Positions 1-64,000 of a DNA stretch of 64,000 nt are shown here, piece by piece. Positions within the stretch are counted from its first letter, which is position 1. Every line of letters starts with the position of its first letter. The position numbers were made by a program, and so were the translations under genes. Where the stretch lies: contig JAQBQD010000029.1 of the NCBI GenBank assembly GCA_028287185.1, positions 1-64,000 on the forward strand, written 5' to 3'. Origin of the DNA: Gemmatimonadota bacterium (GTDB lineage: Bacteria > Gemmatimonadota > Gemmatimonadetes > Longimicrobiales > Longimicrobiaceae). The notes under the pieces were generated by a model that worked only from the letters and a program-made list of their open reading frames with translations, made no database searches and was not told where the DNA came from.

Positions 1-912
1 CGGCCCCGTCGCGGCGCCCACCGTCCCGGTGTCCGCGGGGGGCGCGCCGGTCAGGCGGATGCCCCACGCCGCGGCGAGGTCGGAGACGGACTGCGCCGCC
101 GTGGGCTGGCCCAGCAGCAGCACGTGCGTGGCCTGCGTGGGACTCACCAGCGGCTCGATGTAGTAGCTCTTCTGCCAGCTTCCCTGCTCGGACGCGCCGC
201 GGGCCACCTTGCCCACGGGAATGCCGCGGGGGTACGTCTGGCCGTCGCCCGAGGTGACCATCAGGGCGCCGCTGTCGGGCGTGGCGTGCAGGGCGTTGGG
301 AGCGAACTCCAGCACCATGCGGCCGTGGTCGTCGTGCGGCTCCGCGATCCCGTAGGTGCGGCCGTCCACGGTGGTCACGCTGGCGCGGAACTCGGGGTTC
401 GTCCAGTCGATCGCCACCGCACTGCGCCCGTCCGTCTGGCGCACCATCCCCACCAGCCCCTCGGCGGTCACCACGGGCATGCCGTCGCGGGCGCCGTCGC
501 CGGTGCCCACGGACAGCAGCATGGTGCCGTCGCGGCCGGGGCCGCTCATGTGCGTGGCCTCGGCGGGGATGAAGGGAAAGCCCACGCGCGCCTTGAAGCC
601 GATCAGCGCGCGCAGGGCGCGGTTCTCGGCGGCCAGCCCCGCCTGCCCCACCAGGAAGGCGGCCAGGCTGTCGCGCTGGGCGCGTAGCGAGGCCGCGTCC
701 TCGTAGCGCCCCTCGCGGTCGGCCGTGCCCCGCTGCAGGGTGAAGAAGGGAAGGAGCACCGTGGAGCGGACGCCGTGCGCCAGCGCCTCGCGGTAGCGCA
801 GCGGCAGCGCGAGCAGCACCAGCGCCAGGGCCACGAAGGCGCCGGCGGCGGCCATCTCGCGCTTCCGGCCGCGCTCGCCCGCGCCGCGGAGGTAGGGTCT
901 GAACGCGCTCAG
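1..912 (-). CDS. mreC: Rod shape-determining protein MreC (3' end off the window)
   Basis: MreC is a bitopic inner-membrane protein whose periplasmic beta domain organises the elongasome with MreB. The visible 304 codons give a basic N-terminus (residues about 5-20, RGAGERGRKRE), a membrane segment (about 22-40), a coiled-coil stretch (about 55-95) and the beta-rich core. No ATG, GTG or TTG lies upstream in frame. A CTG at 912 overlaps the mreB stop as CTGA, with an AGAGGAG about 10 nt before it, so I place the start there. The first ATG (855) would remove the positive charges that normally precede the membrane segment. The stop lies beyond the left edge. The family is clear; the start is a judgement. 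Confidence 0.85.
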   Translation of the reverse strand, partial: MSAFRPYLRGAGERGRKREMAAAGAFVALALVLLALPLRYREALAHGVRSTVLLPFFTLQRGTADREGRYEDAASLRAQRDSLAAFLVGQAGLAAENRALRALIGFKARVGFPFIPAEATHMSGPGRDGTMLLSVGTGDGARDGMPVVTAEGLVGMVRQTDGRSAVAIDWTNPEFRASVTTVDGRTYGIAEPHDDHGRMVLEFAPNALHATPDSGALMVTSGDGQTYPRGIPVGKVARGASEQGSWQKSYYIEPLVSPTQATHVLLLGQPTAAQSVSDLAAAWGIRLTGAPPADTGTVGAATGP

Positions 913-1946
913 GTGGTCAACACTCCTCTGTACTTGGCCACGTCGTCCAGGATGCGCCCGGCGCCGCGCACCACGCAGGTCAGCGGGTCCTCGTCCACGT
1001 GGATGGGCAGGTTGGTCTCGCGGGCGATCAGCACGTCCAGCCCGCGGATCAGCGCCCCGCCCCCCGTCATCACGATGCCGCGGTCCACGATGTCGCTGGC
1101 CAGCTCGGGCGGGGTGATCTCCAGCGCGCGGCGCACGGCCTCGACGATGGCCTGGATGGGCTCCTGGATGCACTCGCGGATCTCCTGCGAGTGCACGCGC
1201 ACCGTCTTGGGGATGCCCGAGACGAGGTCGCGGCCCTTCACGTCCATCTCGCGCTCCTCGCCCGTGCTGAACGCGCTGCCGATCTGGATCTTCACGGCCT
1301 CGGCCGTGGCCTCGCCGATCATCAGGTTGTAGTTCTTGCGCAGGAAGGTGACGATGGCCAGGTCGATCTCGTCGCCGCCCACCCGGATGGAGGTGTCGCA
1401 CACGATGCCCGACAGCGCGATCACCGCGATCTCGGTGGTGCCGCCGCCGATGTCGATCACCATGTTGCCCGTGGGCGTCTCCACCGGCAGGCCCACGCCG
1501 ATGGCGGCCGCCATGGGCTCGGCCACCATGTAGACCTCCTTGGCGCCCGCCGCCGCCGCGCTCTGCCGCACGGCGCGCCGCTCCAGCTCGGTGATGCCGC
1601 TGGGCACGCCCACCACCACCGTGGGCTTCAGCTTCAGGAAGCGCTTGCTGGTGACCGTCTGCAGGAAGTACCGCAGCATGATCTCCGTCACGTCCACGTC
1701 GGCGATCACCCCGTCCTTGAGCGGACGGACGGCGGTGATCCCCTCCGGCGTGCGGCCCAGCATGCGCTTGGCCTCCAGCCCGATCCCCTTGATCTTGTTG
1801 GTGGCCTTCTCCATCGCCACCACGGAGGGCTCGTTCAGGACGATGCCTTCGCCCTTGACGTACACGAGCGTGTTCGCGGTCCCGAGATCGACGGCGATGT
1901 CGTTGACCGGAATGAAGCTACCCGATTTGAACCAGCGCAGGGCCAT
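909..1946 (-). CDS. mreB: Rod shape-determining protein MreB
   Basis: Bacterial actin homologue that polymerises under the inner membrane and guides lateral wall synthesis. The 345-aa product is the usual length and contains the phosphate-1 loop (VDLGTANTLVYVKG, about residues 18-31), the VGVPSGITE segment, and the adenosine and phosphate-2 motifs (IDIGGGTTEIAV, MTGGGALIRGLD). The N-terminus MALRWFKSG contains hydrophobic and aromatic residues suitable for membrane contact. ATG at 1946 fixes the conserved N-terminus; a long in-frame upstream extension has no MreB-like sequence. It is followed at once by mreC (CTGA overlap). The 1-kb region upstream contains no gene. Confidence 0.97.
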   Translation of the reverse strand: MALRWFKSGSFIPVNDIAVDLGTANTLVYVKGEGIVLNEPSVVAMEKATNKIKGIGLEAKRMLGRTPEGITAVRPLKDGVIADVDVTEIMLRYFLQTVTSKRFLKLKPTVVVGVPSGITELERRAVRQSAAAAGAKEVYMVAEPMAAAIGVGLPVETPTGNMVIDIGGGTTEIAVIALSGIVCDTSIRVGGDEIDLAIVTFLRKNYNLMIGEATAEAVKIQIGSAFSTGEEREMDVKGRDLVSGIPKTVRVHSQEIRECIQEPIQAIVEAVRRALEITPPELASDIVDRGIVMTGGGALIRGLDVLIARETNLPIHVDEDPLTCVVRGAGRILDDVAKYRGVLTT

Positions 1947-2177
1947 GGGTATCCGAAGACGTGTTCGCCGGGAGCCCGAGGGCGTCTCGGCGGCTCGCGC
2001 GGGTGGGCGTACCGCCCCGATGGAATGCCGGGTGGCGAAAGTCGCAAAGCTATGCCCCTGCCCAGCGGCACGCAACCCGAGCCGGCTCCCCGCAGCGCGG
2101 CCCGGATGCACGCGCCATGCCGCCGCGGGTTCGCGGGCGCAGGATGTTTCCGCGCTTCGGTCTGCGCGGGTGGCGTG

Positions 2178-2334
2178 GGCCGCTCCGGAGCCTCGCCGGA
2201 AACCCCCCCGGCGAGTCTCCTCCGCGGGGTCGGGGAGCCTCCTCCTCCGGGCCGCGATACCCCACCGCGCCCCTCCGTCCGGGGTCTCCCCGCCCCGTCG
2301 CGAGCCCCGCGATACCCCCTGCGGGTCTCGCGCC
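2178..2334 (+). repeat. Left arm of imperfect long inverted repeat
   Basis: This arm aligns with the reverse complement of 2740-2900 at roughly 80 percent by eye. The shared blocks are GTCTCCTCCGCGGGG, GAGCCTCCTCCTCCGGGC, a 22-base block centred on CCGTCCGGGGTCTCC, and TGCGGGTCTCGC, all in the same order with small indels. The pattern fits two copies of a dispersed non-coding repeat in opposite orientation. Confidence 0.8.
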
Positions 2335-2553
2335 GTACATCCTTCATTGGATACTGCCCGCCGCCCCGATCTCCACCTCGCCAGCCTACCCCCACCGGCG
2401 GGACGGTCGAGGGTCCACGTATGGTCCGCCCGCGGCTCCAGCGTTCGTCCGTCCGCCATCGAGACGGAGGTCGGCGTGTTCGCAGGCGCCGTCGTCCTTC
2501 CAACCGCCGCCGGACGCACGGCAGGTCGCGCCCGCACGGAAACAGCCCGCGGA

Positions 2554-2605
2554 GGCGGGCGGATGGCCGTTGCAGGCCCGGGATTCATCCCGGGGCCCGA
2601 GGCCG
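2554..2605 (+). repeat. Short dispersed repeat, copy 1
   Basis: Contains GCGGATGGCCGTTGCAGG then CCCGGGATTCATCCCGGGG. It aligns with 12143-12186 (GCGGATATGCGGTTGCACG, CCCGGATTCATCCGAGG). Both are intergenic and contain a small palindrome around ATTCAT, so this looks like a repetitive extragenic element. Confidence 0.5.
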
Positions 2606-2739
2606 ATGCCGCCCGCTCCCGCCGTCCGCCCGTCGTTGAAGAGCACCCGCCGCCGATGTCGCCCGCCGACGCCGTTGATCCGCCGCCGGCGCCGGTGCGT
2701 GCCCCGCGCAAAGCCCTACCACCGTTCCCAAAAGCTGTG

Positions 2740-2900
2740 CGGAGCGAGACCCGCAGCAGTACCGCGGGGCTCGCGGAGCGGCCGGGGAGACCCCGGACGG
2801 AGGGCGCAGGCCGTATCGCGCCCGGAGGAGGAGGCTCGCCGGCCCCCGCGGAGGAGACCGGCGGGACGGCAGTATCGTCCCGGCGGGCTCCGGAGCGGCC
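2740..2900 (-). repeat. Right arm of imperfect long inverted repeat
   Basis: Reverse-complement partner of 2178-2334, separated from it by about 405 bp. A transcript through both arms could form a very long hairpin. No target-site duplication or transposase is visible. Confidence 0.8.
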
Positions 2901-2960
2901 CGCGAAACCCCGCAGCCCCGCCAAGAGCCCCGTCTCCAAGCCCGACAAAACGCCGGACGC

Positions 2961-2994
2961 ACGAAGGGCGACCCGCTGCCGGATCGCCCTTCGT
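2961..2994 (-). terminator. Hairpin after the DksA-like gene
   Basis: An 11-bp perfect stem (ACGAAGGGCGA / TCGCCCTTCGT) with a 12-nt loop, 33 nt past the stop codon. On the minus strand it is followed by a short T-rich stretch (GTTTTGT). Likely a rho-independent terminator. Confidence 0.6.
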
Positions 2995-3026
2995 CCTTCC
3001 TTCGACCACTTGTGGACCGCCTTCCA

Positions 3027-3407
3027 CTACGCTGCGGCTTCTTCCTCGCGGAGCTTGCAGTCCAGGCAGTAGCGCGCGTGGGGCAGCGCCTCCAGCCGTT
3101 CGAACGGGATCGGGTTCTTGCACGAGTGGCAGACGCCGAACTCCTCGGGCTGGTTGTACAGCCGGCGCAGGGCATCCTCCACGCGGTACAGGTAGCGCCC
3201 TTCCTTGCTGGCGAACAGGAAGGACTTCTCGCGCTCCATCGCGTCCGTACCCTGGTCCGCCATGTGGAACGAGTAGCTGGAAAGGTCCGCGTCGGCGGAC
3301 TCCCGGGTCAGCTTTGCCTGTTCCTGGAAGCGGCCCAGCGAGCGCAGCACCTTCTCGCGCTCGCGGAGGAGAAGGCGCTCGATGGCTTCGAGCTGCTTTC
3401 GGTCCAT
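3027..3407 (-). CDS. DksA/TraR family zinc-finger protein
   Basis: A 126-aa protein of the DksA/TraR family. Members bind the RNA polymerase secondary channel and, with ppGpp, modulate stable-RNA and amino-acid promoters. The N-terminal two-thirds is a charged helical hairpin (about residues 1-75). The C-terminus holds a C4 zinc finger (CHSC, then YCLDC about 20 residues on). The length is close to short DksA-like proteins. ATG at 3407 gives the conserved start MDRKQLEAIE; the frame stays open 100 nt upstream but without family-like sequence. It stands alone between rseP and the repeat-rich spacer. Whether it is the functional DksA cannot be told from sequence alone. Confidence 0.85.
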   Translation of the reverse strand: MDRKQLEAIERLLLREREKVLRSLGRFQEQAKLTRESADADLSSYSFHMADQGTDAMEREKSFLFASKEGRYLYRVEDALRRLYNQPEEFGVCHSCKNPIPFERLEALPHARYCLDCKLREEEAAA

Positions 3408-3540
3408 GCCCGTGTCGATTTCAAGAGGTGGACGGCGTGCGCGGCAAACCGCAAAGCCTTGGCGCGCAAGGGCCGTATGCGTTTCCGCCACAATACAGGA
3501 AGATAACACGCGGCGCGGCGGGAATCCACCCCGCCCCCGC

Positions 3541-4893
3541 TCAGATCCCCAGCTTGCGCAGGATGTCGTTGGCGTTGGCCCACACCATGAGCGCCACCAC
3601 GATCAGCAGCCCCACGTGCGAGAAGCGGATGCGCGCCTCCACGGACAGCGGCCGGCCGCGGACGGCCTCGATGGCCAGGAAGAGCAGGTGCCCGCCGTCC
3701 AGGATGGGAATGGGCAGGATGTTGAGCACGGCCAGGTTCACGGAGAAGAGCGCCATGAACGTGAGGAAGTACTCCATCCCCATCCGCGCGCTCTCGCCCG
3801 AGGCGTCGGCGATGGTGAGCAGCCCCCCCATGTTGCGCGCCGACTCCTGCCCCGACACCAGCTTGTGCAGGATGTCGAAGAGGCTGGACGCCGTCGCCCG
3901 GGTCGCGAAGAAGCCGTCGCCGATGGCGCGGCCCACGCTCACGGGGCGGTGCGCGTCGGGAATGTCGGGCGAGATGCCGATCTTGCCCACGGCCACCGTC
4001 CTGCCCGACGCGTCCCTGCCCGTCTCCGCGCTCGGCGTCACGGAGATGCTCAGCGTCCGGCCGCCGCGGACGACCTGGAGCGCGACGGGCCGTCCCGGGC
4101 TGCCCTCGATGGCGGCCACGGCGTCCTCCCACGAGCGCAGCGTGCGCCCGCCCACCGCCGCGATGCGGTCGCCGGAGCGGATGCCCGCGCGCGCGGCCGG
4201 GCGCCCCTGCACCACCGTGCCCACGATGGCGTCGTGCGCGAACCGCACCTGCCGGACCAGCTCCAGGCGCGCCGCTTCGCCCGCGGGAAGCTGCAGCATG
4301 ACCGGCGGCGCGTCGGCGAAGCGCACCTGCACCGGGCCGGCGGGGGCCTCGTGCAGGCCCTCGTACGCGTCGGTGGAGCTGTGGACGGCGCGGTCGCCCA
4401 CGGCCACGACCCGGGCCCCGTACGGCACGGCGGCCAGCGGCGCGGCGGGGCCGGCGGCGGAGGGGGGAACCAGGCGCGTGGAGGGATCCACCGGCTGCCC
4501 GTACCACATCGACAGGCCCGTGAACACCACGAACGCGAAGAGCAGGTTCATGATGACGCCGGCCGAGATCACCAGCGTGCGCGCCCAGAGCGGCTTCGCG
4601 TCGAAGGTGCGCGACGGGTCCACGGGCGCCTCGCCGCCGTCCGGGCCGCCCTCCAGCGCCTCGCCCGCCTCGTCGGCCTCCATCCCCGCCATCTTCACGT
4701 ACCCGCCCAGGGGGATGGCGGACAGCACGAACTCCGTCTCGCCGACGCGGAAGCCGGCCACCCGCGGCCCCAGACCCAGCGAGAAGCGCGGCGCGTAGAT
4801 CCCCACCGCCTTGGCGGCGAAGAAGTGCCCGAACTCGTGGATGAGGATGAGGACGGACAGCGTGACGATCAGGGAGACGATGGTGGTCAGCAC
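3541..4893 (-). CDS. rseP: Site-2 intramembrane metalloprotease RseP
   Basis: Zinc intramembrane protease that cleaves anti-sigma factors and remnant signal peptides within the membrane. The 450-aa product has the HExxH motif in the first membrane helix (LIHEFGHFFAA, about residues 18-28), PDZ-like regions in the middle (about 130-310, GxxxGDRIAAVGG), and the second zinc-ligand motif LNILPIPILDGG near residue 395, then a last membrane helix. It starts at GTG 4893, overlapping the dxr stop (GTGCTGA), which implies translational coupling. The dxr-rseP order is common in bacteria. Confidence 0.95.
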   Translation of the reverse strand: MLTTIVSLIVTLSVLILIHEFGHFFAAKAVGIYAPRFSLGLGPRVAGFRVGETEFVLSAIPLGGYVKMAGMEADEAGEALEGGPDGGEAPVDPSRTFDAKPLWARTLVISAGVIMNLLFAFVVFTGLSMWYGQPVDPSTRLVPPSAAGPAAPLAAVPYGARVVAVGDRAVHSSTDAYEGLHEAPAGPVQVRFADAPPVMLQLPAGEAARLELVRQVRFAHDAIVGTVVQGRPAARAGIRSGDRIAAVGGRTLRSWEDAVAAIEGSPGRPVALQVVRGGRTLSISVTPSAETGRDASGRTVAVGKIGISPDIPDAHRPVSVGRAIGDGFFATRATASSLFDILHKLVSGQESARNMGGLLTIADASGESARMGMEYFLTFMALFSVNLAVLNILPIPILDGGHLLFLAIEAVRGRPLSVEARIRFSHVGLLIVVALMVWANANDILRKLGI

Positions 4894-6044
4894 GGCACCT
4901 GGCTTCGCACGAAGGTTTCGGTGGCGCGGCGCGCGCGCGCGTCCGCGTCCAGCACGGCGTCCAGCGCCGAGGCCTCGCCCCCGCCGCAGCACTGCAGCGC
5001 GTGGTCGATGGCCTCGGCGATCCCCGGGAACGGCAGCTCGCCGGCCAGGAAGGCGGCGACGGCCACCTCGTTGGCGGCGTTGAACACCGCCGGCGCCAGC
5101 CCGCCCGCCCGTCCCGCCGAAACCCCGAGGCCGAACGCGGGAAAGCGCGCGCCGTCCACGGGCTCGAAGGTCAGCGCCCCCGCCGCCACCGGGTCGAAGC
5201 GGCGCACCGCGTAGGGCAGGCGCCGCGGGTACGACAGCGCGTACAGCACGGGGATCTCCATGGTCGGGAACCCCATCTGGGCAAGCACCGAGCCGTCCAC
5301 CGTCTCCACCATGCTGTGGATGATGGACTGCGGGTGCACCACCGCCTCGATCCGGGCGTACGGCACCCCGAACAGGAAGTGCGCCTCCACCACCTCCAGC
5401 GCCTTGTTCGCGAGCGTCGCCGAGTCGATGGTGATCTTGGCCCCCATGCTCCACGTGGGGTGCCGCAGCGCGTCCGCCGGCGTCACGTGCGCCAGCGCCT
5501 CGGCGCTCCACGTGCGGAACGGGCCGCCGGAGGCCGTCAGGATCAGCCGGCTCACCTCGCTCGCGTCCCCGCCCGCCAGGCACTGGAGGATGGCGCTGTG
5601 CTCGCTGTCCACGGGCACCAGCTCGCCCCCGCCCTCCCGCGCCGCCTGCATCACCAGCGGCCCCGCGCACACCAGCGACTCCTTGTTCGCCAGCGCCACC
5701 CGCTTGCCCGCGCGCAGCGCGGCGAGGGTGGGCTCCAGGCCGGCCGCACCGACCAGGGCGTTCAGGACGACGCCGGCGTCCGGATGCGTGGCCGCCTCCA
5801 GCAGCGCCTCCCGCCCGCTTCGCCATACCGTGCCAGGCGAGGTGCAGGCACCCGGCGGCACGGGGGCGTCGGAGACGACGGCGAGCTTCGGCTTCCACCG
5901 CTCGGCCAGCGCGCAGAGCGCCTCCGCGCTGTGGTGGGCGGTGAGCGCCACCGCGTGGAAGCGGTCGGGGTGCTGCTCCAGCACCGCCAGCGCGCTCCGG
6001 CCGATGGAGCCCGTGGCGCCCAGGATGGCAACGCCCCGGCTCAC
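4887..6044 (-). CDS. dxr: 1-deoxy-D-xylulose 5-phosphate reductoisomerase
   Basis: Second enzyme of the MEP isoprenoid pathway; converts DXP to MEP with NADPH and a divalent metal. The 385-aa product has the usual length. It shows the N-terminal dinucleotide motif GATGSIG (residues 9-15), LANKES, the metal/substrate motifs VDSEHSA and SMGAKITIDSATLANK, and the NAANEVAV motif near the C-terminus. It overlaps cdsA by ATGA and rseP by a few bases, so it is part of a tightly coupled lipid-precursor operon with uppS and cdsA. Confidence 0.97.
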   Translation of the reverse strand: MSRGVAILGATGSIGRSALAVLEQHPDRFHAVALTAHHSAEALCALAERWKPKLAVVSDAPVPPGACTSPGTVWRSGREALLEAATHPDAGVVLNALVGAAGLEPTLAALRAGKRVALANKESLVCAGPLVMQAAREGGGELVPVDSEHSAILQCLAGGDASEVSRLILTASGGPFRTWSAEALAHVTPADALRHPTWSMGAKITIDSATLANKALEVVEAHFLFGVPYARIEAVVHPQSIIHSMVETVDGSVLAQMGFPTMEIPVLYALSYPRRLPYAVRRFDPVAAGALTFEPVDGARFPAFGLGVSAGRAGGLAPAVFNAANEVAVAAFLAGELPFPGIAEAIDHALQCCGGGEASALDAVLDADARARRATETFVRSQVPC

Positions 6045-6901
6045 GGCGCCCCCACGGCGTAGCGGAAGAAGTAGTACGCCAGCGGCAGGGTGAAGAAGAG
6101 CGAGTCGAAGCGGTCCAGCGCCCCGCCATGCCCCGGCAGCAGCGTGCCCGAGTCCTTCACCCCCGCATCCCGCTTCAGCAGCGACTCGGCCAGGTCGCCG
6201 ACGACGGCGGCGACGGAGACCAGCGCGCCGAATGCCGCAGCTTCCACGAACCCCAGCCGGTACGTCGGGAAGCGGCCCAGGACCCAGGTGTACGCCACGG
6301 CCACCACGATCGTTCCGGCCAGGGCGCCCAGCGTGCCCTCCACCGTCTTGCCCGGGCTCACCTTGGGGACCAGCTTCCGCCGCCCGAAGGCCCGGCCCAC
6401 GAAGTAGGCGCAGGAGTCGTTGGTCCAGGTGAGCAGCACGGGCGCGAAGACGAGCGCGGTGCCGTGCCAGCGGTCCACGACCCCCGGCAGGTGGCGCAGG
6501 TAGACGCCGAAGGCCAGCAGGCCGCCGGTGTACAGGGCGCCGAAGACGGTGGCGGAGATGGCGAGCACGGGCTGGCCCTGCACCCCCCGCGCCCAGATGG
6601 CGCCGGCCACGGAGCCCAGCACGAGGAGCACGACCAGCGCGGCCCGGGCGGGGTGGCCGGGGCCCGCGGCGGGCGCGTACGCCGCCACGGCGACGAAGCC
6701 GGCGGCGGCGAGGGCGGAGGGGATGGCGAGGGAGTGGACGCCCTTCGCGGCGGCCAGGCGGTGGAACTCGAGGGCCGCGAGGACGGAGGCCAGCGCGAGG
6801 AGGGTGGCGAGCGTCCAGCCGCCCGCCACCACGGCGCCGACGGCGACGGGGATGCCGACCGCGGCGACGGCGACGCGCTTCGCGGTCTCGGACGTGGCCA
6901 A
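6041..6901 (-). CDS. cdsA: Phosphatidate cytidylyltransferase CdsA
   Basis: Makes CDP-diacylglycerol from phosphatidate and CTP, the precursor for PgsA (encoded at 54.3 kb). The 286-aa protein has about seven hydrophobic segments. Near residues 235-265 it has the family signature: SLLKRDAGVKDSG followed by LPGHGGALDRFDS. It lies directly downstream of uppS (11-nt gap) and overlaps dxr by four bases. Confidence 0.96.
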   Translation of the reverse strand: MATSETAKRVAVAAVGIPVAVGAVVAGGWTLATLLALASVLAALEFHRLAAAKGVHSLAIPSALAAAGFVAVAAYAPAAGPGHPARAALVVLLVLGSVAGAIWARGVQGQPVLAISATVFGALYTGGLLAFGVYLRHLPGVVDRWHGTALVFAPVLLTWTNDSCAYFVGRAFGRRKLVPKVSPGKTVEGTLGALAGTIVVAVAYTWVLGRFPTYRLGFVEAAAFGALVSVAAVVGDLAESLLKRDAGVKDSGTLLPGHGGALDRFDSLFFTLPLAYYFFRYAVGAP

Positions 6902-6912
6902 GGCGGGTGCGC

Positions 6913-7656
6913 TCAGGAGGCCAGGACGCGGCCGAAGCGCCGCTCCCGCCGCTGGTAGTCGAGGATGGCGCCGTACAGGTGGTCGGGGCCGAAGTCGGGC
7001 CAGAGCACCGGGGTGATGTGCAGCTCCGTGTAGGCGAGCTGCCAGAGCATGAAGTTGGAGATGCGCAGCTCGCCCGAGGTGCGGATCAGAAGGTCGGGGT
7101 CGGGCATGTCGCCGGTGTACAGGCTGGCGGCGAAGAGCGCCTCGTCGATCTCGGCGGGCACCAGGGTGCCGTTCTGCACCCGCTCGGCCAGCGCGCGGGC
7201 AGCGTGCACCATCTCGGTGCGCGACCCGTAGCTGATGGCCAGCGTGAGCCGCATCTTCGGCCCGCCGCGGGTGTGCTCCACGATGCCCTCCAGGGCGCCG
7301 CGGGTGCGCGGGCCCAGGCGCGACAGGTCGCCGATCACCCGCACCTCGACCCCCTTCTCCTTCAGCTCGCGCTGCTCGCGGCGCACGTACAGCTCCAGCA
7401 GGCCCATCAGCGCCGTCACCTCGCCCTGGGGACGGTGCCAGTTCTCCTGCGAGAAGGCGAAGAGGGTGAGGAACTCCACCCCCGCCTCCTGCGCCGCCTC
7501 CACCGTGGCCCGAACGGCGCGCATCCCGGCGCGGTGGCCGAACTCGCGCGGACGGCTGCGCTCGCGCGCCCAGCGCCCGTTGCCGTCCATGATGATGGCC
7601 ACGTGGCGGGGAACGTCGCCGCTGATCCGGATGCGCTGCAGGAGGTCGGAAGCCAT
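6913..7656 (-). CDS. uppS: Undecaprenyl diphosphate synthase UppS
   Basis: Cis-prenyltransferase making the C55 lipid carrier for peptidoglycan and O-antigen synthesis. The 247-aa product contains the catalytic IIMDGNGRWA (about residues 20-29), FSQENWHRP, and the C-terminal RTSGELRISNFMLWQ motif. ATG at 7656 gives the normal N-terminus; the frame extends upstream without conserved sequence. It is separated from frr by 163 bp containing a strong hairpin, so it may have its own promoter. Confidence 0.96.
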   Translation of the reverse strand: MASDLLQRIRISGDVPRHVAIIMDGNGRWARERSRPREFGHRAGMRAVRATVEAAQEAGVEFLTLFAFSQENWHRPQGEVTALMGLLELYVRREQRELKEKGVEVRVIGDLSRLGPRTRGALEGIVEHTRGGPKMRLTLAISYGSRTEMVHAARALAERVQNGTLVPAEIDEALFAASLYTGDMPDPDLLIRTSGELRISNFMLWQLAYTELHITPVLWPDFGPDHLYGAILDYQRRERRFGRVLAS

Positions 7657-7720
7657 GCGGGAAGATGCAGCCGGGGTACGGAGTTCGTCAAACCTGCCGC
7701 CCGGGGAGGCAGGCAAGCGC

Positions 7721-7753
7721 GCGGGGACCGGCACGTCCGGCGCCGGTCCCCGC
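7721..7753 (-). terminator. Hairpin between frr and uppS
   Basis: A 12-bp perfect GC-rich stem (GCGGGGACCGGC / GCCGGTCCCCGC) with a 9-nt loop, 66 nt after the frr stop on the transcribed strand. No T-run follows. It could terminate or attenuate the ribosomal part of the superoperon. Confidence 0.55.
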
Positions 7754-7819
7754 ACTCCGGCCGTGCAGGGGGAGTGCCACACCGCCCGCGGGCCGGGAAG
7801 AAGGCCGAGTTGCCGGCCC

Positions 7820-8371
7820 TCAGACCTCCATCACCTCGGCTTCCTTGTGCTTCAGCAGCTCGTCCACCTTCTGGATGTGCTGGTCGGTGAGCTTCTGCAC
7901 TTCGCCCTGCTCGCGCCGGATGTCGTCCTCGGACAGGCCCTCGCCCTTCTGCCGGTGCTTCACCTCGTCGTTGGCGTCCTTGCGCACCTGGCGGATGGAG
8001 ACGCGGGCGTCCTCCGCCATCTTGTGCAGCACCTTCGCGTATTCCTTGCGGCGCTGCTCGGTCAGCGGCGGCAGGGGGATGCGGATGAGGTTGCCGTCGT
8101 TGGAGGGGTTCACCCCCAGGTCCGACATCTGGATCGCCTTCTCCACCGGGCCCAGCATCTTCTTGTCCCACGGCTGGATGGTGAGCATGCGCGGCTCGGG
8201 GGCGGCCACCGTGCCCACCTGGTTCAGCGGCAGCATGGAGCCGTAGGCCTCCACGCGGATGGAGTCCAGCAGCGCGGGCGAGGCCTTGCCCGTGCGGACG
8301 GTGGCGAAATCGCGGCGCAGCGCCTCCAGGGCGCCCTCCATGCGCTCACGCGCCTTCTGCAATCCGGACAT
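7820..8371 (-). CDS. frr: Ribosome recycling factor
   Basis: Splits post-termination ribosomes together with EF-G. The 183-aa product is standard length, with the conserved N-terminal region (RMEGALEALRRDFATVRTGKASPALLD), NPSNDGNLIRIPLPPLTEQRRKE in the middle and a helical C-terminus ending KHKEAEVMEV. It is 26 nt downstream of pyrH in the usual tsf-pyrH-frr order. Confidence 0.97.
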   Translation of the reverse strand: MSGLQKARERMEGALEALRRDFATVRTGKASPALLDSIRVEAYGSMLPLNQVGTVAAPEPRMLTIQPWDKKMLGPVEKAIQMSDLGVNPSNDGNLIRIPLPPLTEQRRKEYAKVLHKMAEDARVSIRQVRKDANDEVKHRQKGEGLSEDDIRREQGEVQKLTDQHIQKVDELLKHKEAEVMEV

Positions 8372-8397
8372 GGCGACCTCGGGTGGGGGACGGGTGC

Positions 8398-9135
8398 TCA
8401 GTTGTGGACCAGCGTGCCGATGCGCTCGCCGCGGATGGCCTTGGCCACGGAGCGGGGCGCGTCGGTGCTCAGGACGATGATGGGGATGTCGTTCTCGCGG
8501 CAGAGCGAGATCGCCGCGGTATCCATCACCCCCAGGCCGCGCGTGATCACCTCCATGAACGTGATCTCCGGGATGAAGACGGCGCCGGCGTCCTTGGCCG
8601 GGTCGGCGGAGTACACCCCGTCCACCTTGGTGGCCTTGATGATGACGTCCGCCTCCATCTCGATCCCGCGCAGCACCGCCGCGGTGTCCGTGGAAAAGTA
8701 GGGGTTGCCGGTGCCGCCCGCAAAGAGCACCACGCGCCCCTTCTCCAGGTGGCGGATGGCGCGCCGCCGGATGTAGGGCTCGGCGAGCTGCTCCATGCGG
8801 ATGGCCGTCAGCACGCGCGTCTCCACGCCCTTGCGCTCCAGCAGGTCCTGCAGCGCCAGCGCATTGATGACGGTCGCCAGCATCCCCATGTAGTCGGCCG
8901 AGACGCGGTCCATGCCCTGCGCGCTGGCGGTGGTGCCGCGGACGATGTTCCCGCCCCCGATCACCAGGCCCAGGTGCACCCCCATCTCGTGCACCTGCTT
9001 GATCTCGTCCGTGATCCGGTCGACGACCACGCCGTCGATGCCGAACCCCTGCTCTCCGGCGAGCTGCTCGCCGGAGAGCTTGAGGAGGACGCGGCGATAC
9101 TTCAGGCCCTCGGGCCCGTTCTCGCCGTCGGCCAT
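8398..9135 (-). CDS. pyrH: Uridylate kinase PyrH
   Basis: Phosphorylates UMP to UDP; an amino-acid-kinase fold protein specific to bacteria. The 245-aa product has [11 protein letters not shown] (about 17-27), the GGGNIVRG phosphate loop, and [17 protein letters not shown] near the C-terminus. ATG 9135 overlaps the tsf stop as ATGA. The first ~10 residues ([10 protein letters not shown]) are a short non-conserved extension. Confidence 0.97.
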
Positions 9136-9728
9136 CACTCGCCCAGGGCGTAGCGCGCGAACCGGCGGACCTCGATCTTCTCGCCCGTGCGGGCAGAGAC
9201 CTCGGTGATGAGCTGGCCCACGGTGACGTCCGGGTTCTTCACGAAGGGCTGCTCCAGCAGCGCCTGGTCCTGGTAGAACTTCTCCAGCTTGCCGTCGACG
9301 ATCTTGTCCCAGATCTTCTCCGGCTTGCCCGACTCCTTCATCTGCTCGCGGTAGACGGCGCGCTCGCGCTCCACCAGCTCGGCCGAGAAGTCCTCGCGGC
9401 GGATGGCGACGGGGTTGGCGGCGGCGATGTGCATGGCGATGTCGCGCACCACCTGCAGGAAGCCATCCGTCTTGGCGACGAAGTCGGTCTCGCAGTTCAC
9501 CTCCACCAGGACGCCGATCTTGCCGCCCATGTGGATGTAGCTGCCCACCGTGCCCTCGCGGGCCTCGCGGTCGGCGCGCTTGGCGGCCTTCGCGGCGCCG
9601 CGGGCACGGAGGATGTCGATGGCCGCCTCCATGTCGCCTTTCGACTCGGTGAGCGCGCCCTTGCACTCCATCATGCCCGCGCCCGTGCGGTCGCGGAGCT
9701 CCTTCACGTCCTTGGCCGAGATGCTCAT
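9135..9728 (-). CDS. tsf: Elongation factor Ts (short form)
   Basis: Nucleotide exchange factor for EF-Tu. The 197-aa product has the N-terminal UBA-like domain ([19 protein letters not shown], about residues 7-25) and the [10 protein letters not shown] core motif. It is about the size of the short EF-Ts of Thermus rather than the ~280-aa E. coli form, so it lacks the second core subdomain. I chose ATG 9728 ([12 protein letters not shown]) over the TTG three codons earlier because it matches the family N-terminus. It follows rpsB after a 120-bp gap with a hairpin. Confidence 0.95.
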
Positions 9729-9786
9729 GGTCTCCAAACCGATTCGTGGTTGTCTTGTCGCGTGCGTCGGAGCGCCTGTCTGCGAA

Positions 9787-9823
9787 ATGGGGCCACAGGC
9801 GGTCTCCCGCGCGGTGGCCCCAT
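9787..9823 (-). terminator. Hairpin in the rpsB-tsf gap
   Basis: A 10-bp perfect stem (ATGGGGCCAC / GTGGCCCCAT) around a 17-nt loop, 25 nt past the rpsB stop and about 58 nt before tsf. An intercistronic terminator-like hairpin at the same place is known in E. coli rpsB-tsf, where it lowers tsf expression. A similar role here is an inference. Confidence 0.5.
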
Positions 9824-9848
9824 GGGTCGGGTCGGCGGCGGGCCGGCC

Positions 9849-10718
9849 TTACTCCTCGGTGCCGCTCTCCCCGTCGGCGCCCGGCGCGCCGGCGACGGCA
9901 TCCGGACGCGGCTTGCGCTTGCGGCGCGGGCGGCGCTTGTTGCGGTCCTCGCGGTCGGCCGGCGAGGCGGCGCCCGTCTCGGTGGAGTACGTGGTGACCT
10001 CGGCCTCCTCCGAGCGGCGGCGCTCGTCCGCCGGCATGGCGGCGCGGGCTTCCACGATGGTGTCCGCCACGGCGCCGCTGATCAGGCTGACCGAGCGGAT
10101 GGCGTCGTCGTTGCCCGCGATGGGCACCGTGAGCAGGTCCGGGTCGGCGTTGGTGTCGGCGATGGCGATCACCGGGATGCCCAGCTTGTTCGCCTCGGAG
10201 ATGGCGATCTTCTCCTTCTTGGCGTCCACCACGAAGATGGCGCCCGGAAGGCGGGCCATGTCCTTCACGCCGGCCAGGTACTTGTCCAGGCGCTCGCGCT
10301 CACGCTCGAGCATGAGGCGCTCCTTCTTCGTGTAGAAGTCGAAGGCGCCCTCCTCCTGCCCGCGCTCCAGCTCGCGCAGGCGGCGGATCTGCTTCTTGAT
10401 GGTGGTGAAGTTGGTGAGCATGCCGCCCAGCCAGCGCTCCGTCACGTAGAACGAGCTCGAGCGCTCGGCCTCGGACTGGATGACCTGGCGGAGCTGCTTC
10501 TTGGTGCAGACGAAGAGCACCTTGTCGCCCTTGGAGATGACGCCGCGCACCAACTCCTGCGCCAGCTCCAGCTGGCGCAGCGTCTTCTTCAGGTCGATGA
10601 TGTAGATGCCGTTGCGCTCCGCGAAGATGAACTTGCGCATCTTCGGGTTCCAGCGGCTGGTCTGGTGTCCGAAATGGACGCCGGCTTCGAGAAGGTCCTG
10701 GATCTGTGGCTGCGCCAT
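9849..10718 (-). CDS. rpsB: 30S ribosomal protein S2
   Basis: Ribosomal protein bridging the head and body of the small subunit. The 289-aa product has the S2 signatures: [24 protein letters not shown] near the N-terminus, then [11 protein letters not shown] and [33 protein letters not shown]. Beyond residue about 235 it carries an extra ~55-residue charged tail with a very basic patch ([13 protein letters not shown]) ending in acidic residues. The tail is longer than in most S2 proteins and is probably disordered. Confidence 0.97.
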
Positions 10719-10865
10719 CGTGCGGTCCCGGTGCTTGGTTTTGTCCCGCTCAGCCAGAAGGCGAGCAGGCCTCCACCGCCATCGTCCGCGCGAGCCGACC
10801 GCCCTGGGGGCGGCACCCGGCCGTGCGTCCGGCGGTGTGTGGGATGGGCCGGAGTTCGGAACGAC

Positions 10866-10900
10866 GCCGTGCCGGAGGGGGCGAACCCCTCCGGCACGGC
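10866..10900 (-). terminator. Strong hairpin after rpsI
   Basis: A perfect 15-bp stem (GCCGTGCCGGAGGGG / CCCCTCCGGCACGGC) with a 5-nt loop that reads TTCGC on the transcribed strand, 17 nt after the rpsI stop. No T-run follows, as is common for terminators in high-GC genomes. It separates rplM-rpsI from rpsB-tsf. Confidence 0.65.
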
Positions 10901-10916
10901 CGTTCCACGCCCCCGA

Positions 10917-11309
10917 CTAGCGCTTGGAGAACTGGAACTTCTTGCGGGCGCCGGGCTGGCCCGGCTTCTTGCGCTCCACCTCGCGCGGGTCGCGCGTGAG
11001 CAGCGAGTCGGCGCGAAGCCGGACGCGGAAGCCCTCGTCCACCTTCAGCAGCGCGCGGGCGATGCCAAGGCGGATGGCGTCGGCTTGGCCGCGAAGCCCG
11101 CCGCCGTTGACATTGACGATCACGTCGTACTGCCCCTGCGTCTCGGTGGCCCCGAACGGCTGGTTGGCCGACTGGCGCAGCACGTGGCGCGGAAGGTAGT
11201 CCTCGAGCGTGCGGCCGTTCACCTTCCAGGTGCCGTTGCCGGGACGCAGGTACACGCGAGCCACCGAGGTCTTGCGGCGGCCGATGGCGTGGTACTGTTC
11301 GATTGCCAT
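10917..11309 (-). CDS. rpsI: 30S ribosomal protein S9
   Basis: Small-subunit head protein whose C-terminal tail reaches the P-site tRNA. The 130-aa product contains [17 protein letters not shown] near the N-terminus, the conserved [17 protein letters not shown] segment and a basic tail ending in KKFQFSKR. It has the usual partner rplM upstream (8-nt gap). Confidence 0.97.
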
Positions 11310-11317
11310 TGCTCAGC

Positions 11318-11746
11318 TCAGAAGGTGAGGGTGCTGGGGCTCTGCGCGGCGTGCGGGTGCTCGGCACCAGCGTACACCCGGAGCTTGTCGCGCATCTGCC
11401 GGCCGAGCGCGCCCTTGGGGAGCATGCCCTTCACCGCCAGCTCGATCACCCGCTCGGGGTGCTCTTCCAGCATCTTGCGGAAGGGGATGAACTTCTCCCC
11501 GCCCATGTAGCCGGTGTGCTTGAAGTACGTCTTCTGGTCCGCCTTCTTGCCGCTGAGCTGCACCCGGGAGGCGTTGAGCACGATGACGTGGTCGCCCGTG
11601 TCCAGATGCGGCGTGAAGGTGGGCTTGTGCTTGCCGCGGAGGATGCGGGCAACTTCGGTCGCGATGCGGCCGAGGATCTTGTTCTCGGCGTCGATCACGA
11701 ACCAGCTGCGCTGGATCTCGCCCGCCTTGACGGAATAGGTCTTCAT
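11318..11746 (-). CDS. rplM: 50S ribosomal protein L13
   Basis: Early-assembly large-subunit protein. The 142-aa product is standard, with [25 protein letters not shown] at residues about 15-39 and [18 protein letters not shown] following. ATG at 11746 gives the family N-terminus ([15 protein letters not shown]). It is the first gene of the ribosomal/envelope superoperon and is preceded by its own promoter and a leader terminator. Confidence 0.97.
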
Positions 11747-11808
11747 CGGACTCCAATTCGGCGCCTGGTCAGGACGCACTCGCCGGCCACGCGCCGGCCT
11801 AGATTTTA

Positions 11809-11839
11809 GAAAAAAATCCCGCCTCGGAGCCCCCGAAGC
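11809..11839 (-). terminator. Candidate attenuator in the rplM leader
   Basis: On the minus strand, a 7-bp stem (GCTTCGG / CCGAGGC, one G-U pair) with a GGGCT loop is followed by GGGA and a run of seven T. It lies between the rplM promoter and the rplM start, inside the leader RNA, and there is no gene upstream that it could terminate. Confidence 0.7.
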
Positions 11840-11867
11840 GGACCTGGCGTGGTCGGGACAGACGGGA

Positions 11868-11896
11868 AAAATACGTGCGGATGCGCCACCTGTCAA
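11868..11896 (-). promoter_or_regulatory. Sigma-70-type promoter of rplM
   Basis: On the minus strand a perfect -35 TTGACA (11891-11896), a 17-bp spacer, then TATTTT (11868-11873). The start point is expected near 11862, giving a leader of about 115 nt before rplM. Confidence 0.8.
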
Positions 11897-12142
11897 CCCG
11901 CGGGGGCAGGTTCGCGCTCACTCGGAACGCCGCCGTTCGCCCTCGGCTCCGCGCGTTCCGCCGTGCGTGTGGCGGAGGTCCGACGCAGGTCGGCGACGAC
12001 ACCGGCGGGAAACCGCCGCAGGCGCCGCGAAAGTGGGGGTCAACGGTTTGCCCCGCAACGCCTTCCGCGATCATGCCCGAGGGTCGCGCCGTGGACGGCG
12101 GGCGGCGTGGAGGCCGGCCCCCGCGCGGTGGGAGCCCGCGAT

Positions 12143-12186
12143 GGCAGGCGGATATGCGGTTGCACGCCCGGATTCATCCGAGGCCG
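12143..12186 (+). repeat. Short dispersed repeat, copy 2
   Basis: Aligns with 2554-2605 (GCGGTTGCACGCCCGGATTC core). Intergenic, with a small internal palindrome. Confidence 0.5.
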
Positions 12187-12379
12187 CGCGTGGAGGCTCG
12201 CCAAGCTCGTTCGACGGTGACGATCGAGACGGCGGTCCGATCTGCAGAACGTCGGCCCTGGATGTTTCCCGCGTGCCGCGCCTCGACCCTCGCGCTGGCG
12301 CCGCCACGCGCGCGGAGCCCGCGAAAGCGATCGTGACCCGAAGGGCGGAGACGGACGGGGCAGTTTCCGGCCGGCTTCG

Positions 12380-12414
12380 TTTTGCTGGCGATCGTTGTTT
12401 GATCGCCAGCAAAA
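12380..12414 (-). terminator. Second terminator downstream of the sigma factor gene
   Basis: A perfect 14-bp stem (TTTTGCTGGCGATC / GATCGCCAGCAAAA) with a 7-nt loop, flanked by A on one side and T on the other, so it can work in both directions. Confidence 0.75.
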
Positions 12415-12490
12415 TAGAGCGCGGTGACCGCGAAGCGGGCATTCGCCCAACCCTCCCCATCCCCCGTCGTTCAGAATCCGTGGAAACGAA

Positions 12491-12522
12491 GCCGCCCGGC
12501 GCTCTCGGAGAGGCCGGGCGGC
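12491..12522 (-). terminator. First terminator downstream of the sigma factor gene
   Basis: A 10-bp stem (GCCGCCCGGC / GCCGGGCGGC) with an inner CTCT/AGAG pairing, 22 nt after the stop codon. It forms a tandem pair with the hairpin at 12380-12414. Confidence 0.65.
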
Positions 12523-12543
12523 ATCCTGTCGACGGACGATGCG

Positions 12544-13401
12544 TTATTGAAGGAACGTCTCGAGGAACCGCGCCCGGGACTGGTGGCGGAGCCGGAGCAG
12601 CGCCTTCTCCTTGATCTGCCGCACGCGCTCGCGGGTAATGCCGAAGCTCTCGCCAATCTGCTCGAGCGTCATGGGCTCGGTGTCGCCCAGGCCGAAGTAC
12701 AGCCGCAGGACCTTGGCTTCGCGCTCGGTGAGGGTGGAAAGTGCGTCTTCGATGGAGCGCTTGAGGGCGTGCTCGTAGACTTCGTCGTCGGGGCCGGGGG
12801 CGAGCTGGTCGGAAAGGTAGTCGAGGAGCTGGCCGTCTTCGCCGGGTACGAGGGGGGCGTCGAGCGAGAGGTAGACCTGCGACATGGCGAGCGCGTGCGA
12901 GATCTCGTCCTCGGGCACCTCCAGCTCTTCCGCGATCTCCTGCAGGGTGGGCTCGCGTCCCAGCTCCTGGGTGAGCGCCGAGGAGCGCCGTCCGATGCGG
13001 TGCACCGCCCCCGCCCTGCTGAGCGGCACCCGCACGATCCGTGACTGCTCGGCCAGCGCCTGCAGGATGGCCTGCCGGATCCACCAGACGGCGTAGGAGA
13101 TGAACTTGATCCCCTTGGTCTCGTCGAACTTCCGCGCCGCGCGGATCAGGCCGATGTTGCCCTCGTTGATGAGGTCGGAGAGCGACACGCCCTGGTTCTG
13201 GTACTTCTTGGCGACCGCCACCACGAAGCGCAGGTTGGAGCGCACCAGCGTCTCCAGGGCCTCGCCGTCCCCGTCGCGGATCCCGCGTGCCAGCCGCCCT
13301 TCCTCGTTGCGGTCGATGAGGGGGTAGGCGCTGATCTCGCGCAGGTACTGGTCCAGCGACTCGGATTCGGCTGCGACCTTCTTGGGCGGGCTGAACGTCA
13401 T
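12544..13401 (-). CDS. rpoD: Primary-type RNA polymerase sigma factor (short RpoD/SigA)
   Basis: Sigma-70 family factor directing polymerase to housekeeping promoters. The 285-aa product begins directly at region 1.2 (DQYLREISAYPLIDRNEE); region 1.1 and the non-conserved insert are absent. Region 2 is intact (DLINEGNIGLIRAARKFD, KFISYAVWWIRQAI), and regions 3 and 4 follow, ending with the helix-turn-helix TLEQIGESFGITRERVRQIKEKAL. ATG 13401 has a GGAG 6 nt upstream. Region 2.4/4.2 sequences fit TTGACA/TATAAT recognition, matching the promoters seen in this window. A group-2 alternative sigma is possible, but the conserved core favours the housekeeping role. Confidence 0.88.
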   Translation of the reverse strand: MTFSPPKKVAAESESLDQYLREISAYPLIDRNEEGRLARGIRDGDGEALETLVRSNLRFVVAVAKKYQNQGVSLSDLINEGNIGLIRAARKFDETKGIKFISYAVWWIRQAILQALAEQSRIVRVPLSRAGAVHRIGRRSSALTQELGREPTLQEIAEELEVPEDEISHALAMSQVYLSLDAPLVPGEDGQLLDYLSDQLAPGPDDEVYEHALKRSIEDALSTLTEREAKVLRLYFGLGDTEPMTLEQIGESFGITRERVRQIKEKALLRLRHQSRARFLETFLQ

Positions 13402-13557
13402 GGATGCTCCGTGCGACGGAACAGGGAACGGCGGAAAGGGACGGGCTCGCGGAGAATGGGCTTCGGCGGCGCGGAAGCGCGTGAGGCGGCTTCCCGGGGG
13501 CGGGACGCGCCGAAGATCTATGTAGGGAAGGTGGTCCTCCGGACGGAGCCAGGGTGG

Positions 13558-13586
13558 AGTATGACAGGCGCCCGCTGCGGTGTCAA
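13558..13586 (-). promoter_or_regulatory. Promoter of the sigma factor gene
   Basis: On the minus strand TTGACA (13581-13586), 17-bp spacer, CATACT (13558-13563). It sits just after the lepB stop and gives a ~150-nt untranslated leader for the sigma gene. Confidence 0.65.
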
Positions 13587-13623
13587 GGCCCGGCGCCAAA
13601 CATCCTGCGCAGGGCCGGGAAGG

Positions 13624-14412
13624 TCAGTGCACGACCTCGCCGATGCGGCGCCAGCGCACCCCGGTGAGCCAGTCCAGCGGCTGCGAAAGGTCGCGCTCGA
13701 ACGAGTAGTAGATGAACATGGGGCGGCCGCGGACGGACTCCTTTCCCAGGAACCCCCAGTAGCGCGAGTCGTCGGAGTTGTCGCGGTTGTCGCCCAGCCC
13801 GAAGTACTTGCCGGGGGGGACCACGATGGGCCCCCATGTGTCCCGAGAGGGGCGGTAGTCGGACAGGCTGGCGGGCCGGTGCACCAGGTAGGGCACCTGC
13901 CACATCATGCGCGCGTCGGCGGGGTCGCTGAGCGGGTCGATGTGGCGGGCATACGGCTCCACCTGCGGGTGCCCGTTCACCAGGAGGGTCTTGTCGCGCA
14001 TCTCCAGCGTGTCGCCGGGGACGCCCACGATGCGCTTGACGAAGTTCTTGGTGGAGTCCTCAGGCGGCACGAACACCACCACGTCGCCGCGGCCCGGCTC
14101 GGTGAAGGCGGGCAGGTGCGAGTGGGTGCCCGGCACCTCGGCGCCGTAGACGGCCTTGTTCACCAGCAGGAAGTCGCCCACCATGAGGGTGCCTTCCATG
14201 GAGCCGGTGGGGATCTTGAAGGCCTCCACCAGGAAGGTGCGGATGCCCAGGAAGAGCAGGACGGCCGTGCAGATGGCCTTGGTCCACTCCCACATCCAGC
14301 GGCCCGTGCTGATGGAGCCGCGGCTTTCGTCGGCGGGGCGGGTGAGCTGCTCGACGACGCGCGTGGAGGGGCGGGGCGCGTCGCCGAAGGGGGGGAGGGG
14401 CGTGGTGTCCAT
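13624..14412 (-). CDS. lepB: Signal peptidase I
   Basis: Membrane serine protease that removes signal peptides from Sec/Tat substrates. The product (262 aa from ATG 14412) has one clear membrane segment (about residues 45-65). The catalytic serine is in PTGSMEGTL (about residue 75), the lysine in FVKRIVGVPGD, and box E is GLGDNRDNSDDSRYWG. A Pro-rich cytoplasmic N-terminus of ~35 residues precedes the membrane helix. A GTG at 14493 could add 27 residues; neither start has a good ribosome-binding site, so the start is uncertain. Confidence 0.93.
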   Translation of the reverse strand: MDTTPLPPFGDAPRPSTRVVEQLTRPADESRGSISTGRWMWEWTKAICTAVLLFLGIRTFLVEAFKIPTGSMEGTLMVGDFLLVNKAVYGAEVPGTHSHLPAFTEPGRGDVVVFVPPEDSTKNFVKRIVGVPGDTLEMRDKTLLVNGHPQVEPYARHIDPLSDPADARMMWQVPYLVHRPASLSDYRPSRDTWGPIVVPPGKYFGLGDNRDNSDDSRYWGFLGKESVRGRPMFIYYSFERDLSQPLDWLTGVRWRRIGEVVH

Positions 14413-14645
14413 GCGCGGGGGCGTGCGGTTGCCGCGGAAGGAGGCCCCGGCGGTGGTGGACGGGCCGGCGGGGGCTTCCGCGGTGTGGTACACGGGTGGT
14501 GCAGGCGCGTTCCGGGCGCATAGTTACGCACCCCGCGCCGATGGGACGGCCGTCCTCGATCGTCGACGAGCCCGGCGTCTGCCCGACTCGAATCCGGTGG
14601 CACGGGGGAGAGACGGGTATCGTACAGGCCTCGCGCCCCCCGGGG

Positions 14646-14677
14646 CCGGCCCGCGCGGACGCTTCCGCGCGGGCCGG
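14646..14677 (-). terminator. Terminator of the aldehyde dehydrogenase gene
   Basis: A perfect 14-bp stem (CCGGCCCGCGCGGA / TCCGCGCGGGCCGG) with a 4-nt loop, 12 nt after the stop codon. Confidence 0.7.
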
Positions 14678-14689
14678 TCGGTCGGTGCC

Positions 14690-16189
14690 TCAGTACGGCG
14701 AGGCGTCGTAGTTGTCGATCTGGGCGCGCTGCAGCTTTCCGGAGTAGTCCACGTAGCAGACCTTGGTCTCGGAGTAGAACTCGTAGACCTCCCAGCCGCC
14801 CTCGCGGTGCCCGTTGCCCGTCTGCTTGACGCCGCCGAAGGGAAGGTGCGCCTCGGCGCCGATGGTGGGCGCGTTGACGTAGGTGATGCCGTTGTCCAGG
14901 TCCTGCATGGCGCGGAACGAGAGGTTCACGTCGCGCGTGTAGATAGAGCTGGACAGCCCGTACTTCACTTCGTTGTTAATGCGGAAGGCCTCGTCCGCGT
15001 CCGAGAAGCGGATCACGGACAGCACCGGCCCGAAGATCTCCTCCGTCGCCAGGCGCGAGCCGGGCTTGACGTTGTCGAAGATGGTGGGCTGGAAGAAGTA
15101 GCCGTCGTCCAGCCCCTCGCCCGTGGCCCGCCCGCCGCCCAGGACCAGCTCGGCCTCCTGCTTCCCGATGGCCACGTACTTCTCCACCTTGTCCAGCGCG
15201 GCCTGGTTGATGAGCGGCCCCACGTCCACGCCTGCGTCCAGGCCGTAGCCCAGCTTCAGCTCGCAGGCGCGGGAGACCAGGCGCTCCAGGAGGGCGTCGT
15301 GCACGTCGTCGTGCACCAGCAGGCGCGAGGTGGCGGTGCAGCGCTGTCCGGTGGTGCCGAACGCGCCCCACAGAACGCCGTCCAGCGCCAGGTCCAGGTC
15401 GGCGTCGGGCATGACGATCTGCGCGTTCTTGCCCCCCATCTCCAGCGACAGCCGCTTGTGCATCTGTCCGCAGATGCGGCCCACCACGCTGCCCGTCTCG
15501 GTGCTGCCGGTGAACGAGACGACCGGGACGCCCGTGTGCTCCACGATGGCGGCGCCCACCTCGTCGCCCAGCCCGTGCACGAGGTTGACGACGCCCGTGG
15601 GGATGCCTGCGGCCTCCAGGATCTCCACCAGCAGCGAGACGGTGTGCGGCACGTCCTCGCCCGGCTTGGTGATCACGCTGTTCCCGCACAGCAGCGCCGG
15701 GAACATCTTCCACGTGGGGATGGCCATGGGGAAGTTGAAGGGCGTGATGAGACCGCACACGCCGATGGGCCGGCGGTAGCTCATCGCCCACTTGTCGCGA
15801 AGCTCGCTGGGCACGGTGTGCCCGAAGAGGCGGCGGCCTTCCACGGCGGCGTAGTAGGCGGTGTCGATGCCCTCCTGCACGTCGCCGCGGGTCTCCTGCA
15901 CCGTCTTGCCCATCTCGCGGGTGGCGGCGCGCGCGATCTCGTCCTTGCGCTCCACCATCAGGTCGCCGACGGCCTTGAGCAGCGCGCCGCGCTCGGGGGC
16001 CGGGGTGCGGCGCCAGACCTCGAAGCCCGCCTGGGCGGCGGCGACGGCGCGGTCGACGTCCTCGCGCCCGGAGCGCGGCCACAACCCGATCAGGTCCGAC
16101 CGCTTCGCCGGGTTGCGGTTCTCGAAGTATTCGCCCGTCGACGGCTCCACCCACTCGCCGCCGATGAAGTTCTTGTGCTTGTCAGCCAT
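14690..16189 (-). CDS. NAD(P)-dependent aldehyde dehydrogenase
   Basis: Oxidises an aldehyde to the carboxylate in the cytoplasm. The 499-aa product has the full ALDH fold: the cofactor region with SFTGSTETG (about residues 238-246), the general-base glutamate in LEMGGKNAQIV, the catalytic cysteine in GQRCTATSR (about 297), and EEIFGPVLSV near residue 390. The N-terminus (NFIGGEWVEPSTGEYFENRNP) resembles semialdehyde dehydrogenases of amino-acid or sugar-acid breakdown, but the substrate cannot be read from sequence. It stands alone with its own terminator. Confidence 0.92.
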   Translation of the reverse strand: MADKHKNFIGGEWVEPSTGEYFENRNPAKRSDLIGLWPRSGREDVDRAVAAAQAGFEVWRRTPAPERGALLKAVGDLMVERKDEIARAATREMGKTVQETRGDVQEGIDTAYYAAVEGRRLFGHTVPSELRDKWAMSYRRPIGVCGLITPFNFPMAIPTWKMFPALLCGNSVITKPGEDVPHTVSLLVEILEAAGIPTGVVNLVHGLGDEVGAAIVEHTGVPVVSFTGSTETGSVVGRICGQMHKRLSLEMGGKNAQIVMPDADLDLALDGVLWGAFGTTGQRCTATSRLLVHDDVHDALLERLVSRACELKLGYGLDAGVDVGPLINQAALDKVEKYVAIGKQEAELVLGGGRATGEGLDDGYFFQPTIFDNVKPGSRLATEEIFGPVLSVIRFSDADEAFRINNEVKYGLSSSIYTRDVNLSFRAMQDLDNGITYVNAPTIGAEAHLPFGGVKQTGNGHREGGWEVYEFYSETKVCYVDYSGKLQRAQIDNYDASPY

Positions 16190-16563
16190 CTCCGCCTCTG
16201 GTTTGGATCGTCGAGGTAGGGGTACACGCCGGTCGCCGGCGAGCCCGGAAATCTACACCGTCGGGAAGGGGGAGGCGAGGGGTGGGGTTAACGAGGACGG
16301 GAGGACGTCGGAGGATCGGGGGGGGAGGATCGCGCTTCGCTCAGGCGAAGCGGCGGACGCCACGTCCGCCGGGGGATGAAGACCCGCGGCTCGTGCAGCG
16401 CGAAGCCTGGTGAACCGGGCCGGGCTCAGTACGGAAGCCGGCGGTGCGGTCGTGGCCATCACCGCCGCCGGTCTCCCATGGGGAGCGAGCCTGTGACCAT
16501 GGGCGGTCCGGATCCGCGACGTTCCGCGGATGCACCCGGATTCCGCGGATTCCGGCGCACCCG
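16190..16563. other. Intergenic region upstream of the aldehyde dehydrogenase
   Basis: 374 bp without a credible ORF. It should contain the aldehyde dehydrogenase promoter, but I see no hexamer pair with good spacing. A purine-rich tract (about 16265-16330) is the only compositional feature. Confidence 0.5.
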
Positions 16564-17786
16564 CTAAGCCCTGACCTCCGCGAGCGTCTGGTCGATCCGA
16601 TGGGTCAGCTCGCCGGAGACGCCGGTCGCCTCGGCGAAGCGCGGCCACTGCTCGACGGCATCGCGCACCTCGTCGATCATGCCTTGCGCCCGCCGCGGGT
16701 CGATGCCGGCATCCTTCGCCACGCGAAGCATCTCCGCCGTGCCGGGGCGGCGCGCCTCGCCGGCGACGGACATCGTGTGCTCACCGCCCGGTCCGTCGGA
16801 GAAAACCAAGTCGTAGGCGGGGGAAAGCCTCCACGTGCCGTCGGTTTCCATCAGGTACGAGACGTTCTTCACGTGGTCGTCGCGGTTGTGGACGAGCACG
16901 TTGAAGGCCATCCGCCGATACGCCTCCTCCACCTGGCGATGGTCGTGGGTGAGGAGAAGGGTCGCGCGGAGGAAGCCATCGTAGTCCACGGACGGGATGC
17001 GGTGGCTGGCGTGCAGCAGCCCGCTCAGCGTGTGCATGTGAACCCGCTGCCCGCTCCGCCGGTCGAAGCGCTCCGCGCCGAAATAACGCCCCTCCTCGGT
17101 TTCGAACAGCCGCGTGGGAGGCACCTCGATGCCCGCTTCCTCCGCCATCGACGCGTACGCCGCCTCCACCGCGCCGATCTCGGGCCCGTCCGCCGCCGTG
17201 CCGAACTTCAGTAGGAAGCTCCGGTAGCCCGCCGGCAGCTCCGCCGCGCCCGACACGATGCGCCCGCTCCCGTCGTCCACGCCGACGAGCACCTTCGGCC
17301 GTGCGCCGCCGGGAGAGCCGCCCGCCACGCGGAGCGCCGGCAGCACGGCTTCCGGGCTGCCTTCCAGGATGCGCTCGGCCTGCCGCGCCAGCGCGTCCAG
17401 GTCAAGCTCCATCCCATCGACCGTGGAAGGCGTGGTCGCGGGGTGGTAGGTGAGCGCCCCCATGCCCCGCGCGCCGATGTAGGCCAGTCGGTCGAGCGGC
17501 GACATGCGCGTGGGGTTCAGCCCCTGCTTGCGGAACTCGCGGTCCATCAGCAGGAGGCCCCATCCGTCCGGCAGCGAGTCGCCGAAGACCCCGAACACGG
17601 GCGCGAAATCCCGGTCGGGGTGCTCGATCAGCCCGGGACGCACGGGGAGCTTCCAGGGAGAGATGGGAAAGGGATCGGCCAGGAACGAGGCTCGTACTCG
17701 AACACGACGCTTCGTTCTTCCTCGGCCAGCGTGCCGACCAGCCGTGGCGGCCCGCCCCAGTCCAGCCGGACTTCAAGCCTGCGCAT
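16564..17786 (-). pseudogene. hipA: HipA-type serine/threonine kinase toxin, frameshifted near the N-terminus
   Basis: HipA toxins phosphorylate translation factors such as GltX and cause growth arrest. From ATG 17786 the frame gives a good HipA N-terminus (MRRLEVRLDWGGPPRLVGTL ... VVFEYEPR). Near 17684-17690 it needs a shift to enter the frame carrying the rest (FLADPFPISPWKLPVRPGLIE). In the first frame a stop follows at once. The remaining ~359 codons keep the kinase parts: the Gly-rich loop SPGGARPK, LLKF lysine, catalytic HNRDDHVKN and the SPAYDL metal motif. Its ATG overlaps the hipB stop by 14 nt. Either one base has been lost (real or sequencing error) or translation restarts at the GTG near 17643. 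Confidence 0.75.
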
Positions 17787-18111
17787 CGCGCCGCTTTCCG
17801 CGCCGGCGCGGCTGCAGCTCCGTGCGCGCCGCCAGCTCCGCGAGCGACCGCGCGGGGGGCAGCGCGAACAGGGCCGCGAACCCGGCCTGCGCGTTGAGGA
17901 TCACGGCCAGCTTGAGCAGCCGCTCCAGCGCGATGCTGCCCGTGCGCTCGAAGTGGCGGTAGGTGCCCAGGGTGATGCCGGCGCGCTCGGCGGTCTCCTG
18001 TTGCGTCCAGCCGCGGGCCAGGCGCAGTGCCTTCACGCGTTCGGAGATCGACTCGGCCAGCTCACCGGGGGTTAGAAGCTCAACTGGCAGCATGATCGCG
18101 TTTACCTCCAT
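17773..18111 (-). CDS. hipB: HipB-like XRE-family antitoxin/repressor
   Basis: DNA-binding antitoxin of a hipBA module; members neutralise HipA and repress the operon. The 112-aa product has a Cro/cI helix-turn-helix at about residues 22-75 (ERVKALRLARGWTQQETAERAGI, then TLGTYRHFERTGSIALERLLKLA) and a basic C-terminal tail (QPRRRGKRRD). The start could be ATG 18111 or ATG 18093. It overlaps hipA by 14 nt. A near-consensus -10 (TATAAT) lies just upstream within an AT-rich patch that probably includes the operator. Confidence 0.85.
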   Translation of the reverse strand: MEVNAIMLPVELLTPGELAESISERVKALRLARGWTQQETAERAGITLGTYRHFERTGSIALERLLKLAVILNAQAGFAALFALPPARSLAELAARTELQPRRRGKRRDAQA

Positions 18112-18132
18112 AATATGGGTGTAATCGCGACT

Positions 18133-18138
18133 ATTATA
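18133..18138 (-). promoter_or_regulatory. -10 element of the hipBA promoter
   Basis: Perfect TATAAT on the minus strand, 22 nt before the hipB ATG, in an unusually AT-rich patch (18100-18145). The -35 region has no good match. The pair ATAATATGG / CTATTATAG around it is a plausible HipB operator. Confidence 0.5.
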
Positions 18139-18204
18139 GCAGATAGATCGAAGGGAAGACAGGTCCTGGATTCCGCGCCTGGACGGTTGCGCCGACGCCG
18201 CGCG

Positions 18205-18447
18205 TCAGGCGAGCCTGAGACCGAGCACGACGGCGGCGACACCGCTCAGGATCATGGTCCAGAACGCCCACAGCTTGTAGAACGCGAGGTGGGGGTGCAG
18301 GCGCTTGTAGACCCAGGCGAGGGCCGCGCCACCTCCAAAGGCCCCGGCAGTCCACCCGGCCGTGAGGATCAGCCACGGAAGGAAGCCGTGGACGCTCCCG
18401 ATCCCGGATCGGGCGACCGTGTCCGAAGCCGCGGCCAGGGACGTCAC
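18205..18447 (-). CDS. Small two-helix membrane protein of unknown function
   Basis: An 80-aa protein starting at GTG 18447, which overlaps the stop of the NtrC-type regulator as GTGA. It has two hydrophobic segments (about residues 22-45 and 58-78: LPWLILTAGWTAGAFGGGAAL, LWAFWTMILSGVAAVVLGL) joined by a short basic loop (YKRLHPHL). I do not recognise a family. The four-base overlap suggests co-translation with the regulator; nothing links it functionally beyond that. Confidence 0.6.
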   Translation of the reverse strand: MTSLAAASDTVARSGIGSVHGFLPWLILTAGWTAGAFGGGAALAWVYKRLHPHLAFYKLWAFWTMILSGVAAVVLGLRLA

Positions 18448-19805
18448 CCTTCGCGCACCAGGTCGTAGCGCTCGATCTTCTTGTACAGGTTGCTGCGGGG
18501 CATGTCCAGGATGCGGGCGGTCTCGGACACGTTCCAGTCGTTCTCGCGCAGCTTCTGGATGATGAAGGCGCGCTCGGCGGCCTCCTTGAACTCGGCGAAG
18601 GTGTGGCACGACAGCAGGTCGCTGGACAAGCCCCCGCCGCGCGTGTGGCCGCCGACAAGCAGGTCCACGTCGCCGCCGTCGATCACGCCGGCGGAGGAGA
18701 GGATGAGCAGGCGCTCGACGGTGTTGCGCAGCTCGCGCACGTTCCCGGGCCAGTCCATGCGCTGCAGCTTGTCCATCGCCTCCTGGGTCAGCTCGCGCGG
18801 CTTGAGCGCGGAGTTGCGCGACGACTGCTGCACGAAATGCGTGATCAGCATCGCGATGTCCTCGCGTCGCTCGCGCAGCGGGGGCAGGTGCAGGGGGATC
18901 ACGTTCAGCCGGTAGTACAGGTCCTCGCGGAACCGGCCTTCCTTGATCTCCTCCTCCAGGTTCTTGTTGGTGGCGGAGAGCACGCGAACGTCCACCTGGA
19001 TGGGCTTGGCGCCGCCCACGCGGGTGATGATGCCCTCCTGCAGGGCGCGCAGCACCTTGGCCTGCGCGGTCAGGCTCATGTCGCCCACCTCGTCCAGGAA
19101 GAGGGTGCCGCCGTGCGCCAGCTCGAACTTGCCCGCGCGGTCCTCGATGGCGCCGGTGAACGAGCCCTTCATGTGCCCGAACAGCTCGGACTCGATCAGC
19201 TCGGTGGGGATGGCGGCGCAGTTCACCTCCACGAACGGCCCGTCCGCGCGCGGCGACAGGCGGTGGACGGCGCGCGCCACCAGCTCCTTACCGGTGCCGT
19301 TCTCGCCGGTCACCAGCACGCGCGCGTCGGTGGGCGCCACCTTCTCCACCCGGTCCAGAACCTGGCGCAGGGCGAAGCTGCGGCCCACGATCTGGTATCG
19401 GCTCTCCACCTCGCCGCGCAGACGCTGGTTCTCGGCGATCAGGCCCTGCTGGCTCAGGGCGTTGCGCAGCACCAGCAGGATGCGGTCGGTGTCCAGCGGC
19501 TTCTCCAGGAAGTCGAAGGCGCCGCGCCGGGTGGCCTCCACGGCCGTCTCGATGGTGCCGTGGCCGCTGATCATCACCACGACGGCCGCGGGGTCCATCT
19601 CGCGGATGCGGGTAAGTGCCTCCAGCCCGTCCATGCGCGCCATCTTCACGTCCATGAAGGTGACGTCGGGGTGGAACTCGCCGAAGATCTGGATGGCCTC
19701 CCCCGCCCCGCCGGCCGAGCGCACCTCGTGGTCCTCGTACTCGAAGAGCTGCGCCAGGACGTGACGGATTCCCTGCTCGTCGTCCACCACCAGGATGCGG
19801 GCCAT
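18444..19805 (-). CDS. NtrC-family sigma-54-dependent response regulator
   Basis: Two-component activator of sigma-54 promoters. Its 453 residues form three domains. The receiver (1-120) has VVDDE, the phospho-acceptor Asp52 in FMDVKM, and EKP. The AAA+ domain (about 140-375) has Walker A GENGTGKE, GTLFLDEVGDM, and the sigma-54 contact loop as GSFTGA rather than GAFTGA. A Fis-type helix-turn-helix lies at the C-terminus (WNVSETARILDMPRSNLYKKIERY). The domain style resembles NtrX/AtoC-type regulators. No sensor kinase is adjacent. The large NtrY-like kinase at 39.8 kb is a candidate partner by inference only. Confidence 0.93.
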   Translation of the reverse strand: MARILVVDDEQGIRHVLAQLFEYEDHEVRSAGGAGEAIQIFGEFHPDVTFMDVKMARMDGLEALTRIREMDPAAVVVMISGHGTIETAVEATRRGAFDFLEKPLDTDRILLVLRNALSQQGLIAENQRLRGEVESRYQIVGRSFALRQVLDRVEKVAPTDARVLVTGENGTGKELVARAVHRLSPRADGPFVEVNCAAIPTELIESELFGHMKGSFTGAIEDRAGKFELAHGGTLFLDEVGDMSLTAQAKVLRALQEGIITRVGGAKPIQVDVRVLSATNKNLEEEIKEGRFREDLYYRLNVIPLHLPPLRERREDIAMLITHFVQQSSRNSALKPRELTQEAMDKLQRMDWPGNVRELRNTVERLLILSSAGVIDGGDVDLLVGGHTRGGGLSSDLLSCHTFAEFKEAAERAFIIQKLRENDWNVSETARILDMPRSNLYKKIERYDLVREG

Positions 19806-19835
19806 CGGGATCTCGCGTGGAGAGGATTGGGTCGG

Positions 19836-20462
19836 TCAGGAACGCGGCGAGAGCACCAGCTCGCCGTTCTGCACGGAGGCCGCGGCCACGCCCGGGGGCA
19901 GCTTGATGGGAAACTCCTGCGCGCCCAGGCCGGGCTGGTCCTTCCGCCCCAGCCGCGTCAGGAGCTGGCCCTGCCACTCGCGCGGGATGGGGAACTTGGC
20001 GAAGGTGGCGCGCGTCACCTCCAGCGCCGCCCGGCCGCGGGTGACGGTGCGGACGCGGCCACGCACGTCCACGTCCGCCGTGTCGGGCAAGAAGCCGCGC
20101 ACGCGCCGCAGCTCGGGCACGTCGGGCAGACGGTCCACCGGCAGGCGCGCGGTCAGCCGCAGCGTGTCGCCGTTCAGGCGCACCTCGGGCTGCTGGAGGG
20201 CGCCGTCCGCGAGCTGGTCCTGGACGCGGTAGCGCAGCAGGCTGGTCAGCTCCACCGCGTTCAGGTGCACGGTGTCGTGCTCGGTACGCAGGCGGGAGAT
20301 CTTGTCCTCGGCGCTCTTCGCGGCGGCCTCGGATACCTCCACCGGGTCCTCGTGCCGCGACTTCCACGGGAAGGGGATGCGGTCGCGGAAGTACCATCCG
20401 GCGGCGCCGAGCGCCACCAGCACCACCAGCAGGGACAGGCAGCCGCCGCTTCTTCGCGCCAT
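19836..20462 (-). CDS. Membrane-anchored protein of unknown function
   Basis: A 208-aa protein with an N-terminal membrane anchor (LSLLVVLVALGAAGWYF, residues about 9-25) and a soluble, probably periplasmic domain. The domain is rich in short beta-like segments (VRLNGDTLRLTARLPVDRL, ADVDVRGRVRTVTRGRAALEV). That pattern recalls lipid-binding-like or DUF2993-type domains, but I cannot assign a family. It lies 30 bp upstream of the sigma-54 regulator gene in the same orientation, so the two may be cotranscribed. Confidence 0.7.
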   Translation of the reverse strand: MARRSGGCLSLLVVLVALGAAGWYFRDRIPFPWKSRHEDPVEVSEAAAKSAEDKISRLRTEHDTVHLNAVELTSLLRYRVQDQLADGALQQPEVRLNGDTLRLTARLPVDRLPDVPELRRVRGFLPDTADVDVRGRVRTVTRGRAALEVTRATFAKFPIPREWQGQLLTRLGRKDQPGLGAQEFPIKLPPGVAAASVQNGELVLSPRS

Positions 20463-20590
20463 GTGTCTCCGTCTTGGTTTCGTCAGGTTCGCCCGCGGAT
20501 CGCGTGACGCTACCTACCCGGCCGCCGGACGGTTGTTTCCGGGCCGGCACCTCGCCGGCAGTCGGCGGAAGGCGTCCCGATCGACCGAAC

Positions 20591-21823
20591 CTACGCCGTG
20601 CCCGCGCTCCCCGCCGCCTTCCGTGCCTCCGCCGACATCGACCCGACGACGGCCGCCAGTGCCGTAGCGGCGCGGTCCACGTCGGCCTCCGAGGTCGCCC
20701 AGCCGATGGAGAAGCGGAGGGCGCCGCGCTCCGCCGTGCCGAGACAGTCGTGCGCCTCGGGCGCGCAGTGCAGGCCGGCGCGGGTCAGCACGCCGTGCTC
20801 CGCGTCCAGCCTCCGCGCGACGGTCGATGAGTCCATCCCGGCATCCACCGTCACGATCCCCACGCCCTCGGGCGCCGCGGGGGAGACGACGCGCACGCCT
20901 TCGATCGCCGCCACCTTCGCGCGGAGCCGGGCCTTCAGCGCGAGCTCGGCTGCATGGATCGACCCGACCGAGCGCTCCCGGATCCATTCGAGGCCGGCGA
21001 GCAGGCCGGCGATGCCCGGCGCGTTCTGGGTGCCCGCCTCCAGCCGGTCGGGCATGGCGGACGGCATCGCCGCATCCCACGACTCGCTCCCCGTGCCGCC
21101 GAACAGCACAGGGCCCACGTCGACGCCCTCCCGCACCCACAGCCCGCCGGTGCCCTGCGGACCGAGCAGGCCCTTGTGCCCGGTGAACGCCAGCACGTCC
21201 ACGCCCATCCGCACGACGTCGATCGCCACATGACCGGCGGACTGCGCGGCATCCACCACCAGCAGGCAGCCGGCGGCGTGGGCCCGCTCCGCGATCTCCG
21301 CCAGCGGCAGGACGGTCCCGAGGACGTTGGATGCATGAGGAACGACGAGCACCTTCGCGCGGCCCAGGACGGCGTTGCCGACGACGGCGCGCTCCACCTC
21401 GCCCAGATCCAGCGTCCCGTCCACGGAGCCGGCCAGCACCGTCTCACGGACACCGCGCGCGGCCAGGGCGGCCACGGGGCGGCGGACGGAGTTGTGGTCG
21501 TACGCCGTACGCACTACGCGGTCGCCGGGGTGGAGCAGGCCGAAGAGCGCGACGTTGAGCGCGTGGGTGGCGTTGAGCTGGAAGGCGATGCGACCGGGAT
21601 CGCCGGGGATGGCAAACAGCTCCGCCAGTGCGCGCCGGCATCGGAAGGCGATGCGCCCGGCGTCCAGCGCGCGCCGGTGCCCCGCCCTGCCGGGCGTCGC
21701 GCCGACGTCGCGGAGGTAGGCCGCGATCGCGTCGATCACCTCCGGCGGGCGGATGGCGCTGGTGGCGGCGTAGTCCAGGTAGACCACGTCGTCCGCCGCT
21801 CCCGCCGCCGTCGTGGAGGTCAC
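20591..21823 (-). CDS. Class V aminotransferase, cysteine desulfurase-like
   Basis: PLP enzyme of the cysteine desulfurase / isopenicillin-epimerase group, 410 aa. It opens with VYLDYAATSAIRPPEV, has YDHNSVRRP, the cofactor aspartate in VVDAAQSAGH, the PLP lysine in FTGHKGLLGPQGTGG, and the substrate-side cysteine in GLHCAPEAHDCLGTAERG. The GLHCAP motif is typical of the TIGR01977 group, often linked to sulfur or selenium transfer. It starts at GTG 21823, overlapping the LarE-tail-like gene (GTGA), and belongs to the larE operon. A role as sulfur donor in that operon is an inference. Confidence 0.85.
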   Translation of the reverse strand: MTSTTAAGAADDVVYLDYAATSAIRPPEVIDAIAAYLRDVGATPGRAGHRRALDAGRIAFRCRRALAELFAIPGDPGRIAFQLNATHALNVALFGLLHPGDRVVRTAYDHNSVRRPVAALAARGVRETVLAGSVDGTLDLGEVERAVVGNAVLGRAKVLVVPHASNVLGTVLPLAEIAERAHAAGCLLVVDAAQSAGHVAIDVVRMGVDVLAFTGHKGLLGPQGTGGLWVREGVDVGPVLFGGTGSESWDAAMPSAMPDRLEAGTQNAPGIAGLLAGLEWIRERSVGSIHAAELALKARLRAKVAAIEGVRVVSPAAPEGVGIVTVDAGMDSSTVARRLDAEHGVLTRAGLHCAPEAHDCLGTAERGALRFSIGWATSEADVDRAATALAAVVGSMSAEARKAAGSAGTA

Positions 21824-22053
21824 CCGTCGCTGGGGACGAGATCCAGCGCGACGTAGCGGAAGCCGAGCGCCTTCAGCTCGCGGGCGAGCGGCAGGCCCTC
21901 CGCGCCGGCCACGCCGTCCCACGCGTCCGCAGGCACGCGCAGCGCGGCGATCTCGCCCTCGTGGCCGGAGACGGTGACGGTGGCGCCGTCAAATCCGCGC
22001 CGTGCGAGCAGGTCCGTGGCGCGGATGGCGCGCGGGTCGGCGGGGGCGCTCAC
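21820..22053 (-). CDS. Stand-alone homologue of the LarE C-terminal domain
   Basis: A 77-codon gene starting at GTG 22053 and overlapping both neighbours by four bases. Its sequence (TVTVSGHEGEIAALRVP ... LARELKALGFRYVALDL) aligns with the C-terminal ~60 residues of the LarE encoded next to it (FRVRHHGEVARLEVHP ... VLDAGFSSVLLDLEG). The order is the same: a strand, H-x-G-E-x-A-x-L-x-V, helix, then GF-x-x-V-x-L-D-L. It lacks the PP-loop domain entirely. I see no catalytic residues. It may be a partner or scaffold for LarE or the desulfurase. Confidence 0.7.
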   Translation of the reverse strand: MSAPADPRAIRATDLLARRGFDGATVTVSGHEGEIAALRVPADAWDGVAGAEGLPLARELKALGFRYVALDLVPSDG

Positions 22054-22889
22054 GCGGCGCCTCCGAGCTGCACGAGCTGGACGGCGGCCAGGCCCTCGTT
22101 CAGCGCGCCGCGGCGGTATCCTTCCAGGTCGAGGAGGACGCTGGAGAAGCCCGCATCGAGCACGGCGGCGGCGATCTGGGCCCGGTGCGCGGCAATGCGG
22201 GAAAGCTCGACGGGATGCACCTCCAGACGCGCCACCTCGCCGTGGTGGCGGACGCGGAAGTCGCGGAAGCCGAGCGCGCGCAGGGCAAGCTCGGCACGCT
22301 CCACCTGCCGCAGGCGGCCGGGCGTGACCGCGAGCCCGTACGGCAGGCGCGACGCCAGGCAGGGCGCGGCGGGCTGGTCCCAGGTGGGCAGCCCCAGCTC
22401 GCGCGACCAGGCGCGGATGTCGCCCTTGGTGAGCCCGGCCTCCAGCAGCGGCGAGCGTACGGCGTGCTCGGCGGCGGCCACCGCGCCGGGGCGATGGTCG
22501 CCCACGTCGTCCGCGTTGGAGCCGTCCAGGACGGTGCGGAAGCCCCGCTCCGCCGCGACGCCCGCCAGGCGGCCCCACAGCTCGTCCTTGCAGAAGTAGC
22601 AGCGGTTGCTGGGGTTGGCGGCGTAGCGCGGATCGTCCATCTCGCGCGTCTCCACCTCCAGCCAGGGGATACCGAACGAGGCGGCCACCTCGCGCGCGGT
22701 GTCCTCCATCCACGACGCGATGCTGTCGCTCTTGCCGGTGACGGCGAGCACGTTCGCGGCACCGAGGGTGTCCACGGCCACCTTGGCGAGGAAGACGGAA
22801 TCCACGCCGCCGCTGTAGCCGACCACCACCGAGCCGCACTCGCGGAGGATCTGGGCCAGCCGCGCCCGCTTCTGCTGCACCTTGCGCAA
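22050..22889 (-). CDS. larE: LarE-type ATP-dependent sulfur transferase
   Basis: PP-loop ATPase of the LarE family, which adenylates a carboxylated pyridinium substrate and donates sulfur to it when making the nickel-pincer cofactor. The 279-aa product has the PP-loop SGGVDS (about residues 25-30), NRCYFCKDELW, DGSNADD and PCLASRLPYG. The cysteine in PCLASR is at the position expected for the sacrificial sulfur donor. No larB, larC or larA is in the window, so the real product may be different. It is coupled to the two downstream genes by four-base overlaps. Confidence 0.9.
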   Translation of the reverse strand: MRKVQQKRARLAQILRECGSVVVGYSGGVDSVFLAKVAVDTLGAANVLAVTGKSDSIASWMEDTAREVAASFGIPWLEVETREMDDPRYAANPSNRCYFCKDELWGRLAGVAAERGFRTVLDGSNADDVGDHRPGAVAAAEHAVRSPLLEAGLTKGDIRAWSRELGLPTWDQPAAPCLASRLPYGLAVTPGRLRQVERAELALRALGFRDFRVRHHGEVARLEVHPVELSRIAAHRAQIAAAVLDAGFSSVLLDLEGYRRGALNEGLAAVQLVQLGGAA

Positions 22890-22911
22890 ACCTCCGGATA
22901 CCGGGAACGGG

Positions 22912-22938
22912 ACGGGGGGCCCAAGATAGGCCCCCCGT
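22912..22938 (-). terminator. Terminator between lspA and larE
   Basis: A perfect 10-bp stem (ACGGGGGGCC / GGCCCCCCGT) with a 7-nt loop, 40 nt past the lspA stop. Confidence 0.6.
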
Positions 22939-22977
22939 GCAGTACCCCGCCAGACGCCGCCGGGTCGCCGCGCGCGC

Positions 22978-23604
22978 TCAGGCCAGCGTCGCGGGCTCCA
23001 CTGCGCCGCCCGCCTCGGGCGAGACGGACGGCTCGTCGCCCGGCCGCCGGCGCATGCGGCCCGCCACCTCGAACAGGATCACCGGGATGCTGAGCGGGAT
23101 GGAGAGGAAGAGCGCCACGTCGGCCAGGTTGCCCGGGGGAAGCCACACGTCGTGCCAGCGCAGCGACAGGAAGTCGGTGACGCCCCAGTGCACCAGGCGC
23201 TCGCCCAGGTTGCCCACCATCCCCCCCAGCGCCAGCCCCACGTAGAGCCACGCCAGCGGCCGCTCGCGCTGCGTGAAGCGGTGGCCGCGGCCCAGGATCT
23301 GGAGCAGGAAGAGGAGCCCCACCGCGGCGCCGCAGACGGCGATCACCTGCCGGGCGCCCAGGGGAAAGCTGCTCCACAGCCCCAGCATCATCGCGTGGTT
23401 CTGCACGTGGAAGAAGGCCAGGCGCCCCGGCACCACCTCCACGAAGTCGTCCAGAGGCACCCGCGACGAGACCGCCCATTTGGCCGACCAGTCCGCCGCC
23501 GCGATCGCCGCGGCGATCCACGCCGCGGGCACCCAGCCCCGCCTCGGCTCGTGGTCCGTGGCGCGGCGCCCGCCGCCGCGGTGGACGGACCGGCGCTCGC
23601 CCAT
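22978..23604 (-). CDS. lspA: Divergent lipoprotein signal peptidase (LspA family)
   Basis: Aspartic protease that cleaves prolipoprotein signal peptides. The 208-aa product has four hydrophobic segments and the family order of motifs: DWSAKW in the first helix, GGMVGNLGERL, GVTDF, and NLADVALF. The two catalytic aspartates (in TDF and NLAD) are present and 18 residues apart as in E. coli. NLxDR has become NLGER, and the NxGxxFG motif reads NHAMMLGL. The C-terminal ~30 residues are a cytoplasmic tail. Probably functional but atypical; a second, canonical LspA elsewhere in the genome is possible. Confidence 0.8.
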   Translation of the reverse strand: MGERRSVHRGGGRRATDHEPRRGWVPAAWIAAAIAAADWSAKWAVSSRVPLDDFVEVVPGRLAFFHVQNHAMMLGLWSSFPLGARQVIAVCGAAVGLLFLLQILGRGHRFTQRERPLAWLYVGLALGGMVGNLGERLVHWGVTDFLSLRWHDVWLPPGNLADVALFLSIPLSIPVILFEVAGRMRRRPGDEPSVSPEAGGAVEPATLA

Positions 23605-24027
23605 GAGCCTGGTGGTGATTCGGTGCACGGGATGCCTGGGTGCCATGCGGGCGTCGGGTTCGGTGTTCCCTGGCCGTCCACGGGTCTCTCCATGCAGCCG
23701 CGGAACGACCCCCAACCGCTTTTCAAGATGTGGGCCGGGAGGGCGCCCCCCCGACATCCGGCGGCCGTGATGATCCACCCATCGGCGCCGGTGCCCAGGT
23801 TCCGTACGGCCACCGCAATCCACCCTCCCGCAACGGGTTGTGTCACCAGGGTCGTACTCCGGCGTCGCGTCTCCATACACCCGCGATGGCTTCGCGGACC
23901 GGTGAACATCCGGTGTAAAGCACAGTGGTACAGCAGGTTGCGTTCGAGCCGTCGGGCGGCGCGGAGCGTGCCATCCATCCACGTGCCTCCCCTTCCTTGC
24001 TCCCGGCCCGTTCCCCAGACATTCCCC
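23605..24027. other. Divergent intergenic region between lspA and the PilB-like gene
   Basis: 423 bp without a credible ORF. It should hold both promoters. I saw a near-miss to a sigma-54 site (TGG-TTGC at 23928-23942) with the wrong spacing, and no clean sigma-70 pair. Confidence 0.5.
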
Positions 24028-26235
24028 ATGATCATGACCCCGCCGTCGCGACGCGGAGCCGACGTGCTCGCCGCCGCGCAGCCCGAGTGGGCCGACCGCT
24101 GGCTGCTGGACGCGCTGGACGCTTCCGGCGATCCGCGCGCCGCGCTGGCCCTCGCGCTCGCGGCTCCGTCGGCGTGGGAGGCGCTGGAAGCCGCCGGGGT
24201 GCCGCGTGGTGAGCTGGCCTCCGCCGCCGCGGCAGCGTGCGGCGTGGCGGTGGCGGACACCCGCGGGGTCGGCGCGGACGCGGCCGGCCTCCTTCCCCGC
24301 GCGCTGGCCGAGCGGTTCGGCGTGGTGCCCGTGCGGTCCGAAGGCGGCGTGCTGGAGGTGGCGACGGCCGATCCGCGGCGCGCCGGGGTGGCGGACCTGG
24401 CGTTCGCGGCCGGGCGCCGGGTGCGGCTGATGGTCGCGGCGCCCGCGGACGTGCAGGCGGCGCGGCAGCGCGTCTACGTCGAGGCTTCGGCGGCGCCCGT
24501 GGCGATGCCGACGGGAACCGTGCCGGTTCTCAACGGCACCGCGCAGCAGATGGAGGAGCGCATCGTTGCCGAGGCGCTGCGGGCCGGCGCCAGCGACGTG
24601 CACGTGGAGCCCACGGGCGACGGCATGCTGGTCCGCCTCCGCGTGGACGGCGCCCTCTACGACGCGCTGACGGTTCCCGCCGCGTCGGCCCTGGCGCTGG
24701 TGAGCCGGCTGAAGGTGACGGCCGGGCTGGACATCGCCGACCGGCTGCGGCCGCAGGACGGGCGCATCGCCACCGTCTCCGCCGGGCGCCGGGTAGACCT
24801 TCGCGTCAGCACGCTGCCCCTGGGCGAGCGCGGCGAGAAGGTGGTGATCCGCATCCTCGACTCGCGCAGCGCCGCCACCGAGCTGCCCGACCTGGGCTTC
24901 CTGCCCGCCGAGATGCACCGCTTCCGCAAGCTGCTGGCGATGCGCGAGGGCATGGTGCTGGTCACCGGCCCCACGGGGTCGGGCAAGACGACGACGCTCT
25001 ACTCGGCGCTGCGCAGCGTGAAGAGCGCCGCCACCAACGTCATCACGGTCGAAGACCCCATCGAGTACCGGCTGGACGGCGTCAGCCAGGTGCAGGTGAA
25101 CGAGAAGGCCGGCCTCACCTTCGCCACCGCGCTGCGCTCCATGCTGCGCCAGGACCCGGACGTCATCCTGGTGGGCGAGATCCGCGACGCCGAGACGGCC
25201 GGCATCGCCGTGAAGGCGGCGATGACGGGCCACCTGGTGCTCTCCACCCTGCACACCAACGACGCTCCGTCCGCCATCTCGCGCCTGCAGGACATCGGCG
25301 TGGAGCTGGGGGCGCTGTCCGGCGCGTTGAAGGGCGTGGTCACCCAGCGCCTGCTGCGCCGCGTCTGCGCCGAGTGCAGCCAGCCCGTCGCGCTCAGTGA
25401 CCTGCCGATGGACCAGCAGATGATGCTGATGGGCAAGCCCGCCGGCCGCCTGCGCCGGGCGGTGGGCTGCCCCTCGTGCCGCGGCACGGGCTACCGCGGG
25501 CGCATGGTGGTGCCCGAGGTGATCGTGGTCACCGACGACCTGCAGCGGGCCATCGCCCGCGCCGCCGATGTGCGCGAGCTGACCGACCTGGCCCGCGCGG
25601 GCGGCATGAGCACGCTGTGGGAGGCGGGCATCGAGCGCGTGGTCGCCGGCCTCACCTCCATCCACGAGCTGGTGGACAACGTCGCTCCACCCGCGGACGC
25701 CGGCCTCGGCAACCAGGCCGACGTGGACGCGCTGCTGGCGGCGCTGCTGGGCGGTGGCAAGCCTGCGGCAGCGCCCGCCGCACCGTCGATCGTCGCCGCA
25801 CCCGCGGACCTGCGCATCGGCACCGGGAGCGGGGCATCGCGGCCGCGTCCGTCCGGTGGCGCCGACGGCGGGCTGCGCGTGCTGCTGGTGGATGACGACC
25901 GCGAGGCGCGCCGGGTCCTGCGCCGCGGGCTGGAGGCGGAAGGCTTCCGCGTGATCGAGGCCGCCGACGGAGAGGCCGCGCTCGCCTACGCCCGCCGCCT
26001 GCGCCCGGACCTGGTGCTCACGGAGGTCGCCCTGCCCCGACTGGACGCCTGCGGGCTCATCCAGGCGCTCTCGGAAGACCGCGACGCGCCGCCCGTGTTC
26101 GTCCACACCGTGCAGGACGACCCCGAGATGCTGGAGTGGCTCGCGGAGCTGGGCGCGGCGGACGTGCTCGCCGGCCCCGTGGAGCCGCGCGTGCTCGCCG
26201 CGCGCATGCGTGGCGCGCAGGTCGCGGCGGCGTAG
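24028..26235 (+). CDS. PilB/GspE-type ATPase fused to a degenerate receiver domain
   Basis: Hexameric secretion/pilus-assembly ATPase of 735 aa. The N-terminal MshEN-like domain (about 1-150) is followed by the ATPase core (about 160-555): Walker A GPTGSGKTTT, Asp box ITVEDPIEYRLDGVSQVQVN, Walker B DPDVILVGEIRD, His box GHLVLSTLHTND, and a four-cysteine zinc site (CAEC ... CPSC). After an Ala/Pro linker comes a receiver-like domain (about 617-735) with VDDD intact. The phospho-acceptor position reads LVLTEVALP (Glu instead of Asp; codon 26023-26025), and the conserved lysine is lost (LAGP). No other pilus gene is adjacent. It may drive type IV pili or secretion. Confidence 0.92.
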   Translation: MIMTPPSRRGADVLAAAQPEWADRWLLDALDASGDPRAALALALAAPSAWEALEAAGVPRGELASAAAAACGVAVADTRGVGADAAGLLPRALAERFGVVPVRSEGGVLEVATADPRRAGVADLAFAAGRRVRLMVAAPADVQAARQRVYVEASAAPVAMPTGTVPVLNGTAQQMEERIVAEALRAGASDVHVEPTGDGMLVRLRVDGALYDALTVPAASALALVSRLKVTAGLDIADRLRPQDGRIATVSAGRRVDLRVSTLPLGERGEKVVIRILDSRSAATELPDLGFLPAEMHRFRKLLAMREGMVLVTGPTGSGKTTTLYSALRSVKSAATNVITVEDPIEYRLDGVSQVQVNEKAGLTFATALRSMLRQDPDVILVGEIRDAETAGIAVKAAMTGHLVLSTLHTNDAPSAISRLQDIGVELGALSGALKGVVTQRLLRRVCAECSQPVALSDLPMDQQMMLMGKPAGRLRRAVGCPSCRGTGYRGRMVVPEVIVVTDDLQRAIARAADVRELTDLARAGGMSTLWEAGIERVVAGLTSIHELVDNVAPPADAGLGNQADVDALLAALLGGGKPAAAPAAPSIVAAPADLRIGTGSGASRPRPSGGADGGLRVLLVDDDREARRVLRRGLEAEGFRVIEAADGEAALAYARRLRPDLVLTEVALPRLDACGLIQALSEDRDAPPVFVHTVQDDPEMLEWLAELGAADVLAGPVEPRVLAARMRGAQVAAA

Positions 26236-26318
26236 GCCCTCGAGCCGCACCGACGCTTTCGATGGCTCGAAGGTCCGAGGTGGGAGAAGGTCGGGCGGAG
26301 AGGAAGGACGAGGATGGA

Positions 26319-26354
26319 GGAAGGGCCCGGCCGATCGATCAGCCGGGCCCTTCC
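26319..26354. terminator. Convergent terminator between the PilB-like gene and the DsbA-like gene
   Basis: A perfect 13-bp stem (GGAAGGGCCCGGC / GCCGGGCCCTTCC) with a 10-nt loop in the 151-bp gap between two genes that face each other; likely serves both. Confidence 0.75.
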
Positions 26355-26386
26355 GCGTACCCGTCGGCCGATCGGCGGCGGCGCGC

Positions 26387-27184
26387 CTACGCCTTCCCCA
26401 TCGCGGCGAGCTGCCGGTCGATCACCTTCGCCAGCTCGCCTTCGGGATAGGCGCCATCGAACGACACGCCGTTGATGAGGATGCCGGGCGTGCCCGAGAA
26501 GCCGAACCGCTTCGCCTCGGCCTGGTCCTCGCGGATGATGGCGGCTACGGCGGGCCCCTGCGCGTCCGCCAGCGCCCGCGGCACGTCGGCGCCCACGCTG
26601 CGGGCGGCGGCCTCCAGGAAGGCGGGACCGCCCTCCTGGAGCCGGTCCTGGTTGGCGAAGAGCAGGTCGTGGAACTGCCACGCCTTCTCCGGGCTCTGCA
26701 TGGCGATGGCCTCGAACATCCGCGCGGCGGGCAGCGCCTGCGGGTGGATGTCCACCAGCGGCGTCTGCTTGATCACCAGCCGCACCTTGCCCTCGTAGCG
26801 TCCCACCACCTGCCGCAGCACCGCCTCCTCCTGCCGGCAGTACGGGCACTGGAAGTCGGTGTACTCCACGATCGTCACCGGCGCGGCGCGGTTTCCGCGC
26901 ACCGCCCGCGCCGCCGTCACCACCGGCTGCTTGGGATGCCGAAGCTCCTCGTCGCGGCGCCGGAGCTGCGCCTCACCGGCCTGCGACTGCTGCTGCTCCT
27001 GCGCCGCGGTGACGGCCTTGTTCAGCACGTCCAGGAACTCGGCGGGGTGCTTCTGGATGACGGCGTAGAGGATCTGCGGGTGGTTCACCAGCGTCTCCTG
27101 GAGCTGCTCGGGAGACGGCTGCGACGAGCACCCGCCGGCGGCGGCCGCCAGGCCAACCGCGAAAGCGGCGTTCGCGAGCTTCAT
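26387..27184 (-). CDS. DsbA-family thioredoxin-fold lipoprotein
   Basis: Periplasmic thiol oxidoreductase, 265 aa. The N-terminus is a signal peptide ending in a lipobox-like AGGC (cysteine near residue 19), then a Gln-rich helical linker (about 40-85). The thioredoxin-like domain has the active site CPYC (about residue 113), a long helical insertion and the cis-proline in SGTPGILING. Members with a lipoprotein anchor act as disulfide oxidases or isomerases. ATG 27184 is preceded by GCAGGAG at a normal distance. It is a single gene. Confidence 0.85.
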   Translation of the reverse strand: MKLANAAFAVGLAAAAGGCSSQPSPEQLQETLVNHPQILYAVIQKHPAEFLDVLNKAVTAAQEQQQSQAGEAQLRRRDEELRHPKQPVVTAARAVRGNRAAPVTIVEYTDFQCPYCRQEEAVLRQVVGRYEGKVRLVIKQTPLVDIHPQALPAARMFEAIAMQSPEKAWQFHDLLFANQDRLQEGGPAFLEAAARSVGADVPRALADAQGPAVAAIIREDQAEAKRFGFSGTPGILINGVSFDGAYPEGELAKVIDRQLAAMGKA

Positions 27185-27419
27185 GTGGATCGCTCCTGCA
27201 AACGGGAATTCCGCCACCTCGCACCGTTCGGCGGGCGAGCGGCTGGACACGGACGAGATACGGGAAGGATGCGCTCTCGATCGATCGGACGAAACGTAAC
27301 GCGGATCCACGGGCGGCGTGCAGTCCACGCCCGCCCATCGCCTACCTCTCGGCAGATAACGCTCTCCGGCGCGCGATTCGACTCCAAGGGCCTGCTTCCA
27401 CGAATCGATCGAATCGCCG

Positions 27420-28499
27420 TCAGGCGGCGATGCGCCCGCCGCCGAGGACGATGTCGCCGTCGAACAACACGGCGGACTGGCCGGGCGTCACGGCGCTCTG
27501 CGGCACGTCGAGGTCCAGGTGGATGAACCCATCCTCCGCCGCCGACACGCGGGCGGGGACGGCGGGGGCGCGGTGGCGGATCTGCACCTGCACCGGCGCG
27601 CCGGCGGACGGCGGCGTCGCCAGCCAGTTCAGCTCCGCGATGCGCACGTCGCAGCGGGCGAGCTGCTCCTTCGTCCCCACCACCACCTCGCGCGTGGAGG
27701 GACGCGATCCCAGCACGTACAGGCGCTGCCCGTGCCCGCCGCCCAGGCCCTTGCGCTGGCCGATGGTGTAGCGCGCGAAGCCGTCGTGCTCGCCCACCAC
27801 CTCGCCGTCCGCCGTCACCAGCGCGCCGGGGGCGAGGGAGGGATGCCCGGCGCCCAGGCGCTGCTCCAGCACGTCCACGTAGTTGCCGCTGGGCACGAAG
27901 CAGATCTCCATGCTCTCCGGCTTCTCCGCCGTCACCAGCCCGAGCCTGCGTGCGATGCCGCGCACCTCGGGCTTCGTCATCTCTCCGAGGGGAAAGACGA
28001 GCTGCGGCAGCATCTCGGGCGGCAGCGCCCACAGGAAGTACGACTGGTCCTTCTTCGCGTCCACTGCTCGCAGGAGCACGGGATTCCCCGCCGCGTCCAC
28101 GCCCATGCGCGCGTAGTGGCCGGTGGCGATGGCGTCGCACCCCAGCATGCGGCCGCGGCGCAGCAGGTCGCGGAACTTGGTGTTTCCGTTGCAGCGCACG
28201 CACGGGTTGGGGGTGCGCCCCGCCGCATACTCCTGCACGAAGTCGTCGATCACGTCGCGCGTGAACTCGCGCTCCACGTCGAAGACGTAGTGGTCGATGC
28301 CAAGCACGTCGGCCACGCGCTTCGCGTCCAGGATGCCGTCCAGGCCGCAGCAGGTCTTGCCGTGGCTGCCGGTGTCCTGGTAGCAGAAGGTCTTCATGGT
28401 CACGCCCACCACGCGGTGGCCCTGCTCCACCAGTAGCGCCGCCGCCACCGACGAGTCGACCCCGCCGGACATGGCGACCAGCACGCTCCGCTTCTCCAT
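27420..28499 (-). CDS. mnmA: tRNA-specific 2-thiouridylase MnmA
   Basis: Installs 2-thiouridine at the wobble position of Lys, Glu and Gln tRNAs. The 359-aa product has the PP-loop SGGVDSS (residues 11-17), the first catalytic cysteine in NPCVRCN (about 101), tRNA-contact ATGHYAR, and the second cysteine in SMEICFVP (about 199), with a C-terminal beta-barrel. The gene is 27 nt downstream of a cysteine desulfurase, giving a local sulfur relay. Confidence 0.97.
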   Translation of the reverse strand: MEKRSVLVAMSGGVDSSVAAALLVEQGHRVVGVTMKTFCYQDTGSHGKTCCGLDGILDAKRVADVLGIDHYVFDVEREFTRDVIDDFVQEYAAGRTPNPCVRCNGNTKFRDLLRRGRMLGCDAIATGHYARMGVDAAGNPVLLRAVDAKKDQSYFLWALPPEMLPQLVFPLGEMTKPEVRGIARRLGLVTAEKPESMEICFVPSGNYVDVLEQRLGAGHPSLAPGALVTADGEVVGEHDGFARYTIGQRKGLGGGHGQRLYVLGSRPSTREVVVGTKEQLARCDVRIAELNWLATPPSAGAPVQVQIRHRAPAVPARVSAAEDGFIHLDLDVPQSAVTPGQSAVLFDGDIVLGGGRIAA

Positions 28500-28526
28500 C
28501 TCGCTCCCTCTCGACGGTCCCGTTCG

Positions 28527-29675
28527 CTACGCCGCGGCCATCTCGCGCAGCTGCCCCACCAGCGCCGGGAAAGCTTCCAGCACCCGCTCCACCTCTTCCG
28601 CCGTGGTCGTCCGGCCCAGCGAGAAGCGCACGGCCGGCCCCGACCCGGGTGAGACGCCCATCGCCGTCAGCACGTGCGACACCCCCAGCGCGCCGCTGGA
28701 GCAGGCGGAGCCGGCGGAGACGCCGATCCCCTCCACGTCCAGCGCCGCCAGCAGCAGGCCGCCCTCCACGCCGGGCACGGACACGCTGCACACGTGCGGC
28801 AGCCGCGGCGCGCCGGCGGCGTTCACCGCCAGCTCCGGCACCCGCGCGCGCAGCCCCGCCTCCAGCCGGTCGCGCAGGCCGCCGAGACGCGCCGCCTCCC
28901 AATCCCGCTCCGCCTCCGCCATCTCGGCCGCCAGCGCGAAGGCCACGGCGCCGGCCACGTCCTCGGTGCCCGCGCGCAGCCCGCGCTCCTGCCCGCCGCC
29001 GTGGATCAGCGGCGCCAGCCACGTTCGGTGCCGCACGTACAGCGCGCCCACCCCGCGCGGGCCGCCGAACTTGTGCCCGCTGAACGACAGCAGGTCCACG
29101 GGCGTCCGGTCCACCCGCACCTCCAGCTTGCCGAACGCCTGCACCGCGTCGGAGTGGAACGCCACGCCCGCCTGGCGGCACAGCGCGCCGACCTGCTCCA
29201 CGGGCTGCACCGCGCCCACCTCGTTGTTGGCCCACATCACCGAGATGATCGCGGGCCTCTCCGTGAGCGCGGCCGAAACAGCGTCGAGCCGGACGATTCC
29301 CTCCCCATCGACCGGCAGCACGTGGAGCGCATGGCCCTCCCCCGCCAGCGCATGCGCCGTGGTCAGCACCGCCTTGTGCTCCACGGCCGAGCAGGCGACG
29401 GCGCAGCCGGGGACGAGGCGCGCGGCGCCCAGCAGCGCCAGGTTGTCCGCCTCCGTGCCGCCGCGGGTGAACACCACCTCCGCCGGCTCCGCGCCGATGG
29501 CGGCGGCGAAGCGCTCGCGGGCACGCTCCAGCGCCGCGCGGCCTGCGCGGCCCCAGCGGTGCACGCTGGACGGGTTGCCGAAGCACTCCGACATCACGCG
29601 CAGCATGGCCTCGCCGGCCTCCGCGCGGAGCGGCGTGGATGCGGCGTGGTCCAGGTAGATGGGCTGGCGGCTCAT
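28527..29675 (-). CDS. iscS: Cysteine desulfurase (IscS/NifS group)
   Basis: PLP enzyme that takes sulfur from cysteine as a persulfide. The 382-aa product starts IYLDHAASTPLR and has the ATP-independent class I features: GGTEADNLAL, AVEHKAVL, the PLP lysine in FSGHKFGGPRG (about 203), and the flexible active-site loop GSACSSGALGVSHVL (cysteine near 325). ATG 29675 matches the family start. Placed directly before mnmA, it is the likely sulfur source for tRNA thiolation; it may also serve Fe-S assembly, although no iscU is near. Confidence 0.93.
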   Translation of the reverse strand: MSRQPIYLDHAASTPLRAEAGEAMLRVMSECFGNPSSVHRWGRAGRAALERARERFAAAIGAEPAEVVFTRGGTEADNLALLGAARLVPGCAVACSAVEHKAVLTTAHALAGEGHALHVLPVDGEGIVRLDAVSAALTERPAIISVMWANNEVGAVQPVEQVGALCRQAGVAFHSDAVQAFGKLEVRVDRTPVDLLSFSGHKFGGPRGVGALYVRHRTWLAPLIHGGGQERGLRAGTEDVAGAVAFALAAEMAEAERDWEAARLGGLRDRLEAGLRARVPELAVNAAGAPRLPHVCSVSVPGVEGGLLLAALDVEGIGVSAGSACSSGALGVSHVLTAMGVSPGSGPAVRFSLGRTTTAEEVERVLEAFPALVGQLREMAAA

Positions 29676-29752
29676 GGGGCTCCCGTCGCGGCGCGTGTCG
29701 GCATTGGTAAACGGCAGCGGCCGAAACGTTCGGCGGGGTGCCGCGCGGCGGG

Positions 29753-29780
29753 TTGACCGTCTCCGGTCGATGGATACATT
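29753..29780 (+). promoter_or_regulatory. Promoter of the HIRAN-like gene
   Basis: TTGACC (29753-29758), 16-bp spacer, TACATT (29775-29780) in the gap between the divergent desulfurase and HIRAN-like genes. It lies about 68 nt before the GTG start of the HIRAN-like gene. Confidence 0.45.
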
Positions 29781-29848
29781 CCGCACAGAGGACGCATCCC
29801 CTTTGCCCGCCGTTCGATGACGCATCCGCTGCCCCCGGCCGGCCCGCC

Positions 29849-30154
29849 GTGTTCACCGCCCCCGTGCACGGCACGGTCTTCGGCGAGCGCGCCGAGCGCG
29901 CGCGGCAGGTGCGCGAGGGCGACGCGCTGCTGCTCATCCCCGACCCGCCCATGGAGGACGAGCCCTCGGTGTGGGTGCACCTCCAGAGCGGCGAGCCCAT
30001 CGGCCACCTGCCGCCCGAGGTCTGCGCCTGGCTCGCGGTCTGGCTCTACCGCGGGGGAGCGGCGACGGCCACTGCCGTAAAGGTCCGCGGCGACGACGAG
30101 CCGAGCTGGCGCCCCCTGATGGTGGAAGTGCGCTGCGTCGATCGAATCGCATAG
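29849..30154 (+). CDS. Small HIRAN-domain-like protein
   Basis: A 101-aa protein from GTG 29849. The pattern VREGDALLLIPDPPMEDEPSVWVHL ... GEPIGHLPPEVCAWLAVWLYRGG follows the HIRAN fold: G-x-x-L-x-L, the D/N-rich turn, V-x-V, then G-x-x-I-G-x-L-P and a helix. HIRAN domains bind single-strand 3' ends or damaged DNA and occur fused to helicases or nucleases or as single-domain proteins. Here the usual NPxD turn is replaced by MEDE. The frame is open 110 nt upstream, so the start is uncertain. Function unknown. Confidence 0.6.
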   Translation: MFTAPVHGTVFGERAERARQVREGDALLLIPDPPMEDEPSVWVHLQSGEPIGHLPPEVCAWLAVWLYRGGAATATAVKVRGDDEPSWRPLMVEVRCVDRIA

Positions 30155-30230
30155 CCGTCGGAATCTGCCGAATCCGCGAAGCCCGCTACTTCCTTGCGCG
30201 ATCGACCGGTCCGGCGACGAGCCCCGCAAG

Positions 30231-30273
30231 GCGGGCTTGGTTCCTACGGCAGCGCCGGGCTTCCAGCCGGAGG
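30231..30273 (+). repeat. Short dispersed palindromic repeat (family B, copy 1)
   Basis: Aligns with 44236-44278: both read GCG-GCTTGGTT-TACG-CAGC-CCGG-CTTC, followed by a short palindrome (CCGGGCTTCCAGCCGG here, CGGACTTCTGTCCG there). Both are intergenic. Confidence 0.5.
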
Positions 30274-30296
30274 GCGGAGTGGCGTCGGCCGAAGCC

Positions 30297-31073
30297 TCAG
30301 ATGCTCCGTACGGTAAGCTTCACCACGTCCTCCACCTCCATCGTCTCCGCCACGTAGAACGGCTCGCCGTACTCCCGGCGGATGAGCGAGCCGTAGCGGG
30401 CCGCGTGCATGCGCACCTGGTCGTACAGCGGTCGCTCGCCGCCGGGAAACACCTCCCCACCCCAGGTCTTGCCGTCGAACTGCGAGCTGTAGCAGCGCAC
30501 CGCCTCCATCTTCGTCTCGATGAAGTCCGTCACGTCCACCACGAAGGTGGCCTTCACCGGGTCCTCGCGGTATGCCATGGTGTAGATCAGCTTCTCGGGC
30601 CGGTGCGGCTCGCCCGGCGCGTCGTACTTCCGGAGCCCAGCCAGGAAGCACGCGTCGTAGGCGAGCTGCGACGCGATGCGGTGGTCGGGGTGGCGGCCGT
30701 TGCTGAACGGGAGGATCACTACGCGGGGGCGGAAGGCGCGGATGAAGGCGATCACCCGCCGCCGCGTCTCGCCCGTGTTCTCCAGCCCCGCGTCCGGCAG
30801 CCCCGCGTTGCGGCGCGCGACGGCGCCCAGCACCCGCGCCGCCGCATCCGCCTCGTGCCCGCGCAGGTCCGCGCTGCCGTCCGTGCCCGTCTCGCCGGCC
30901 GTCAGGTCCAGGATGCCCACGCGGTGCCCCTGCCGGGCCGCGCGGGCCAGCGTGCCGCCGCAGGTGAGCTCCACGTCGTCGCGGTGCGCGGCGATGGCCA
31001 GCAGGGCCACGGGCGGGGCCAGGTCGGTCGGATGCGCGTCGGTCACGGTCTGCGGGGTGGGAGCCGGAAGCAC
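30297..31073 (-). CDS. bshB1: BshB1-type bacillithiol biosynthesis deacetylase
   Basis: Zinc-dependent N-deacetylase of the LmbE/PIG-L family. BshB1 removes acetate from GlcNAc-malate to allow cysteine addition in bacillithiol synthesis. The 258-aa product has the first metal motif as AHRDDVELTCGGTL (normally AHPDD; the proline is arginine here), the LTAGETGTDG segment typical of BshB1, and the second metal motif SNGRHPDHR. The first ~20 residues are not conserved; GTG 31046 is an alternative start. bshA and bshC are not in the window. Confidence 0.88.
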   Translation of the reverse strand: MLPAPTPQTVTDAHPTDLAPPVALLAIAAHRDDVELTCGGTLARAARQGHRVGILDLTAGETGTDGSADLRGHEADAAARVLGAVARRNAGLPDAGLENTGETRRRVIAFIRAFRPRVVILPFSNGRHPDHRIASQLAYDACFLAGLRKYDAPGEPHRPEKLIYTMAYREDPVKATFVVDVTDFIETKMEAVRCYSSQFDGKTWGGEVFPGGERPLYDQVRMHAARYGSLIRREYGEPFYVAETMEVEDVVKLTVRSI

Positions 31074-31075
31074 GG

Positions 31076-31106
31076 AGGGCCTTCCGCCGGGGTGGCGGAA
31101 GGCCCT
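31076..31106 (-). terminator. Terminator of the efflux operon
   Basis: A perfect 13-bp stem (AGGGCCTTCCGCC / GGCGGAAGGCCCT) with a 5-nt loop, about 90 nt past the last permease gene and immediately before the bshB1 start. Confidence 0.7.
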
Positions 31107-31193
31107 GCATGCTATCGCCCGCGCCGCGCCCGCCGCAACCTCGCGCCGCGTCGGATGCGGTCGGCGAATGCCGTCGGTGGACCGCCGGCGACG

Positions 31194-32432
31194 CTACTCG
31201 TACCGCAGCGCGTCCACCGGGTCCAGGCGCGCCGCCTTGTTCGCGGGGTACAGGCCGAACCCGATCCCGCTCACCGCCGCCACCACCAGGGACGACAGCA
31301 CCGCCCACAGCGGGATGGAGGCCGGGATGGGGGTCAGGGTGCGGATCATCAGCGAGAAGAAGCCGGCGAAGATCATCCCGATGGTGCCGCCGATCAGCGT
31401 CACCGTCATCGACTCCACCAGGAACTGCCACAGGATCTCGCGCGGCGTGGCCCCCAGCGCCTTGCGCACCCCGATCTCGCGGGTGCGCTCCGTCACCGAG
31501 ATCATCATGATGCCCACCACGCCCACGCCGCCCACGATCAGTCCGATCCCCGCCAGCACCACCAGCACCAGGAAGAAGATCCCCGTCAGCTTGTTGAACT
31601 GCTCGGCGATCTCCTGCTGCTTGGTGATGGCGAAGTTGCTCTCGTCCGTGGGCTTCAAGCCGCGCGAGATGCGCAGCGCCGCCGTCACGTCGTCGATGGC
31701 CTGCTCCTGCGACACGTCCTCGCGCGGCACGACCAGCACGCTCAGGAAGTCCGGCGTCACCTTCACCCGCTTGACCGCCGAGCTGGTGGGGATGACGGCC
31801 AGGTTCTTCTGCGCCTGCGCGAAGATGTTGGCCGAGAAGTCGTAGACGCCCACCACCACGAACTCGGCGCCGTTCACCCGCAGGCGCTTGCCCACCGCCG
31901 GCGCGCCGTTGTACAGCGAGCGCGCCAGCTCGCGAGAGATCACGATCACGGGCTCCGCCGCCGACTCGTCCGTGGTGAGGAAGTTGCGCCCCTCCACGAA
32001 GTCGCCGCTGCTGTAGTCCACCCAGCCGGGGCTGCGCCCCAGCAGCTGCACGCCCGAGATGGACGTGCTGTTCACCCGCACCTCGGCGCTCGTGCTCACC
32101 GAGGTGGTGGTCGAGCGGATGGAGGAGAGCCGGCCCAGCATCTCCACCTCGGCGGGCGAGATCTTGGGCTTGTCCCACCAGGGCGGCTTGCCCGAGCCGT
32201 CGTCCACCCGGATGCCGCTGCCGTCGAAGCGCTGCAGCACGAAATTCCGGGGGCCGATCGCCTTGATCTGGTCCAGGATGCTGGTGCGCAGGCCGCCCAC
32301 CGCGGCGGCCATCGTCACCACGCTCATCACCCCGATCACCACCCCCAGGATGGTGAGAAAGGCGCGCACCTTGTTCGAGCGCAGCGCGTCCAGCGCGATC
32401 GTCACGCCCTCGCGGGCAGCGGTCCAGTTCAT
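31194..32432 (-). CDS. MacB-like ABC transporter permease 2
   Basis: Inner-membrane permease of a tripartite ABC efflux pump, 412 aa. It has a membrane helix near residues 20-45, a large periplasmic MacB_PCD domain (about 50-280) and three C-terminal helices in the FtsX domain, with the coupling motif ERTREIGVRKALGATPREILWQF. It starts 7 nt after the other permease gene ends and closes the operon. The two permeases may form a heterodimer on one ATPase. Confidence 0.92.
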   Translation of the reverse strand: MNWTAAREGVTIALDALRSNKVRAFLTILGVVIGVMSVVTMAAAVGGLRTSILDQIKAIGPRNFVLQRFDGSGIRVDDGSGKPPWWDKPKISPAEVEMLGRLSSIRSTTTSVSTSAEVRVNSTSISGVQLLGRSPGWVDYSSGDFVEGRNFLTTDESAAEPVIVISRELARSLYNGAPAVGKRLRVNGAEFVVVGVYDFSANIFAQAQKNLAVIPTSSAVKRVKVTPDFLSVLVVPREDVSQEQAIDDVTAALRISRGLKPTDESNFAITKQQEIAEQFNKLTGIFFLVLVVLAGIGLIVGGVGVVGIMMISVTERTREIGVRKALGATPREILWQFLVESMTVTLIGGTIGMIFAGFFSLMIRTLTPIPASIPLWAVLSSLVVAAVSGIGFGLYPANKAARLDPVDALRYE

Positions 32433-32439
32433 CGCGTCC

Positions 32440-33681
32440 TCACTCCGCCCGCAGGGCGACGATGGGATCCAGGCGGCTGGCCCGGTAGGCGGGGTACACG
32501 CCGGCCGCCAGGCCCACGCCCACCCCCAGCGCCAGGCCCATCAGCACCGAGCCCGAGGACACGTGCGCGGGCAGCGGCGAGACGGAAGCCACCAGCCCCG
32601 CCAGCCCGATGCCCAGGGCGATCCCCAGCAGCCCGCCCGCGCCCGACAGCGTGCCGGCCTCGATCAGGAACTGGAGCAGGATGTCGCGGCGGCGCGCGCC
32701 CAGCGACTTGCGGACCCCGATCTCGCGCGTGCGCTCCGAGACGGAGACCAGCATGATGTTCATGATGACGATGGCGCCCACGACCAGCGAGATCCCGATC
32801 AGCAGCGGCAGCACCTTCAGCATGAACCCCGAGATGGTGTTCCAGAAGCCCAGCGCCGCGTCCGCCGTCTCCAGCTCGAAGTTGTTGGGCTGGTCGGGGC
32901 GCAGGTGGTGGCGGATGCGCATCAGCCCCTCCATCTCGGACATGGCCGCCGGCACCAGCGAGGCGTCGGGCACCTTGTACGAGATGTTGCTGGCCACGTT
33001 GAAGCGGTACATCTGCCCGTTCATGGGCGAGCGCGCGGGTGCCAGCGCCACCTTGTCCAGCGAGAAGCCGAAGATGGTGCCCTGCTCCTCCAGCACCCCG
33101 ATCACCCGGTACGGGAAGTTGTCGATGCGCACCGTGCGGCCCACCGGGCTGCCGTCGAAGAGCGTCTTCGACACGTCCTTGCCGATCACCACCACTGGCG
33201 CGCCCACGCGCGCCTCCGCGTCGGAGAAGGGCCGGCCCTCCGCAAGCTTCAGGTCGCGGATCTGGAAGTAGCTGGGCGAGGCGCCCGTCAGCATCACCCC
33301 GCTCACCGTGCGGCCCTGCGAGTTGGACACCTTGCCGCCGCCGTCCGAGCTGTAGGCCAGCGTGCCCGGCGTCTCCAGCTTGCCGTCCAGCCACTCCGCG
33401 TCATCGAAGGTGAGGCGGGGGCGGCGGTGCCACTCCAGCCACGTCTTGCGGTCCACGGGACCCGTCACGATGTCGGGCGTGCGCACCACCGAAACCGTGT
33501 TGTACCCGAAGATCTTGGCGGCGAATTCCTCCTTCATGTACACGTCCATCCCATTGATGATGGTGATGACCGCGAGCAGGAAGGTGACGCCCACCACCGT
33601 GCCCAGCACGGTGAAGAAGGCGCGGAGCTTGTTCGCCCGGATCATCCCCAGCGCCATCCACAGCGCTTCCCGGATGGGCAT
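32440..33681 (-). CDS. MacB-like ABC transporter permease 1
   Basis: A 413-aa paralogue of the neighbouring permease with the same layout: N-terminal helix (LRAFFTVLGTVVGVTFLLAVITIINGMD), periplasmic domain, and C-terminal FtsX domain with ERTREIGVRKSLGARRRDILLQF. It ends with the conserved PAYRASRLDPIVALRAE. It lies one nt downstream of the ATPase gene. Confidence 0.92.
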   Translation of the reverse strand: MPIREALWMALGMIRANKLRAFFTVLGTVVGVTFLLAVITIINGMDVYMKEEFAAKIFGYNTVSVVRTPDIVTGPVDRKTWLEWHRRPRLTFDDAEWLDGKLETPGTLAYSSDGGGKVSNSQGRTVSGVMLTGASPSYFQIRDLKLAEGRPFSDAEARVGAPVVVIGKDVSKTLFDGSPVGRTVRIDNFPYRVIGVLEEQGTIFGFSLDKVALAPARSPMNGQMYRFNVASNISYKVPDASLVPAAMSEMEGLMRIRHHLRPDQPNNFELETADAALGFWNTISGFMLKVLPLLIGISLVVGAIVIMNIMLVSVSERTREIGVRKSLGARRRDILLQFLIEAGTLSGAGGLLGIALGIGLAGLVASVSPLPAHVSSGSVLMGLALGVGVGLAAGVYPAYRASRLDPIVALRAE

Positions 33682-33682
33682 C

Positions 33683-34413
<731 letters not shown>

Positions 34414-34417
<4 letters not shown>

Positions 34418-35712
34418 TTCTTCACCGTCGCGCTGGGCGTGGTCCCGCCCTTGGCCGCCGGCGCCCCGGGGGCGGCGTGCACCGGGTTCCCCGCCTCCAG
34501 GTCGCGGATGGCCTGGTACGTGCCCGACACCACCGTCTCGCCGCCGCGCAGCCCGCTCGTCACCTCGAAGTAGCGGTCGCCCGTGATGCCGACGGTGACG
34601 GGGACGAACTTCGCCTTGCCGTTCTCCAGCACGAAGACCCCGTTCACCTCGTCGCGCCCGTGGGTGCGGGTGGTGTCCTGGCCGGCGGCCCTGGCGTCCT
34701 CGGACACCTTGAACTTCTTGCCCTCGTGGTCGCGCGTGGTGACCGCGATGATGGGCACCGAGACCACCCCGTGCTTGGAGTCGGTGACGATGTCGGCCGT
34801 GGCCGTCAGGTCGGGGCGGAGCTGCGCCGGGGGGTTGGTCAGGGTGATCACCACCTCGAAGTCCACCGACTGCTGGTCCGAGCTCGCCGAGGCCGCCGCC
34901 TGCACCGCGCTGTTGCCGATGCGGGTGACCGTGCCCTTGAAGGTCTGGGTGTTGAAGGCGTCCACCCGCACCGTGGCCGTGTCGCCCAGCTTCACGCGCG
35001 ACACGTCGGTCTCGTCCACCTTCACCTTGGCCTCCATCACCGACAGGTCGGCCACCGTGAGCAACACCGTGCCGGGGTTGTTCATCGTCCCCACGATCGC
35101 GGTCTCGCCCTCCTCGATGTTCTTGCGCGTCACCCGGCCGCTCATGGGGGCCAGGATCGTCGTCTTGCGCAGCGCCTCGCGCGCCTCGGACACGGAGGCC
35201 TGCGCCTGCTGCACGGCGAAGTTGGCGGCCTCGAACTGGGCCTGCGACACCGCCGCCTGCGTGTGCGCCTGCTCCAGGTCGGCGGGCGAGATCAGGTCCT
35301 GCCCGCGGGCCAGCTGCTCCGAGCGGCGGACGTCGCTCTGCGCCTTGAGCTGGTTGGCGCGCGCCTGGGCCGACTGGGCCCGCGCCTGCGCCACCGCTGC
35401 CTCGGAGCGGCGCAGCGCCGCCTCGTACTGGGTGGGGTCGATGCGGATCAGCAGGTCGCCCTTGTTGACCCACTGCCCCTCCTCGACCGCCACCTGGATG
35501 ACGCGCCCCGAGATGTCGGCCGAGATGTCGACCTTCTTCTTGGGCTGCACCTTGCCGCTGGCCGTGACCACCGACACCAGGTCGCGCCTCTGCACCGACT
35601 CGGTGCGCACCTCGATGCCCTGGTCGCTCTTGCTCGTGACGGCCAGGGCCGTCAGGCCGCCGATGGCGCCCACGACGACGACGCCGATCACGACCTTCCG
35701 CACGTTCGACAT
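34414..35712 (-). CDS. HlyD/MacA-type periplasmic adaptor
   Basis: Membrane-fusion subunit linking the ABC pump to TolC, 432 aa. It has an N-terminal membrane anchor (about residues 5-25), a barrel-sandwich half ([32 protein letters not shown]), a long alpha-helical hairpin rich in Ala/Gln/Arg (about 95-185), the second lipoyl half, and beta-barrel domains. ATG 35712 ([10 protein letters not shown]) has GAGAAG just upstream; a start 13 codons earlier is possible. It is followed by the ATPase with a four-base overlap. Confidence 0.93.
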
Positions 35713-35752
35713 TTTCTTCTCGCTCTCTCCCGGAGATGAAGCCCGCGCCACG

Positions 35753-37240
35753 TTAGCGGAGGGGTTGGCCGATCAGCGCCTCAAGGGCGGCCAGCGACTT
35801 GTGGAAGTTGTAGATGGCGTCGATCTCGGACTGCTCGGCCAGCGCCAGGCTGGTCTGCGCGTCGGTCACGTCGATGGAGTTGGCGGCGCCGTAGCGGAAG
35901 CGCTCCTGGGCCAGGCGCAGCTCCTCGGCCGCCTTCTGCTTCACCTGCGCCTGGAGCTGCGCGGTGCTGTAGGCCGTGTTCAGGTTGAGCGTGGCGGCCG
36001 AGATCTCGGCCTGCAGCCGCAGCTCCAGGCTGCGCACCTGGAGCTCCGCGTCCTCGGCGCCCACCCGCGCCTCCTCCACCTGGTGCTGGCGCGAGGCGCC
36101 GCTGAACACCGGGAGCGAGACCACGAACTGCGCGCCGAGCGGCTGCCGGGTGTAGCGGAAGGGGAACTTGCCGTTCTGGTCGCTGATGAGGCCCCGCAGG
36201 GCCGACTGGTACGCCGCGTCCGACGGGTTGCTGCCGCACACCCTGGGCGCCACCCCGATGGCCTGGTTGATCAGGTTGTCGCGCTGGCAGGCGGCGTACG
36301 AGCTCTGCGCGCCGGCCAGGGCCTGGTTGTACACGCCGGTCTCGTCGCCGCTGCGCTGTGCGTAGCCGTCCACGCCCACGCGCATGCTCAGCGTCGGCAG
36401 GTACGCCGTGCGGGCCGAGCGGATCTGCGTCCGCGAGGCCGCCACCGAGGCGCGCGCCGCCAGCACCGTGGGGTTGTTGCGGGTGGCGATCTGCACCAGC
36501 GAGTCGGCGGCCCAGCGCGGCTGGAAGAGCTCGAAGCGCGAGGTGAGCTGCGTGCCCGGCGCGAGCGGCGCGCCCATCACCTGGCCCAGCTTGAGGCGCT
36601 CCGTCTCGAGGGCGGCGCGCTGCTGGAGCAGCTTGACGTCGGCCTGGCCCTTCTGCACCTCGGCCTGCCGCAGGTCCAGCGGGGTGCCCGCGCCCACCTG
36701 CAGGCGCGCCTGCGCCAGGCGCACGTGCTCGGCGGTGCGGCCCACCTCGCGCTCCGCCTGCGCCACCTGCTCCTGCGCCTGCAGGACGGACAGGTACTGC
36801 TGCACCACCTGGCCCACGAGATTGGCCTCGCTGCCGGCGATGCGCTGCTGGGTGGCGGCCTGCTGCGCGCGGGCCACCGAGGTGGCGAGCAGCTTGGAGC
36901 CGCTGAGCTGATAGTTGAGCGAGGCGCTGTAGCCCGAGGTGTAGAACGCGGGCTGGGAGGCGGCGAGCTGGTAGGTGCCGGAGCGCGCCTCGCCCGAGGC
37001 GGTGTACCCCAGGCTGCTGGAGGCGTTGGCCGTGGGAAGCAGGTCCCACCGGGCGGCGCGGGTGGCCGACCGCGCGGTGCGCAGGTCGTTGGCCGTCTGC
37101 AGGAAGTCGGGGTTGCTCTCACGCGCCGACTGCACGGCCTGCTGCAGGGTGAGCGCGGGCCCGCTCTGTGCCGCAAGGGCGCCGGGGAGCAGGGCGACGG
37201 AAAGGGCGAAGGCGGCGTGGCGCCAGAGCGGAGCGTTCAT
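35753..37240 (-). CDS. TolC-family outer-membrane efflux protein
   Basis: Outer-membrane channel, 495 aa. It has a signal peptide (AFALSVALLPGALAAQ, residues about 10-25) and two OEP repeats dominated by long Ala/Gln-rich helices (for example AREVGRTAEHVRLAQARLQVGAGTPLDLRQAEV and RFRYGAANSIDVTDAQTSLALAE). An insertion of about 50 residues with two cysteines (YAACQRDN, RVCGSNP) lies between the repeats. It is the first gene of the efflux operon and lies 40 nt before the adaptor gene. Confidence 0.93.
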   Translation of the reverse strand: MNAPLWRHAAFALSVALLPGALAAQSGPALTLQQAVQSARESNPDFLQTANDLRTARSATRAARWDLLPTANASSSLGYTASGEARSGTYQLAASQPAFYTSGYSASLNYQLSGSKLLATSVARAQQAATQQRIAGSEANLVGQVVQQYLSVLQAQEQVAQAEREVGRTAEHVRLAQARLQVGAGTPLDLRQAEVQKGQADVKLLQQRAALETERLKLGQVMGAPLAPGTQLTSRFELFQPRWAADSLVQIATRNNPTVLAARASVAASRTQIRSARTAYLPTLSMRVGVDGYAQRSGDETGVYNQALAGAQSSYAACQRDNLINQAIGVAPRVCGSNPSDAAYQSALRGLISDQNGKFPFRYTRQPLGAQFVVSLPVFSGASRQHQVEEARVGAEDAELQVRSLELRLQAEISAATLNLNTAYSTAQLQAQVKQKAAEELRLAQERFRYGAANSIDVTDAQTSLALAEQSEIDAIYNFHKSLAALEALIGQPLR

Positions 37241-37326
37241 GGTATGGTCGAGGGGTTGGGCGGGTGCGGACGGGACGGGCGCGTCGGCGGTCGTGAGCGC
37301 CGTACGCACCCGTTTTCCGGAAAGTT

Positions 37327-38082
37327 TCAGGCGGCGGCCGGGTGCGGCATCACCAGCGAAAGCAGGAAGGGGATGCCCACCACCACGAACAGGTACACCA
37401 CCGCGACGGCCGCGGCGGTCGGCACCCACGACCTGCGGCCGTCGACCTTGGCCGCGCCCAGCCCCACCAGCGCCAGGCCCCACACCGTGAACACGTCCAG
37501 GCTGTGCATCAGCCCGTAGACGAGCCCCTTGGCGGGCATGCTGGGGAAGAGCAGGGTGAGCGACAGGTTGATGCCGGGGTCGCGCTTCATGAAGATCAGC
37601 GGCGCCACCAGCACCCCGCCCAGGGTCAGCAGCACCAGCACGTGGGTGACCACCGCCAGGTACTGCCCGAAGGCGCCCTTGCCGCCCATGATCAGGCGCG
37701 AGACCACGAGCACCACCGCGCCGCCCAGGAGCGAGACCACGATGGGGCCGAAGACGGAGGCGACCAGGCCGATGACGCGGGCCTGCGGGACCACCTTGGC
37801 GACCAGGTCGTCGGGCGGCACCTGCCCGGTCTGGTGCAGGAGCTGGGCGCGGATCAGGTCGCTGAAGGTGGCGGTGGAGACCAGGAAGTAGATGGCGAGC
37901 TGCGCCAGCACCGAGATGGCGAGGGTGACGGCGAGGGCGCCGCCCCAGGGGGCGCTTTCCCGGAACTCCTCGAACAGCTCGCCCGGCGCGACGAAGAGCT
38001 TCACCAGGCGGGCGGGGAGAGAGCTGGGCTGCGGGGGCACGGCAGCCGCCTCGGGCGAGGCGTGGGCGGTGATGGTGGACAT
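37327..38082 (-). CDS. Yip1-family integral membrane protein
   Basis: A 251-aa protein with five hydrophobic segments from about residue 48 (ALAVTLAISVLAQLAIYFLV) to the C-terminus, preceded by the conserved-looking amphipathic region LVKLFVAPGELFEEFRE. That start, and the intramembrane motif GGKGAFGQYLAVVTHVLV, match bacterial YIP1-domain (DUF1282-like) proteins, whose role is not known. It lies 86 nt before tolC in the same direction and has its own promoter, so it may lead the efflux operon. Confidence 0.82.
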   Translation of the reverse strand: MSTITAHASPEAAAVPPQPSSLPARLVKLFVAPGELFEEFRESAPWGGALAVTLAISVLAQLAIYFLVSTATFSDLIRAQLLHQTGQVPPDDLVAKVVPQARVIGLVASVFGPIVVSLLGGAVVLVVSRLIMGGKGAFGQYLAVVTHVLVLLTLGGVLVAPLIFMKRDPGINLSLTLLFPSMPAKGLVYGLMHSLDVFTVWGLALVGLGAAKVDGRRSWVPTAAAVAVVYLFVVVGIPFLLSLVMPHPAAA

Positions 38083-38142
38083 GGCTCGGTTCTGCTGGTG
38101 GCTCGGGGAAGGGGGAGGGTCGCTCCCTGGGGGGAATGGAGA

Positions 38143-38171
38143 AAGATAACTACTGGCGGGAAACGTGTAAA
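38143..38171 (-). promoter_or_regulatory. Promoter of the Yip1-family gene
   Basis: On the minus strand TTTACA (38166-38171), 17-bp spacer, TATCTT (38143-38148), about 60 nt before the ATG. It may drive the whole Yip1-tolC-efflux transcription unit. Confidence 0.65.
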
Positions 38172-38257
38172 CGGGTCCGAGGCAACCGGATGTGGCCGGA
38201 TGGAAGCGCGGCGGGCGCGGACGCCCCGCCCGCGCCTCGGAAGCCGGAGGGTCCCCG

Positions 38258-38959
38258 CTAGCGCGGGATCTCGGTGCGCACCGCCAGGTAGGAGCGGTCG
38301 GGGATCTCCACCTTGAGCACGCGGTTCAGGGCGTCCACCCACACGTGCCGATCGGGGCCGCCGGCCACCTGCACCACCAGGTGGTACGCGCGCACCGAGC
38401 GGCCCCCCACGTCCGTCTGCTCCTCGCCGCGGCGCGTGACGGTGGCCAGCGCCTGGCGGTTCTCGCGGGGGATGATGACGGGCACCCGCGCCGCGCCCCG
38501 CTGGGCCAGGAAGTAGTAGTGGTGCGCCACGCCGTCGTCCAGCACCAGCGCGCCCGAGCTGACCACGTACTCGCGGAGCTGCTCGCCGGCCGCGGTGACG
38601 ATCTTCGCGCTGAACCGGCCGCTGCCGACCGTGCCGACGATCCGCTGCGGCGAGCTTCCGCCCACGTCCACCTGGTACGACACGGGGTCGGCGCCCAGCC
38701 CCGTGGCCCGCAGCCGCGGCGACAGCTCCAGCGTCCCGGTGGGGAGCTGCACGCTGACGTGGCCGGTGGCGGTCACGTCGGACGCCGTGCCGCTGCCGGC
38801 CTGGCGGATGCTGAAGTCCTCGGTGCCCGCGGCGCGGCCGTCCACGAACACCCGGAAGGTGCCCGCGTCCACGACCCCGTTCTGGGCGGCGAGGGGGGTG
38901 GCCAGGGTCAGCAGCGAAAGCGCCAGGGCACGCAGGGCGCCCGTTGCGGCATGCCTCAT
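38258..38959 (-). CDS. Secreted protein of unknown function
   Basis: A 233-aa protein with a signal peptide (LRALALSLLTLATPLAAQN, residues about 9-27) followed by a soluble domain of alternating beta-like segments (GTFRVFVDGRAAGTEDFSIRQ, GTLELSPRLRATGLGADPVSYQVDV). The C-terminus contains RHVWVDALNRVLKVEIPDR, similar to domains that read a modified lipid or sugar-like scaffold, but I cannot name a family with confidence. Single gene. Confidence 0.75.
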   Translation of the reverse strand: MRHAATGALRALALSLLTLATPLAAQNGVVDAGTFRVFVDGRAAGTEDFSIRQAGSGTASDVTATGHVSVQLPTGTLELSPRLRATGLGADPVSYQVDVGGSSPQRIVGTVGSGRFSAKIVTAAGEQLREYVVSSGALVLDDGVAHHYYFLAQRGAARVPVIIPRENRQALATVTRRGEEQTDVGGRSVRAYHLVVQVAGGPDRHVWVDALNRVLKVEIPDRSYLAVRTEIPR

Positions 38960-39080
38960 CTCGGTCTCCTGGGGACGCGCGGGGCGTCCCTTGGGGGAAG
39001 CGGCGGCGCCCCCGCGGGGAGGCCGTCGCAGGGTGGGGTACCCCCCCGGCCGCGCGGGGGTCCGCCCATGGCGAAGGCCT

Positions 39081-39824
39081 TCACGCGGCGGTCGCGGGGT
39101 CGGCCGGGGCGATGAAGACTTTTTGACGTATCTTTCCGAGGATATGTTCGTACATCCTCCGGCCTTTCTCCGCCGTGGCCAGCGTGGGCGCGCCGATGGA
39201 GCCCGCGCAGCCGTCGGGAAGGCTGTCCAGGCGCCCGCGGGCGTAGCGCCGGTAGCCCTCGGCGTCCATGCGGAAGTCGGCCGCGGCCTCCATGCGCACG
39301 GCGGCGGGGCGCAGGTGCAGCAGCAGCGAGGTGAGGATCTCTCCCCCGTGCTGGGGCTCGGCCCCGCCCTCCAGGAAGGCGGACAGGTCCACCGACAGCG
39401 CCTCCACCACCCGCACCCGCGCCCCCGCGGCGTAGACGGTGGCGATGGACTCGGCGTGCGGCTCGTGCAGGTCGGCGGTGATGCAGACGAACTCGTCGAA
39501 GCCCTGCGCCGCCCACGAGGCCAGCAGCTCGTTGAGCGCCCGGTGCAGGGTCTTGGGCTTGAGCGACGAGGTGCCGGCGTAGGAGCGCTCGCTGGGGACG
39601 TTGACGCCGAAGGGGAAGGCGGGCGACCGCAGCACGCCGAACTCGCGCGCCAGGTCGCCGGCCAGCGCCTCGGCCACGCAGGTGGCGGCGCCCAGGGGAA
39701 GGTGGGGGCCGTGCTGGTCGCAGGCGCCCACCGGCACGATGAGGCGCCGGTCGCGCTCCAGGTGGGCGGCGACCTCGGTCCAGGGCAGGTCCGTGAGCAG
39801 GTACGATCGCGTGGGGCTCGTCAT
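39081..39824 (-). CDS. Creatininase-family protein with altered metal motifs
   Basis: Creatininase/MftE-type amidohydrolase fold, 247 aa. The characteristic stretch reads VPVGACDQHGPHLPLGAAT, where most members have a Glu before QHG and an Asp after PLGT; here these are Asp and Ala. The usual NGHGGN motif is ADLHEPH, while the later HxGExxTS motif is kept (PQHGGEILTSLLL). The fold is therefore likely retained but the metal site is changed, and the activity is unknown. I chose ATG 39824; another ATG at 39836 shares its bases with the start of the kinase gene on the other strand. Confidence 0.8.
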   Translation of the reverse strand: MTSPTRSYLLTDLPWTEVAAHLERDRRLIVPVGACDQHGPHLPLGAATCVAEALAGDLAREFGVLRSPAFPFGVNVPSERSYAGTSSLKPKTLHRALNELLASWAAQGFDEFVCITADLHEPHAESIATVYAAGARVRVVEALSVDLSAFLEGGAEPQHGGEILTSLLLHLRPAAVRMEAAADFRMDAEGYRRYARGRLDSLPDGCAGSIGAPTLATAEKGRRMYEHILGKIRQKVFIAPADPATAA

Positions 39825-39834
39825 CCCGGAGCGC

Positions 39835-42800
39835 ATGAGCGAGAAAGTGGACGTGGGGGATCAGCAACCGGCGGGCCACGCGCCCGGGCCTCGCGGCCAG
39901 GTGCCTGCGTGGGCGTGCGGGTGGATGGCGGTGCTGGCGCTGGCGGTGTGGCTCCAGCAGCTCACCCCGCGATGGCTCGTGGCCGCCGCGCTCCTGGCCG
40001 CGGTATGGGCGGTGGGCGCCCGCTCCGCCGGCCGCGCCTGGCGGGCGGCGGGGGCGCTGGCCTTCGTGGCCTCCCTGAGTATAGGGGCGGGGGTGCAGTT
40101 TCGCCTGGGAGAGATCGCCCGCGACTGGCGCGGGGTGCGCGCCCAGGCCGAGGACCGGGCAGCCGCGGACCTGAACGACGGGCTGGACGACCTGCTGGAC
40201 CGGGCCGAGACCGCGGTGAAGGGCGCGGCGGAGGCGGCCACCCGGCTCCGCGCCGAGCCGGGCTCCCCCCCGCGCGGCGAGCTGTTCGGCGATCTGTCCG
40301 CGCTGCGGCGGGCCAACGGCATCTCGGCGCTGGCCGTCTTCGGACCCGACGGCGCCCCGCTGGCCTGGTCGGGCGAGCACCGGGGCGGCATCCCCGAAGC
40401 CGTGCGCCTGGGACAGCGCAGGTACTCGTACTCGTCGGGGCCCCTCTTCGGGTACCTGTACTTCACCCGTCCGTTCGGGGGCGGGCGCACGGCCGTGGCG
40501 GCGGTGCTGCTGGAGGCGCACGTGGCGCTGGGGGAGGGCGGCGCTCCCTTCGCGGACCGGTTCGCCGCGGACCACGGCATCACCCCCCGCTTCACCACGC
40601 CGGACCGCGCGCAGGGCGCCTCGGTGTGGGACTGGACCGCGGGCTCCAAGATCCTGAGCGTGGTGTTCGCCACGCTCACGCAGGAGCGCTGGCGCGACCG
40701 CGTGGCCGACCGGGGGCGGTGGGTGGTCACCGGGGCCTGGCTGGCGGCCGCGCTGCTCCTGGGCGCCGCCTGGTTCGGCGGGCGGGGCCGCTCGCCCGCC
40801 GTGCCGGTGGCGGTGGCGACGGGGTCGCTGCTCGTCCTGCCCCTGGGCGAGATGCTGGGGACGGAGGGAGTGTTCTCGCCCCTTTCCTTCGTCCTGCCGG
40901 GGCCGGGCGACCTGACGCTGGGACGGCTGGTCATCCTCCTTGCCGGCGCGGCCGTCTGGCTGCTGTCGCGCTCGCGGCCGGGGCGGTGGACGGCGTGGAT
41001 GCCCCTGTGGGCCCGGATCCCCCTCGCGGGCGGGGCGCTGGCCGGCGCGGCGTGGCTGGTGCGGGGCTCCGTGGCCGCGGGCGTGCTGGCCGCCCACCCC
41101 GCGGGCGGACTGGGGCTGGCCGGCACGCTGACGATCCTGGCGGCGCTCCCCCTCTACGTCCTGCTGAGCCCCTCCGGCCGCTCCCTGCCCCGCCGCACGC
41201 GGATGGAGATGGGCGCGTTCGCGCTGGCGCTGGCGGCCGTGATGGGGGTGGCTCTGGTGCTCTGGTGGCGGCCCGGCCGCGAGCTGCCCTGGTGGAGCCC
41301 GGCGTTGTGGGCCCTTCCCTTCGGCCTTCTGGCCGCGGCGGTGCCCCGGGCGCGGACGGGCCGGGGCGCGCTGCTGCCCTGGGTGGCCGTGGGGTGGATC
41401 GCGGGGACCATGGCCCTTCCCCACCTGTGGCTGCTGCACCTGGACGCGCGGCTGGACGCCGCGGAGCAGGAATTGTCGCAGCTCGGCACGCGCGCGGACC
41501 CCTTCCTGGACTTCCTGCTGCGCCAGTTCGCCGAGAAGGTGCTGTTCCGCGCGGCGGAGGGGCGCGAGGGCGTGAGCCTGCTGTACCAGTCGTGGGTGGA
41601 GGCGGACCTGGCGCGCCAGGGCTACGAGGCGCGCCTCACCCTCTGGGACGGGAGCGAGCCCGCGGCAGAGCTGCAGCTCAGCGACCAGGCGCAGATCCCC
41701 CCCTCGCTGGTCCCCGGGATCCTGGCCTCCGCCCGCGCGGCCGAGGAGCCGCTGGTGCGGCGCTACACGCAGCTCGACGCGCTGCACTACCTGCTGGCGG
41801 TGCCGCTGCCGGGCGGGCGCACGGTGACGGTGGCCGTGCCGCCCCGCCGACACCTCGGGCGCTCCACCGCCCTTTCGCGCTTCCTGGATCCCGCGGCGGA
41901 AGGGGACCCGGAGGGCGGCGTCACCAGCCTTTCGCTGGTACCCGCGGCAGCCGCGGCAGCCGCGACCCCGCCGGGCGGAATGCGCTGGATCGCCACCCGC
42001 GAGGGGTGGCGCAGCGAAGCGATGGTGGAGTTCCCCGCGGGAACCATGCACGCCCACCTGCTGGTGCAGGTGCCCACGACGCCGCTGCTCGCCGTCCGCG
42101 CGGTCCTCTCCCTCGTGGCCGTGCTCCTGGCCGCCGCGCTGCTCTGGTCGCTGGCACGAACGCTGTGCGGCGAGCCGTTCGGGCTGGCGTCGGGGGAGTG
42201 GGGATGGATCTTCACCTTCCGCGGCCGCCTGACGCTGGCGCTCTTCGCCTTCTTCCTGCTGCCTATGGCGGCGTTCGGGGCCACGACCTATCGGACGCTG
42301 AGCAAGGAGGTGGTGCATACCAGCGAGGCGCTGGCCGAGCGCGCGCTGACCGAGGCGGCCACCGAGATCCAGCGGGGGCCGCTGGGGCAGATCGGCCCGC
42401 GCGTGGGAGCCGACCTGCTGCTGTACCACCGCGCCGTGCTGGTGGAGGGGACGACGTCGGAGGTGATCGACCTGGGGCTGTATCCCACCTGGATCCCCTC
42501 CTCTGTCTACCTGGACTTCACGCTGCACGAGGGGATGGAGGGCAGCGAGGAGGAGCGGCGCCTGGCCGGTCAGCGATACCTGGTGGTGTACCGCCGCCTG
42601 GGCGCCGCGGACGTGCTGGCTGCGCCCACGCCGCTGGCGACGGGAGAGATCGCGCGCAGGCAGCGGGAGCTGGCGTCGGTGGTCCTGGTGACGGTGCTGA
42701 TGGGCGCCGGGCTGTCCGTGGTTCTGTCGCTGCTGGTGGGCCGCGCCCTGTCGCGCCCCATCGAGGGACTGACCCGCGCCGCCGCGGCGGTGGGAGAGGG

Positions 42801-43971
42801 CAACCTGTCGGTGCGCCTCCCCGGCCAGCGCCGCGACGAGTTCGGCGGGCTGTACCGCTCGTTCAACCGCATGGTGCGCGGGCTGCGCCACACGCGGGCC
42901 GAGCTGGAGGGCGAGAAGCGGCGCACGGAGGCCATCGTGGAGGAGGCGGGCACCGGCGTGGTGGCGCTGGACGGCGGCGGCCGGGTGGCGCTCATCAACC
43001 CTCGCGCCGAACGCATCCTGGGCGTGGCCGTTCCCACGGGCGCGCGCATCCCGCAGGACCGGCCGCTGCCCGCGCTGGTGGCGCTGGCCGTGGCGCGCTT
43101 CCTGGCCTCGGGCGAGCGCGAGTGGGCCGAGGAGCGCGAGGTGGACGGGCGCGTGCTGCGCCTGCGCCTGCGCCGTCTGCCCGTGGCGGAGGGCGCCCGC
43201 GGCGCGGTGCTGGTGGTGGAGGACGTCACGGCCGAGATCCGCTCGGCCCGCGTGCTGGCGTGGGGCGAGATGGCGCGCCAGGTGGCGCACGAGATCAAGA
43301 ACCCCCTCACCCCCATCAAGCTGGCGGTGCAGCACATCCGCCGCGCGCACGCCGACCGGCGCGACGACTTCGGCCAGATCCTGGACCGCAACGTGGACGC
43401 GGTGCTGCGCGAGATCGACAGCCTGGGCGAGATCGCCCGCGCCTTCGCGCGGTTCGGCGCGCCGCAGGACGCGGCCGAGCCCGCGGAGCCCGTGGACGTG
43501 CGCCTGGTGGCGGAGGAGACGCTCGCCCTGTACCGCGGCGGCCGCGACGGCATCGCCTACACGGTGGACGTCGCCCCGGATGTCCCGCGTGCCTTCGCGC
43601 GGGTCGGCGAGTTGAAGGAGGTGCTGGTGAACCTGCTCGAGAACGCCCGCGCGGCCCTGAACGACACCGGCGGCGCGGTGCGCATCGCCGCAGCCCTCGC
43701 CGGGGGGGGCGCGTGGGTGCGGCTGGACGTGTCCGACACGGGCGAGGGCATCCCCCCGGAGCTGGTGGCCCGCGTCTTCGACCCGCACTTCAGCACGCGC
43801 AGCAGCGGCACGGGCCTGGGCCTGGCCATCGTCCGGCGCCTGGCGGAGTCGTGGGGCGGCGAGGTGACGGTCGATTCAGAGCCCGGCGTGGGCACCACCG
43901 TCCACCTGCGCCTTCGCGCGGAGGAGACCACGCCGGTACCATCCCCCGACCCGCCTCCCGTGAAAACCTGA
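39835..43971 (+). CDS. Large NtrY-like membrane sensor histidine kinase
   Basis: A 1378-aa sensor kinase. The N-terminal ~1000 residues hold many membrane segments (about ten) interleaved with soluble segments: one extracytoplasmic region at about residues 85-285, and another at about 540-755. Near residue 940 there is a last helix followed by HAMP (GRALSRPIEGLTRAAAAVGEGNLSVRLP), a PAS-like domain (VEEAGTGVVALDGGGRVALINPRAERILGV), HisKA with the phospho-acceptor in VAHEIKNPLTPIKLAVQHIRR, and HATPase (ENARAAL, DTGEGIPPE, GTGLGLAIV). The kinase core is NtrY-type. No response regulator is adjacent. It is unusually long for NtrY (about 750 aa). Confidence 0.92.
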   Translation: MSEKVDVGDQQPAGHAPGPRGQVPAWACGWMAVLALAVWLQQLTPRWLVAAALLAAVWAVGARSAGRAWRAAGALAFVASLSIGAGVQFRLGEIARDWRGVRAQAEDRAAADLNDGLDDLLDRAETAVKGAAEAATRLRAEPGSPPRGELFGDLSALRRANGISALAVFGPDGAPLAWSGEHRGGIPEAVRLGQRRYSYSSGPLFGYLYFTRPFGGGRTAVAAVLLEAHVALGEGGAPFADRFAADHGITPRFTTPDRAQGASVWDWTAGSKILSVVFATLTQERWRDRVADRGRWVVTGAWLAAALLLGAAWFGGRGRSPAVPVAVATGSLLVLPLGEMLGTEGVFSPLSFVLPGPGDLTLGRLVILLAGAAVWLLSRSRPGRWTAWMPLWARIPLAGGALAGAAWLVRGSVAAGVLAAHPAGGLGLAGTLTILAALPLYVLLSPSGRSLPRRTRMEMGAFALALAAVMGVALVLWWRPGRELPWWSPALWALPFGLLAAAVPRARTGRGALLPWVAVGWIAGTMALPHLWLLHLDARLDAAEQELSQLGTRADPFLDFLLRQFAEKVLFRAAEGREGVSLLYQSWVEADLARQGYEARLTLWDGSEPAAELQLSDQAQIPPSLVPGILASARAAEEPLVRRYTQLDALHYLLAVPLPGGRTVTVAVPPRRHLGRSTALSRFLDPAAEGDPEGGVTSLSLVPAAAAAAATPPGGMRWIATREGWRSEAMVEFPAGTMHAHLLVQVPTTPLLAVRAVLSLVAVLLAAALLWSLARTLCGEPFGLASGEWGWIFTFRGRLTLALFAFFLLPMAAFGATTYRTLSKEVVHTSEALAERALTEAATEIQRGPLGQIGPRVGADLLLYHRAVLVEGTTSEVIDLGLYPTWIPSSVYLDFTLHEGMEGSEEERRLAGQRYLVVYRRLGAADVLAAPTPLATGEIARRQRELASVVLVTVLMGAGLSVVLSLLVGRALSRPIEGLTRAAAAVGEGNLSVRLPGQRRDEFGGLYRSFNRMVRGLRHTRAELEGEKRRTEAIVEEAGTGVVALDGGGRVALINPRAERILGVAVPTGARIPQDRPLPALVALAVARFLASGEREWAEEREVDGRVLRLRLRRLPVAEGARGAVLVVEDVTAEIRSARVLAWGEMARQVAHEIKNPLTPIKLAVQHIRRAHADRRDDFGQILDRNVDAVLREIDSLGEIARAFARFGAPQDAAEPAEPVDVRLVAEETLALYRGGRDGIAYTVDVAPDVPRAFARVGELKEVLVNLLENARAALNDTGGAVRIAAALAGGGAWVRLDVSDTGEGIPPELVARVFDPHFSTRSSGTGLGLAIVRRLAESWGGEVTVDSEPGVGTTVHLRLRAEETTPVPSPDPPPVKT

Positions 43972-44235
43972 GCCGCGGAACAGCCCGTCGTGCCCGATCC
44001 ACGCCGCTCCCGCGGACGGGGAGCCCGGATCGTTGCTCCAACGCACGGTCCACAGGACGGCGCCACGCAGATCCACCCGCACGCCAACACGAGCGGGCGG
44101 CAGCCACCACGCTGCTGCCCGTCTCATCGCGCGCCTTTCGTGGACCGGACGTCCCATCCGCCTTCGAACGGGCGGACATCCCACCGCCGCAGTGACCCGC
44201 CGCCCGTGTCGTGCTGCAGCGCGGAGCTCGCGGAG

Positions 44236-44278
44236 GCGAGCTTGGTTGTTACGCCAGCCCCGGACTTCTGTCCGAGGG
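44236..44278 (+). repeat. Short dispersed palindromic repeat (family B, copy 2)
   Basis: Partner of 30231-30273, ending in the palindrome CGGACTTCTGTCCG. Confidence 0.5.
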
Positions 44279-44326
44279 TCCTCCCGCCGAGCAGGCCCTC
44301 CGCATCCCTCCTTGGAATCCCAAACG

Positions 44327-44365
44327 CGACTCGCCCGCGCGGCCAGGAGCCGCGCGGGCGAGTCG
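44327..44365 (-). terminator. Terminator of the lamin-tail gene
   Basis: A perfect 16-bp stem (CGACTCGCCCGCGCGG / CCGCGCGGGCGAGTCG) with a 7-nt loop, about 57 nt past the stop. Because the opposing kinase gene converges here, it may work in both directions. Confidence 0.75.
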
Positions 44366-44422
44366 TTCATCCGTCCGCCCTCTACCGATGGCGTATCGCC
44401 GGCACCGAGGGAGAGGCGTGGA

Positions 44423-45568
44423 TCAGGGCGTGAAGCCGGAGTTCTGCGCCTTCGGGGTCCCGCGGCCTCCGGGGCCGTAGACCGAGCTCACCGACGCGTC
44501 CACCCAGTTGGAGCCGTCCATGTTGCTGTTGTCCAGCAGCGCGTTCTTCAGCTCGCGCGAGATGCCGTTCTGGGCCGAGATGGCCGCGCTCGCGTACTGC
44601 GTGCGGTCGATCGTCAGCGTGTCGGTGCCGTACACGCGGGCGAGCTTGAAAGCGTCCAGGCTGTTCGCGAAGGCCATGGTGGCGCCGTACGCGTAGTCGA
44701 CCGGGACGCCGCCGTTGTTGGTGGTGTTCTTCGTGTTGCCGATCACGAAGTAGCCGCCCGGCTGGATCACCAGGGAGCTGAGCGTGTCGTTGATCATCGC
44801 GTACGGGCGGCGGCCCGAAGCCGCCGAGTCTGCGATGAAGAAGCCCTGCAGGTTCACCTGGCGGGTGCCGGCGTTGTACAGCTCGACCCACTCGCCGTTG
44901 GCGTCGCTGATGGTGCCGCCCGGGTTGGCCAGCAGCTCGTTGATGACGATGAGCGGCTGGATGTCCGTGTACAGGTAGACCGTGAACGCGAAGGTGTTCA
45001 CTGTGCTGGGCACGTTGAGCTGCCAGGTTTTCACCGGCGACACCGCGTTCTGCGCGAGGATGTTGTTGTACTGGAAGTAGGGCTGGTTGATGCCCGTGAA
45101 CGTACCCGTCCCGTCCGCGTTGGCGACCGTGATGGTTCCCGTTCCCGACGTGGCGGTGGGCCCGTTGGCGAAGAAGACGCGGATGCCGTTGACCCCCGGG
45201 ATGGTGCCGTCCGGCGTGCCGATGGCCTCTTTCATCAGGTTCTGGACGGTCACGTCGAACTGGAAGATCTCGGTGCCCCCGTTGTAGCTCACGTTGCTGG
45301 AGGTGAGCTTGGTGTACACGTTCTGGCCGCCGACGAAGTCACCGTGCGCGCCGCCGGTGCTGGCGGACGGCGTGCGGCAGCTCACCACGCCCGTCTTCAC
45401 GGTCGCGGTGCACTCCAGGGTGGTCAGCGCGTTGGCGGCCGGGTCGTGCGCCGTCACGCCGACGGGTCCCTGCACCCAGCGCTCGGCGCAGGCGGCGAGC
45501 GCCAGGACGCCCACGCAGAAGGCGGTGGTGCGGAGGACGGGGCCCACAGGGCGTCTCGAAAGTCTCAT
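44423..45568 (-). CDS. Lipoprotein with a lamin-tail-like domain
   Basis: A 381-aa secreted protein with a lipoprotein-type signal (LALAACAE, cysteine near residue 27). Residues about 45-200 form a beta-rich, Thr/Gly/Asn-rich domain. From about 210 (LIVINELLANPGGTISDANGEWVELYN) it has the lamin-tail (LTD) pattern: E-x-x-x-N-P, D-x-x-G-E-W-V-E-L-Y-N, then PGGYFVIG. In bacteria LTD domains occur in secreted and surface proteins, often with nucleases. Base composition is lower in GC than the neighbours, as usual for secreted beta proteins. Role unknown. Confidence 0.8.
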   Translation of the reverse strand: MRLSRRPVGPVLRTTAFCVGVLALAACAERWVQGPVGVTAHDPAANALTTLECTATVKTGVVSCRTPSASTGGAHGDFVGGQNVYTKLTSSNVSYNGGTEIFQFDVTVQNLMKEAIGTPDGTIPGVNGIRVFFANGPTATSGTGTITVANADGTGTFTGINQPYFQYNNILAQNAVSPVKTWQLNVPSTVNTFAFTVYLYTDIQPLIVINELLANPGGTISDANGEWVELYNAGTRQVNLQGFFIADSAASGRRPYAMINDTLSSLVIQPGGYFVIGNTKNTTNNGGVPVDYAYGATMAFANSLDAFKLARVYGTDTLTIDRTQYASAAISAQNGISRELKNALLDNSNMDGSNWVDASVSSVYGPGGRGTPKAQNSGFTP

Positions 45569-46367
45569 GGCTCGATCCAGCGTGATGGGGTGGGGTGGCC
45601 CGGAAGGTCCGGGCCCGCAGCGGCCGGCCCTGGCATGCAATGCCGGAGAGCCAGGAGAGCACGGGTGTGGATTTCGGAGCTGGACCGCGGCCAGGAGAGA
45701 GGCCGCCCTGCGCGCTGGCCGGGATGCTCACGGCCACCGGTCGGAGCATGGAACGCCGGCACCGGCCGGATCGTGGAGAGTAAACTTAAAATGTTCCCCG
45801 CCGGAACGCAAAGGTGCGCGGCCAATCCCTTGCGCCGCCTGGATTCCTTCGCCCCGACCGCGCCCCCGCGGCCGCTTCCGGCGTATGCCGCGGCCCGGCC
45901 ATGGTCCGGAATCGTAACAACAATCCGCGCCGACGCTTCGCGCTTCCGAGCACGGTGAGGGCCGAAATCGGGCGGAGCATGCGCCGAATTCATGCTTCCG
46001 CCCCTACGCATCACCTGGAGGACATTCGAGCCTGATTCCCTGCGGCGGCAGCTTGCATTCGCCGTGCCGGCTCTCCGGACCGACTGGCCGGCGCTCCGCC
46101 GACACGCCGATCGCAAGCACCTGACCCGGACATCTCGCTCCCGAGGGCGGGTGCCCGGATCGTGGCGTGGAGGATCACTCGTTCGACCCTGCGCATGCAT
46201 CCCCGCAACGGGTGAAGAGTATCGATCAAAACGACGTGGCGCCATCCGTCGGAGCACCGGCGGGGGAACCGCCGGACCGCATCCCGGCAGAACAAGTACG
46301 GGACGTGCAGTGGGGGCACGTCCGCGGGCGGAGGCACGGGGGCGGACCGGAGCGCTGGAGGCGCGAG
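45569..46367. other. Gene-free divergent region
   Basis: About 800 bp between the lamin-tail lipoprotein (minus) and a membrane protein gene (plus). Open frames here have no recognisable content. A moderate sigma-70 pair on the minus strand (45783-45811) may serve the lipoprotein gene with a ~200-nt leader. No other signal is clear. Confidence 0.5.
45783..45811 (-). promoter_or_regulatory. Possible promoter of the lamin-tail lipoprotein gene
   Basis: TTGCGT (45806-45811), 17-bp spacer, TAAGTT (45783-45788) on the minus strand, in a locally AT-richer patch. It implies a long leader of about 205 nt. Confidence 0.4.
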
Positions 46368-46829
46368 ATGGACCCGAGAACGGCTACGGAGGGGGAGACC
46401 GACGAGACGGGCCGGCGCGACGGCGGGCGGCCCATGCTGGCCGGCGTGGAGGTGCGCGAGGAAGACCTGGAGCCGCAGAAGGGGCTGCACATCGCCACCG
46501 TCGTGCTGCGCGTCGCCGCCGGGGTGGTGGTGGTGCTGGCGCTGGGCCAGTTCGCCGCCTGGTGGCTGGACCGTCCGCCGGGAGGCGCCGGGCTGGGCCT
46601 GCTGGTGGGCGACACGGTGCGGCTGATCGTGCTCTCGGCGCTGCTCTGGGTGGCGAGCGACCTGGCGGGGCTGCTCATCAAGACCCACTACGACGTCCGT
46701 GCCGCGCGCATCCTGCTGGCCCGCCAGACGTACATGATGAGGCAGATGGGCATCGCCGGGGGCGAGCTTCCCGCCCGCGAGCCCGAGGGCCTGCGGCGCG
46801 CCCACGACGTGCCCGAGCCGGTGGAGTAG
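46368..46829 (+). CDS. Two-helix membrane protein of unknown function
   Basis: A 153-aa protein starting at ATG 46368, which has GGAG 7 nt upstream; the frame is open earlier but without a better signal. It has a charged N-terminus (about 40 residues), two membrane segments (IATVVLRVAAGVVVVLALGQFAAWWL and VRLIVLSALLWVASDLAGLLI) and a cytoplasmic tail with a conserved-looking ARILLARQTYMMRQMGI helix. I do not recognise a family. It lies about 100 nt before the cellulase gene. Confidence 0.7.
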   Translation: MDPRTATEGETDETGRRDGGRPMLAGVEVREEDLEPQKGLHIATVVLRVAAGVVVVLALGQFAAWWLDRPPGGAGLGLLVGDTVRLIVLSALLWVASDLAGLLIKTHYDVRAARILLARQTYMMRQMGIAGGELPAREPEGLRRAHDVPEPVE

Positions 46830-46926
46830 CGCGCGCCGACTGCGGCCCATGCACCCTTCCCCGCCCGCCCCCGGCCCCGGCCCCGCCACGCGCGGGCCCA
46901 CGCCGCCACGACCGCGTCCGCCGGCA

Positions 46927-47919
46927 ATGGCGCGCTCGGCCGCGTCGACGGGCAAGCGCGTGGGAGCGGCGGCGCTGCTGGTCGCCGGGTTGAGCCTGGG
47001 CGCGCCGGCCGGGGACGGCCAGTCCAACCCCTTCCAGGGCCGGAGGATGTACGTCGACCCCGCGTCGCCCGCGCGGCGGCAGGCCGACCAGTGGGCCCGC
47101 TCGCGCCCCGCCGACGCCGCCCTCATGCGGCGCATCGCCGAGCAGCCGCAGGCCATGTGGCTGGGCGACTGGGTGCGCGACGTCCGCGGCGAGGTGGACT
47201 CGCGCGTGGGCCGGATCGCGTCGGCAGGCGCGCTGCCGCTGTTCGTCGCCTACAACATCCCCCACCGCGACTGCGGCCTGTACTCCGCCGGCGGTGCCCG
47301 CAGCGGCGACGATTACCGGCGCTGGATCATCGGCCTTGCGCAGGGCCTGCGCCGCCGGCCCGCCGTGGTGATCCTGGAGCCGGACGCGCTGGCGTCCATG
47401 GACTGCCTGCCCGCGCGCTTCCAGGACGAGCGCTTCGTGCTGATGCGCGAGGCCGTGCAGACGCTGCGCGCGGGCGGTGCGTTCGTGTACGTGGACGCCG
47501 GCAACGCCAACTGGAAGCAGCCGCCCGTGATGGCCGACCGGCTGCGCAAGGCGGGCATCGAGCTGGCCCAGGGGTTCAGCCTCAACGTTAGCAACTTCCA
47601 CGGCGTGGACGTCAACGTCGGATACGGCGAGCGCCTGAGCCGGCTGGTGGGCGGCAAGCACTTCGTGATCGACACCAGCCGCAACGGGCGCGGCGCCGCG
47701 GTGGAGGCACAGTGGTGCAACGCGCGCAACCAGGCGCTGGGCCGCGCGCCCACGGCGCAGACGGGCAACGCGAGGGTGGACGCATTCCTCTGGGTCAAGA
47801 CGCCCGGCCAGTCCGACGGCACCTGCAACGGCGGTCCGCGCGCCGGCGAGTGGTGGGCCGACTACGCGCTGGAGCTGAGCCGCGCCGCCCAGGCCACCGG
47901 AAGCATGGTCCCGCGCTGA
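46927..47919 (+). CDS. Glycoside hydrolase family 6 cellulase (secreted)
   Basis: Inverting endo- or exo-glucanase acting on beta-1,4-glucan, 330 aa from ATG 46927 (an upstream ATG at 46849 would add a Pro-rich stretch). It has a signal peptide (RVGAAALLVAGLSLGAPAGDGQ) and a single catalytic domain. The motifs are: FVAYNIPHRDCGLYSAGG, the proton-donor region VVILEPDALASMDC, SLNVSNF, FVIDTSRNGRG, QWCNARNQALG, and the candidate base in FLWVKTPGQSDGTCNGG. There is no carbohydrate-binding module. The compact single-domain form fits actinobacterial-type GH6 endoglucanases. Confidence 0.9.
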   Translation: MARSAASTGKRVGAAALLVAGLSLGAPAGDGQSNPFQGRRMYVDPASPARRQADQWARSRPADAALMRRIAEQPQAMWLGDWVRDVRGEVDSRVGRIASAGALPLFVAYNIPHRDCGLYSAGGARSGDDYRRWIIGLAQGLRRRPAVVILEPDALASMDCLPARFQDERFVLMREAVQTLRAGGAFVYVDAGNANWKQPPVMADRLRKAGIELAQGFSLNVSNFHGVDVNVGYGERLSRLVGGKHFVIDTSRNGRGAAVEAQWCNARNQALGRAPTAQTGNARVDAFLWVKTPGQSDGTCNGGPRAGEWWADYALELSRAAQATGSMVPR

Positions 47920-48241
47920 CGCCGACCGGCGGTGGAGTCGATCCGCAGCGTCGGCCGGCTCGTGTCGACGGCGTTTTGGAAGGAGGTGGAGCAGTCGAGA
48001 GAGCGGACGAGCGAACGTGATGGCGGAGGTCGCGAACGCCGACAGGCCGTCGCTTCGAGGGGGTGGACATGTGGGGCCGGCGGGGGAGGACACGCCTCGC
48101 AATCCGGTGAGCGGGATCGATGCGGAGGGCGGATTGGGGGTGGCGGGAGCGCCTTTCACGACCTACCGTTGACAGTCGATTCGTCCTGCCGTATCATGCC
48201 CCCCCGTTCGCAAACTCCGTCCACTTTCCGTTCCCGATCCA
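47920..48241. other. Intergenic region upstream of comM
   Basis: 322 bp without a credible ORF, ending in the comM promoter at 48169-48197. Confidence 0.6.
48169..48197 (+). promoter_or_regulatory. Sigma-70-type promoter of comM
   Basis: Perfect -35 TTGACA (48169-48174), 17-bp spacer, TATCAT (48192-48197). The expected start point near 48204 gives a short leader of about 37 nt before ATG 48242. Confidence 0.8.
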
Positions 48242-49795
48242 ATGCTCGCCTGCGTTCTTTCCGGCGCCGTGCTCGGCATCGACGCCTACCTCGTCACGGT
48301 GGAGGCGGACGTCGCCAGCGGCCTTCCGCAGTTCACCATCGTGGGGCTGCCGCAGGGCGCGGTGAAGGAGGGGCGCGAGCGCGTGGTGGCCGCCGTCCAG
48401 AACAGCGCCTTCGTGGTGCCGCCCAAGCGCATCACCATCAACCTGGCCCCGGCGGACGTGCCCAAGGGCGGCAGCGCGTTCGATCTGCCGGTGGCCGTCG
48501 GCCTGCTGGCCGGCACCGGGCAGATTCGCCGGCTGGAGCGGCTGGAAAGCCACGTCCTCGTGGGCGAGCTGGGGCTGGACGGCGGCCTGCGCCCGGTGCG
48601 CGGGGTGCTGCCCGTGGCCGTGATGGCCAGGGAGCGGGGGATGAAGGGCATCGTGGTGCCGCCCGCCAACGTGGCCGAGGCCGCCGTGGTGGAGGGCCTG
48701 GAGGTGCGCGGTGCAGCCACGCTCGCCCAGGTGGTCCGCTTCCTGGAGGGACGCGAGGAGATCGCGCCCGCCGTCGTCGATCGCGAGGCGCTGTTCCGCG
48801 TCTCGTCGGAGTACGACTGCGACTTCGCGGACGTGAAGGGGCAGGAGCACGTGAAGCGCGCGCTGGAGGTGGCCGCCGCGGGCGCGCACAACATCCTGAT
48901 GGTCGGCCCGCCCGGCTCGGGCAAGACGATGCTGGCACGCCGCATCCCCACCATCCTGCCGCCGCTCACGCTGGACGAAGCGCTGGAGACCACCAAGATC
49001 CACAGCGTCGCCGGCCTTCTGGGCTCGGCCCGGTCGCTGGTGGCGGCCCGGCCGTACCGCGCGCCGCACCACACCATCTCGGACGCCGGCCTCATCGGCG
49101 GCGGCTCCAATCCCCGGCCTGGCGAGGTGTCGCTGTCGCACAACGGCATCCTGTTCATGGACGAGCTGCCCGAGTTCCGCCGCAATGTGCTGGAGGTGCT
49201 CCGCCAGCCGCTTGAAGACTCGCACGTGACCATCTCGCGCGCCGCCGTGAGCCTCACCTATCCGAGCCGTTTCATGCTGGTGGCCGCGATGAATCCGTGC
49301 CCGTGCGGCTTCCACGGCGCCGCTGGCCAGAAGCGCTGCACGTGCAGCCCTCTTCACGTGCAGCGCTACATGGCCCGTGTGTCTGGCCCTTTGCTGGACC
49401 GCATCGACCTGCACGTGGAGGTGCCCGCCGTGCAGTACCGCGAGCTGTCCGACCGCCGCCCCGGCGAGCCCTCCGAGCCCATTCGCGAGCGCGTGGCACG
49501 TGCGCGGCAGATGCAGTCCGAGCGCTTCGCCGGCCGTCCGGAGATCCACGCGAACGCTCACATGGCCGCGCGCGACCTGCGCGACTTCGGGCGCATCGGC
49601 GACGGCGGGGACGCGCTGCTGCGCACGGCCATCACCCGCCTGGGCCTCAGCGCCCGCGCCTACCACCGCGTGATCAAGATCGCCCGCACCATCGCCGACC
49701 TGGCGGGCGCCGCGGAGATCGCGACGGCGCACGTCAGCGAAGCCATCCAGTACCGCTCGCTCGACCGGGCGCAGGGAGCGGCGCACGTGGCCTGA
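48242..49795 (+). CDS. comM: ComM/YifB AAA+ helicase (Mg-chelatase-like)
   Basis: Hexameric AAA+ branch-migration helicase that helps integrate DNA during natural transformation. The 517-aa product has the N-terminal ChlI-like domain (GLPQGAVKEGRERVVAAVQN; FDLPVAVGLLAG), Walker A GPPGSGKTMLARR (about residues 221-233), Walker B ILFMDELPEF, the zinc-site-like CPCGFHG ... CTCS, and the C-terminal Mg_chelatase_C region (ARAYHRVIKIARTIADLAG). It starts just after the promoter. It is a single gene. Confidence 0.95.
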   Translation: MLACVLSGAVLGIDAYLVTVEADVASGLPQFTIVGLPQGAVKEGRERVVAAVQNSAFVVPPKRITINLAPADVPKGGSAFDLPVAVGLLAGTGQIRRLERLESHVLVGELGLDGGLRPVRGVLPVAVMARERGMKGIVVPPANVAEAAVVEGLEVRGAATLAQVVRFLEGREEIAPAVVDREALFRVSSEYDCDFADVKGQEHVKRALEVAAAGAHNILMVGPPGSGKTMLARRIPTILPPLTLDEALETTKIHSVAGLLGSARSLVAARPYRAPHHTISDAGLIGGGSNPRPGEVSLSHNGILFMDELPEFRRNVLEVLRQPLEDSHVTISRAAVSLTYPSRFMLVAAMNPCPCGFHGAAGQKRCTCSPLHVQRYMARVSGPLLDRIDLHVEVPAVQYRELSDRRPGEPSEPIRERVARARQMQSERFAGRPEIHANAHMAARDLRDFGRIGDGGDALLRTAITRLGLSARAYHRVIKIARTIADLAGAAEIATAHVSEAIQYRSLDRAQGAAHVA

Positions 49796-50070
49796 CGCAC
49801 GACCGGTGGGTCCCCGATGCTTTCTCGGAGGGACACGCGGGACCTGCGCGGGACACGAACCGCAGGCTCCGGCTGCCGACAGCCGGCGCGGACTCTCGCT
49901 CGCCGACTACCGGCGAGCAGAACGCGGCCGCGGTCAGATCCACCCCTGCCTCTCGGCTCCATTTCACGTCACCCTTGCCCGCCGGGCGCGCCGCCGCATC
50001 CATACACGTGCCCGGGTTGCACGCGCTGGCCCGGTCGTCCGGAGCTTTCACCTCAACGAGGGAGGCTGTC

Positions 50071-51054
50071 ATGGCGCACCGGCTCTGCACGGCGGCCGTC
50101 GCGGCACTGCTCGCGGCCGTACCGTGCCACCTGAACGGGCAGCTCACGGGACGATGGGAGGGCACCGCTTCGCAGCCGAACTCCCGGGCGGGCACGTTCC
50201 CGGTGGTCATGGTGCTGGACCGTAACGGCGGCCGCATCGACTTTCCCAGCCTGGGCTGCGGCGGCACGCTGACGCCCGCGGCCGGCAGCGCCGCGGCCAC
50301 GATCCTGTTCAGCGAGAACCTGGACTACGGACGCGACAAGTGTGTCCTGGGCCTGCGCGTGCGGGTCTCGCGCTCCGGGTCGGGCACCGTCTCGTGGGCC
50401 GAGGTGGACGCGAACGGCGCCGCGCTCTCGTGGGCGACGCTCACGCGCACCCAGGGCGGCGGGTTCACGGGAACGCACGCCTACCACCTCACCGCGAAAA
50501 GCTGGATCGACGGGCCGGCCGTCACCGAGTTCAGCGTCCGTGGGCTCAAGTTCCGCCTGGAGCACAACCGCGAGCCCCTGTCGCCCAGCCCGAACGCCGG
50601 GAACGACTACAAGCTCTTCCAGAGCTTCGTGGTGCAGGTGGCGTTCGAGGACGGAGCGGTGACCGACGCCCGCTTCCTCCCGGAGTCCATCAGCCAGCGG
50701 GCCGGCCCCACCTACGTCGCCGTCCCCCGCCTCAGCGGCCCGCGTCTCATCCCGCTCACCGGCAACGTGTACGTCGTCGACCAGGCGGTGCAGCGCTCGG
50801 CGGATGGCCGGAGCGCCACCTTCCGCCGCACGGTCGAAGGACACCCGAGCATGTGGATCGTCGTCCCGGACGCCTTCGACCCCGCGGGTTCCACCAACTT
50901 CACCCCCATCCGCAACACGGTCGAGGTCACGGTCACCGCCGAGGGCGCGGAGCCGCGCGGAAGCGGAACCGCGTTCCCTTCGCACCGGTTCTGGATCGGC
51001 GACCGCGCCTTCGCCTCGCAGGGGCAGGTGCAGCCGTCGGACTTCTTCCGCTGA
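50071..51054 (+). CDS. Secreted protein of unknown function
   Basis: A 327-aa protein with a signal peptide (LCTAAVAALLAAVPCHLNGQ, residues about 5-24) and a beta-rich mature part. The first ~110 residues (GRWEGTASQPNSRAGTFPVVMVLDR ... GTLTPAAG) have the look of a lipocalin-like or DUF-type single-domain sensor; the rest (about 150-327) is unassigned. ATG 50071 has a strong GGGAGG ribosome-binding site. It is the last plus-strand gene before a convergent terminator. Confidence 0.75.
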   Translation: MAHRLCTAAVAALLAAVPCHLNGQLTGRWEGTASQPNSRAGTFPVVMVLDRNGGRIDFPSLGCGGTLTPAAGSAAATILFSENLDYGRDKCVLGLRVRVSRSGSGTVSWAEVDANGAALSWATLTRTQGGGFTGTHAYHLTAKSWIDGPAVTEFSVRGLKFRLEHNREPLSPSPNAGNDYKLFQSFVVQVAFEDGAVTDARFLPESISQRAGPTYVAVPRLSGPRLIPLTGNVYVVDQAVQRSADGRSATFRRTVEGHPSMWIVVPDAFDPAGSTNFTPIRNTVEVTVTAEGAEPRGSGTAFPSHRFWIGDRAFASQGQVQPSDFFR

Positions 51055-51128
51055 AGCACTCGCAGGGGGACCGATTGCCTGCTCGCCCCTGCACGCGCGG
51101 TGTCGGAGCATTCCCGGACGGCGAAGGT

Positions 51129-51152
51129 CCCGCTCCGGAATCCGGAAGCGGG
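51129..51152. terminator. Convergent terminator
   Basis: A CCCGCT-CCGG / CCGG-AGCGGG hairpin with one bulged A and a short loop, between the secreted protein gene (plus) and the small dnaJ-linked gene (minus). Confidence 0.5.
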
Positions 51153-51184
51153 GCCTCGCTGCACTCCGTGTCCCAACCGGCTGC

Positions 51185-51418
51185 CTACTCGAGCTCGGCC
51201 GACGCCCTCAGCATCGCGCGCAGATCGTCCAGCGGCATGGTGTGGACGGCGCCCTCCGCGTCGGCCTCGTCGCCGCCCTGCGCCACGTACCGCGGGCGGC
51301 GCAGCGGGTCCGAGATGCAGTGGAAGACCACGCGCGGGCCCGTCGCCAGGCCCGAGCTTCCGGCGGAGGCGAAGGCCTCCCAGGTCAGCAGGTTCTCGTC
51401 GGTGAAGGTGCGGCTCAT
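51185..51418 (-). CDS. Small conserved protein downstream of dnaJ
   Basis: A 77-aa soluble protein with no membrane segment or cysteine cluster. The sequence (LLTWEAFASAGSSGLATGPRVVFHCISDPLRRPRYVAQGGDEADAEGAVHTMP) has a compact alpha/beta look. It begins 35 nt after dnaJ in the same direction, so it probably belongs to the grpE-dnaJ unit. I do not recognise the family. Function unknown. Confidence 0.65.
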   Translation of the reverse strand: MSRTFTDENLLTWEAFASAGSSGLATGPRVVFHCISDPLRRPRYVAQGGDEADAEGAVHTMPLDDLRAMLRASAELE

Positions 51419-51453
51419 CCCGTTCTCGCGTGGCGTGGGTTCAAGGGACCCGC

Positions 51454-52581
51454 TCAGTGCTTGAGCCCCGCGGCCTCGGCGAACTGCGCGAACAGCTCGC
51501 GCTGCGACTCGTCCAGGTCCTTGGGGACGGCGACGGATACCTGCACGTACTGGTCCCCCCGGCGGCCCTGCTTCTCGATCCCGTAGCCCTTGATGCGGAA
51601 GCGCATGCCCGGCTGCGTGCCCGCCGGGATCTTGAGCACCACGCGTGATCCATCCACCGTGCGCACCTTGATCTTCGATCCCAGCACCGCCTGCGCCAGG
51701 TTGATGGGCACGCTGGACACCACGTTCAGCCCCTCGCGCTCGAAGAAGCGGTCGGGGATCACGCGGAAGGTGAGGATCAGGTCTCCGGGCTGACCGCCGC
51801 CGGGGCCCTTCTCGCCCTGGCCCGCCATGCGGATCTTGGAGCCGGTGTCCACGCCCGCCGGCACCGTCACCGCCACCTGCCGCTGGCGCCGAACCTGGCC
51901 GCTGCCCTGGCAGGTGGCGCACGGGTCCGCGGGGATCTTGCCCTTGCCCATGCACGCCGGGCAGGGCCGGTTCACCGCGAAGCCGCCCTGGCCGAAGGTG
52001 ATGGTGCCCTTGCCCTTGCACTCGGGGCAGGGGTTCAGCGCGGTGCCGGGCCGCGCGCCGTTCCCTCCGCAGGTGGCACAGTCCTCGGTCACCGTGAGCT
52101 GCACCGTGATCTTGCCCCCGCGGGCGGCCGTCTCGAATGGCACGTCCACGGCGTACTCGATGTCCTCGCCCCGCTGCGGGCCCGAGGGGCGCCCCTTCTT
52201 CCGGCCGAAGTCGAAGAACGAGCCGAAGATGTCCCCCAGCCCGCCCACGTCCACGTCGTCGAACGAGAAGGTACCCTCCGCGCCCCCGGCCGGGCCCGGG
52301 CCGGGACGCGCGCCTCCGGCGCCGGGCTGCCGCCCGAACCCGAAGCCGCTCATCCCGCCGAACTTGCGGGCCTGGTCGTATTGCTTGCGCTTGGTTTCGT
52401 CGGAAAGCACCGAGTAGGCCTCGGAGATCTCCTTGAACTTCTCGGCCGCGGCCGCGTCGTTGGGGTGCGCGTCCGGGTGGTACTGCTTGGCGAGCTTGCG
52501 GTACGACTTCTTGATCTCGTCCGCGCTCGCGTTCTCCGCGACGCCCAGGACGCGGTAGAAGTCCTTCGTCTGTGTCGACAT
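51454..52581 (-). CDS. dnaJ: Chaperone DnaJ (Hsp40)
   Basis: Co-chaperone that stimulates DnaK and binds unfolded proteins. The 375-aa product is type I: a J domain with HPD (KQYHPDAHP, about residues 34-42), a Gly/Ala-rich linker (about 75-115), four zinc repeats ([32 protein letters not shown]) and the C-terminal peptide-binding domain. It lies 51 nt downstream of grpE. dnaK is not in the window. Confidence 0.97.
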
Positions 52582-52632
52582 GGGCCTTCGGAGGGAATCG
52601 GGTTCGCGTGCTGCCGGGCGCGGCGGCCGTGG

Positions 52633-53256
52633 TCAGCCGCCGTGCTTCTTCACCCGCACCCGCGCCGGGCGCAGCAAGATCCCCTTGAAGCGGTACCCCT
52701 TCTGGAACACGTCGGCCACCGTGTCGTCCTCGTCGGCGGCGTCCGTGGCCACCGTGGTGATGGCCTCGTGGACCGTGGGGTCGAAGGGCCGCCCCTCGGA
52801 CTCGATCACCTCCAGCCCCGCCGCCTCCAGCGCACGCACCAGCTTGCGCTCCACCATCTCGGCGCCCTCGTGCAGCACCTTCGTGGAGGTGGCCTCGGGG
52901 TCGATGTGGGCGATGCGCTGCAGGTCGTCCACCGCGTCCAGCAGCTTCTCCGTGAGCTGCGCCTGGGCGCGCACGCGGGCCTCGTCCAGCTCGCGGGTGG
53001 CGCGCTTGCGGTAGTTGTCGAACTCGGCCGCCAGCCGCAGGTGGCGCTCGCGGGCGGTGTCCAGCTCCGAACGAAGCCCGCCGCCGCCCACGCTTCCCAC
53101 CTCGACCTCGCCGGGCTGCACCTCGGAGGGACCGCCGTCCTGCCCGTACGCGGGCCCGCCGGCCTGGCCGTTCGCCTGGCCATTGGCGCCGGCGGATCCA
53201 TCGGCGGGGTCTCCCGCGTGCTGCTCTCGGCTGCGGTCGTGCTTCTTATCGGTCAT
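52633..53256 (-). CDS. grpE: Nucleotide exchange factor GrpE
   Basis: Exchange factor for DnaK. The 207-aa product has a disordered Ala/Gln/Gly-rich N-terminus (about 1-45), the long coiled coil (ARERHLRLAAEFDNYRKRATREL) and the beta-domain with FDPTVHEAITTV and FQKGYRFKGILLRPARVRV. I chose ATG 53256 (MTDKKHDRSRE); the TTG six codons earlier has no support. No CIRCE or sigma-32-like promoter was identified upstream. Confidence 0.95.
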   Translation of the reverse strand: MTDKKHDRSREQHAGDPADGSAGANGQANGQAGGPAYGQDGGPSEVQPGEVEVGSVGGGGLRSELDTARERHLRLAAEFDNYRKRATRELDEARVRAQAQLTEKLLDAVDDLQRIAHIDPEATSTKVLHEGAEMVERKLVRALEAAGLEVIESEGRPFDPTVHEAITTVATDAADEDDTVADVFQKGYRFKGILLRPARVRVKKHGG

Positions 53257-53379
53257 CGTCGCGGATGATGGCAATGGATGGGGCCGCTCGCCGCCGGGAG
53301 CCGGCGCGAGCGCGTTCGGACGCTATCCCAGCGTACGGGCTCTACCGCGGTTTCGCAAGCGAGGTGCCACCCACGACCG

Positions 53380-54261
53380 TCAAGATGGCAGCGTTTCGGC
53401 CGCGTGGGCGGCGATCCAGGCGGCCACGTCCGCCACCAGGCGCGCCCGCTCCACCTCGTTGTGCGGCTCGTGGTACATCCCCTCGTACACCCGCACCGTC
53501 ACGTCGCCCGCCAGGGAGCGCGCGAACGCCTCCGTGACATCCGTGCGCACGATCGGGTCCGCGCCGGGCAGCAGGAAGAGCAGCGGAAGGGCGAGTGAGC
53601 CGCCGTTGGACCGCGCCCCTTCCATCGCTTCCAGCATCTCCGCGTACATCCGCGGCGAGATCCACGGGTGCACCAGCGGGTCCTCGCGGTAGGTGCGCAC
53701 GTATTCCGCATCGTGCGACAGCTCCGACGGGTCGATCTCGTTGGAGAGCGGGAGCGCGGGGAAAAGGCGGTTCAGCACCCCCGCCAGCGCCGTCTTCCAG
53801 CGCGGCGCGCGGTCGTGCGCGGCCAGCAGCGGGGCGGACAGGATCGCGCCGCGGAACGGGGCCGGGGGGTGCGTCTGGAGGTAGCGGAGGGCGATCAGGC
53901 CGCCGAGGGAATGGCCGTACAGGAAGCGCGGGAGCGACGGATCGAGGTCGGGCGAGACGGCGAGGCGGAAGCGCTCGAAGTCGGCGGCGAGCTGGTCGAA
54001 GCGGGGAACGTATCCCCGGGCGCCCTCGGACAGCCCGTGGCCCCGGTGGTCCGGCGTCCAGAGGGAGATGCCGTGCGACGCCAGGTCCGCGGCCAGGCGC
54101 GCGTAGCGGCCCCCGTGCTCGCCCAGGCCGTGGGACAGCAGGACGTCGGCGCGGGGATCGGGCGCGATCCAGGCCTGCCAGCGGAGGTTGAGCCCGTCGT
54201 CCGTGCGGAAGCCGCCGGCGCGGTGCTCGGGCGCGGGCGACGAGCCCGGGCCGCCGATCAC
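53380..54261 (-). CDS. Alpha/beta hydrolase, monoacylglycerol lipase-like
   Basis: Serine hydrolase of the Hydrolase_4 (MGL/PldB-like) type, 293 aa. The oxyanion region LLSHGLGEHGGRY, the TPDHRGHGLSEG turn, the nucleophile elbow YGHSLGG (about 137), the acid in LLPGADPIVRTD, and the histidine in EGMYHEPHNE give a complete triad. A role in lysophospholipid or monoacylglycerol breakdown is typical. It starts at GTG 54261, 14 nt after pgsA, without a clear ribosome-binding site; an upstream non-ATG start is possible. Confidence 0.85.
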   Translation of the reverse strand: MIGGPGSSPAPEHRAGGFRTDDGLNLRWQAWIAPDPRADVLLSHGLGEHGGRYARLAADLASHGISLWTPDHRGHGLSEGARGYVPRFDQLAADFERFRLAVSPDLDPSLPRFLYGHSLGGLIALRYLQTHPPAPFRGAILSAPLLAAHDRAPRWKTALAGVLNRLFPALPLSNEIDPSELSHDAEYVRTYREDPLVHPWISPRMYAEMLEAMEGARSNGGSLALPLLFLLPGADPIVRTDVTEAFARSLAGDVTVRVYEGMYHEPHNEVERARLVADVAAWIAAHAAETLPS

Positions 54262-54275
54262 CGTGGAGATGGAGG

Positions 54276-54932
54276 TCAGGACGGGGCGCCGCGGCGGCCG
54301 GCGGGGCCCAGCGCGCGGTACTCCACCATGTAGACGGCGAGGGAATAGACCGTGAGGAGGACGGCTGCGGCGAGCACCACGACCGTGAAGCCGTAGTGGA
54401 ACTTCTCCCATCCCGCCCAGAAGCCGCCCGACCACCCCTTGTCGATCGCCAGGTCGTGGAAGGCGTACCAGAGGATGGCGGCGCCGATGAAGATGTTCTG
54501 GCAGACGGCCTTGTACTTTCCCGACTGACCTGCGGCGATGACCAGCCCGCGGCGCGCCGACCAGCTCCGGAAGGCGGTGATGAACGCCTCGCGGCCGAAG
54601 ATGACGAGCACGATCCATAGCGGAAAGCGGCCGCCGGGCCAGGGAAAGCCGTAGCGCGGCTCGGCGCCGTGCGAGAGCAGGTAGAGCGGGACGAAGGTGG
54701 CGGCCAGGAGAAGCTTGTCTGCCAGCGGGTCCAGCAGCTTGCCCAGGTCCGTGATCAGCTTGCGGGTGCGGGCCAGGTGCCCGTCCCACAGGTCCGAGAG
54801 GGCGGCGACCAGGAAGACGACGAAGGCCGCCAGCCGTGGGCCGAACCCCTCCACCAGCAGCAGCGGCCCGACCACCAGGGCCAGGCCGATCCTGCCGAGC
54901 GTGATCAGGTTGGGCAGGTTCAGCCCGCGCAT
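54276..54932 (-). CDS. pgsA: CDP-alcohol phosphatidyltransferase, PgsA-type
   Basis: Transfers the phosphatidyl group of CDP-diacylglycerol to glycerol 3-phosphate, first step of phosphatidylglycerol synthesis. The 218-aa protein has several membrane helices and the family motif DLWDGHLARTRKLITDLGKLLDPLADK (DGxxAR...G...D...D, about residues 47-73). It begins MRGLNLPNLITLGRIGLAL. It follows mglA after a 12-nt gap. PgsA is the likeliest member; related synthases share the motif. Confidence 0.88.
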   Translation of the reverse strand: MRGLNLPNLITLGRIGLALVVGPLLLVEGFGPRLAAFVVFLVAALSDLWDGHLARTRKLITDLGKLLDPLADKLLLAATFVPLYLLSHGAEPRYGFPWPGGRFPLWIVLVIFGREAFITAFRSWSARRGLVIAAGQSGKYKAVCQNIFIGAAILWYAFHDLAIDKGWSGGFWAGWEKFHYGFTVVVLAAAVLLTVYSLAVYMVEYRALGPAGRRGAPS

Positions 54933-54943
54933 GGCAGACGGCC

Positions 54944-55522
54944 TCAGCTCAGGGACTTGATGACGAGCTTGCTGACCGCCTTCAACGTGTCGAACACGCC
55001 GATGCCACGGACGCCCACCGCCTCGTAGAACGGCACCTTGCCCGGGTTGAGCTGCTGCTCCAGCTCCTGGAGGGACGAGATGTTGGGCAGATCGCGCTTG
55101 TTGTACTGGATGACGAAGGGGATCTCGCGCAGGTCCAAGCCGTACTCCGACAGGTTGTCGTACAGGTTGTGCATGCTCTCGATGTTCGCGTCCAGCCGCT
55201 CCACCTGGCTGTCGGCCACGAACACCACCCCGTCCACCCCTTTCAGGATCAGCTTGCGCGAGGCGTTGTAGTACACCTGCCCCGGCACCGTGTACAGGTG
55301 GAAACGCGTCTTGAAGCCACGGATGCTGCCCAGGTCCACCGGCAGGAAGTCGAAGAAGAGCGTGCGCTCCGTCTCCGTGGCCAGCGAGATCAGCTTGCCG
55401 CGGGTGTTGGGCGCCACCTTCTCGTAGATGTACTCCAGGTTCGTGGTCTTGCCGCACAGACCCGGACCGTAGTAGACGATCTTGCAGTTGATCTCGCGCG
55501 AGGCGTAGTTGATCATCGACAT
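54944..55522 (-). CDS. mglA: MglA-type Ras-like GTPase
   Basis: Small GTPase that sets cell polarity and controls motility machinery, switching with its GAP MglB. The 192-aa product has the P-loop [10 protein letters not shown] (residues about 19-28; Gly-Pro-Gly as in MglA), the [14 protein letters not shown] switch II with the intrinsic Arg/Gln features of the family, and the base-recognition NKRDLP. Its start overlaps no gene; mglB is 13 nt upstream in the same operon. A gene pair in this order is the classical polarity module. Confidence 0.95.
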
Positions 55523-55535
55523 GGGGCCGCCTCCT

Positions 55536-56036
55536 TTACAGGTCGCCGAAGAGGCGGTCGATCTCGTCCTCCGCCTCGTCGACGAAGGCGGACTCCACGC
55601 GCGACGACGCCGGGCTGGCGGCGCTGCGCTCGAACATCTCGCGGAAGATCTCGCTCAGCTCGCGCACGACTCCCTTCACCTTGATTCGGATCATGCCGAG
55701 GGTCGTCCGGTTGTCGAACAGGACGACGAGGATCACCCGCTTGGCCACGTCGGCCAGGTACATCGACTCCTTCTCTCCCTGGTGGAAGAGCGAGGAGAAC
55801 TCGTTCTCGCCGATCATGGAGGCGAGCTGGTCGTTGGCCGAGAAGTCGGCCGCCGCCAGCGACGCGAACGCCGTGGAGTCGAACACCGGCTTCTCGCCCG
55901 CAGTGGTGACGAGCTGGCCCGTGCGGTCCACCAGCAGGGTGCAGCGGGCGCTGGAGTCGAAGAGGAAGGCCTGGAGCAGCTTGTCGATGCGGTTGAAGTC
56001 GCTCTCCTCGAACGACCAGCTCGAAGCGCCGGCCAT
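55536..56036 (-). CDS. mglB: MglB-type Roadblock/LC7 protein
   Basis: GTPase-activating partner of MglA. The 166-aa product holds a single Roadblock/LC7 domain (about residues 20-115: [22 protein letters not shown]-like core, [17 protein letters not shown]) followed by a charged helical tail ([17 protein letters not shown]). It overlaps the small membrane-protein gene upstream by ATGA and precedes mglA directly. Confidence 0.92.
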
Positions 56037-56350
56037 CAGGCGACCTCCGTGGGCACGGCGCGCGCGGCGAGGGCGTCCTCCAGCCGGGCCAGCACCGCCG
56101 TGGCGCGCCGGCGCAGCATGGGCCGGCGCTCCCAGGCCAGGAAGTCGCGCAGAAGCAGCACCGTGTCCACCGAGGCCGCGCGGCCCCCCAGGTACTCCAG
56201 CGCCGCCAGCCGCCGCAGCGGGTGCGGCGAGAACAGGTCGCGCTGGCTGCGGCTGATCTGGTCGCGCACCAGCAGCACCGCGAGCGCCGCGGCGGCGCCG
56301 ACGGCGAGCAGGGTTACGGCGGTGGTTCGCAGGATGCGGTTCTTTTCCAT
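56036..56350 (-). CDS. Small membrane-anchored protein in the mglBA operon
   Basis: A 104-aa protein with one N-terminal membrane helix (ILRTTAVTLLAVGAAAALAVLLV, residues about 6-28) and a basic helical cytoplasmic domain (SPHPLRRLAALEYLGGRAASVDTVLLLRDFLAWE ... MLRRRATAVLARLE) that looks like HEAT-type helical hairpins. It overlaps mglB by four bases, so co-translation is likely. I do not recognise the family. A membrane anchor for the polarity pair would fit, but this is a guess. Confidence 0.72.
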   Translation of the reverse strand: MEKNRILRTTAVTLLAVGAAAALAVLLVRDQISRSQRDLFSPHPLRRLAALEYLGGRAASVDTVLLLRDFLAWERRPMLRRRATAVLARLEDALAARAVPTEVA

Positions 56351-56446
56351 GGCCCCGGTGAGGTCACTGCGGCGGGCCCGCCGGCCGCGGTCCCAGTTCG
56401 GTTCGGTGCGTCCGCGGTGGGCGGAAAGCCATGCGGGCGCGAACCC

Positions 56447-57034
56447 TTACAGCTCGCGCCTGCCGTTCAGCGCCTCGGCAATTGTCACGCCGTCGGCGTA
56501 CTCCAGGTCGCCGCCCACGGGCAGCCCGCGGGCGATGCGGGTGACGCGCACGCCGGCCGGCGCGATCAGCTTGTGCAGGTAGAGCGCGGTGGCCTCGCCC
56601 TCCACGCTGGGGTTGGTGGCCAGCACCACCTCGCGCACCTCGCCCTCCTTCAGGCGCTCCAGCAGCGGCCTCACGTTCAGCTCGGCCGGGCCGATGCCGT
56701 CCAGGGGCGAAAGGCGGCCGCCCAGCACGTGGTACATGCCCCGGTACTCGCCCGTGCGCTCGATGGCCATGATGTCCGAGGCCTCCTCCACCACGCACAC
56801 CAGGCCGTGCTCACGGCGCGTGTTCGTGCAGATCGCGCAGGGGCTCTGCTCCGTCAGGTTGCCGCAGCGCTCGCACGCCCGCACCCGCTCGCGCACCGCC
56901 GTGATGGCGCGCGACAGGCGCTGCGCCTCTTCTGCCGGGGCCTTGAGAAGATGAAAGGTGAGCCGAAGCGCCGTCTTCCGGCCTATGCCCGGGAGACGCG
57001 CCAGCTCACCCGTCAGCTCGTCGATCACCGACAA
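56447..57034 (-). CDS. recR: Recombination mediator RecR
   Basis: RecFOR pathway protein that helps load RecA. The 195-aa product has the helix-hairpin-helix (ELARLPGIGRKTALRL, about residues 10-25), a C4 zinc finger (CERCGNLTEQSPCAIC) and the Toprim domain (LVCVVEEASDIMAIERTGEYRGMYHVLGGRLSPLDGIGP). The start is TTG 57034 (MSVIDEL, matching the family) or GTG 57028. Gene order dnaX-ebfC-recR is widely conserved. Confidence 0.95.
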   Translation of the reverse strand: MSVIDELTGELARLPGIGRKTALRLTFHLLKAPAEEAQRLSRAITAVRERVRACERCGNLTEQSPCAICTNTRREHGLVCVVEEASDIMAIERTGEYRGMYHVLGGRLSPLDGIGPAELNVRPLLERLKEGEVREVVLATNPSVEGEATALYLHKLIAPAGVRVTRIARGLPVGGDLEYADGVTIAEALNGRREL

Positions 57035-57056
57035 CGCGCCGTGCTCCCGCCCGCGC

Positions 57057-57377
57057 TCAAAGCCCGGGCATGGGGAAAGGCATGGGCATTCCCCCCGAAA
57101 GCTTGCGCATCTCCTCCTCGTACATCTGCTGGGCGCGGCTCTGCACCTCGCTGACGGCCGCGACCACCAGGTCCTCCAGCATCTCCACGTCCGCGGCGTG
57201 AACCACGGAGGGGTCGATCTTGATGGCCTTGAGCTGCCCGCGCCCGTCGGCGGTGGCGGTCACCATCCCGCCGCCGCTGCTGCACGACACCGTCTTCTGC
57301 CCGAGCTCGGACTGGAGCTGGGCAAGCCGGGCCTGCACCTGCTGTCCGAGCTCGAGGATCTGCTGGAAGTTCGTCAT
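57057..57377 (-). CDS. ebfC: YbaB/EbfC family DNA-binding protein
   Basis: Small nucleoid-associated protein of 106 aa, usual length. It begins MTNFQQILELGQQVQARLAQLQSEL and has the conserved central strand GGGMVTATADGRGQLKAIKIDPSVV and an alpha-helical C-terminus ending in Pro/Met-rich MPMPFPMPGL. It sits between dnaX and recR as in many bacteria. Confidence 0.95.
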   Translation of the reverse strand: MTNFQQILELGQQVQARLAQLQSELGQKTVSCSSGGGMVTATADGRGQLKAIKIDPSVVHAADVEMLEDLVVAAVSEVQSRAQQMYEEEMRKLSGGMPMPFPMPGL

Positions 57378-57476
57378 CTTCCCTGTATGCCGGCGCGCCG
57401 AGGCGGTAAGATACGGATGCGTTCTCCCCGGCCGCAAGGGACGCCCGGGGAAGCGGAAACGCGTGGGAACGGGCGC

Positions 57477-59663
<2,187 letters not shown>

Positions 59664-59713
59664 GGAATATAGCCGCAGAGGGAAGCGCGCTCAACCGAAC
59701 CGGCACGGCGGCC

Positions 59714-59742
59714 TTGCGGGAAGGGGAGCAGGGTTTTATCGT
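59714..59742 (+). promoter_or_regulatory. Promoter of the Phd/ParE module
   Basis: TTGCGG (59714-59719), 17-bp spacer, TATCGT (59737-59742). An inverted repeat ATCAC-CT-GTGAT follows at 59757-59768, just ahead of the antitoxin start, and is a plausible operator for autoregulation. Confidence 0.55.
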
Positions 59743-59781
59743 TCGATCAGCAGTGAATCACCTGTGATGGAGGACAGGCCG

Positions 59782-60075
59782 ATGATCACCACGCGCGACA
59801 TCTACTCCCTGACGGACTTCCAGCGGCACACCCGCGAGCACATCGACCGGCTGAAGCAGACCGGGCGCCCCGAGGTGCTGACGGTGAACGGACGGGCCGA
59901 GGTGGTCGTGCAGGACGCGGAGGCGTACCAGGCGATGCTCGACACGCTGGAGCAGGCGGAGGCGATCGTCGCCATCCGCGAGGGGCTGGAGTCCATCGAG
60001 CGCGGCGAGGGCCGTCCCGCGCTCGCCATGCTGCGCGAAACCCGGGCGAAGTATGGTCCCGACCCGGGGAAGTGA
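59782..60075 (+). CDS. Phd/YefM-type antitoxin
   Basis: A 97-aa antitoxin that represses the operon through its N-terminal Phd fold (MITTRDIYSLTDFQRHTREHIDRLKQTGRPEVLTVNGRAEVVVQDAEAYQAML) and binds the toxin with its C-terminal helix region. The start at ATG 59782 is set by a GGAGGA at 59769-59774; ATG 59767 is an alternative. It overlaps the toxin start by GTGA, typical for such pairs. Confidence 0.88.
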   Translation: MITTRDIYSLTDFQRHTREHIDRLKQTGRPEVLTVNGRAEVVVQDAEAYQAMLDTLEQAEAIVAIREGLESIERGEGRPALAMLRETRAKYGPDPGK

Positions 60076-60368
60076 AGTACGAGATCGTGGCGCAGCCCTC
60101 TGCTGAACGCGAGATCCACGACACGTACCTCTACCTGCTGGGCTTCGGAGGATCAAAGGCGGACGACTGGCTCGATGCCGTCCAGGAAGCGTTCGAATCG
60201 CTGGAGGAGTTTCCCGAACGCTGTGCCTACGCGCCCGAGAACGCCGTGTTCCGGCGCACGATCCGGCAGCTCGTCCGCCCGCCCTACCGCATCGTGTTCA
60301 CCATCGTGGGCGACGACGTCCGCATCCTCCACGTCCGCCACCGTTCGCAGCCGGCGCTGGAGCCATGA
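60072..60368 (+). CDS. ParE/RelE-superfamily toxin
   Basis: A 98-aa toxin starting at GTG 60072, overlapping the antitoxin stop. It begins YEIVAQPSAEREIHDTYLYL, with the YRIVFTIVGDDVRILHVRH C-terminal strand-helix typical of ParE/RelE. ParE members poison gyrase and RelE members cleave mRNA; the active residues visible do not decide between them. The C-terminus (HVRHRSQPAL) lacks a catalytic pattern I could assign with certainty. Confidence 0.85.
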   Translation: MKYEIVAQPSAEREIHDTYLYLLGFGGSKADDWLDAVQEAFESLEEFPERCAYAPENAVFRRTIRQLVRPPYRIVFTIVGDDVRILHVRHRSQPALEP

Positions 60369-60384
60369 CGGGGCCGTCGATGGA

Positions 60385-60546
60385 CGTCGGCACGCCAATC
60401 CACCCGCACCAGAGGGCCCTCACGTGAGATGGAGCAGCAGGACCGTGAAGCTCTCCGGTCAGGTCGACGTTCTTGATCGACCCATCCGAGAACCCCACGC
60501 ACAGACGATCGCCGTCTATGTGCAGTAGCGATGTGACGCGGAGGAA
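60385..60546 (-). pseudogene. Remnant of a DUF2442-family gene
   Basis: On the minus strand, one frame from 60546 encodes FLRVTSLLHIDGDRLCVGF then SDGSIKNVDLTGELHGP. This matches the start of DUF2442 proteins (M-L-R-V-T, G-x-R-L-x-V-x-F-S-D-G-x-x-K-x-V-D-L, E-L-x-G-P). The initiator codon is TTC instead of ATG, and the similarity stops after HGP. A fragment resembling the next part (LVRVD) occurs in another frame, so there is probably a frameshift as well. DUF2442 genes often occur in toxin-antitoxin-like pairs. The gene is probably dead. Confidence 0.5.
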
Positions 60547-60586
60547 GCTACAACTCCCCGCCTGAAGTTCTCCTGTCGATCCATCC

Positions 60587-61660
60587 TCACCCGCCGTCCA
60601 GCCAGTCCAGCACGGAGTCCGTCGAGCGGCCGATCTTGACGCCGGCGGCGGCGAAGCGGTCGAGGGCGAGGGCGGCTTCGGCGGTGTAGTCGGCCAGGAA
60701 CTCGCCGGGGCGCGACGGATCGGGCACGGCGACGGCGGACATGCAGTCCTCCAGCAGCACCACGCGGCGGGCGAGCGAAGGGGCCACGGCGCGGATCTCC
60801 GCCAGCAGGTCCTCCACGGAGCTCTTCACGCAGTGGCTGGACGCCTGGCCGGCCACGATGACCAGGTCCGACTCCACCAGCCGGCCGACGAAGTTCTGGT
60901 TGCGCTCGGCCAGCGTCTCGCCGTCGAAGCGGCGCAGCACCTCGGGCGCCAGCACGGAGTAGTTCTCGGTGAGCGGGTTGCCGCCCTTGATCTCCACCCC
61001 GTTGGCCGCGTGGCGCACGTATGCGTGGAACATGCGTGCCTCGTGCACCACTCCCGCCAGCGCGTGGCCGTCGCTGCCCACGATGCAGTGTGGCGGCCAC
61101 AGGTACAGGCGGTACTTGCCCACGCGCTCCAGCTCGGCGCAGTAGAACTCCACTTGCCGCCGCAGCCACTCGTAGCCGTCGGCCGAGACGAACGGGGCGA
61201 TGGCCGGGTTGGGCCGCACCTCGCCGCGGCGGATCTGGTCCACCGTGATCTCGCGGTACGCCTGCAGGGGCTCGCCCTCCGCGTCCACCCAGAACGATAC
61301 GAAGAAGATCTGGAAGGGCTGGTGCGAGTCCATCGTGCAGGTGATCTCGGTGATCGCGGCCAGGTTGCGGTAGACGAAGCGCGCCAGCCGGTCGCTGTCC
61401 TTCACCGCGCCCTGCCCGCTGCGCCCGCCCACGTACAGCGCGCCCTGGGGAAAGCAGAAGTCCTTCTGCTCGTCCACCAGCAGCAGGTGCACCCGCGCGG
61501 CGTCGTCGGCCGCGGCGGGGATGCCGTGCTCGCGGCGATAGTCGTGCGCCCGCTCGAAGAGCGCCTGCTGGTTGGGCGAGTAGGTCCACGAGGCGGCACT
61601 GGCCGGGTCGTAGAAGTCAGGGATGGGCGTCTCCGCGCGCGCTGCATTCCGGATCGGCAT
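60587..61660 (-). CDS. Isochorismatase-fold cysteine hydrolase, nicotinamidase-like
   Basis: Cysteine hydrolase of 357 aa. It has the catalytic aspartate in LLLVDEQKDFCFP (about residues 58-70), the TMDSH metal region, and the catalytic cysteine in VIVAGQASSHCVKSSVEDLLAEI (about 275). It is much longer than nicotinamidase (about 200 aa) because of an insertion of roughly 90 residues (about 125-215) and an N-terminal extension. It lies next to NAD synthetase in the same direction, which points to NAD salvage, but another amide substrate is possible. Confidence 0.82.
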   Translation of the reverse strand: MPIRNAARAETPIPDFYDPASAASWTYSPNQQALFERAHDYRREHGIPAAADDAARVHLLLVDEQKDFCFPQGALYVGGRSGQGAVKDSDRLARFVYRNLAAITEITCTMDSHQPFQIFFVSFWVDAEGEPLQAYREITVDQIRRGEVRPNPAIAPFVSADGYEWLRRQVEFYCAELERVGKYRLYLWPPHCIVGSDGHALAGVVHEARMFHAYVRHAANGVEIKGGNPLTENYSVLAPEVLRRFDGETLAERNQNFVGRLVESDLVIVAGQASSHCVKSSVEDLLAEIRAVAPSLARRVVLLEDCMSAVAVPDPSRPGEFLADYTAEAALALDRFAAAGVKIGRSTDSVLDWLDGG

Positions 61661-61695
61661 GCCGCCTCCGCTTGGTTCGTTCGATGGATGCAGGT

Positions 61696-61731
61696 CGGCC
61701 CGCCCTTCCGCATCCCGGGAAAGGCGGGCCG
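61696..61731 (-). terminator. Hairpin after nadE
   Basis: A 9-bp GC stem (CGGCCCGCC / GGCGGGCCG) around an 18-nt loop that can pair further (TTCC/GGGA), 20 nt past the nadE stop. Confidence 0.5.
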
Positions 61732-61750
61732 CTCGTCGTCGTTCGATGCC

Positions 61751-63763
61751 TCAGCCGGCCAGCCGGGCAACGTGCGCCCGCAGCTCGGCCAACTCCCGCT
61801 CGTATCCCCCGCTCAGGATGGGGAAGCGGAACCAGGTCTTGGGATCGAGGTTCTCGTCGTCCAGGTGGAACGAGGGTGCGTACCGCTCGCGTTTCCACTG
61901 GTTGCGGCTCCACAGGCGGAAGAAGCGCTCCACCCACTGGCCCAGCTGCCGCGCGCCGTAGTCGGGGAAGATGGACTGCGCCTCGCGGAAGGCGTCCACG
62001 GGCCCGCGGCGGTCGCGGATGGCGGCGCGCTCCACCACGTCCAGCACCGGATACGGCATCAGGTCGTCCTCGTCCGTCTGCGCGGCGGCGCTGGGCCGAA
62101 GCTCGGCCGTGGGCTGTTGCTCGTTCACGGCACTCAATGCCGGTATGGGATACACGCCGTGCGGGCCGTCCGTCTCCACCCAGCGCAGCCAGCGGCGCAG
62201 GAACGCCTTGTCGATGCCCGCCACCGGCGCCAGCCCGCCCGCCGTGTCGCCGTCCATCGTCGCGTAGCCGACCGCCGCCTCGCTCCGGTTGCTGGTGGAC
62301 AGCAGCAGCGCGGCGCGCAGGTTCGCCAGCATCCACACGCCCGGCGCCCGAACGCGCGCCTGGATGTTCTGCAGCGTCACGTCGTCGCGCTCCCACGTGA
62401 GCGGGCGGCCGATCGCGTCTTCGATCATCCCGACGTAGCCGGCGACGAGCCCTCCCACCTCCAACTCCAGCAGCTCCGCGCCGGTGCCCTTCGCCACCTG
62501 GCGCGCGGCGTTGCGGGTGACGGGGCCGCTGTTCTCCGTCCCCTGGTAGGCGCACATCAGCAGGGCGCGCACGATGGCCGGGGAGTCCGCCGCGTCCGCC
62601 AGCTCCGGCATGTAGCCCAGCTTGGCGCGGTAGCCGTCCATCCCCAGCTCCGCCACGCCCTGGGCGACCGAGTACGCGACGAGGCACGCCACCGCCGCCG
62701 AGTCCGCCCCGCCGCTCAGCGACAGCACGAAGCCCCGGCTGCGGCTCTTGCGCATGTAGTCGAACAGCGCCAGCGGTACGGCGCGCGCGAACTCCTCCTC
62801 CTTTCGCGTGGCGCTCGTCTCCCACACCGGAAGGACGTACGGCTGCTCGGCCGGCTCCAGCCGCGGGAACGGATACGGCGCGTGGATGCGCAGGTTCTCG
62901 TCGGACCCGTACTCCGGCGTGAAGCTGCCGGTGCGCGACTGCACGGTGCGGGTGATGGAGACGTCCACCACCGCCGTGGTGAGCTGCCAGTCGGCGAACG
63001 AGAAGCGCGGCCCCTCGGCGATGAGCTGCGCGTTGGATGCGATGAGGGCCCCGCCGTCGTAGATCACGCGGCCGGACTCGTTGCCCAGCAGGTTGGCATA
63101 CACGTAGCTCACGCCGAACGCCCTCGACCCTTCGAGTACGAAGCGCCGGCGCACGTCCACCTTGTCGAAGGCGAAGTGGCTGGCGCTCGGGTTCAGGATG
63201 ATGTCCACGCCGCGCCTGGCCAGCGCGCTTCCCGGCCGCGCCGCCACCCAGGCATCCTCGCAGATCTCGAACCCCACGCCCACGCTGCCGAAGTCGCCGT
63301 CCGAGAAGGCGAAATGCAGGTCGCCGATGGGGTACGCCGTGCCGTCCAGCTCCACTTCGCCGCGCGCGTCCAGGGGCCAGGGCTTGAACCAGCGCGGCTC
63401 GTAGTGGATGCCGTCGCCGGCCAGGTAGCGCTTGCCCACGAAGCCCAGGATGCGCGCGTCGCCGATCACGCAGGCGGTGTTGAAGAGCGCGTTGCGGTAG
63501 CTGACGGGAATGCCGAGCGAGACGATCATCCCCTGCGTGTGCGGCAGGATCTCCTTGAGCACCTCCCACGCCATCCGCGGCACGTCGGGCCCGTGGAACG
63601 CGTCCTCGCACCCGTAGCCGGAGATGCACAGCTCGGGAAAGCAGACGATGGACACCTCGCGGCGCCGCGCCTCTTCCAGCGCGCCCAGGATGTTGCGCTT
63701 GTTGCCGTCCCAGTCCAGCGGCGTCTGGTTGACCGTCACCGCGCCGACCTTGATCAGCTTCAT
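61751..63763 (-). CDS. nadE: Glutamine-dependent NAD+ synthetase
   Basis: Converts nicotinic-acid adenine dinucleotide to NAD+ using glutamine. The 670-aa product has an N-terminal nitrilase-type amidase domain (catalytic Glu in FPELCISGYGCED, Lys in GKRYLAGDG, Cys in GFEICEDAWV) and a C-terminal synthetase domain with the PP-loop SLSGGADSAAVA (about 350) and STSNRSEAAVGYATMDGD. ATG 63763 (MKLIKVGAV) is the family start; the frame is open further upstream. The hydrolase gene at 60.6-61.7 kb lies downstream on the same strand. Confidence 0.95.
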   Translation of the reverse strand: MKLIKVGAVTVNQTPLDWDGNKRNILGALEEARRREVSIVCFPELCISGYGCEDAFHGPDVPRMAWEVLKEILPHTQGMIVSLGIPVSYRNALFNTACVIGDARILGFVGKRYLAGDGIHYEPRWFKPWPLDARGEVELDGTAYPIGDLHFAFSDGDFGSVGVGFEICEDAWVAARPGSALARRGVDIILNPSASHFAFDKVDVRRRFVLEGSRAFGVSYVYANLLGNESGRVIYDGGALIASNAQLIAEGPRFSFADWQLTTAVVDVSITRTVQSRTGSFTPEYGSDENLRIHAPYPFPRLEPAEQPYVLPVWETSATRKEEEFARAVPLALFDYMRKSRSRGFVLSLSGGADSAAVACLVAYSVAQGVAELGMDGYRAKLGYMPELADAADSPAIVRALLMCAYQGTENSGPVTRNAARQVAKGTGAELLELEVGGLVAGYVGMIEDAIGRPLTWERDDVTLQNIQARVRAPGVWMLANLRAALLLSTSNRSEAAVGYATMDGDTAGGLAPVAGIDKAFLRRWLRWVETDGPHGVYPIPALSAVNEQQPTAELRPSAAAQTDEDDLMPYPVLDVVERAAIRDRRGPVDAFREAQSIFPDYGARQLGQWVERFFRLWSRNQWKRERYAPSFHLDDENLDPKTWFRFPILSGGYERELAELRAHVARLAG

Positions 63764-63931
63764 CCGTGGCCTCGTCGCTGTTTGCCGAACGCGCCTCGTC
63801 CGTCGAGCCCTGTCATCCACTCGTACCCGGCGGGTTCCGCCGCCCCCGGTCGCGACATTTCGTCCCGCGTTCCGACGCGTCGATGGCCGCGGGCCGGAAG
63901 CACTCCGCTCCGCGGCCTCTCGACCCGTCTC

Positions 63932-64000
63932 TCACATCGCGCGGGGCACGCCCGAAGCCCGCGTGACCGCGTCCGCGGCGGCCAGGCGGTCCCAGTCGAG
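63932..64000 (-). CDS. C-terminal tail of an unidentified gene (5' part off the window)
   Basis: On the minus strand an open frame enters from the right edge and ends at a TGA (63932-63934), reading LDWDRLAAADAVTRASGVPR then AM. It has coding-like third-position GC. Only 22 residues are visible, so no function can be given; the neighbourhood suggests a further NAD-related or unrelated gene. Confidence 0.4.
   Translation of the reverse strand, partial: LDWDRLAAADAVTRASGVPRAM

Follow-up and report, generated by a model that had tools for sequence, protein, structure and literature searches.

In Longimicrobium-group soil bacteria, LarE, an enzyme of nickel-pincer nucleotide (NPN) biosynthesis, is accompanied by what appears to be a second copy of its own C-terminal domain, and this extra tail is probably a functional component of the enzyme, because the pair is kept together, lost together, and sometimes fused together. 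What is new is the combination: a second LarE tail supplied in trans or by fusion, on a LarE of the putative [4Fe-4S] type, in a pathway with no detectable LarA. In the open-access literature we came across no account of a LarE tail encoded as a protein of its own. What we show directly is how the genes are arranged, what they are homologous to, and which of them co-occur or are fused, along with the predicted fold, the pattern of cysteines and arginines, the presence of LarB and LarC, and the lack of matches to LarA.

The model that we favor, with somewhat better than even confidence as a whole, combines a [4Fe-4S] LarE, an accessory tail subunit, a desulfurase as likely shared donor, and delivery of NPN to a protein other than LarA. 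The locus would carry out the sulfur-insertion step of NPN biosynthesis: LarE would adenylylate the P2CMN made by LarB and transfer a non-core sulfide carried by its cluster, and LarC, encoded elsewhere in the genome, would insert nickel afterwards. The downstream desulfurase would most likely supply sulfane sulfur from cysteine while also serving other clients, so that the sulfur may come from this neighbor or from another desulfurase.

Organization of the larE locus

The window, by which we mean the whole 64,000-nucleotide stretch of DNA analyzed, has its nearest named genomes in Longimicrobium and other Gemmatimonadota. On its minus strand, larE is followed by a 77-codon gene and then by a cysteine desulfurase gene, and the coordinates of both junctions bear out the 4-base overlaps described in an earlier note on this DNA:

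22978..23604, minus strand: lspA (signal peptidase II), the upstream neighbor of larE kept in the family (PF01252, 65.4 bits; tblastn synteny)
22050..22889, minus strand: larE, putative [4Fe-4S]-type sulfur insertase of NPN synthesis (TIGR00268, 319.7 bits)
21820..22053, minus strand: small gene of 77 codons, predicted to encode a second LarE C-terminal domain as a separate protein (hhalign, AlphaFold, Foldseek, conservation)
20591..21823, minus strand: cysteine desulfurase of the class V aminotransferase fold, TIGR01977-like (PF00266, 244.5 bits; TIGR01977, 359.5 bits)
19836..20462, minus strand: 208-aa protein whose N-terminal segment is hydrophobic, the downstream neighbor kept across the class (context only)

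Translation of larE probably starts at the GTG at 22880 rather than at the TTG at 22889, because a GGAGG lies 10 nt upstream of the former and 1 nt upstream of the latter.

A probable LarE of the [4Fe-4S] type

We assigned proteins to LarE on a full-length match above the curated cutoff together with a PP-loop of the form SGGxDS; the window LarE exceeds the TIGR00268 cutoff of 150 bits more than twofold and carries SGGVDS. Its cysteines follow a CXXC-C pattern (C97-x2-C100 plus C177) that is invariant in 29 of 29 relatives, as are Ser180, Arg212, and Arg214. In the alignment, the position of the sacrificial Cys176 of Lactiplantibacillus plantarum LarE is occupied by Pro and the window cysteine stands one residue later, the same shift that has been reported for Thermotoga maritima LarE (PMC9283937). 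We took a CXXC with a third cysteine one residue past the Cys176 position as the sign of a [4Fe-4S]-type LarE, and a single Cys176 with no CXXC as that of the sacrificial L. plantarum type; the window LarE has the first pattern and lacks the second.

The Thermotoga enzyme carries a [4Fe-4S] cluster, retains its cysteines, and turns over catalytically when IscS and cysteine supply the sulfur (PMC9283937). As the CXXC-C pattern is shared with this non-sacrificial LarE, the window LarE is probably not sacrificial, and we infer that it is of the [4Fe-4S] type and binds a cluster. A sacrificial LarE that loses a sulfur at each turnover, as the earlier note had it, is a candidate that we discarded on the cysteine pattern, given the CXXC-C cysteines and the Pro at the Cys176 position. 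The window LarE and Thermotoga LarE also share the PP-loop, the residues Ser180, Arg212, and Arg214 for P2CMN, and a cysteine desulfurase as sulfur source, a probable one in the window (PMC9283937), whereas in Thermotoga no second tail has been reported and the desulfurase genes lie far from larE. L. plantarum LarE (PDB 5UDQ and others; TIGR00268) belongs to the same overall family (E about 1e-46) but differs from the window LarE in its single sacrificial Cys176, its lack of a CXXC, the absence of a separate tail, and a tri-Asp metal site (Asp231, Arg228) that the window LarE does not retain.

The small protein as a duplicated LarE tail

Profile comparison and predicted fold both identify the small protein as a duplicate of the C-terminal domain of LarE. 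As a single sequence it matches the LarE tail weakly (BLASTP E 0.03; HMM E 0.2). A profile of 25 of its relatives, compared with the LarE profile by hhalign, aligns with LarE residues 195-262 at 95.8% probability (E 7e-9), and eleven control profiles (one reversed and ten column-shuffled) reach at most 2.2% probability. The likeness to the LarE C-terminal domain that the earlier note had read from the 77-codon product thus stands well above the controls in the profile comparison set beforehand, and its remark that the product has no PP-loop holds for all 77 aa. An AlphaFold2 model of the small protein alone, from nine sequences, reached a pLDDT of 91.8 (the alignment used, A2, consists of DNA references only; in alignment A1 one row carries three N-terminal residues that are absent from the genome). 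Foldseek with this model returned 51 PDB matches at E <= 0.001, and all 50 that were listed are LarE of L. plantarum, whose C-terminal domain has the same fold and superposes over 64 columns with an rmsd of about 1.1 A (TM 0.73, normalized by query length).

The origin of the small protein would accordingly lie in a duplication of this part of LarE. As a LarE enzyme in its own right it can be set aside, with PP-loop, cysteines, and substrate arginines all lacking. Neither a cysteine nor a C-terminal Gly-Gly is conserved across its family, and counterparts of LarE Arg212 and Arg214 are missing from the small protein. Between close relatives the dN/dS of the small gene is about 0.2-0.4, indicating purifying selection; it reaches 0.7-0.9 in wider comparisons, and constraint therefore looks looser than on LarE.

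One position differs between the two tails. The tyrosine of a GF(R)YV motif is common in LarE elsewhere, lost from LarE of the Gemmatimonadota clade (L001-L030, L196-L227), and kept in the tail protein: the position is Tyr, Phe, or His in 25/25 tail proteins, the aromatic residue occurs in 0/36 LarE tails of the same genomes, and it occurs in 66/66 LarE outside the clade, 58 of these containing the same motif that had been used to select most of them. The sister clade that has no second tail has also lost this tyrosine from LarE (30/30). A division of labor between the two tails, considered on this pattern, was dropped: the comparison does not discriminate, because the sister clade lacks the Tyr as well and 58/66 of the outside set contain the selecting motif.

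Distribution, fusions, and history

We sampled 61 genomes, comprising the window's own genome and relatives from its family and order, of which 30 carry LarE and 31 do not. A second tail lies beside LarE or is fused to it in all 30 LarE-bearing genomes of the order: as a separate gene directly behind larE in 27, and as an extension of the LarE C-terminus in three (L019, L025, L028). The two genes overlap by 4 bases in 24/27 separate cases, taking the tail-gene start nearest the larE stop. One of the 27 (L016, a single draft genome with 6% contamination) has a tail gene that continues into the desulfurase with no stop codon in between. Among the 31 LarE-less relatives there was no convincing tail copy, the nearest being one weak partial match (E 7e-4). 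The co-occurrence search in relatives thus finds the small reading frame conserved, and the free-standing tail homolog coupled to larE that the earlier note had proposed is real, with adjacent genes in 27 genomes and fusions in others.

Wider in the phylum, separate tails occur in families f9 and f7 (L196, L199), and three further LarE-tail fusions occur in f9 (L197, L198, L227, each a one-contig genome), bringing the fusions to six genomes across two families. In the LarE tree, all second-tail cases fall in one Gemmatimonadota clade (support 100/97), within which a nested clade of families f4 and f5 (29 tree rows, support 99/98) has no second tail. LarE of f4 and f5 still co-occurs with LarC; the tail protein is therefore dispensable for LarE function generally. 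The simplest reading of these sequences is one gain and one loss of the second tail, with several fusions or splits, the tree leaving the order of its basal branches open. Outside the phylum, a scan of named genomes with one short motif, which was not exhaustive, yielded only tails of ordinary LarE.

The LarE-less relative G007 (L183) is informative about the unit. It retains the flanks but has neither larE nor the tail gene between them: the desulfurase comes directly after lspA and is followed by the 208-aa protein and the sigma-54 regulator, which is the window order minus these two genes. Together with the distribution of the desulfurase given below, this absence indicates that larE and the tail gene form a single unit and that the neighboring desulfurase can be separated from it.

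Possible roles of the second tail

A catalytic or sulfur-carrying role for the small protein is unlikely, since neither a Cys nor a Gly-Gly end is conserved in it and counterparts of Arg212 and Arg214 are missing; a role as a subunit appears likelier than one as a sulfur carrier, because the family offers no conserved cysteine and the LarE substrate arginines are missing. We accordingly dropped the sulfur carrier as a candidate, and the sulfur reloading by a tail protein that the earlier note had entertained fails on the same lack of a conserved cysteine. The small protein would instead be an accessory subunit of LarE, neither catalyst nor sulfur carrier, that most likely packs on the LarE tail and thereby shapes the assembly or the docking surface for the sulfur donor. 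That the two associate physically, and that this affects LarE, we infer in part from the known assembly: L. plantarum LarE is a hexamer of two trimers, and the residues at its three-fold axis (Asp231, Arg228, Gly207) all belong to the C-terminal domain (PMC7118094). The interface argument is an indirect one, because the quaternary structure of Thermotoga LarE may differ from that of the L. plantarum enzyme (PMC9283937). More tentatively, these bacteria may represent a clade with an obligatorily two-component LarE, in which the tail subunit remakes the oligomer and the donor docking site and the NPN serves a non-LarA enzyme. A natural in-trans copy of the LarE C-terminal domain, with fused and split forms among relatives, offers a ready test of that domain's function.

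Two other roles can be considered for the small protein, and we regard both as unlikely. As a docking adaptor between desulfurase and LarE, the tail protein would direct persulfide sulfur to the cluster. The position of its gene between those of the two putative partners fits such a function, as do the fusions, six to LarE and one to the desulfurase. Dedicated desulfurase-acceptor adaptors exist in other systems and lend this role a precedent. However, the tail protein is retained in many genomes of families f2, f7, and f9 that lack a desulfurase of the neighboring type, and the single desulfurase fusion comes from the contaminated draft. Alternatively, the small protein could be a free regulator that competes with LarE assembly or caps it, for instance, and so not a constant subunit; its predicted ability to fold alone and its lack of substrate arginines are compatible with this improbable role, but the repeated fusion to LarE in two families and the prevalent 4-base overlap suggest coupled production and hence a constant subunit.

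Far less probable than either is the reloading scheme put forward in the earlier note, by which a sacrificial LarE that has lost its cysteine sulfur would be restored by the desulfurase and the tail protein. The desulfurase does adjoin larE in 21/30 genomes; yet LarE is of the CXXC-C type with Pro at the sacrificial position, the tail protein has neither a conserved cysteine nor a C-terminal Gly-Gly, and many genomes with LarE and tail have no such desulfurase.

The neighboring desulfurase

The best model for the desulfurase is TIGR01977, although its score falls slightly short of the cutoff of 377 bits; it matches PF00266, and its PLP lysine motif GHKG and catalytic-Cys motif RAGLHCAP align with those of solved desulfurases. 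It stands behind the tail gene in 17/18 LarE-bearing family members and in 4/12 members of family f2. Most f2 genomes with no desulfurase beside larE have no ortholog at all, and in the four that have a close ortholog it directly follows the tail gene or, where the tail is fused, the LarE-tail gene in every case. Orthologs with 54-62% identity also occur in five LarE-less genomes (G007, G008, G011, G022, G024). Because the desulfurase is kept in LarE-less relatives and missing from many LarE genomes, it is not a dedicated donor, and we consider it a likely but shared source of sulfur for LarE. The same distribution speaks against the single coupled system, desulfurase included, of the earlier note, whose proposal of the desulfurase as sulfur source remains plausible.

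A possibility of some weight, which we rate short of even, is that the desulfurase is an unrelated neighbor in a block of LspA, desulfurase, 208-aa protein, and sigma-54 regulator, beside which larE and the tail gene came to lie by chance. The five LarE-less genomes speak for it, with the same flanks wherever these were read in the family, as does the proposal that TIGR01977 is a selenocysteine lyase of selenium metabolism (PMC2276186). Against chance placement stand the four f2 genomes, with their close orthologs immediately behind the tail, and the demonstration that a cysteine desulfurase is donor to a [4Fe-4S]-type LarE (PMC9283937). A selenium role is weakened, and we rejected it, because no selD above cutoff was found in the window's own genome or in the sampled family members. 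The window desulfurase thus resembles the TIGR01977 desulfurase/selenocysteine-lyase family (EF2568; PMC2276186) as its best curated model, but differs from it in its sub-cutoff score, in lying beside larE rather than selenium genes, and in a genome with no selD above cutoff. Our preferred reading remains that of a likely shared donor.

The nickel-pincer pathway and its product

The earlier note had remarked that larB, larC, and larA are lacking from the window, and its suggested look elsewhere finds larB and larC at other loci of the same genome: LarB at G000:C5:27355-27981 (289 bits) and LarC at G000:C136:11296-11790 (188 bits), the joint presence that we took as the sign of the NPN pathway. 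LarA (PF09861), our sign of lactate racemase, has no match in this genome, which is 93.8% complete, and scores above cutoff in only 6/37 genomes. LarE genomes nearly always hold both LarB and LarC, and the exceptions (LarB in G012 and G029, LarC in G017 and G043) are all drafts; in other families LarC accompanies LarE in 17/18 genomes. Conversely, none of LarB, LarC, and LarE occurs in G007, G008, G011, or any of the four sampled genomes of f3.

Because this genome also encodes LarB and LarC, which co-vary with LarE, ordinary NPN is the simplest product, which tells against the different sulfur-bearing cofactor that the earlier note had considered; the product is probably the ordinary nickel-pincer cofactor for a non-LarA enzyme, since with no detectable LarA the NPN would go to another protein. 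Among the neighbors of larB and larC (dusB, a GGDEF protein, recO, purH, a TPR protein, a zinc-ribbon protein, and der) there was no candidate for such a client. In the literature, genomes that have LarB, LarC, and LarE but likewise lack LarA, many of them cyanobacteria, amount to about 15% of all those surveyed, and they are expected to contain an NPN protein other than LarA (PMC11796402); we have not seen the tail-domain duplication or the larE/desulfurase neighborhood described in that survey. Most LarE-bearing relatives sampled here would make NPN without LarA, which places them in the class thought likely to harbor a new NPN enzyme (PMC11796402).

A single open frame of some 500 codons encodes both LarE and LarB in Bipolaricaulota, and larC begins immediately after it (L108:3302-4852, L113:3362-4858, L130:3350-4855, L140:8-1537, L144:3377-4882), a fusion that further supports placing both in one pathway.

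Other features of the window

The 208-aa protein matches no Pfam family and is kept downstream of larE or of the desulfurase across the class, including in LarE-less genomes. Between lspA and larE lies a perfect 10-bp inverted repeat (window 22912-22938: ACGGGGGGCC, 7-nt loop, GGCCCCCCGT) with no T-run and no Rfam match; no Rfam RNA was found in the window as a whole. Elsewhere in the window, mnmA and a second class V desulfurase gene lie side by side (27420-28499 and 28581-29660, minus strand) as a probable tRNA thiolation pair, and a HipA-like kinase gene with a helix-turn-helix partner (16564-18111, minus strand) forms a probable HipBA-type toxin-antitoxin pair.
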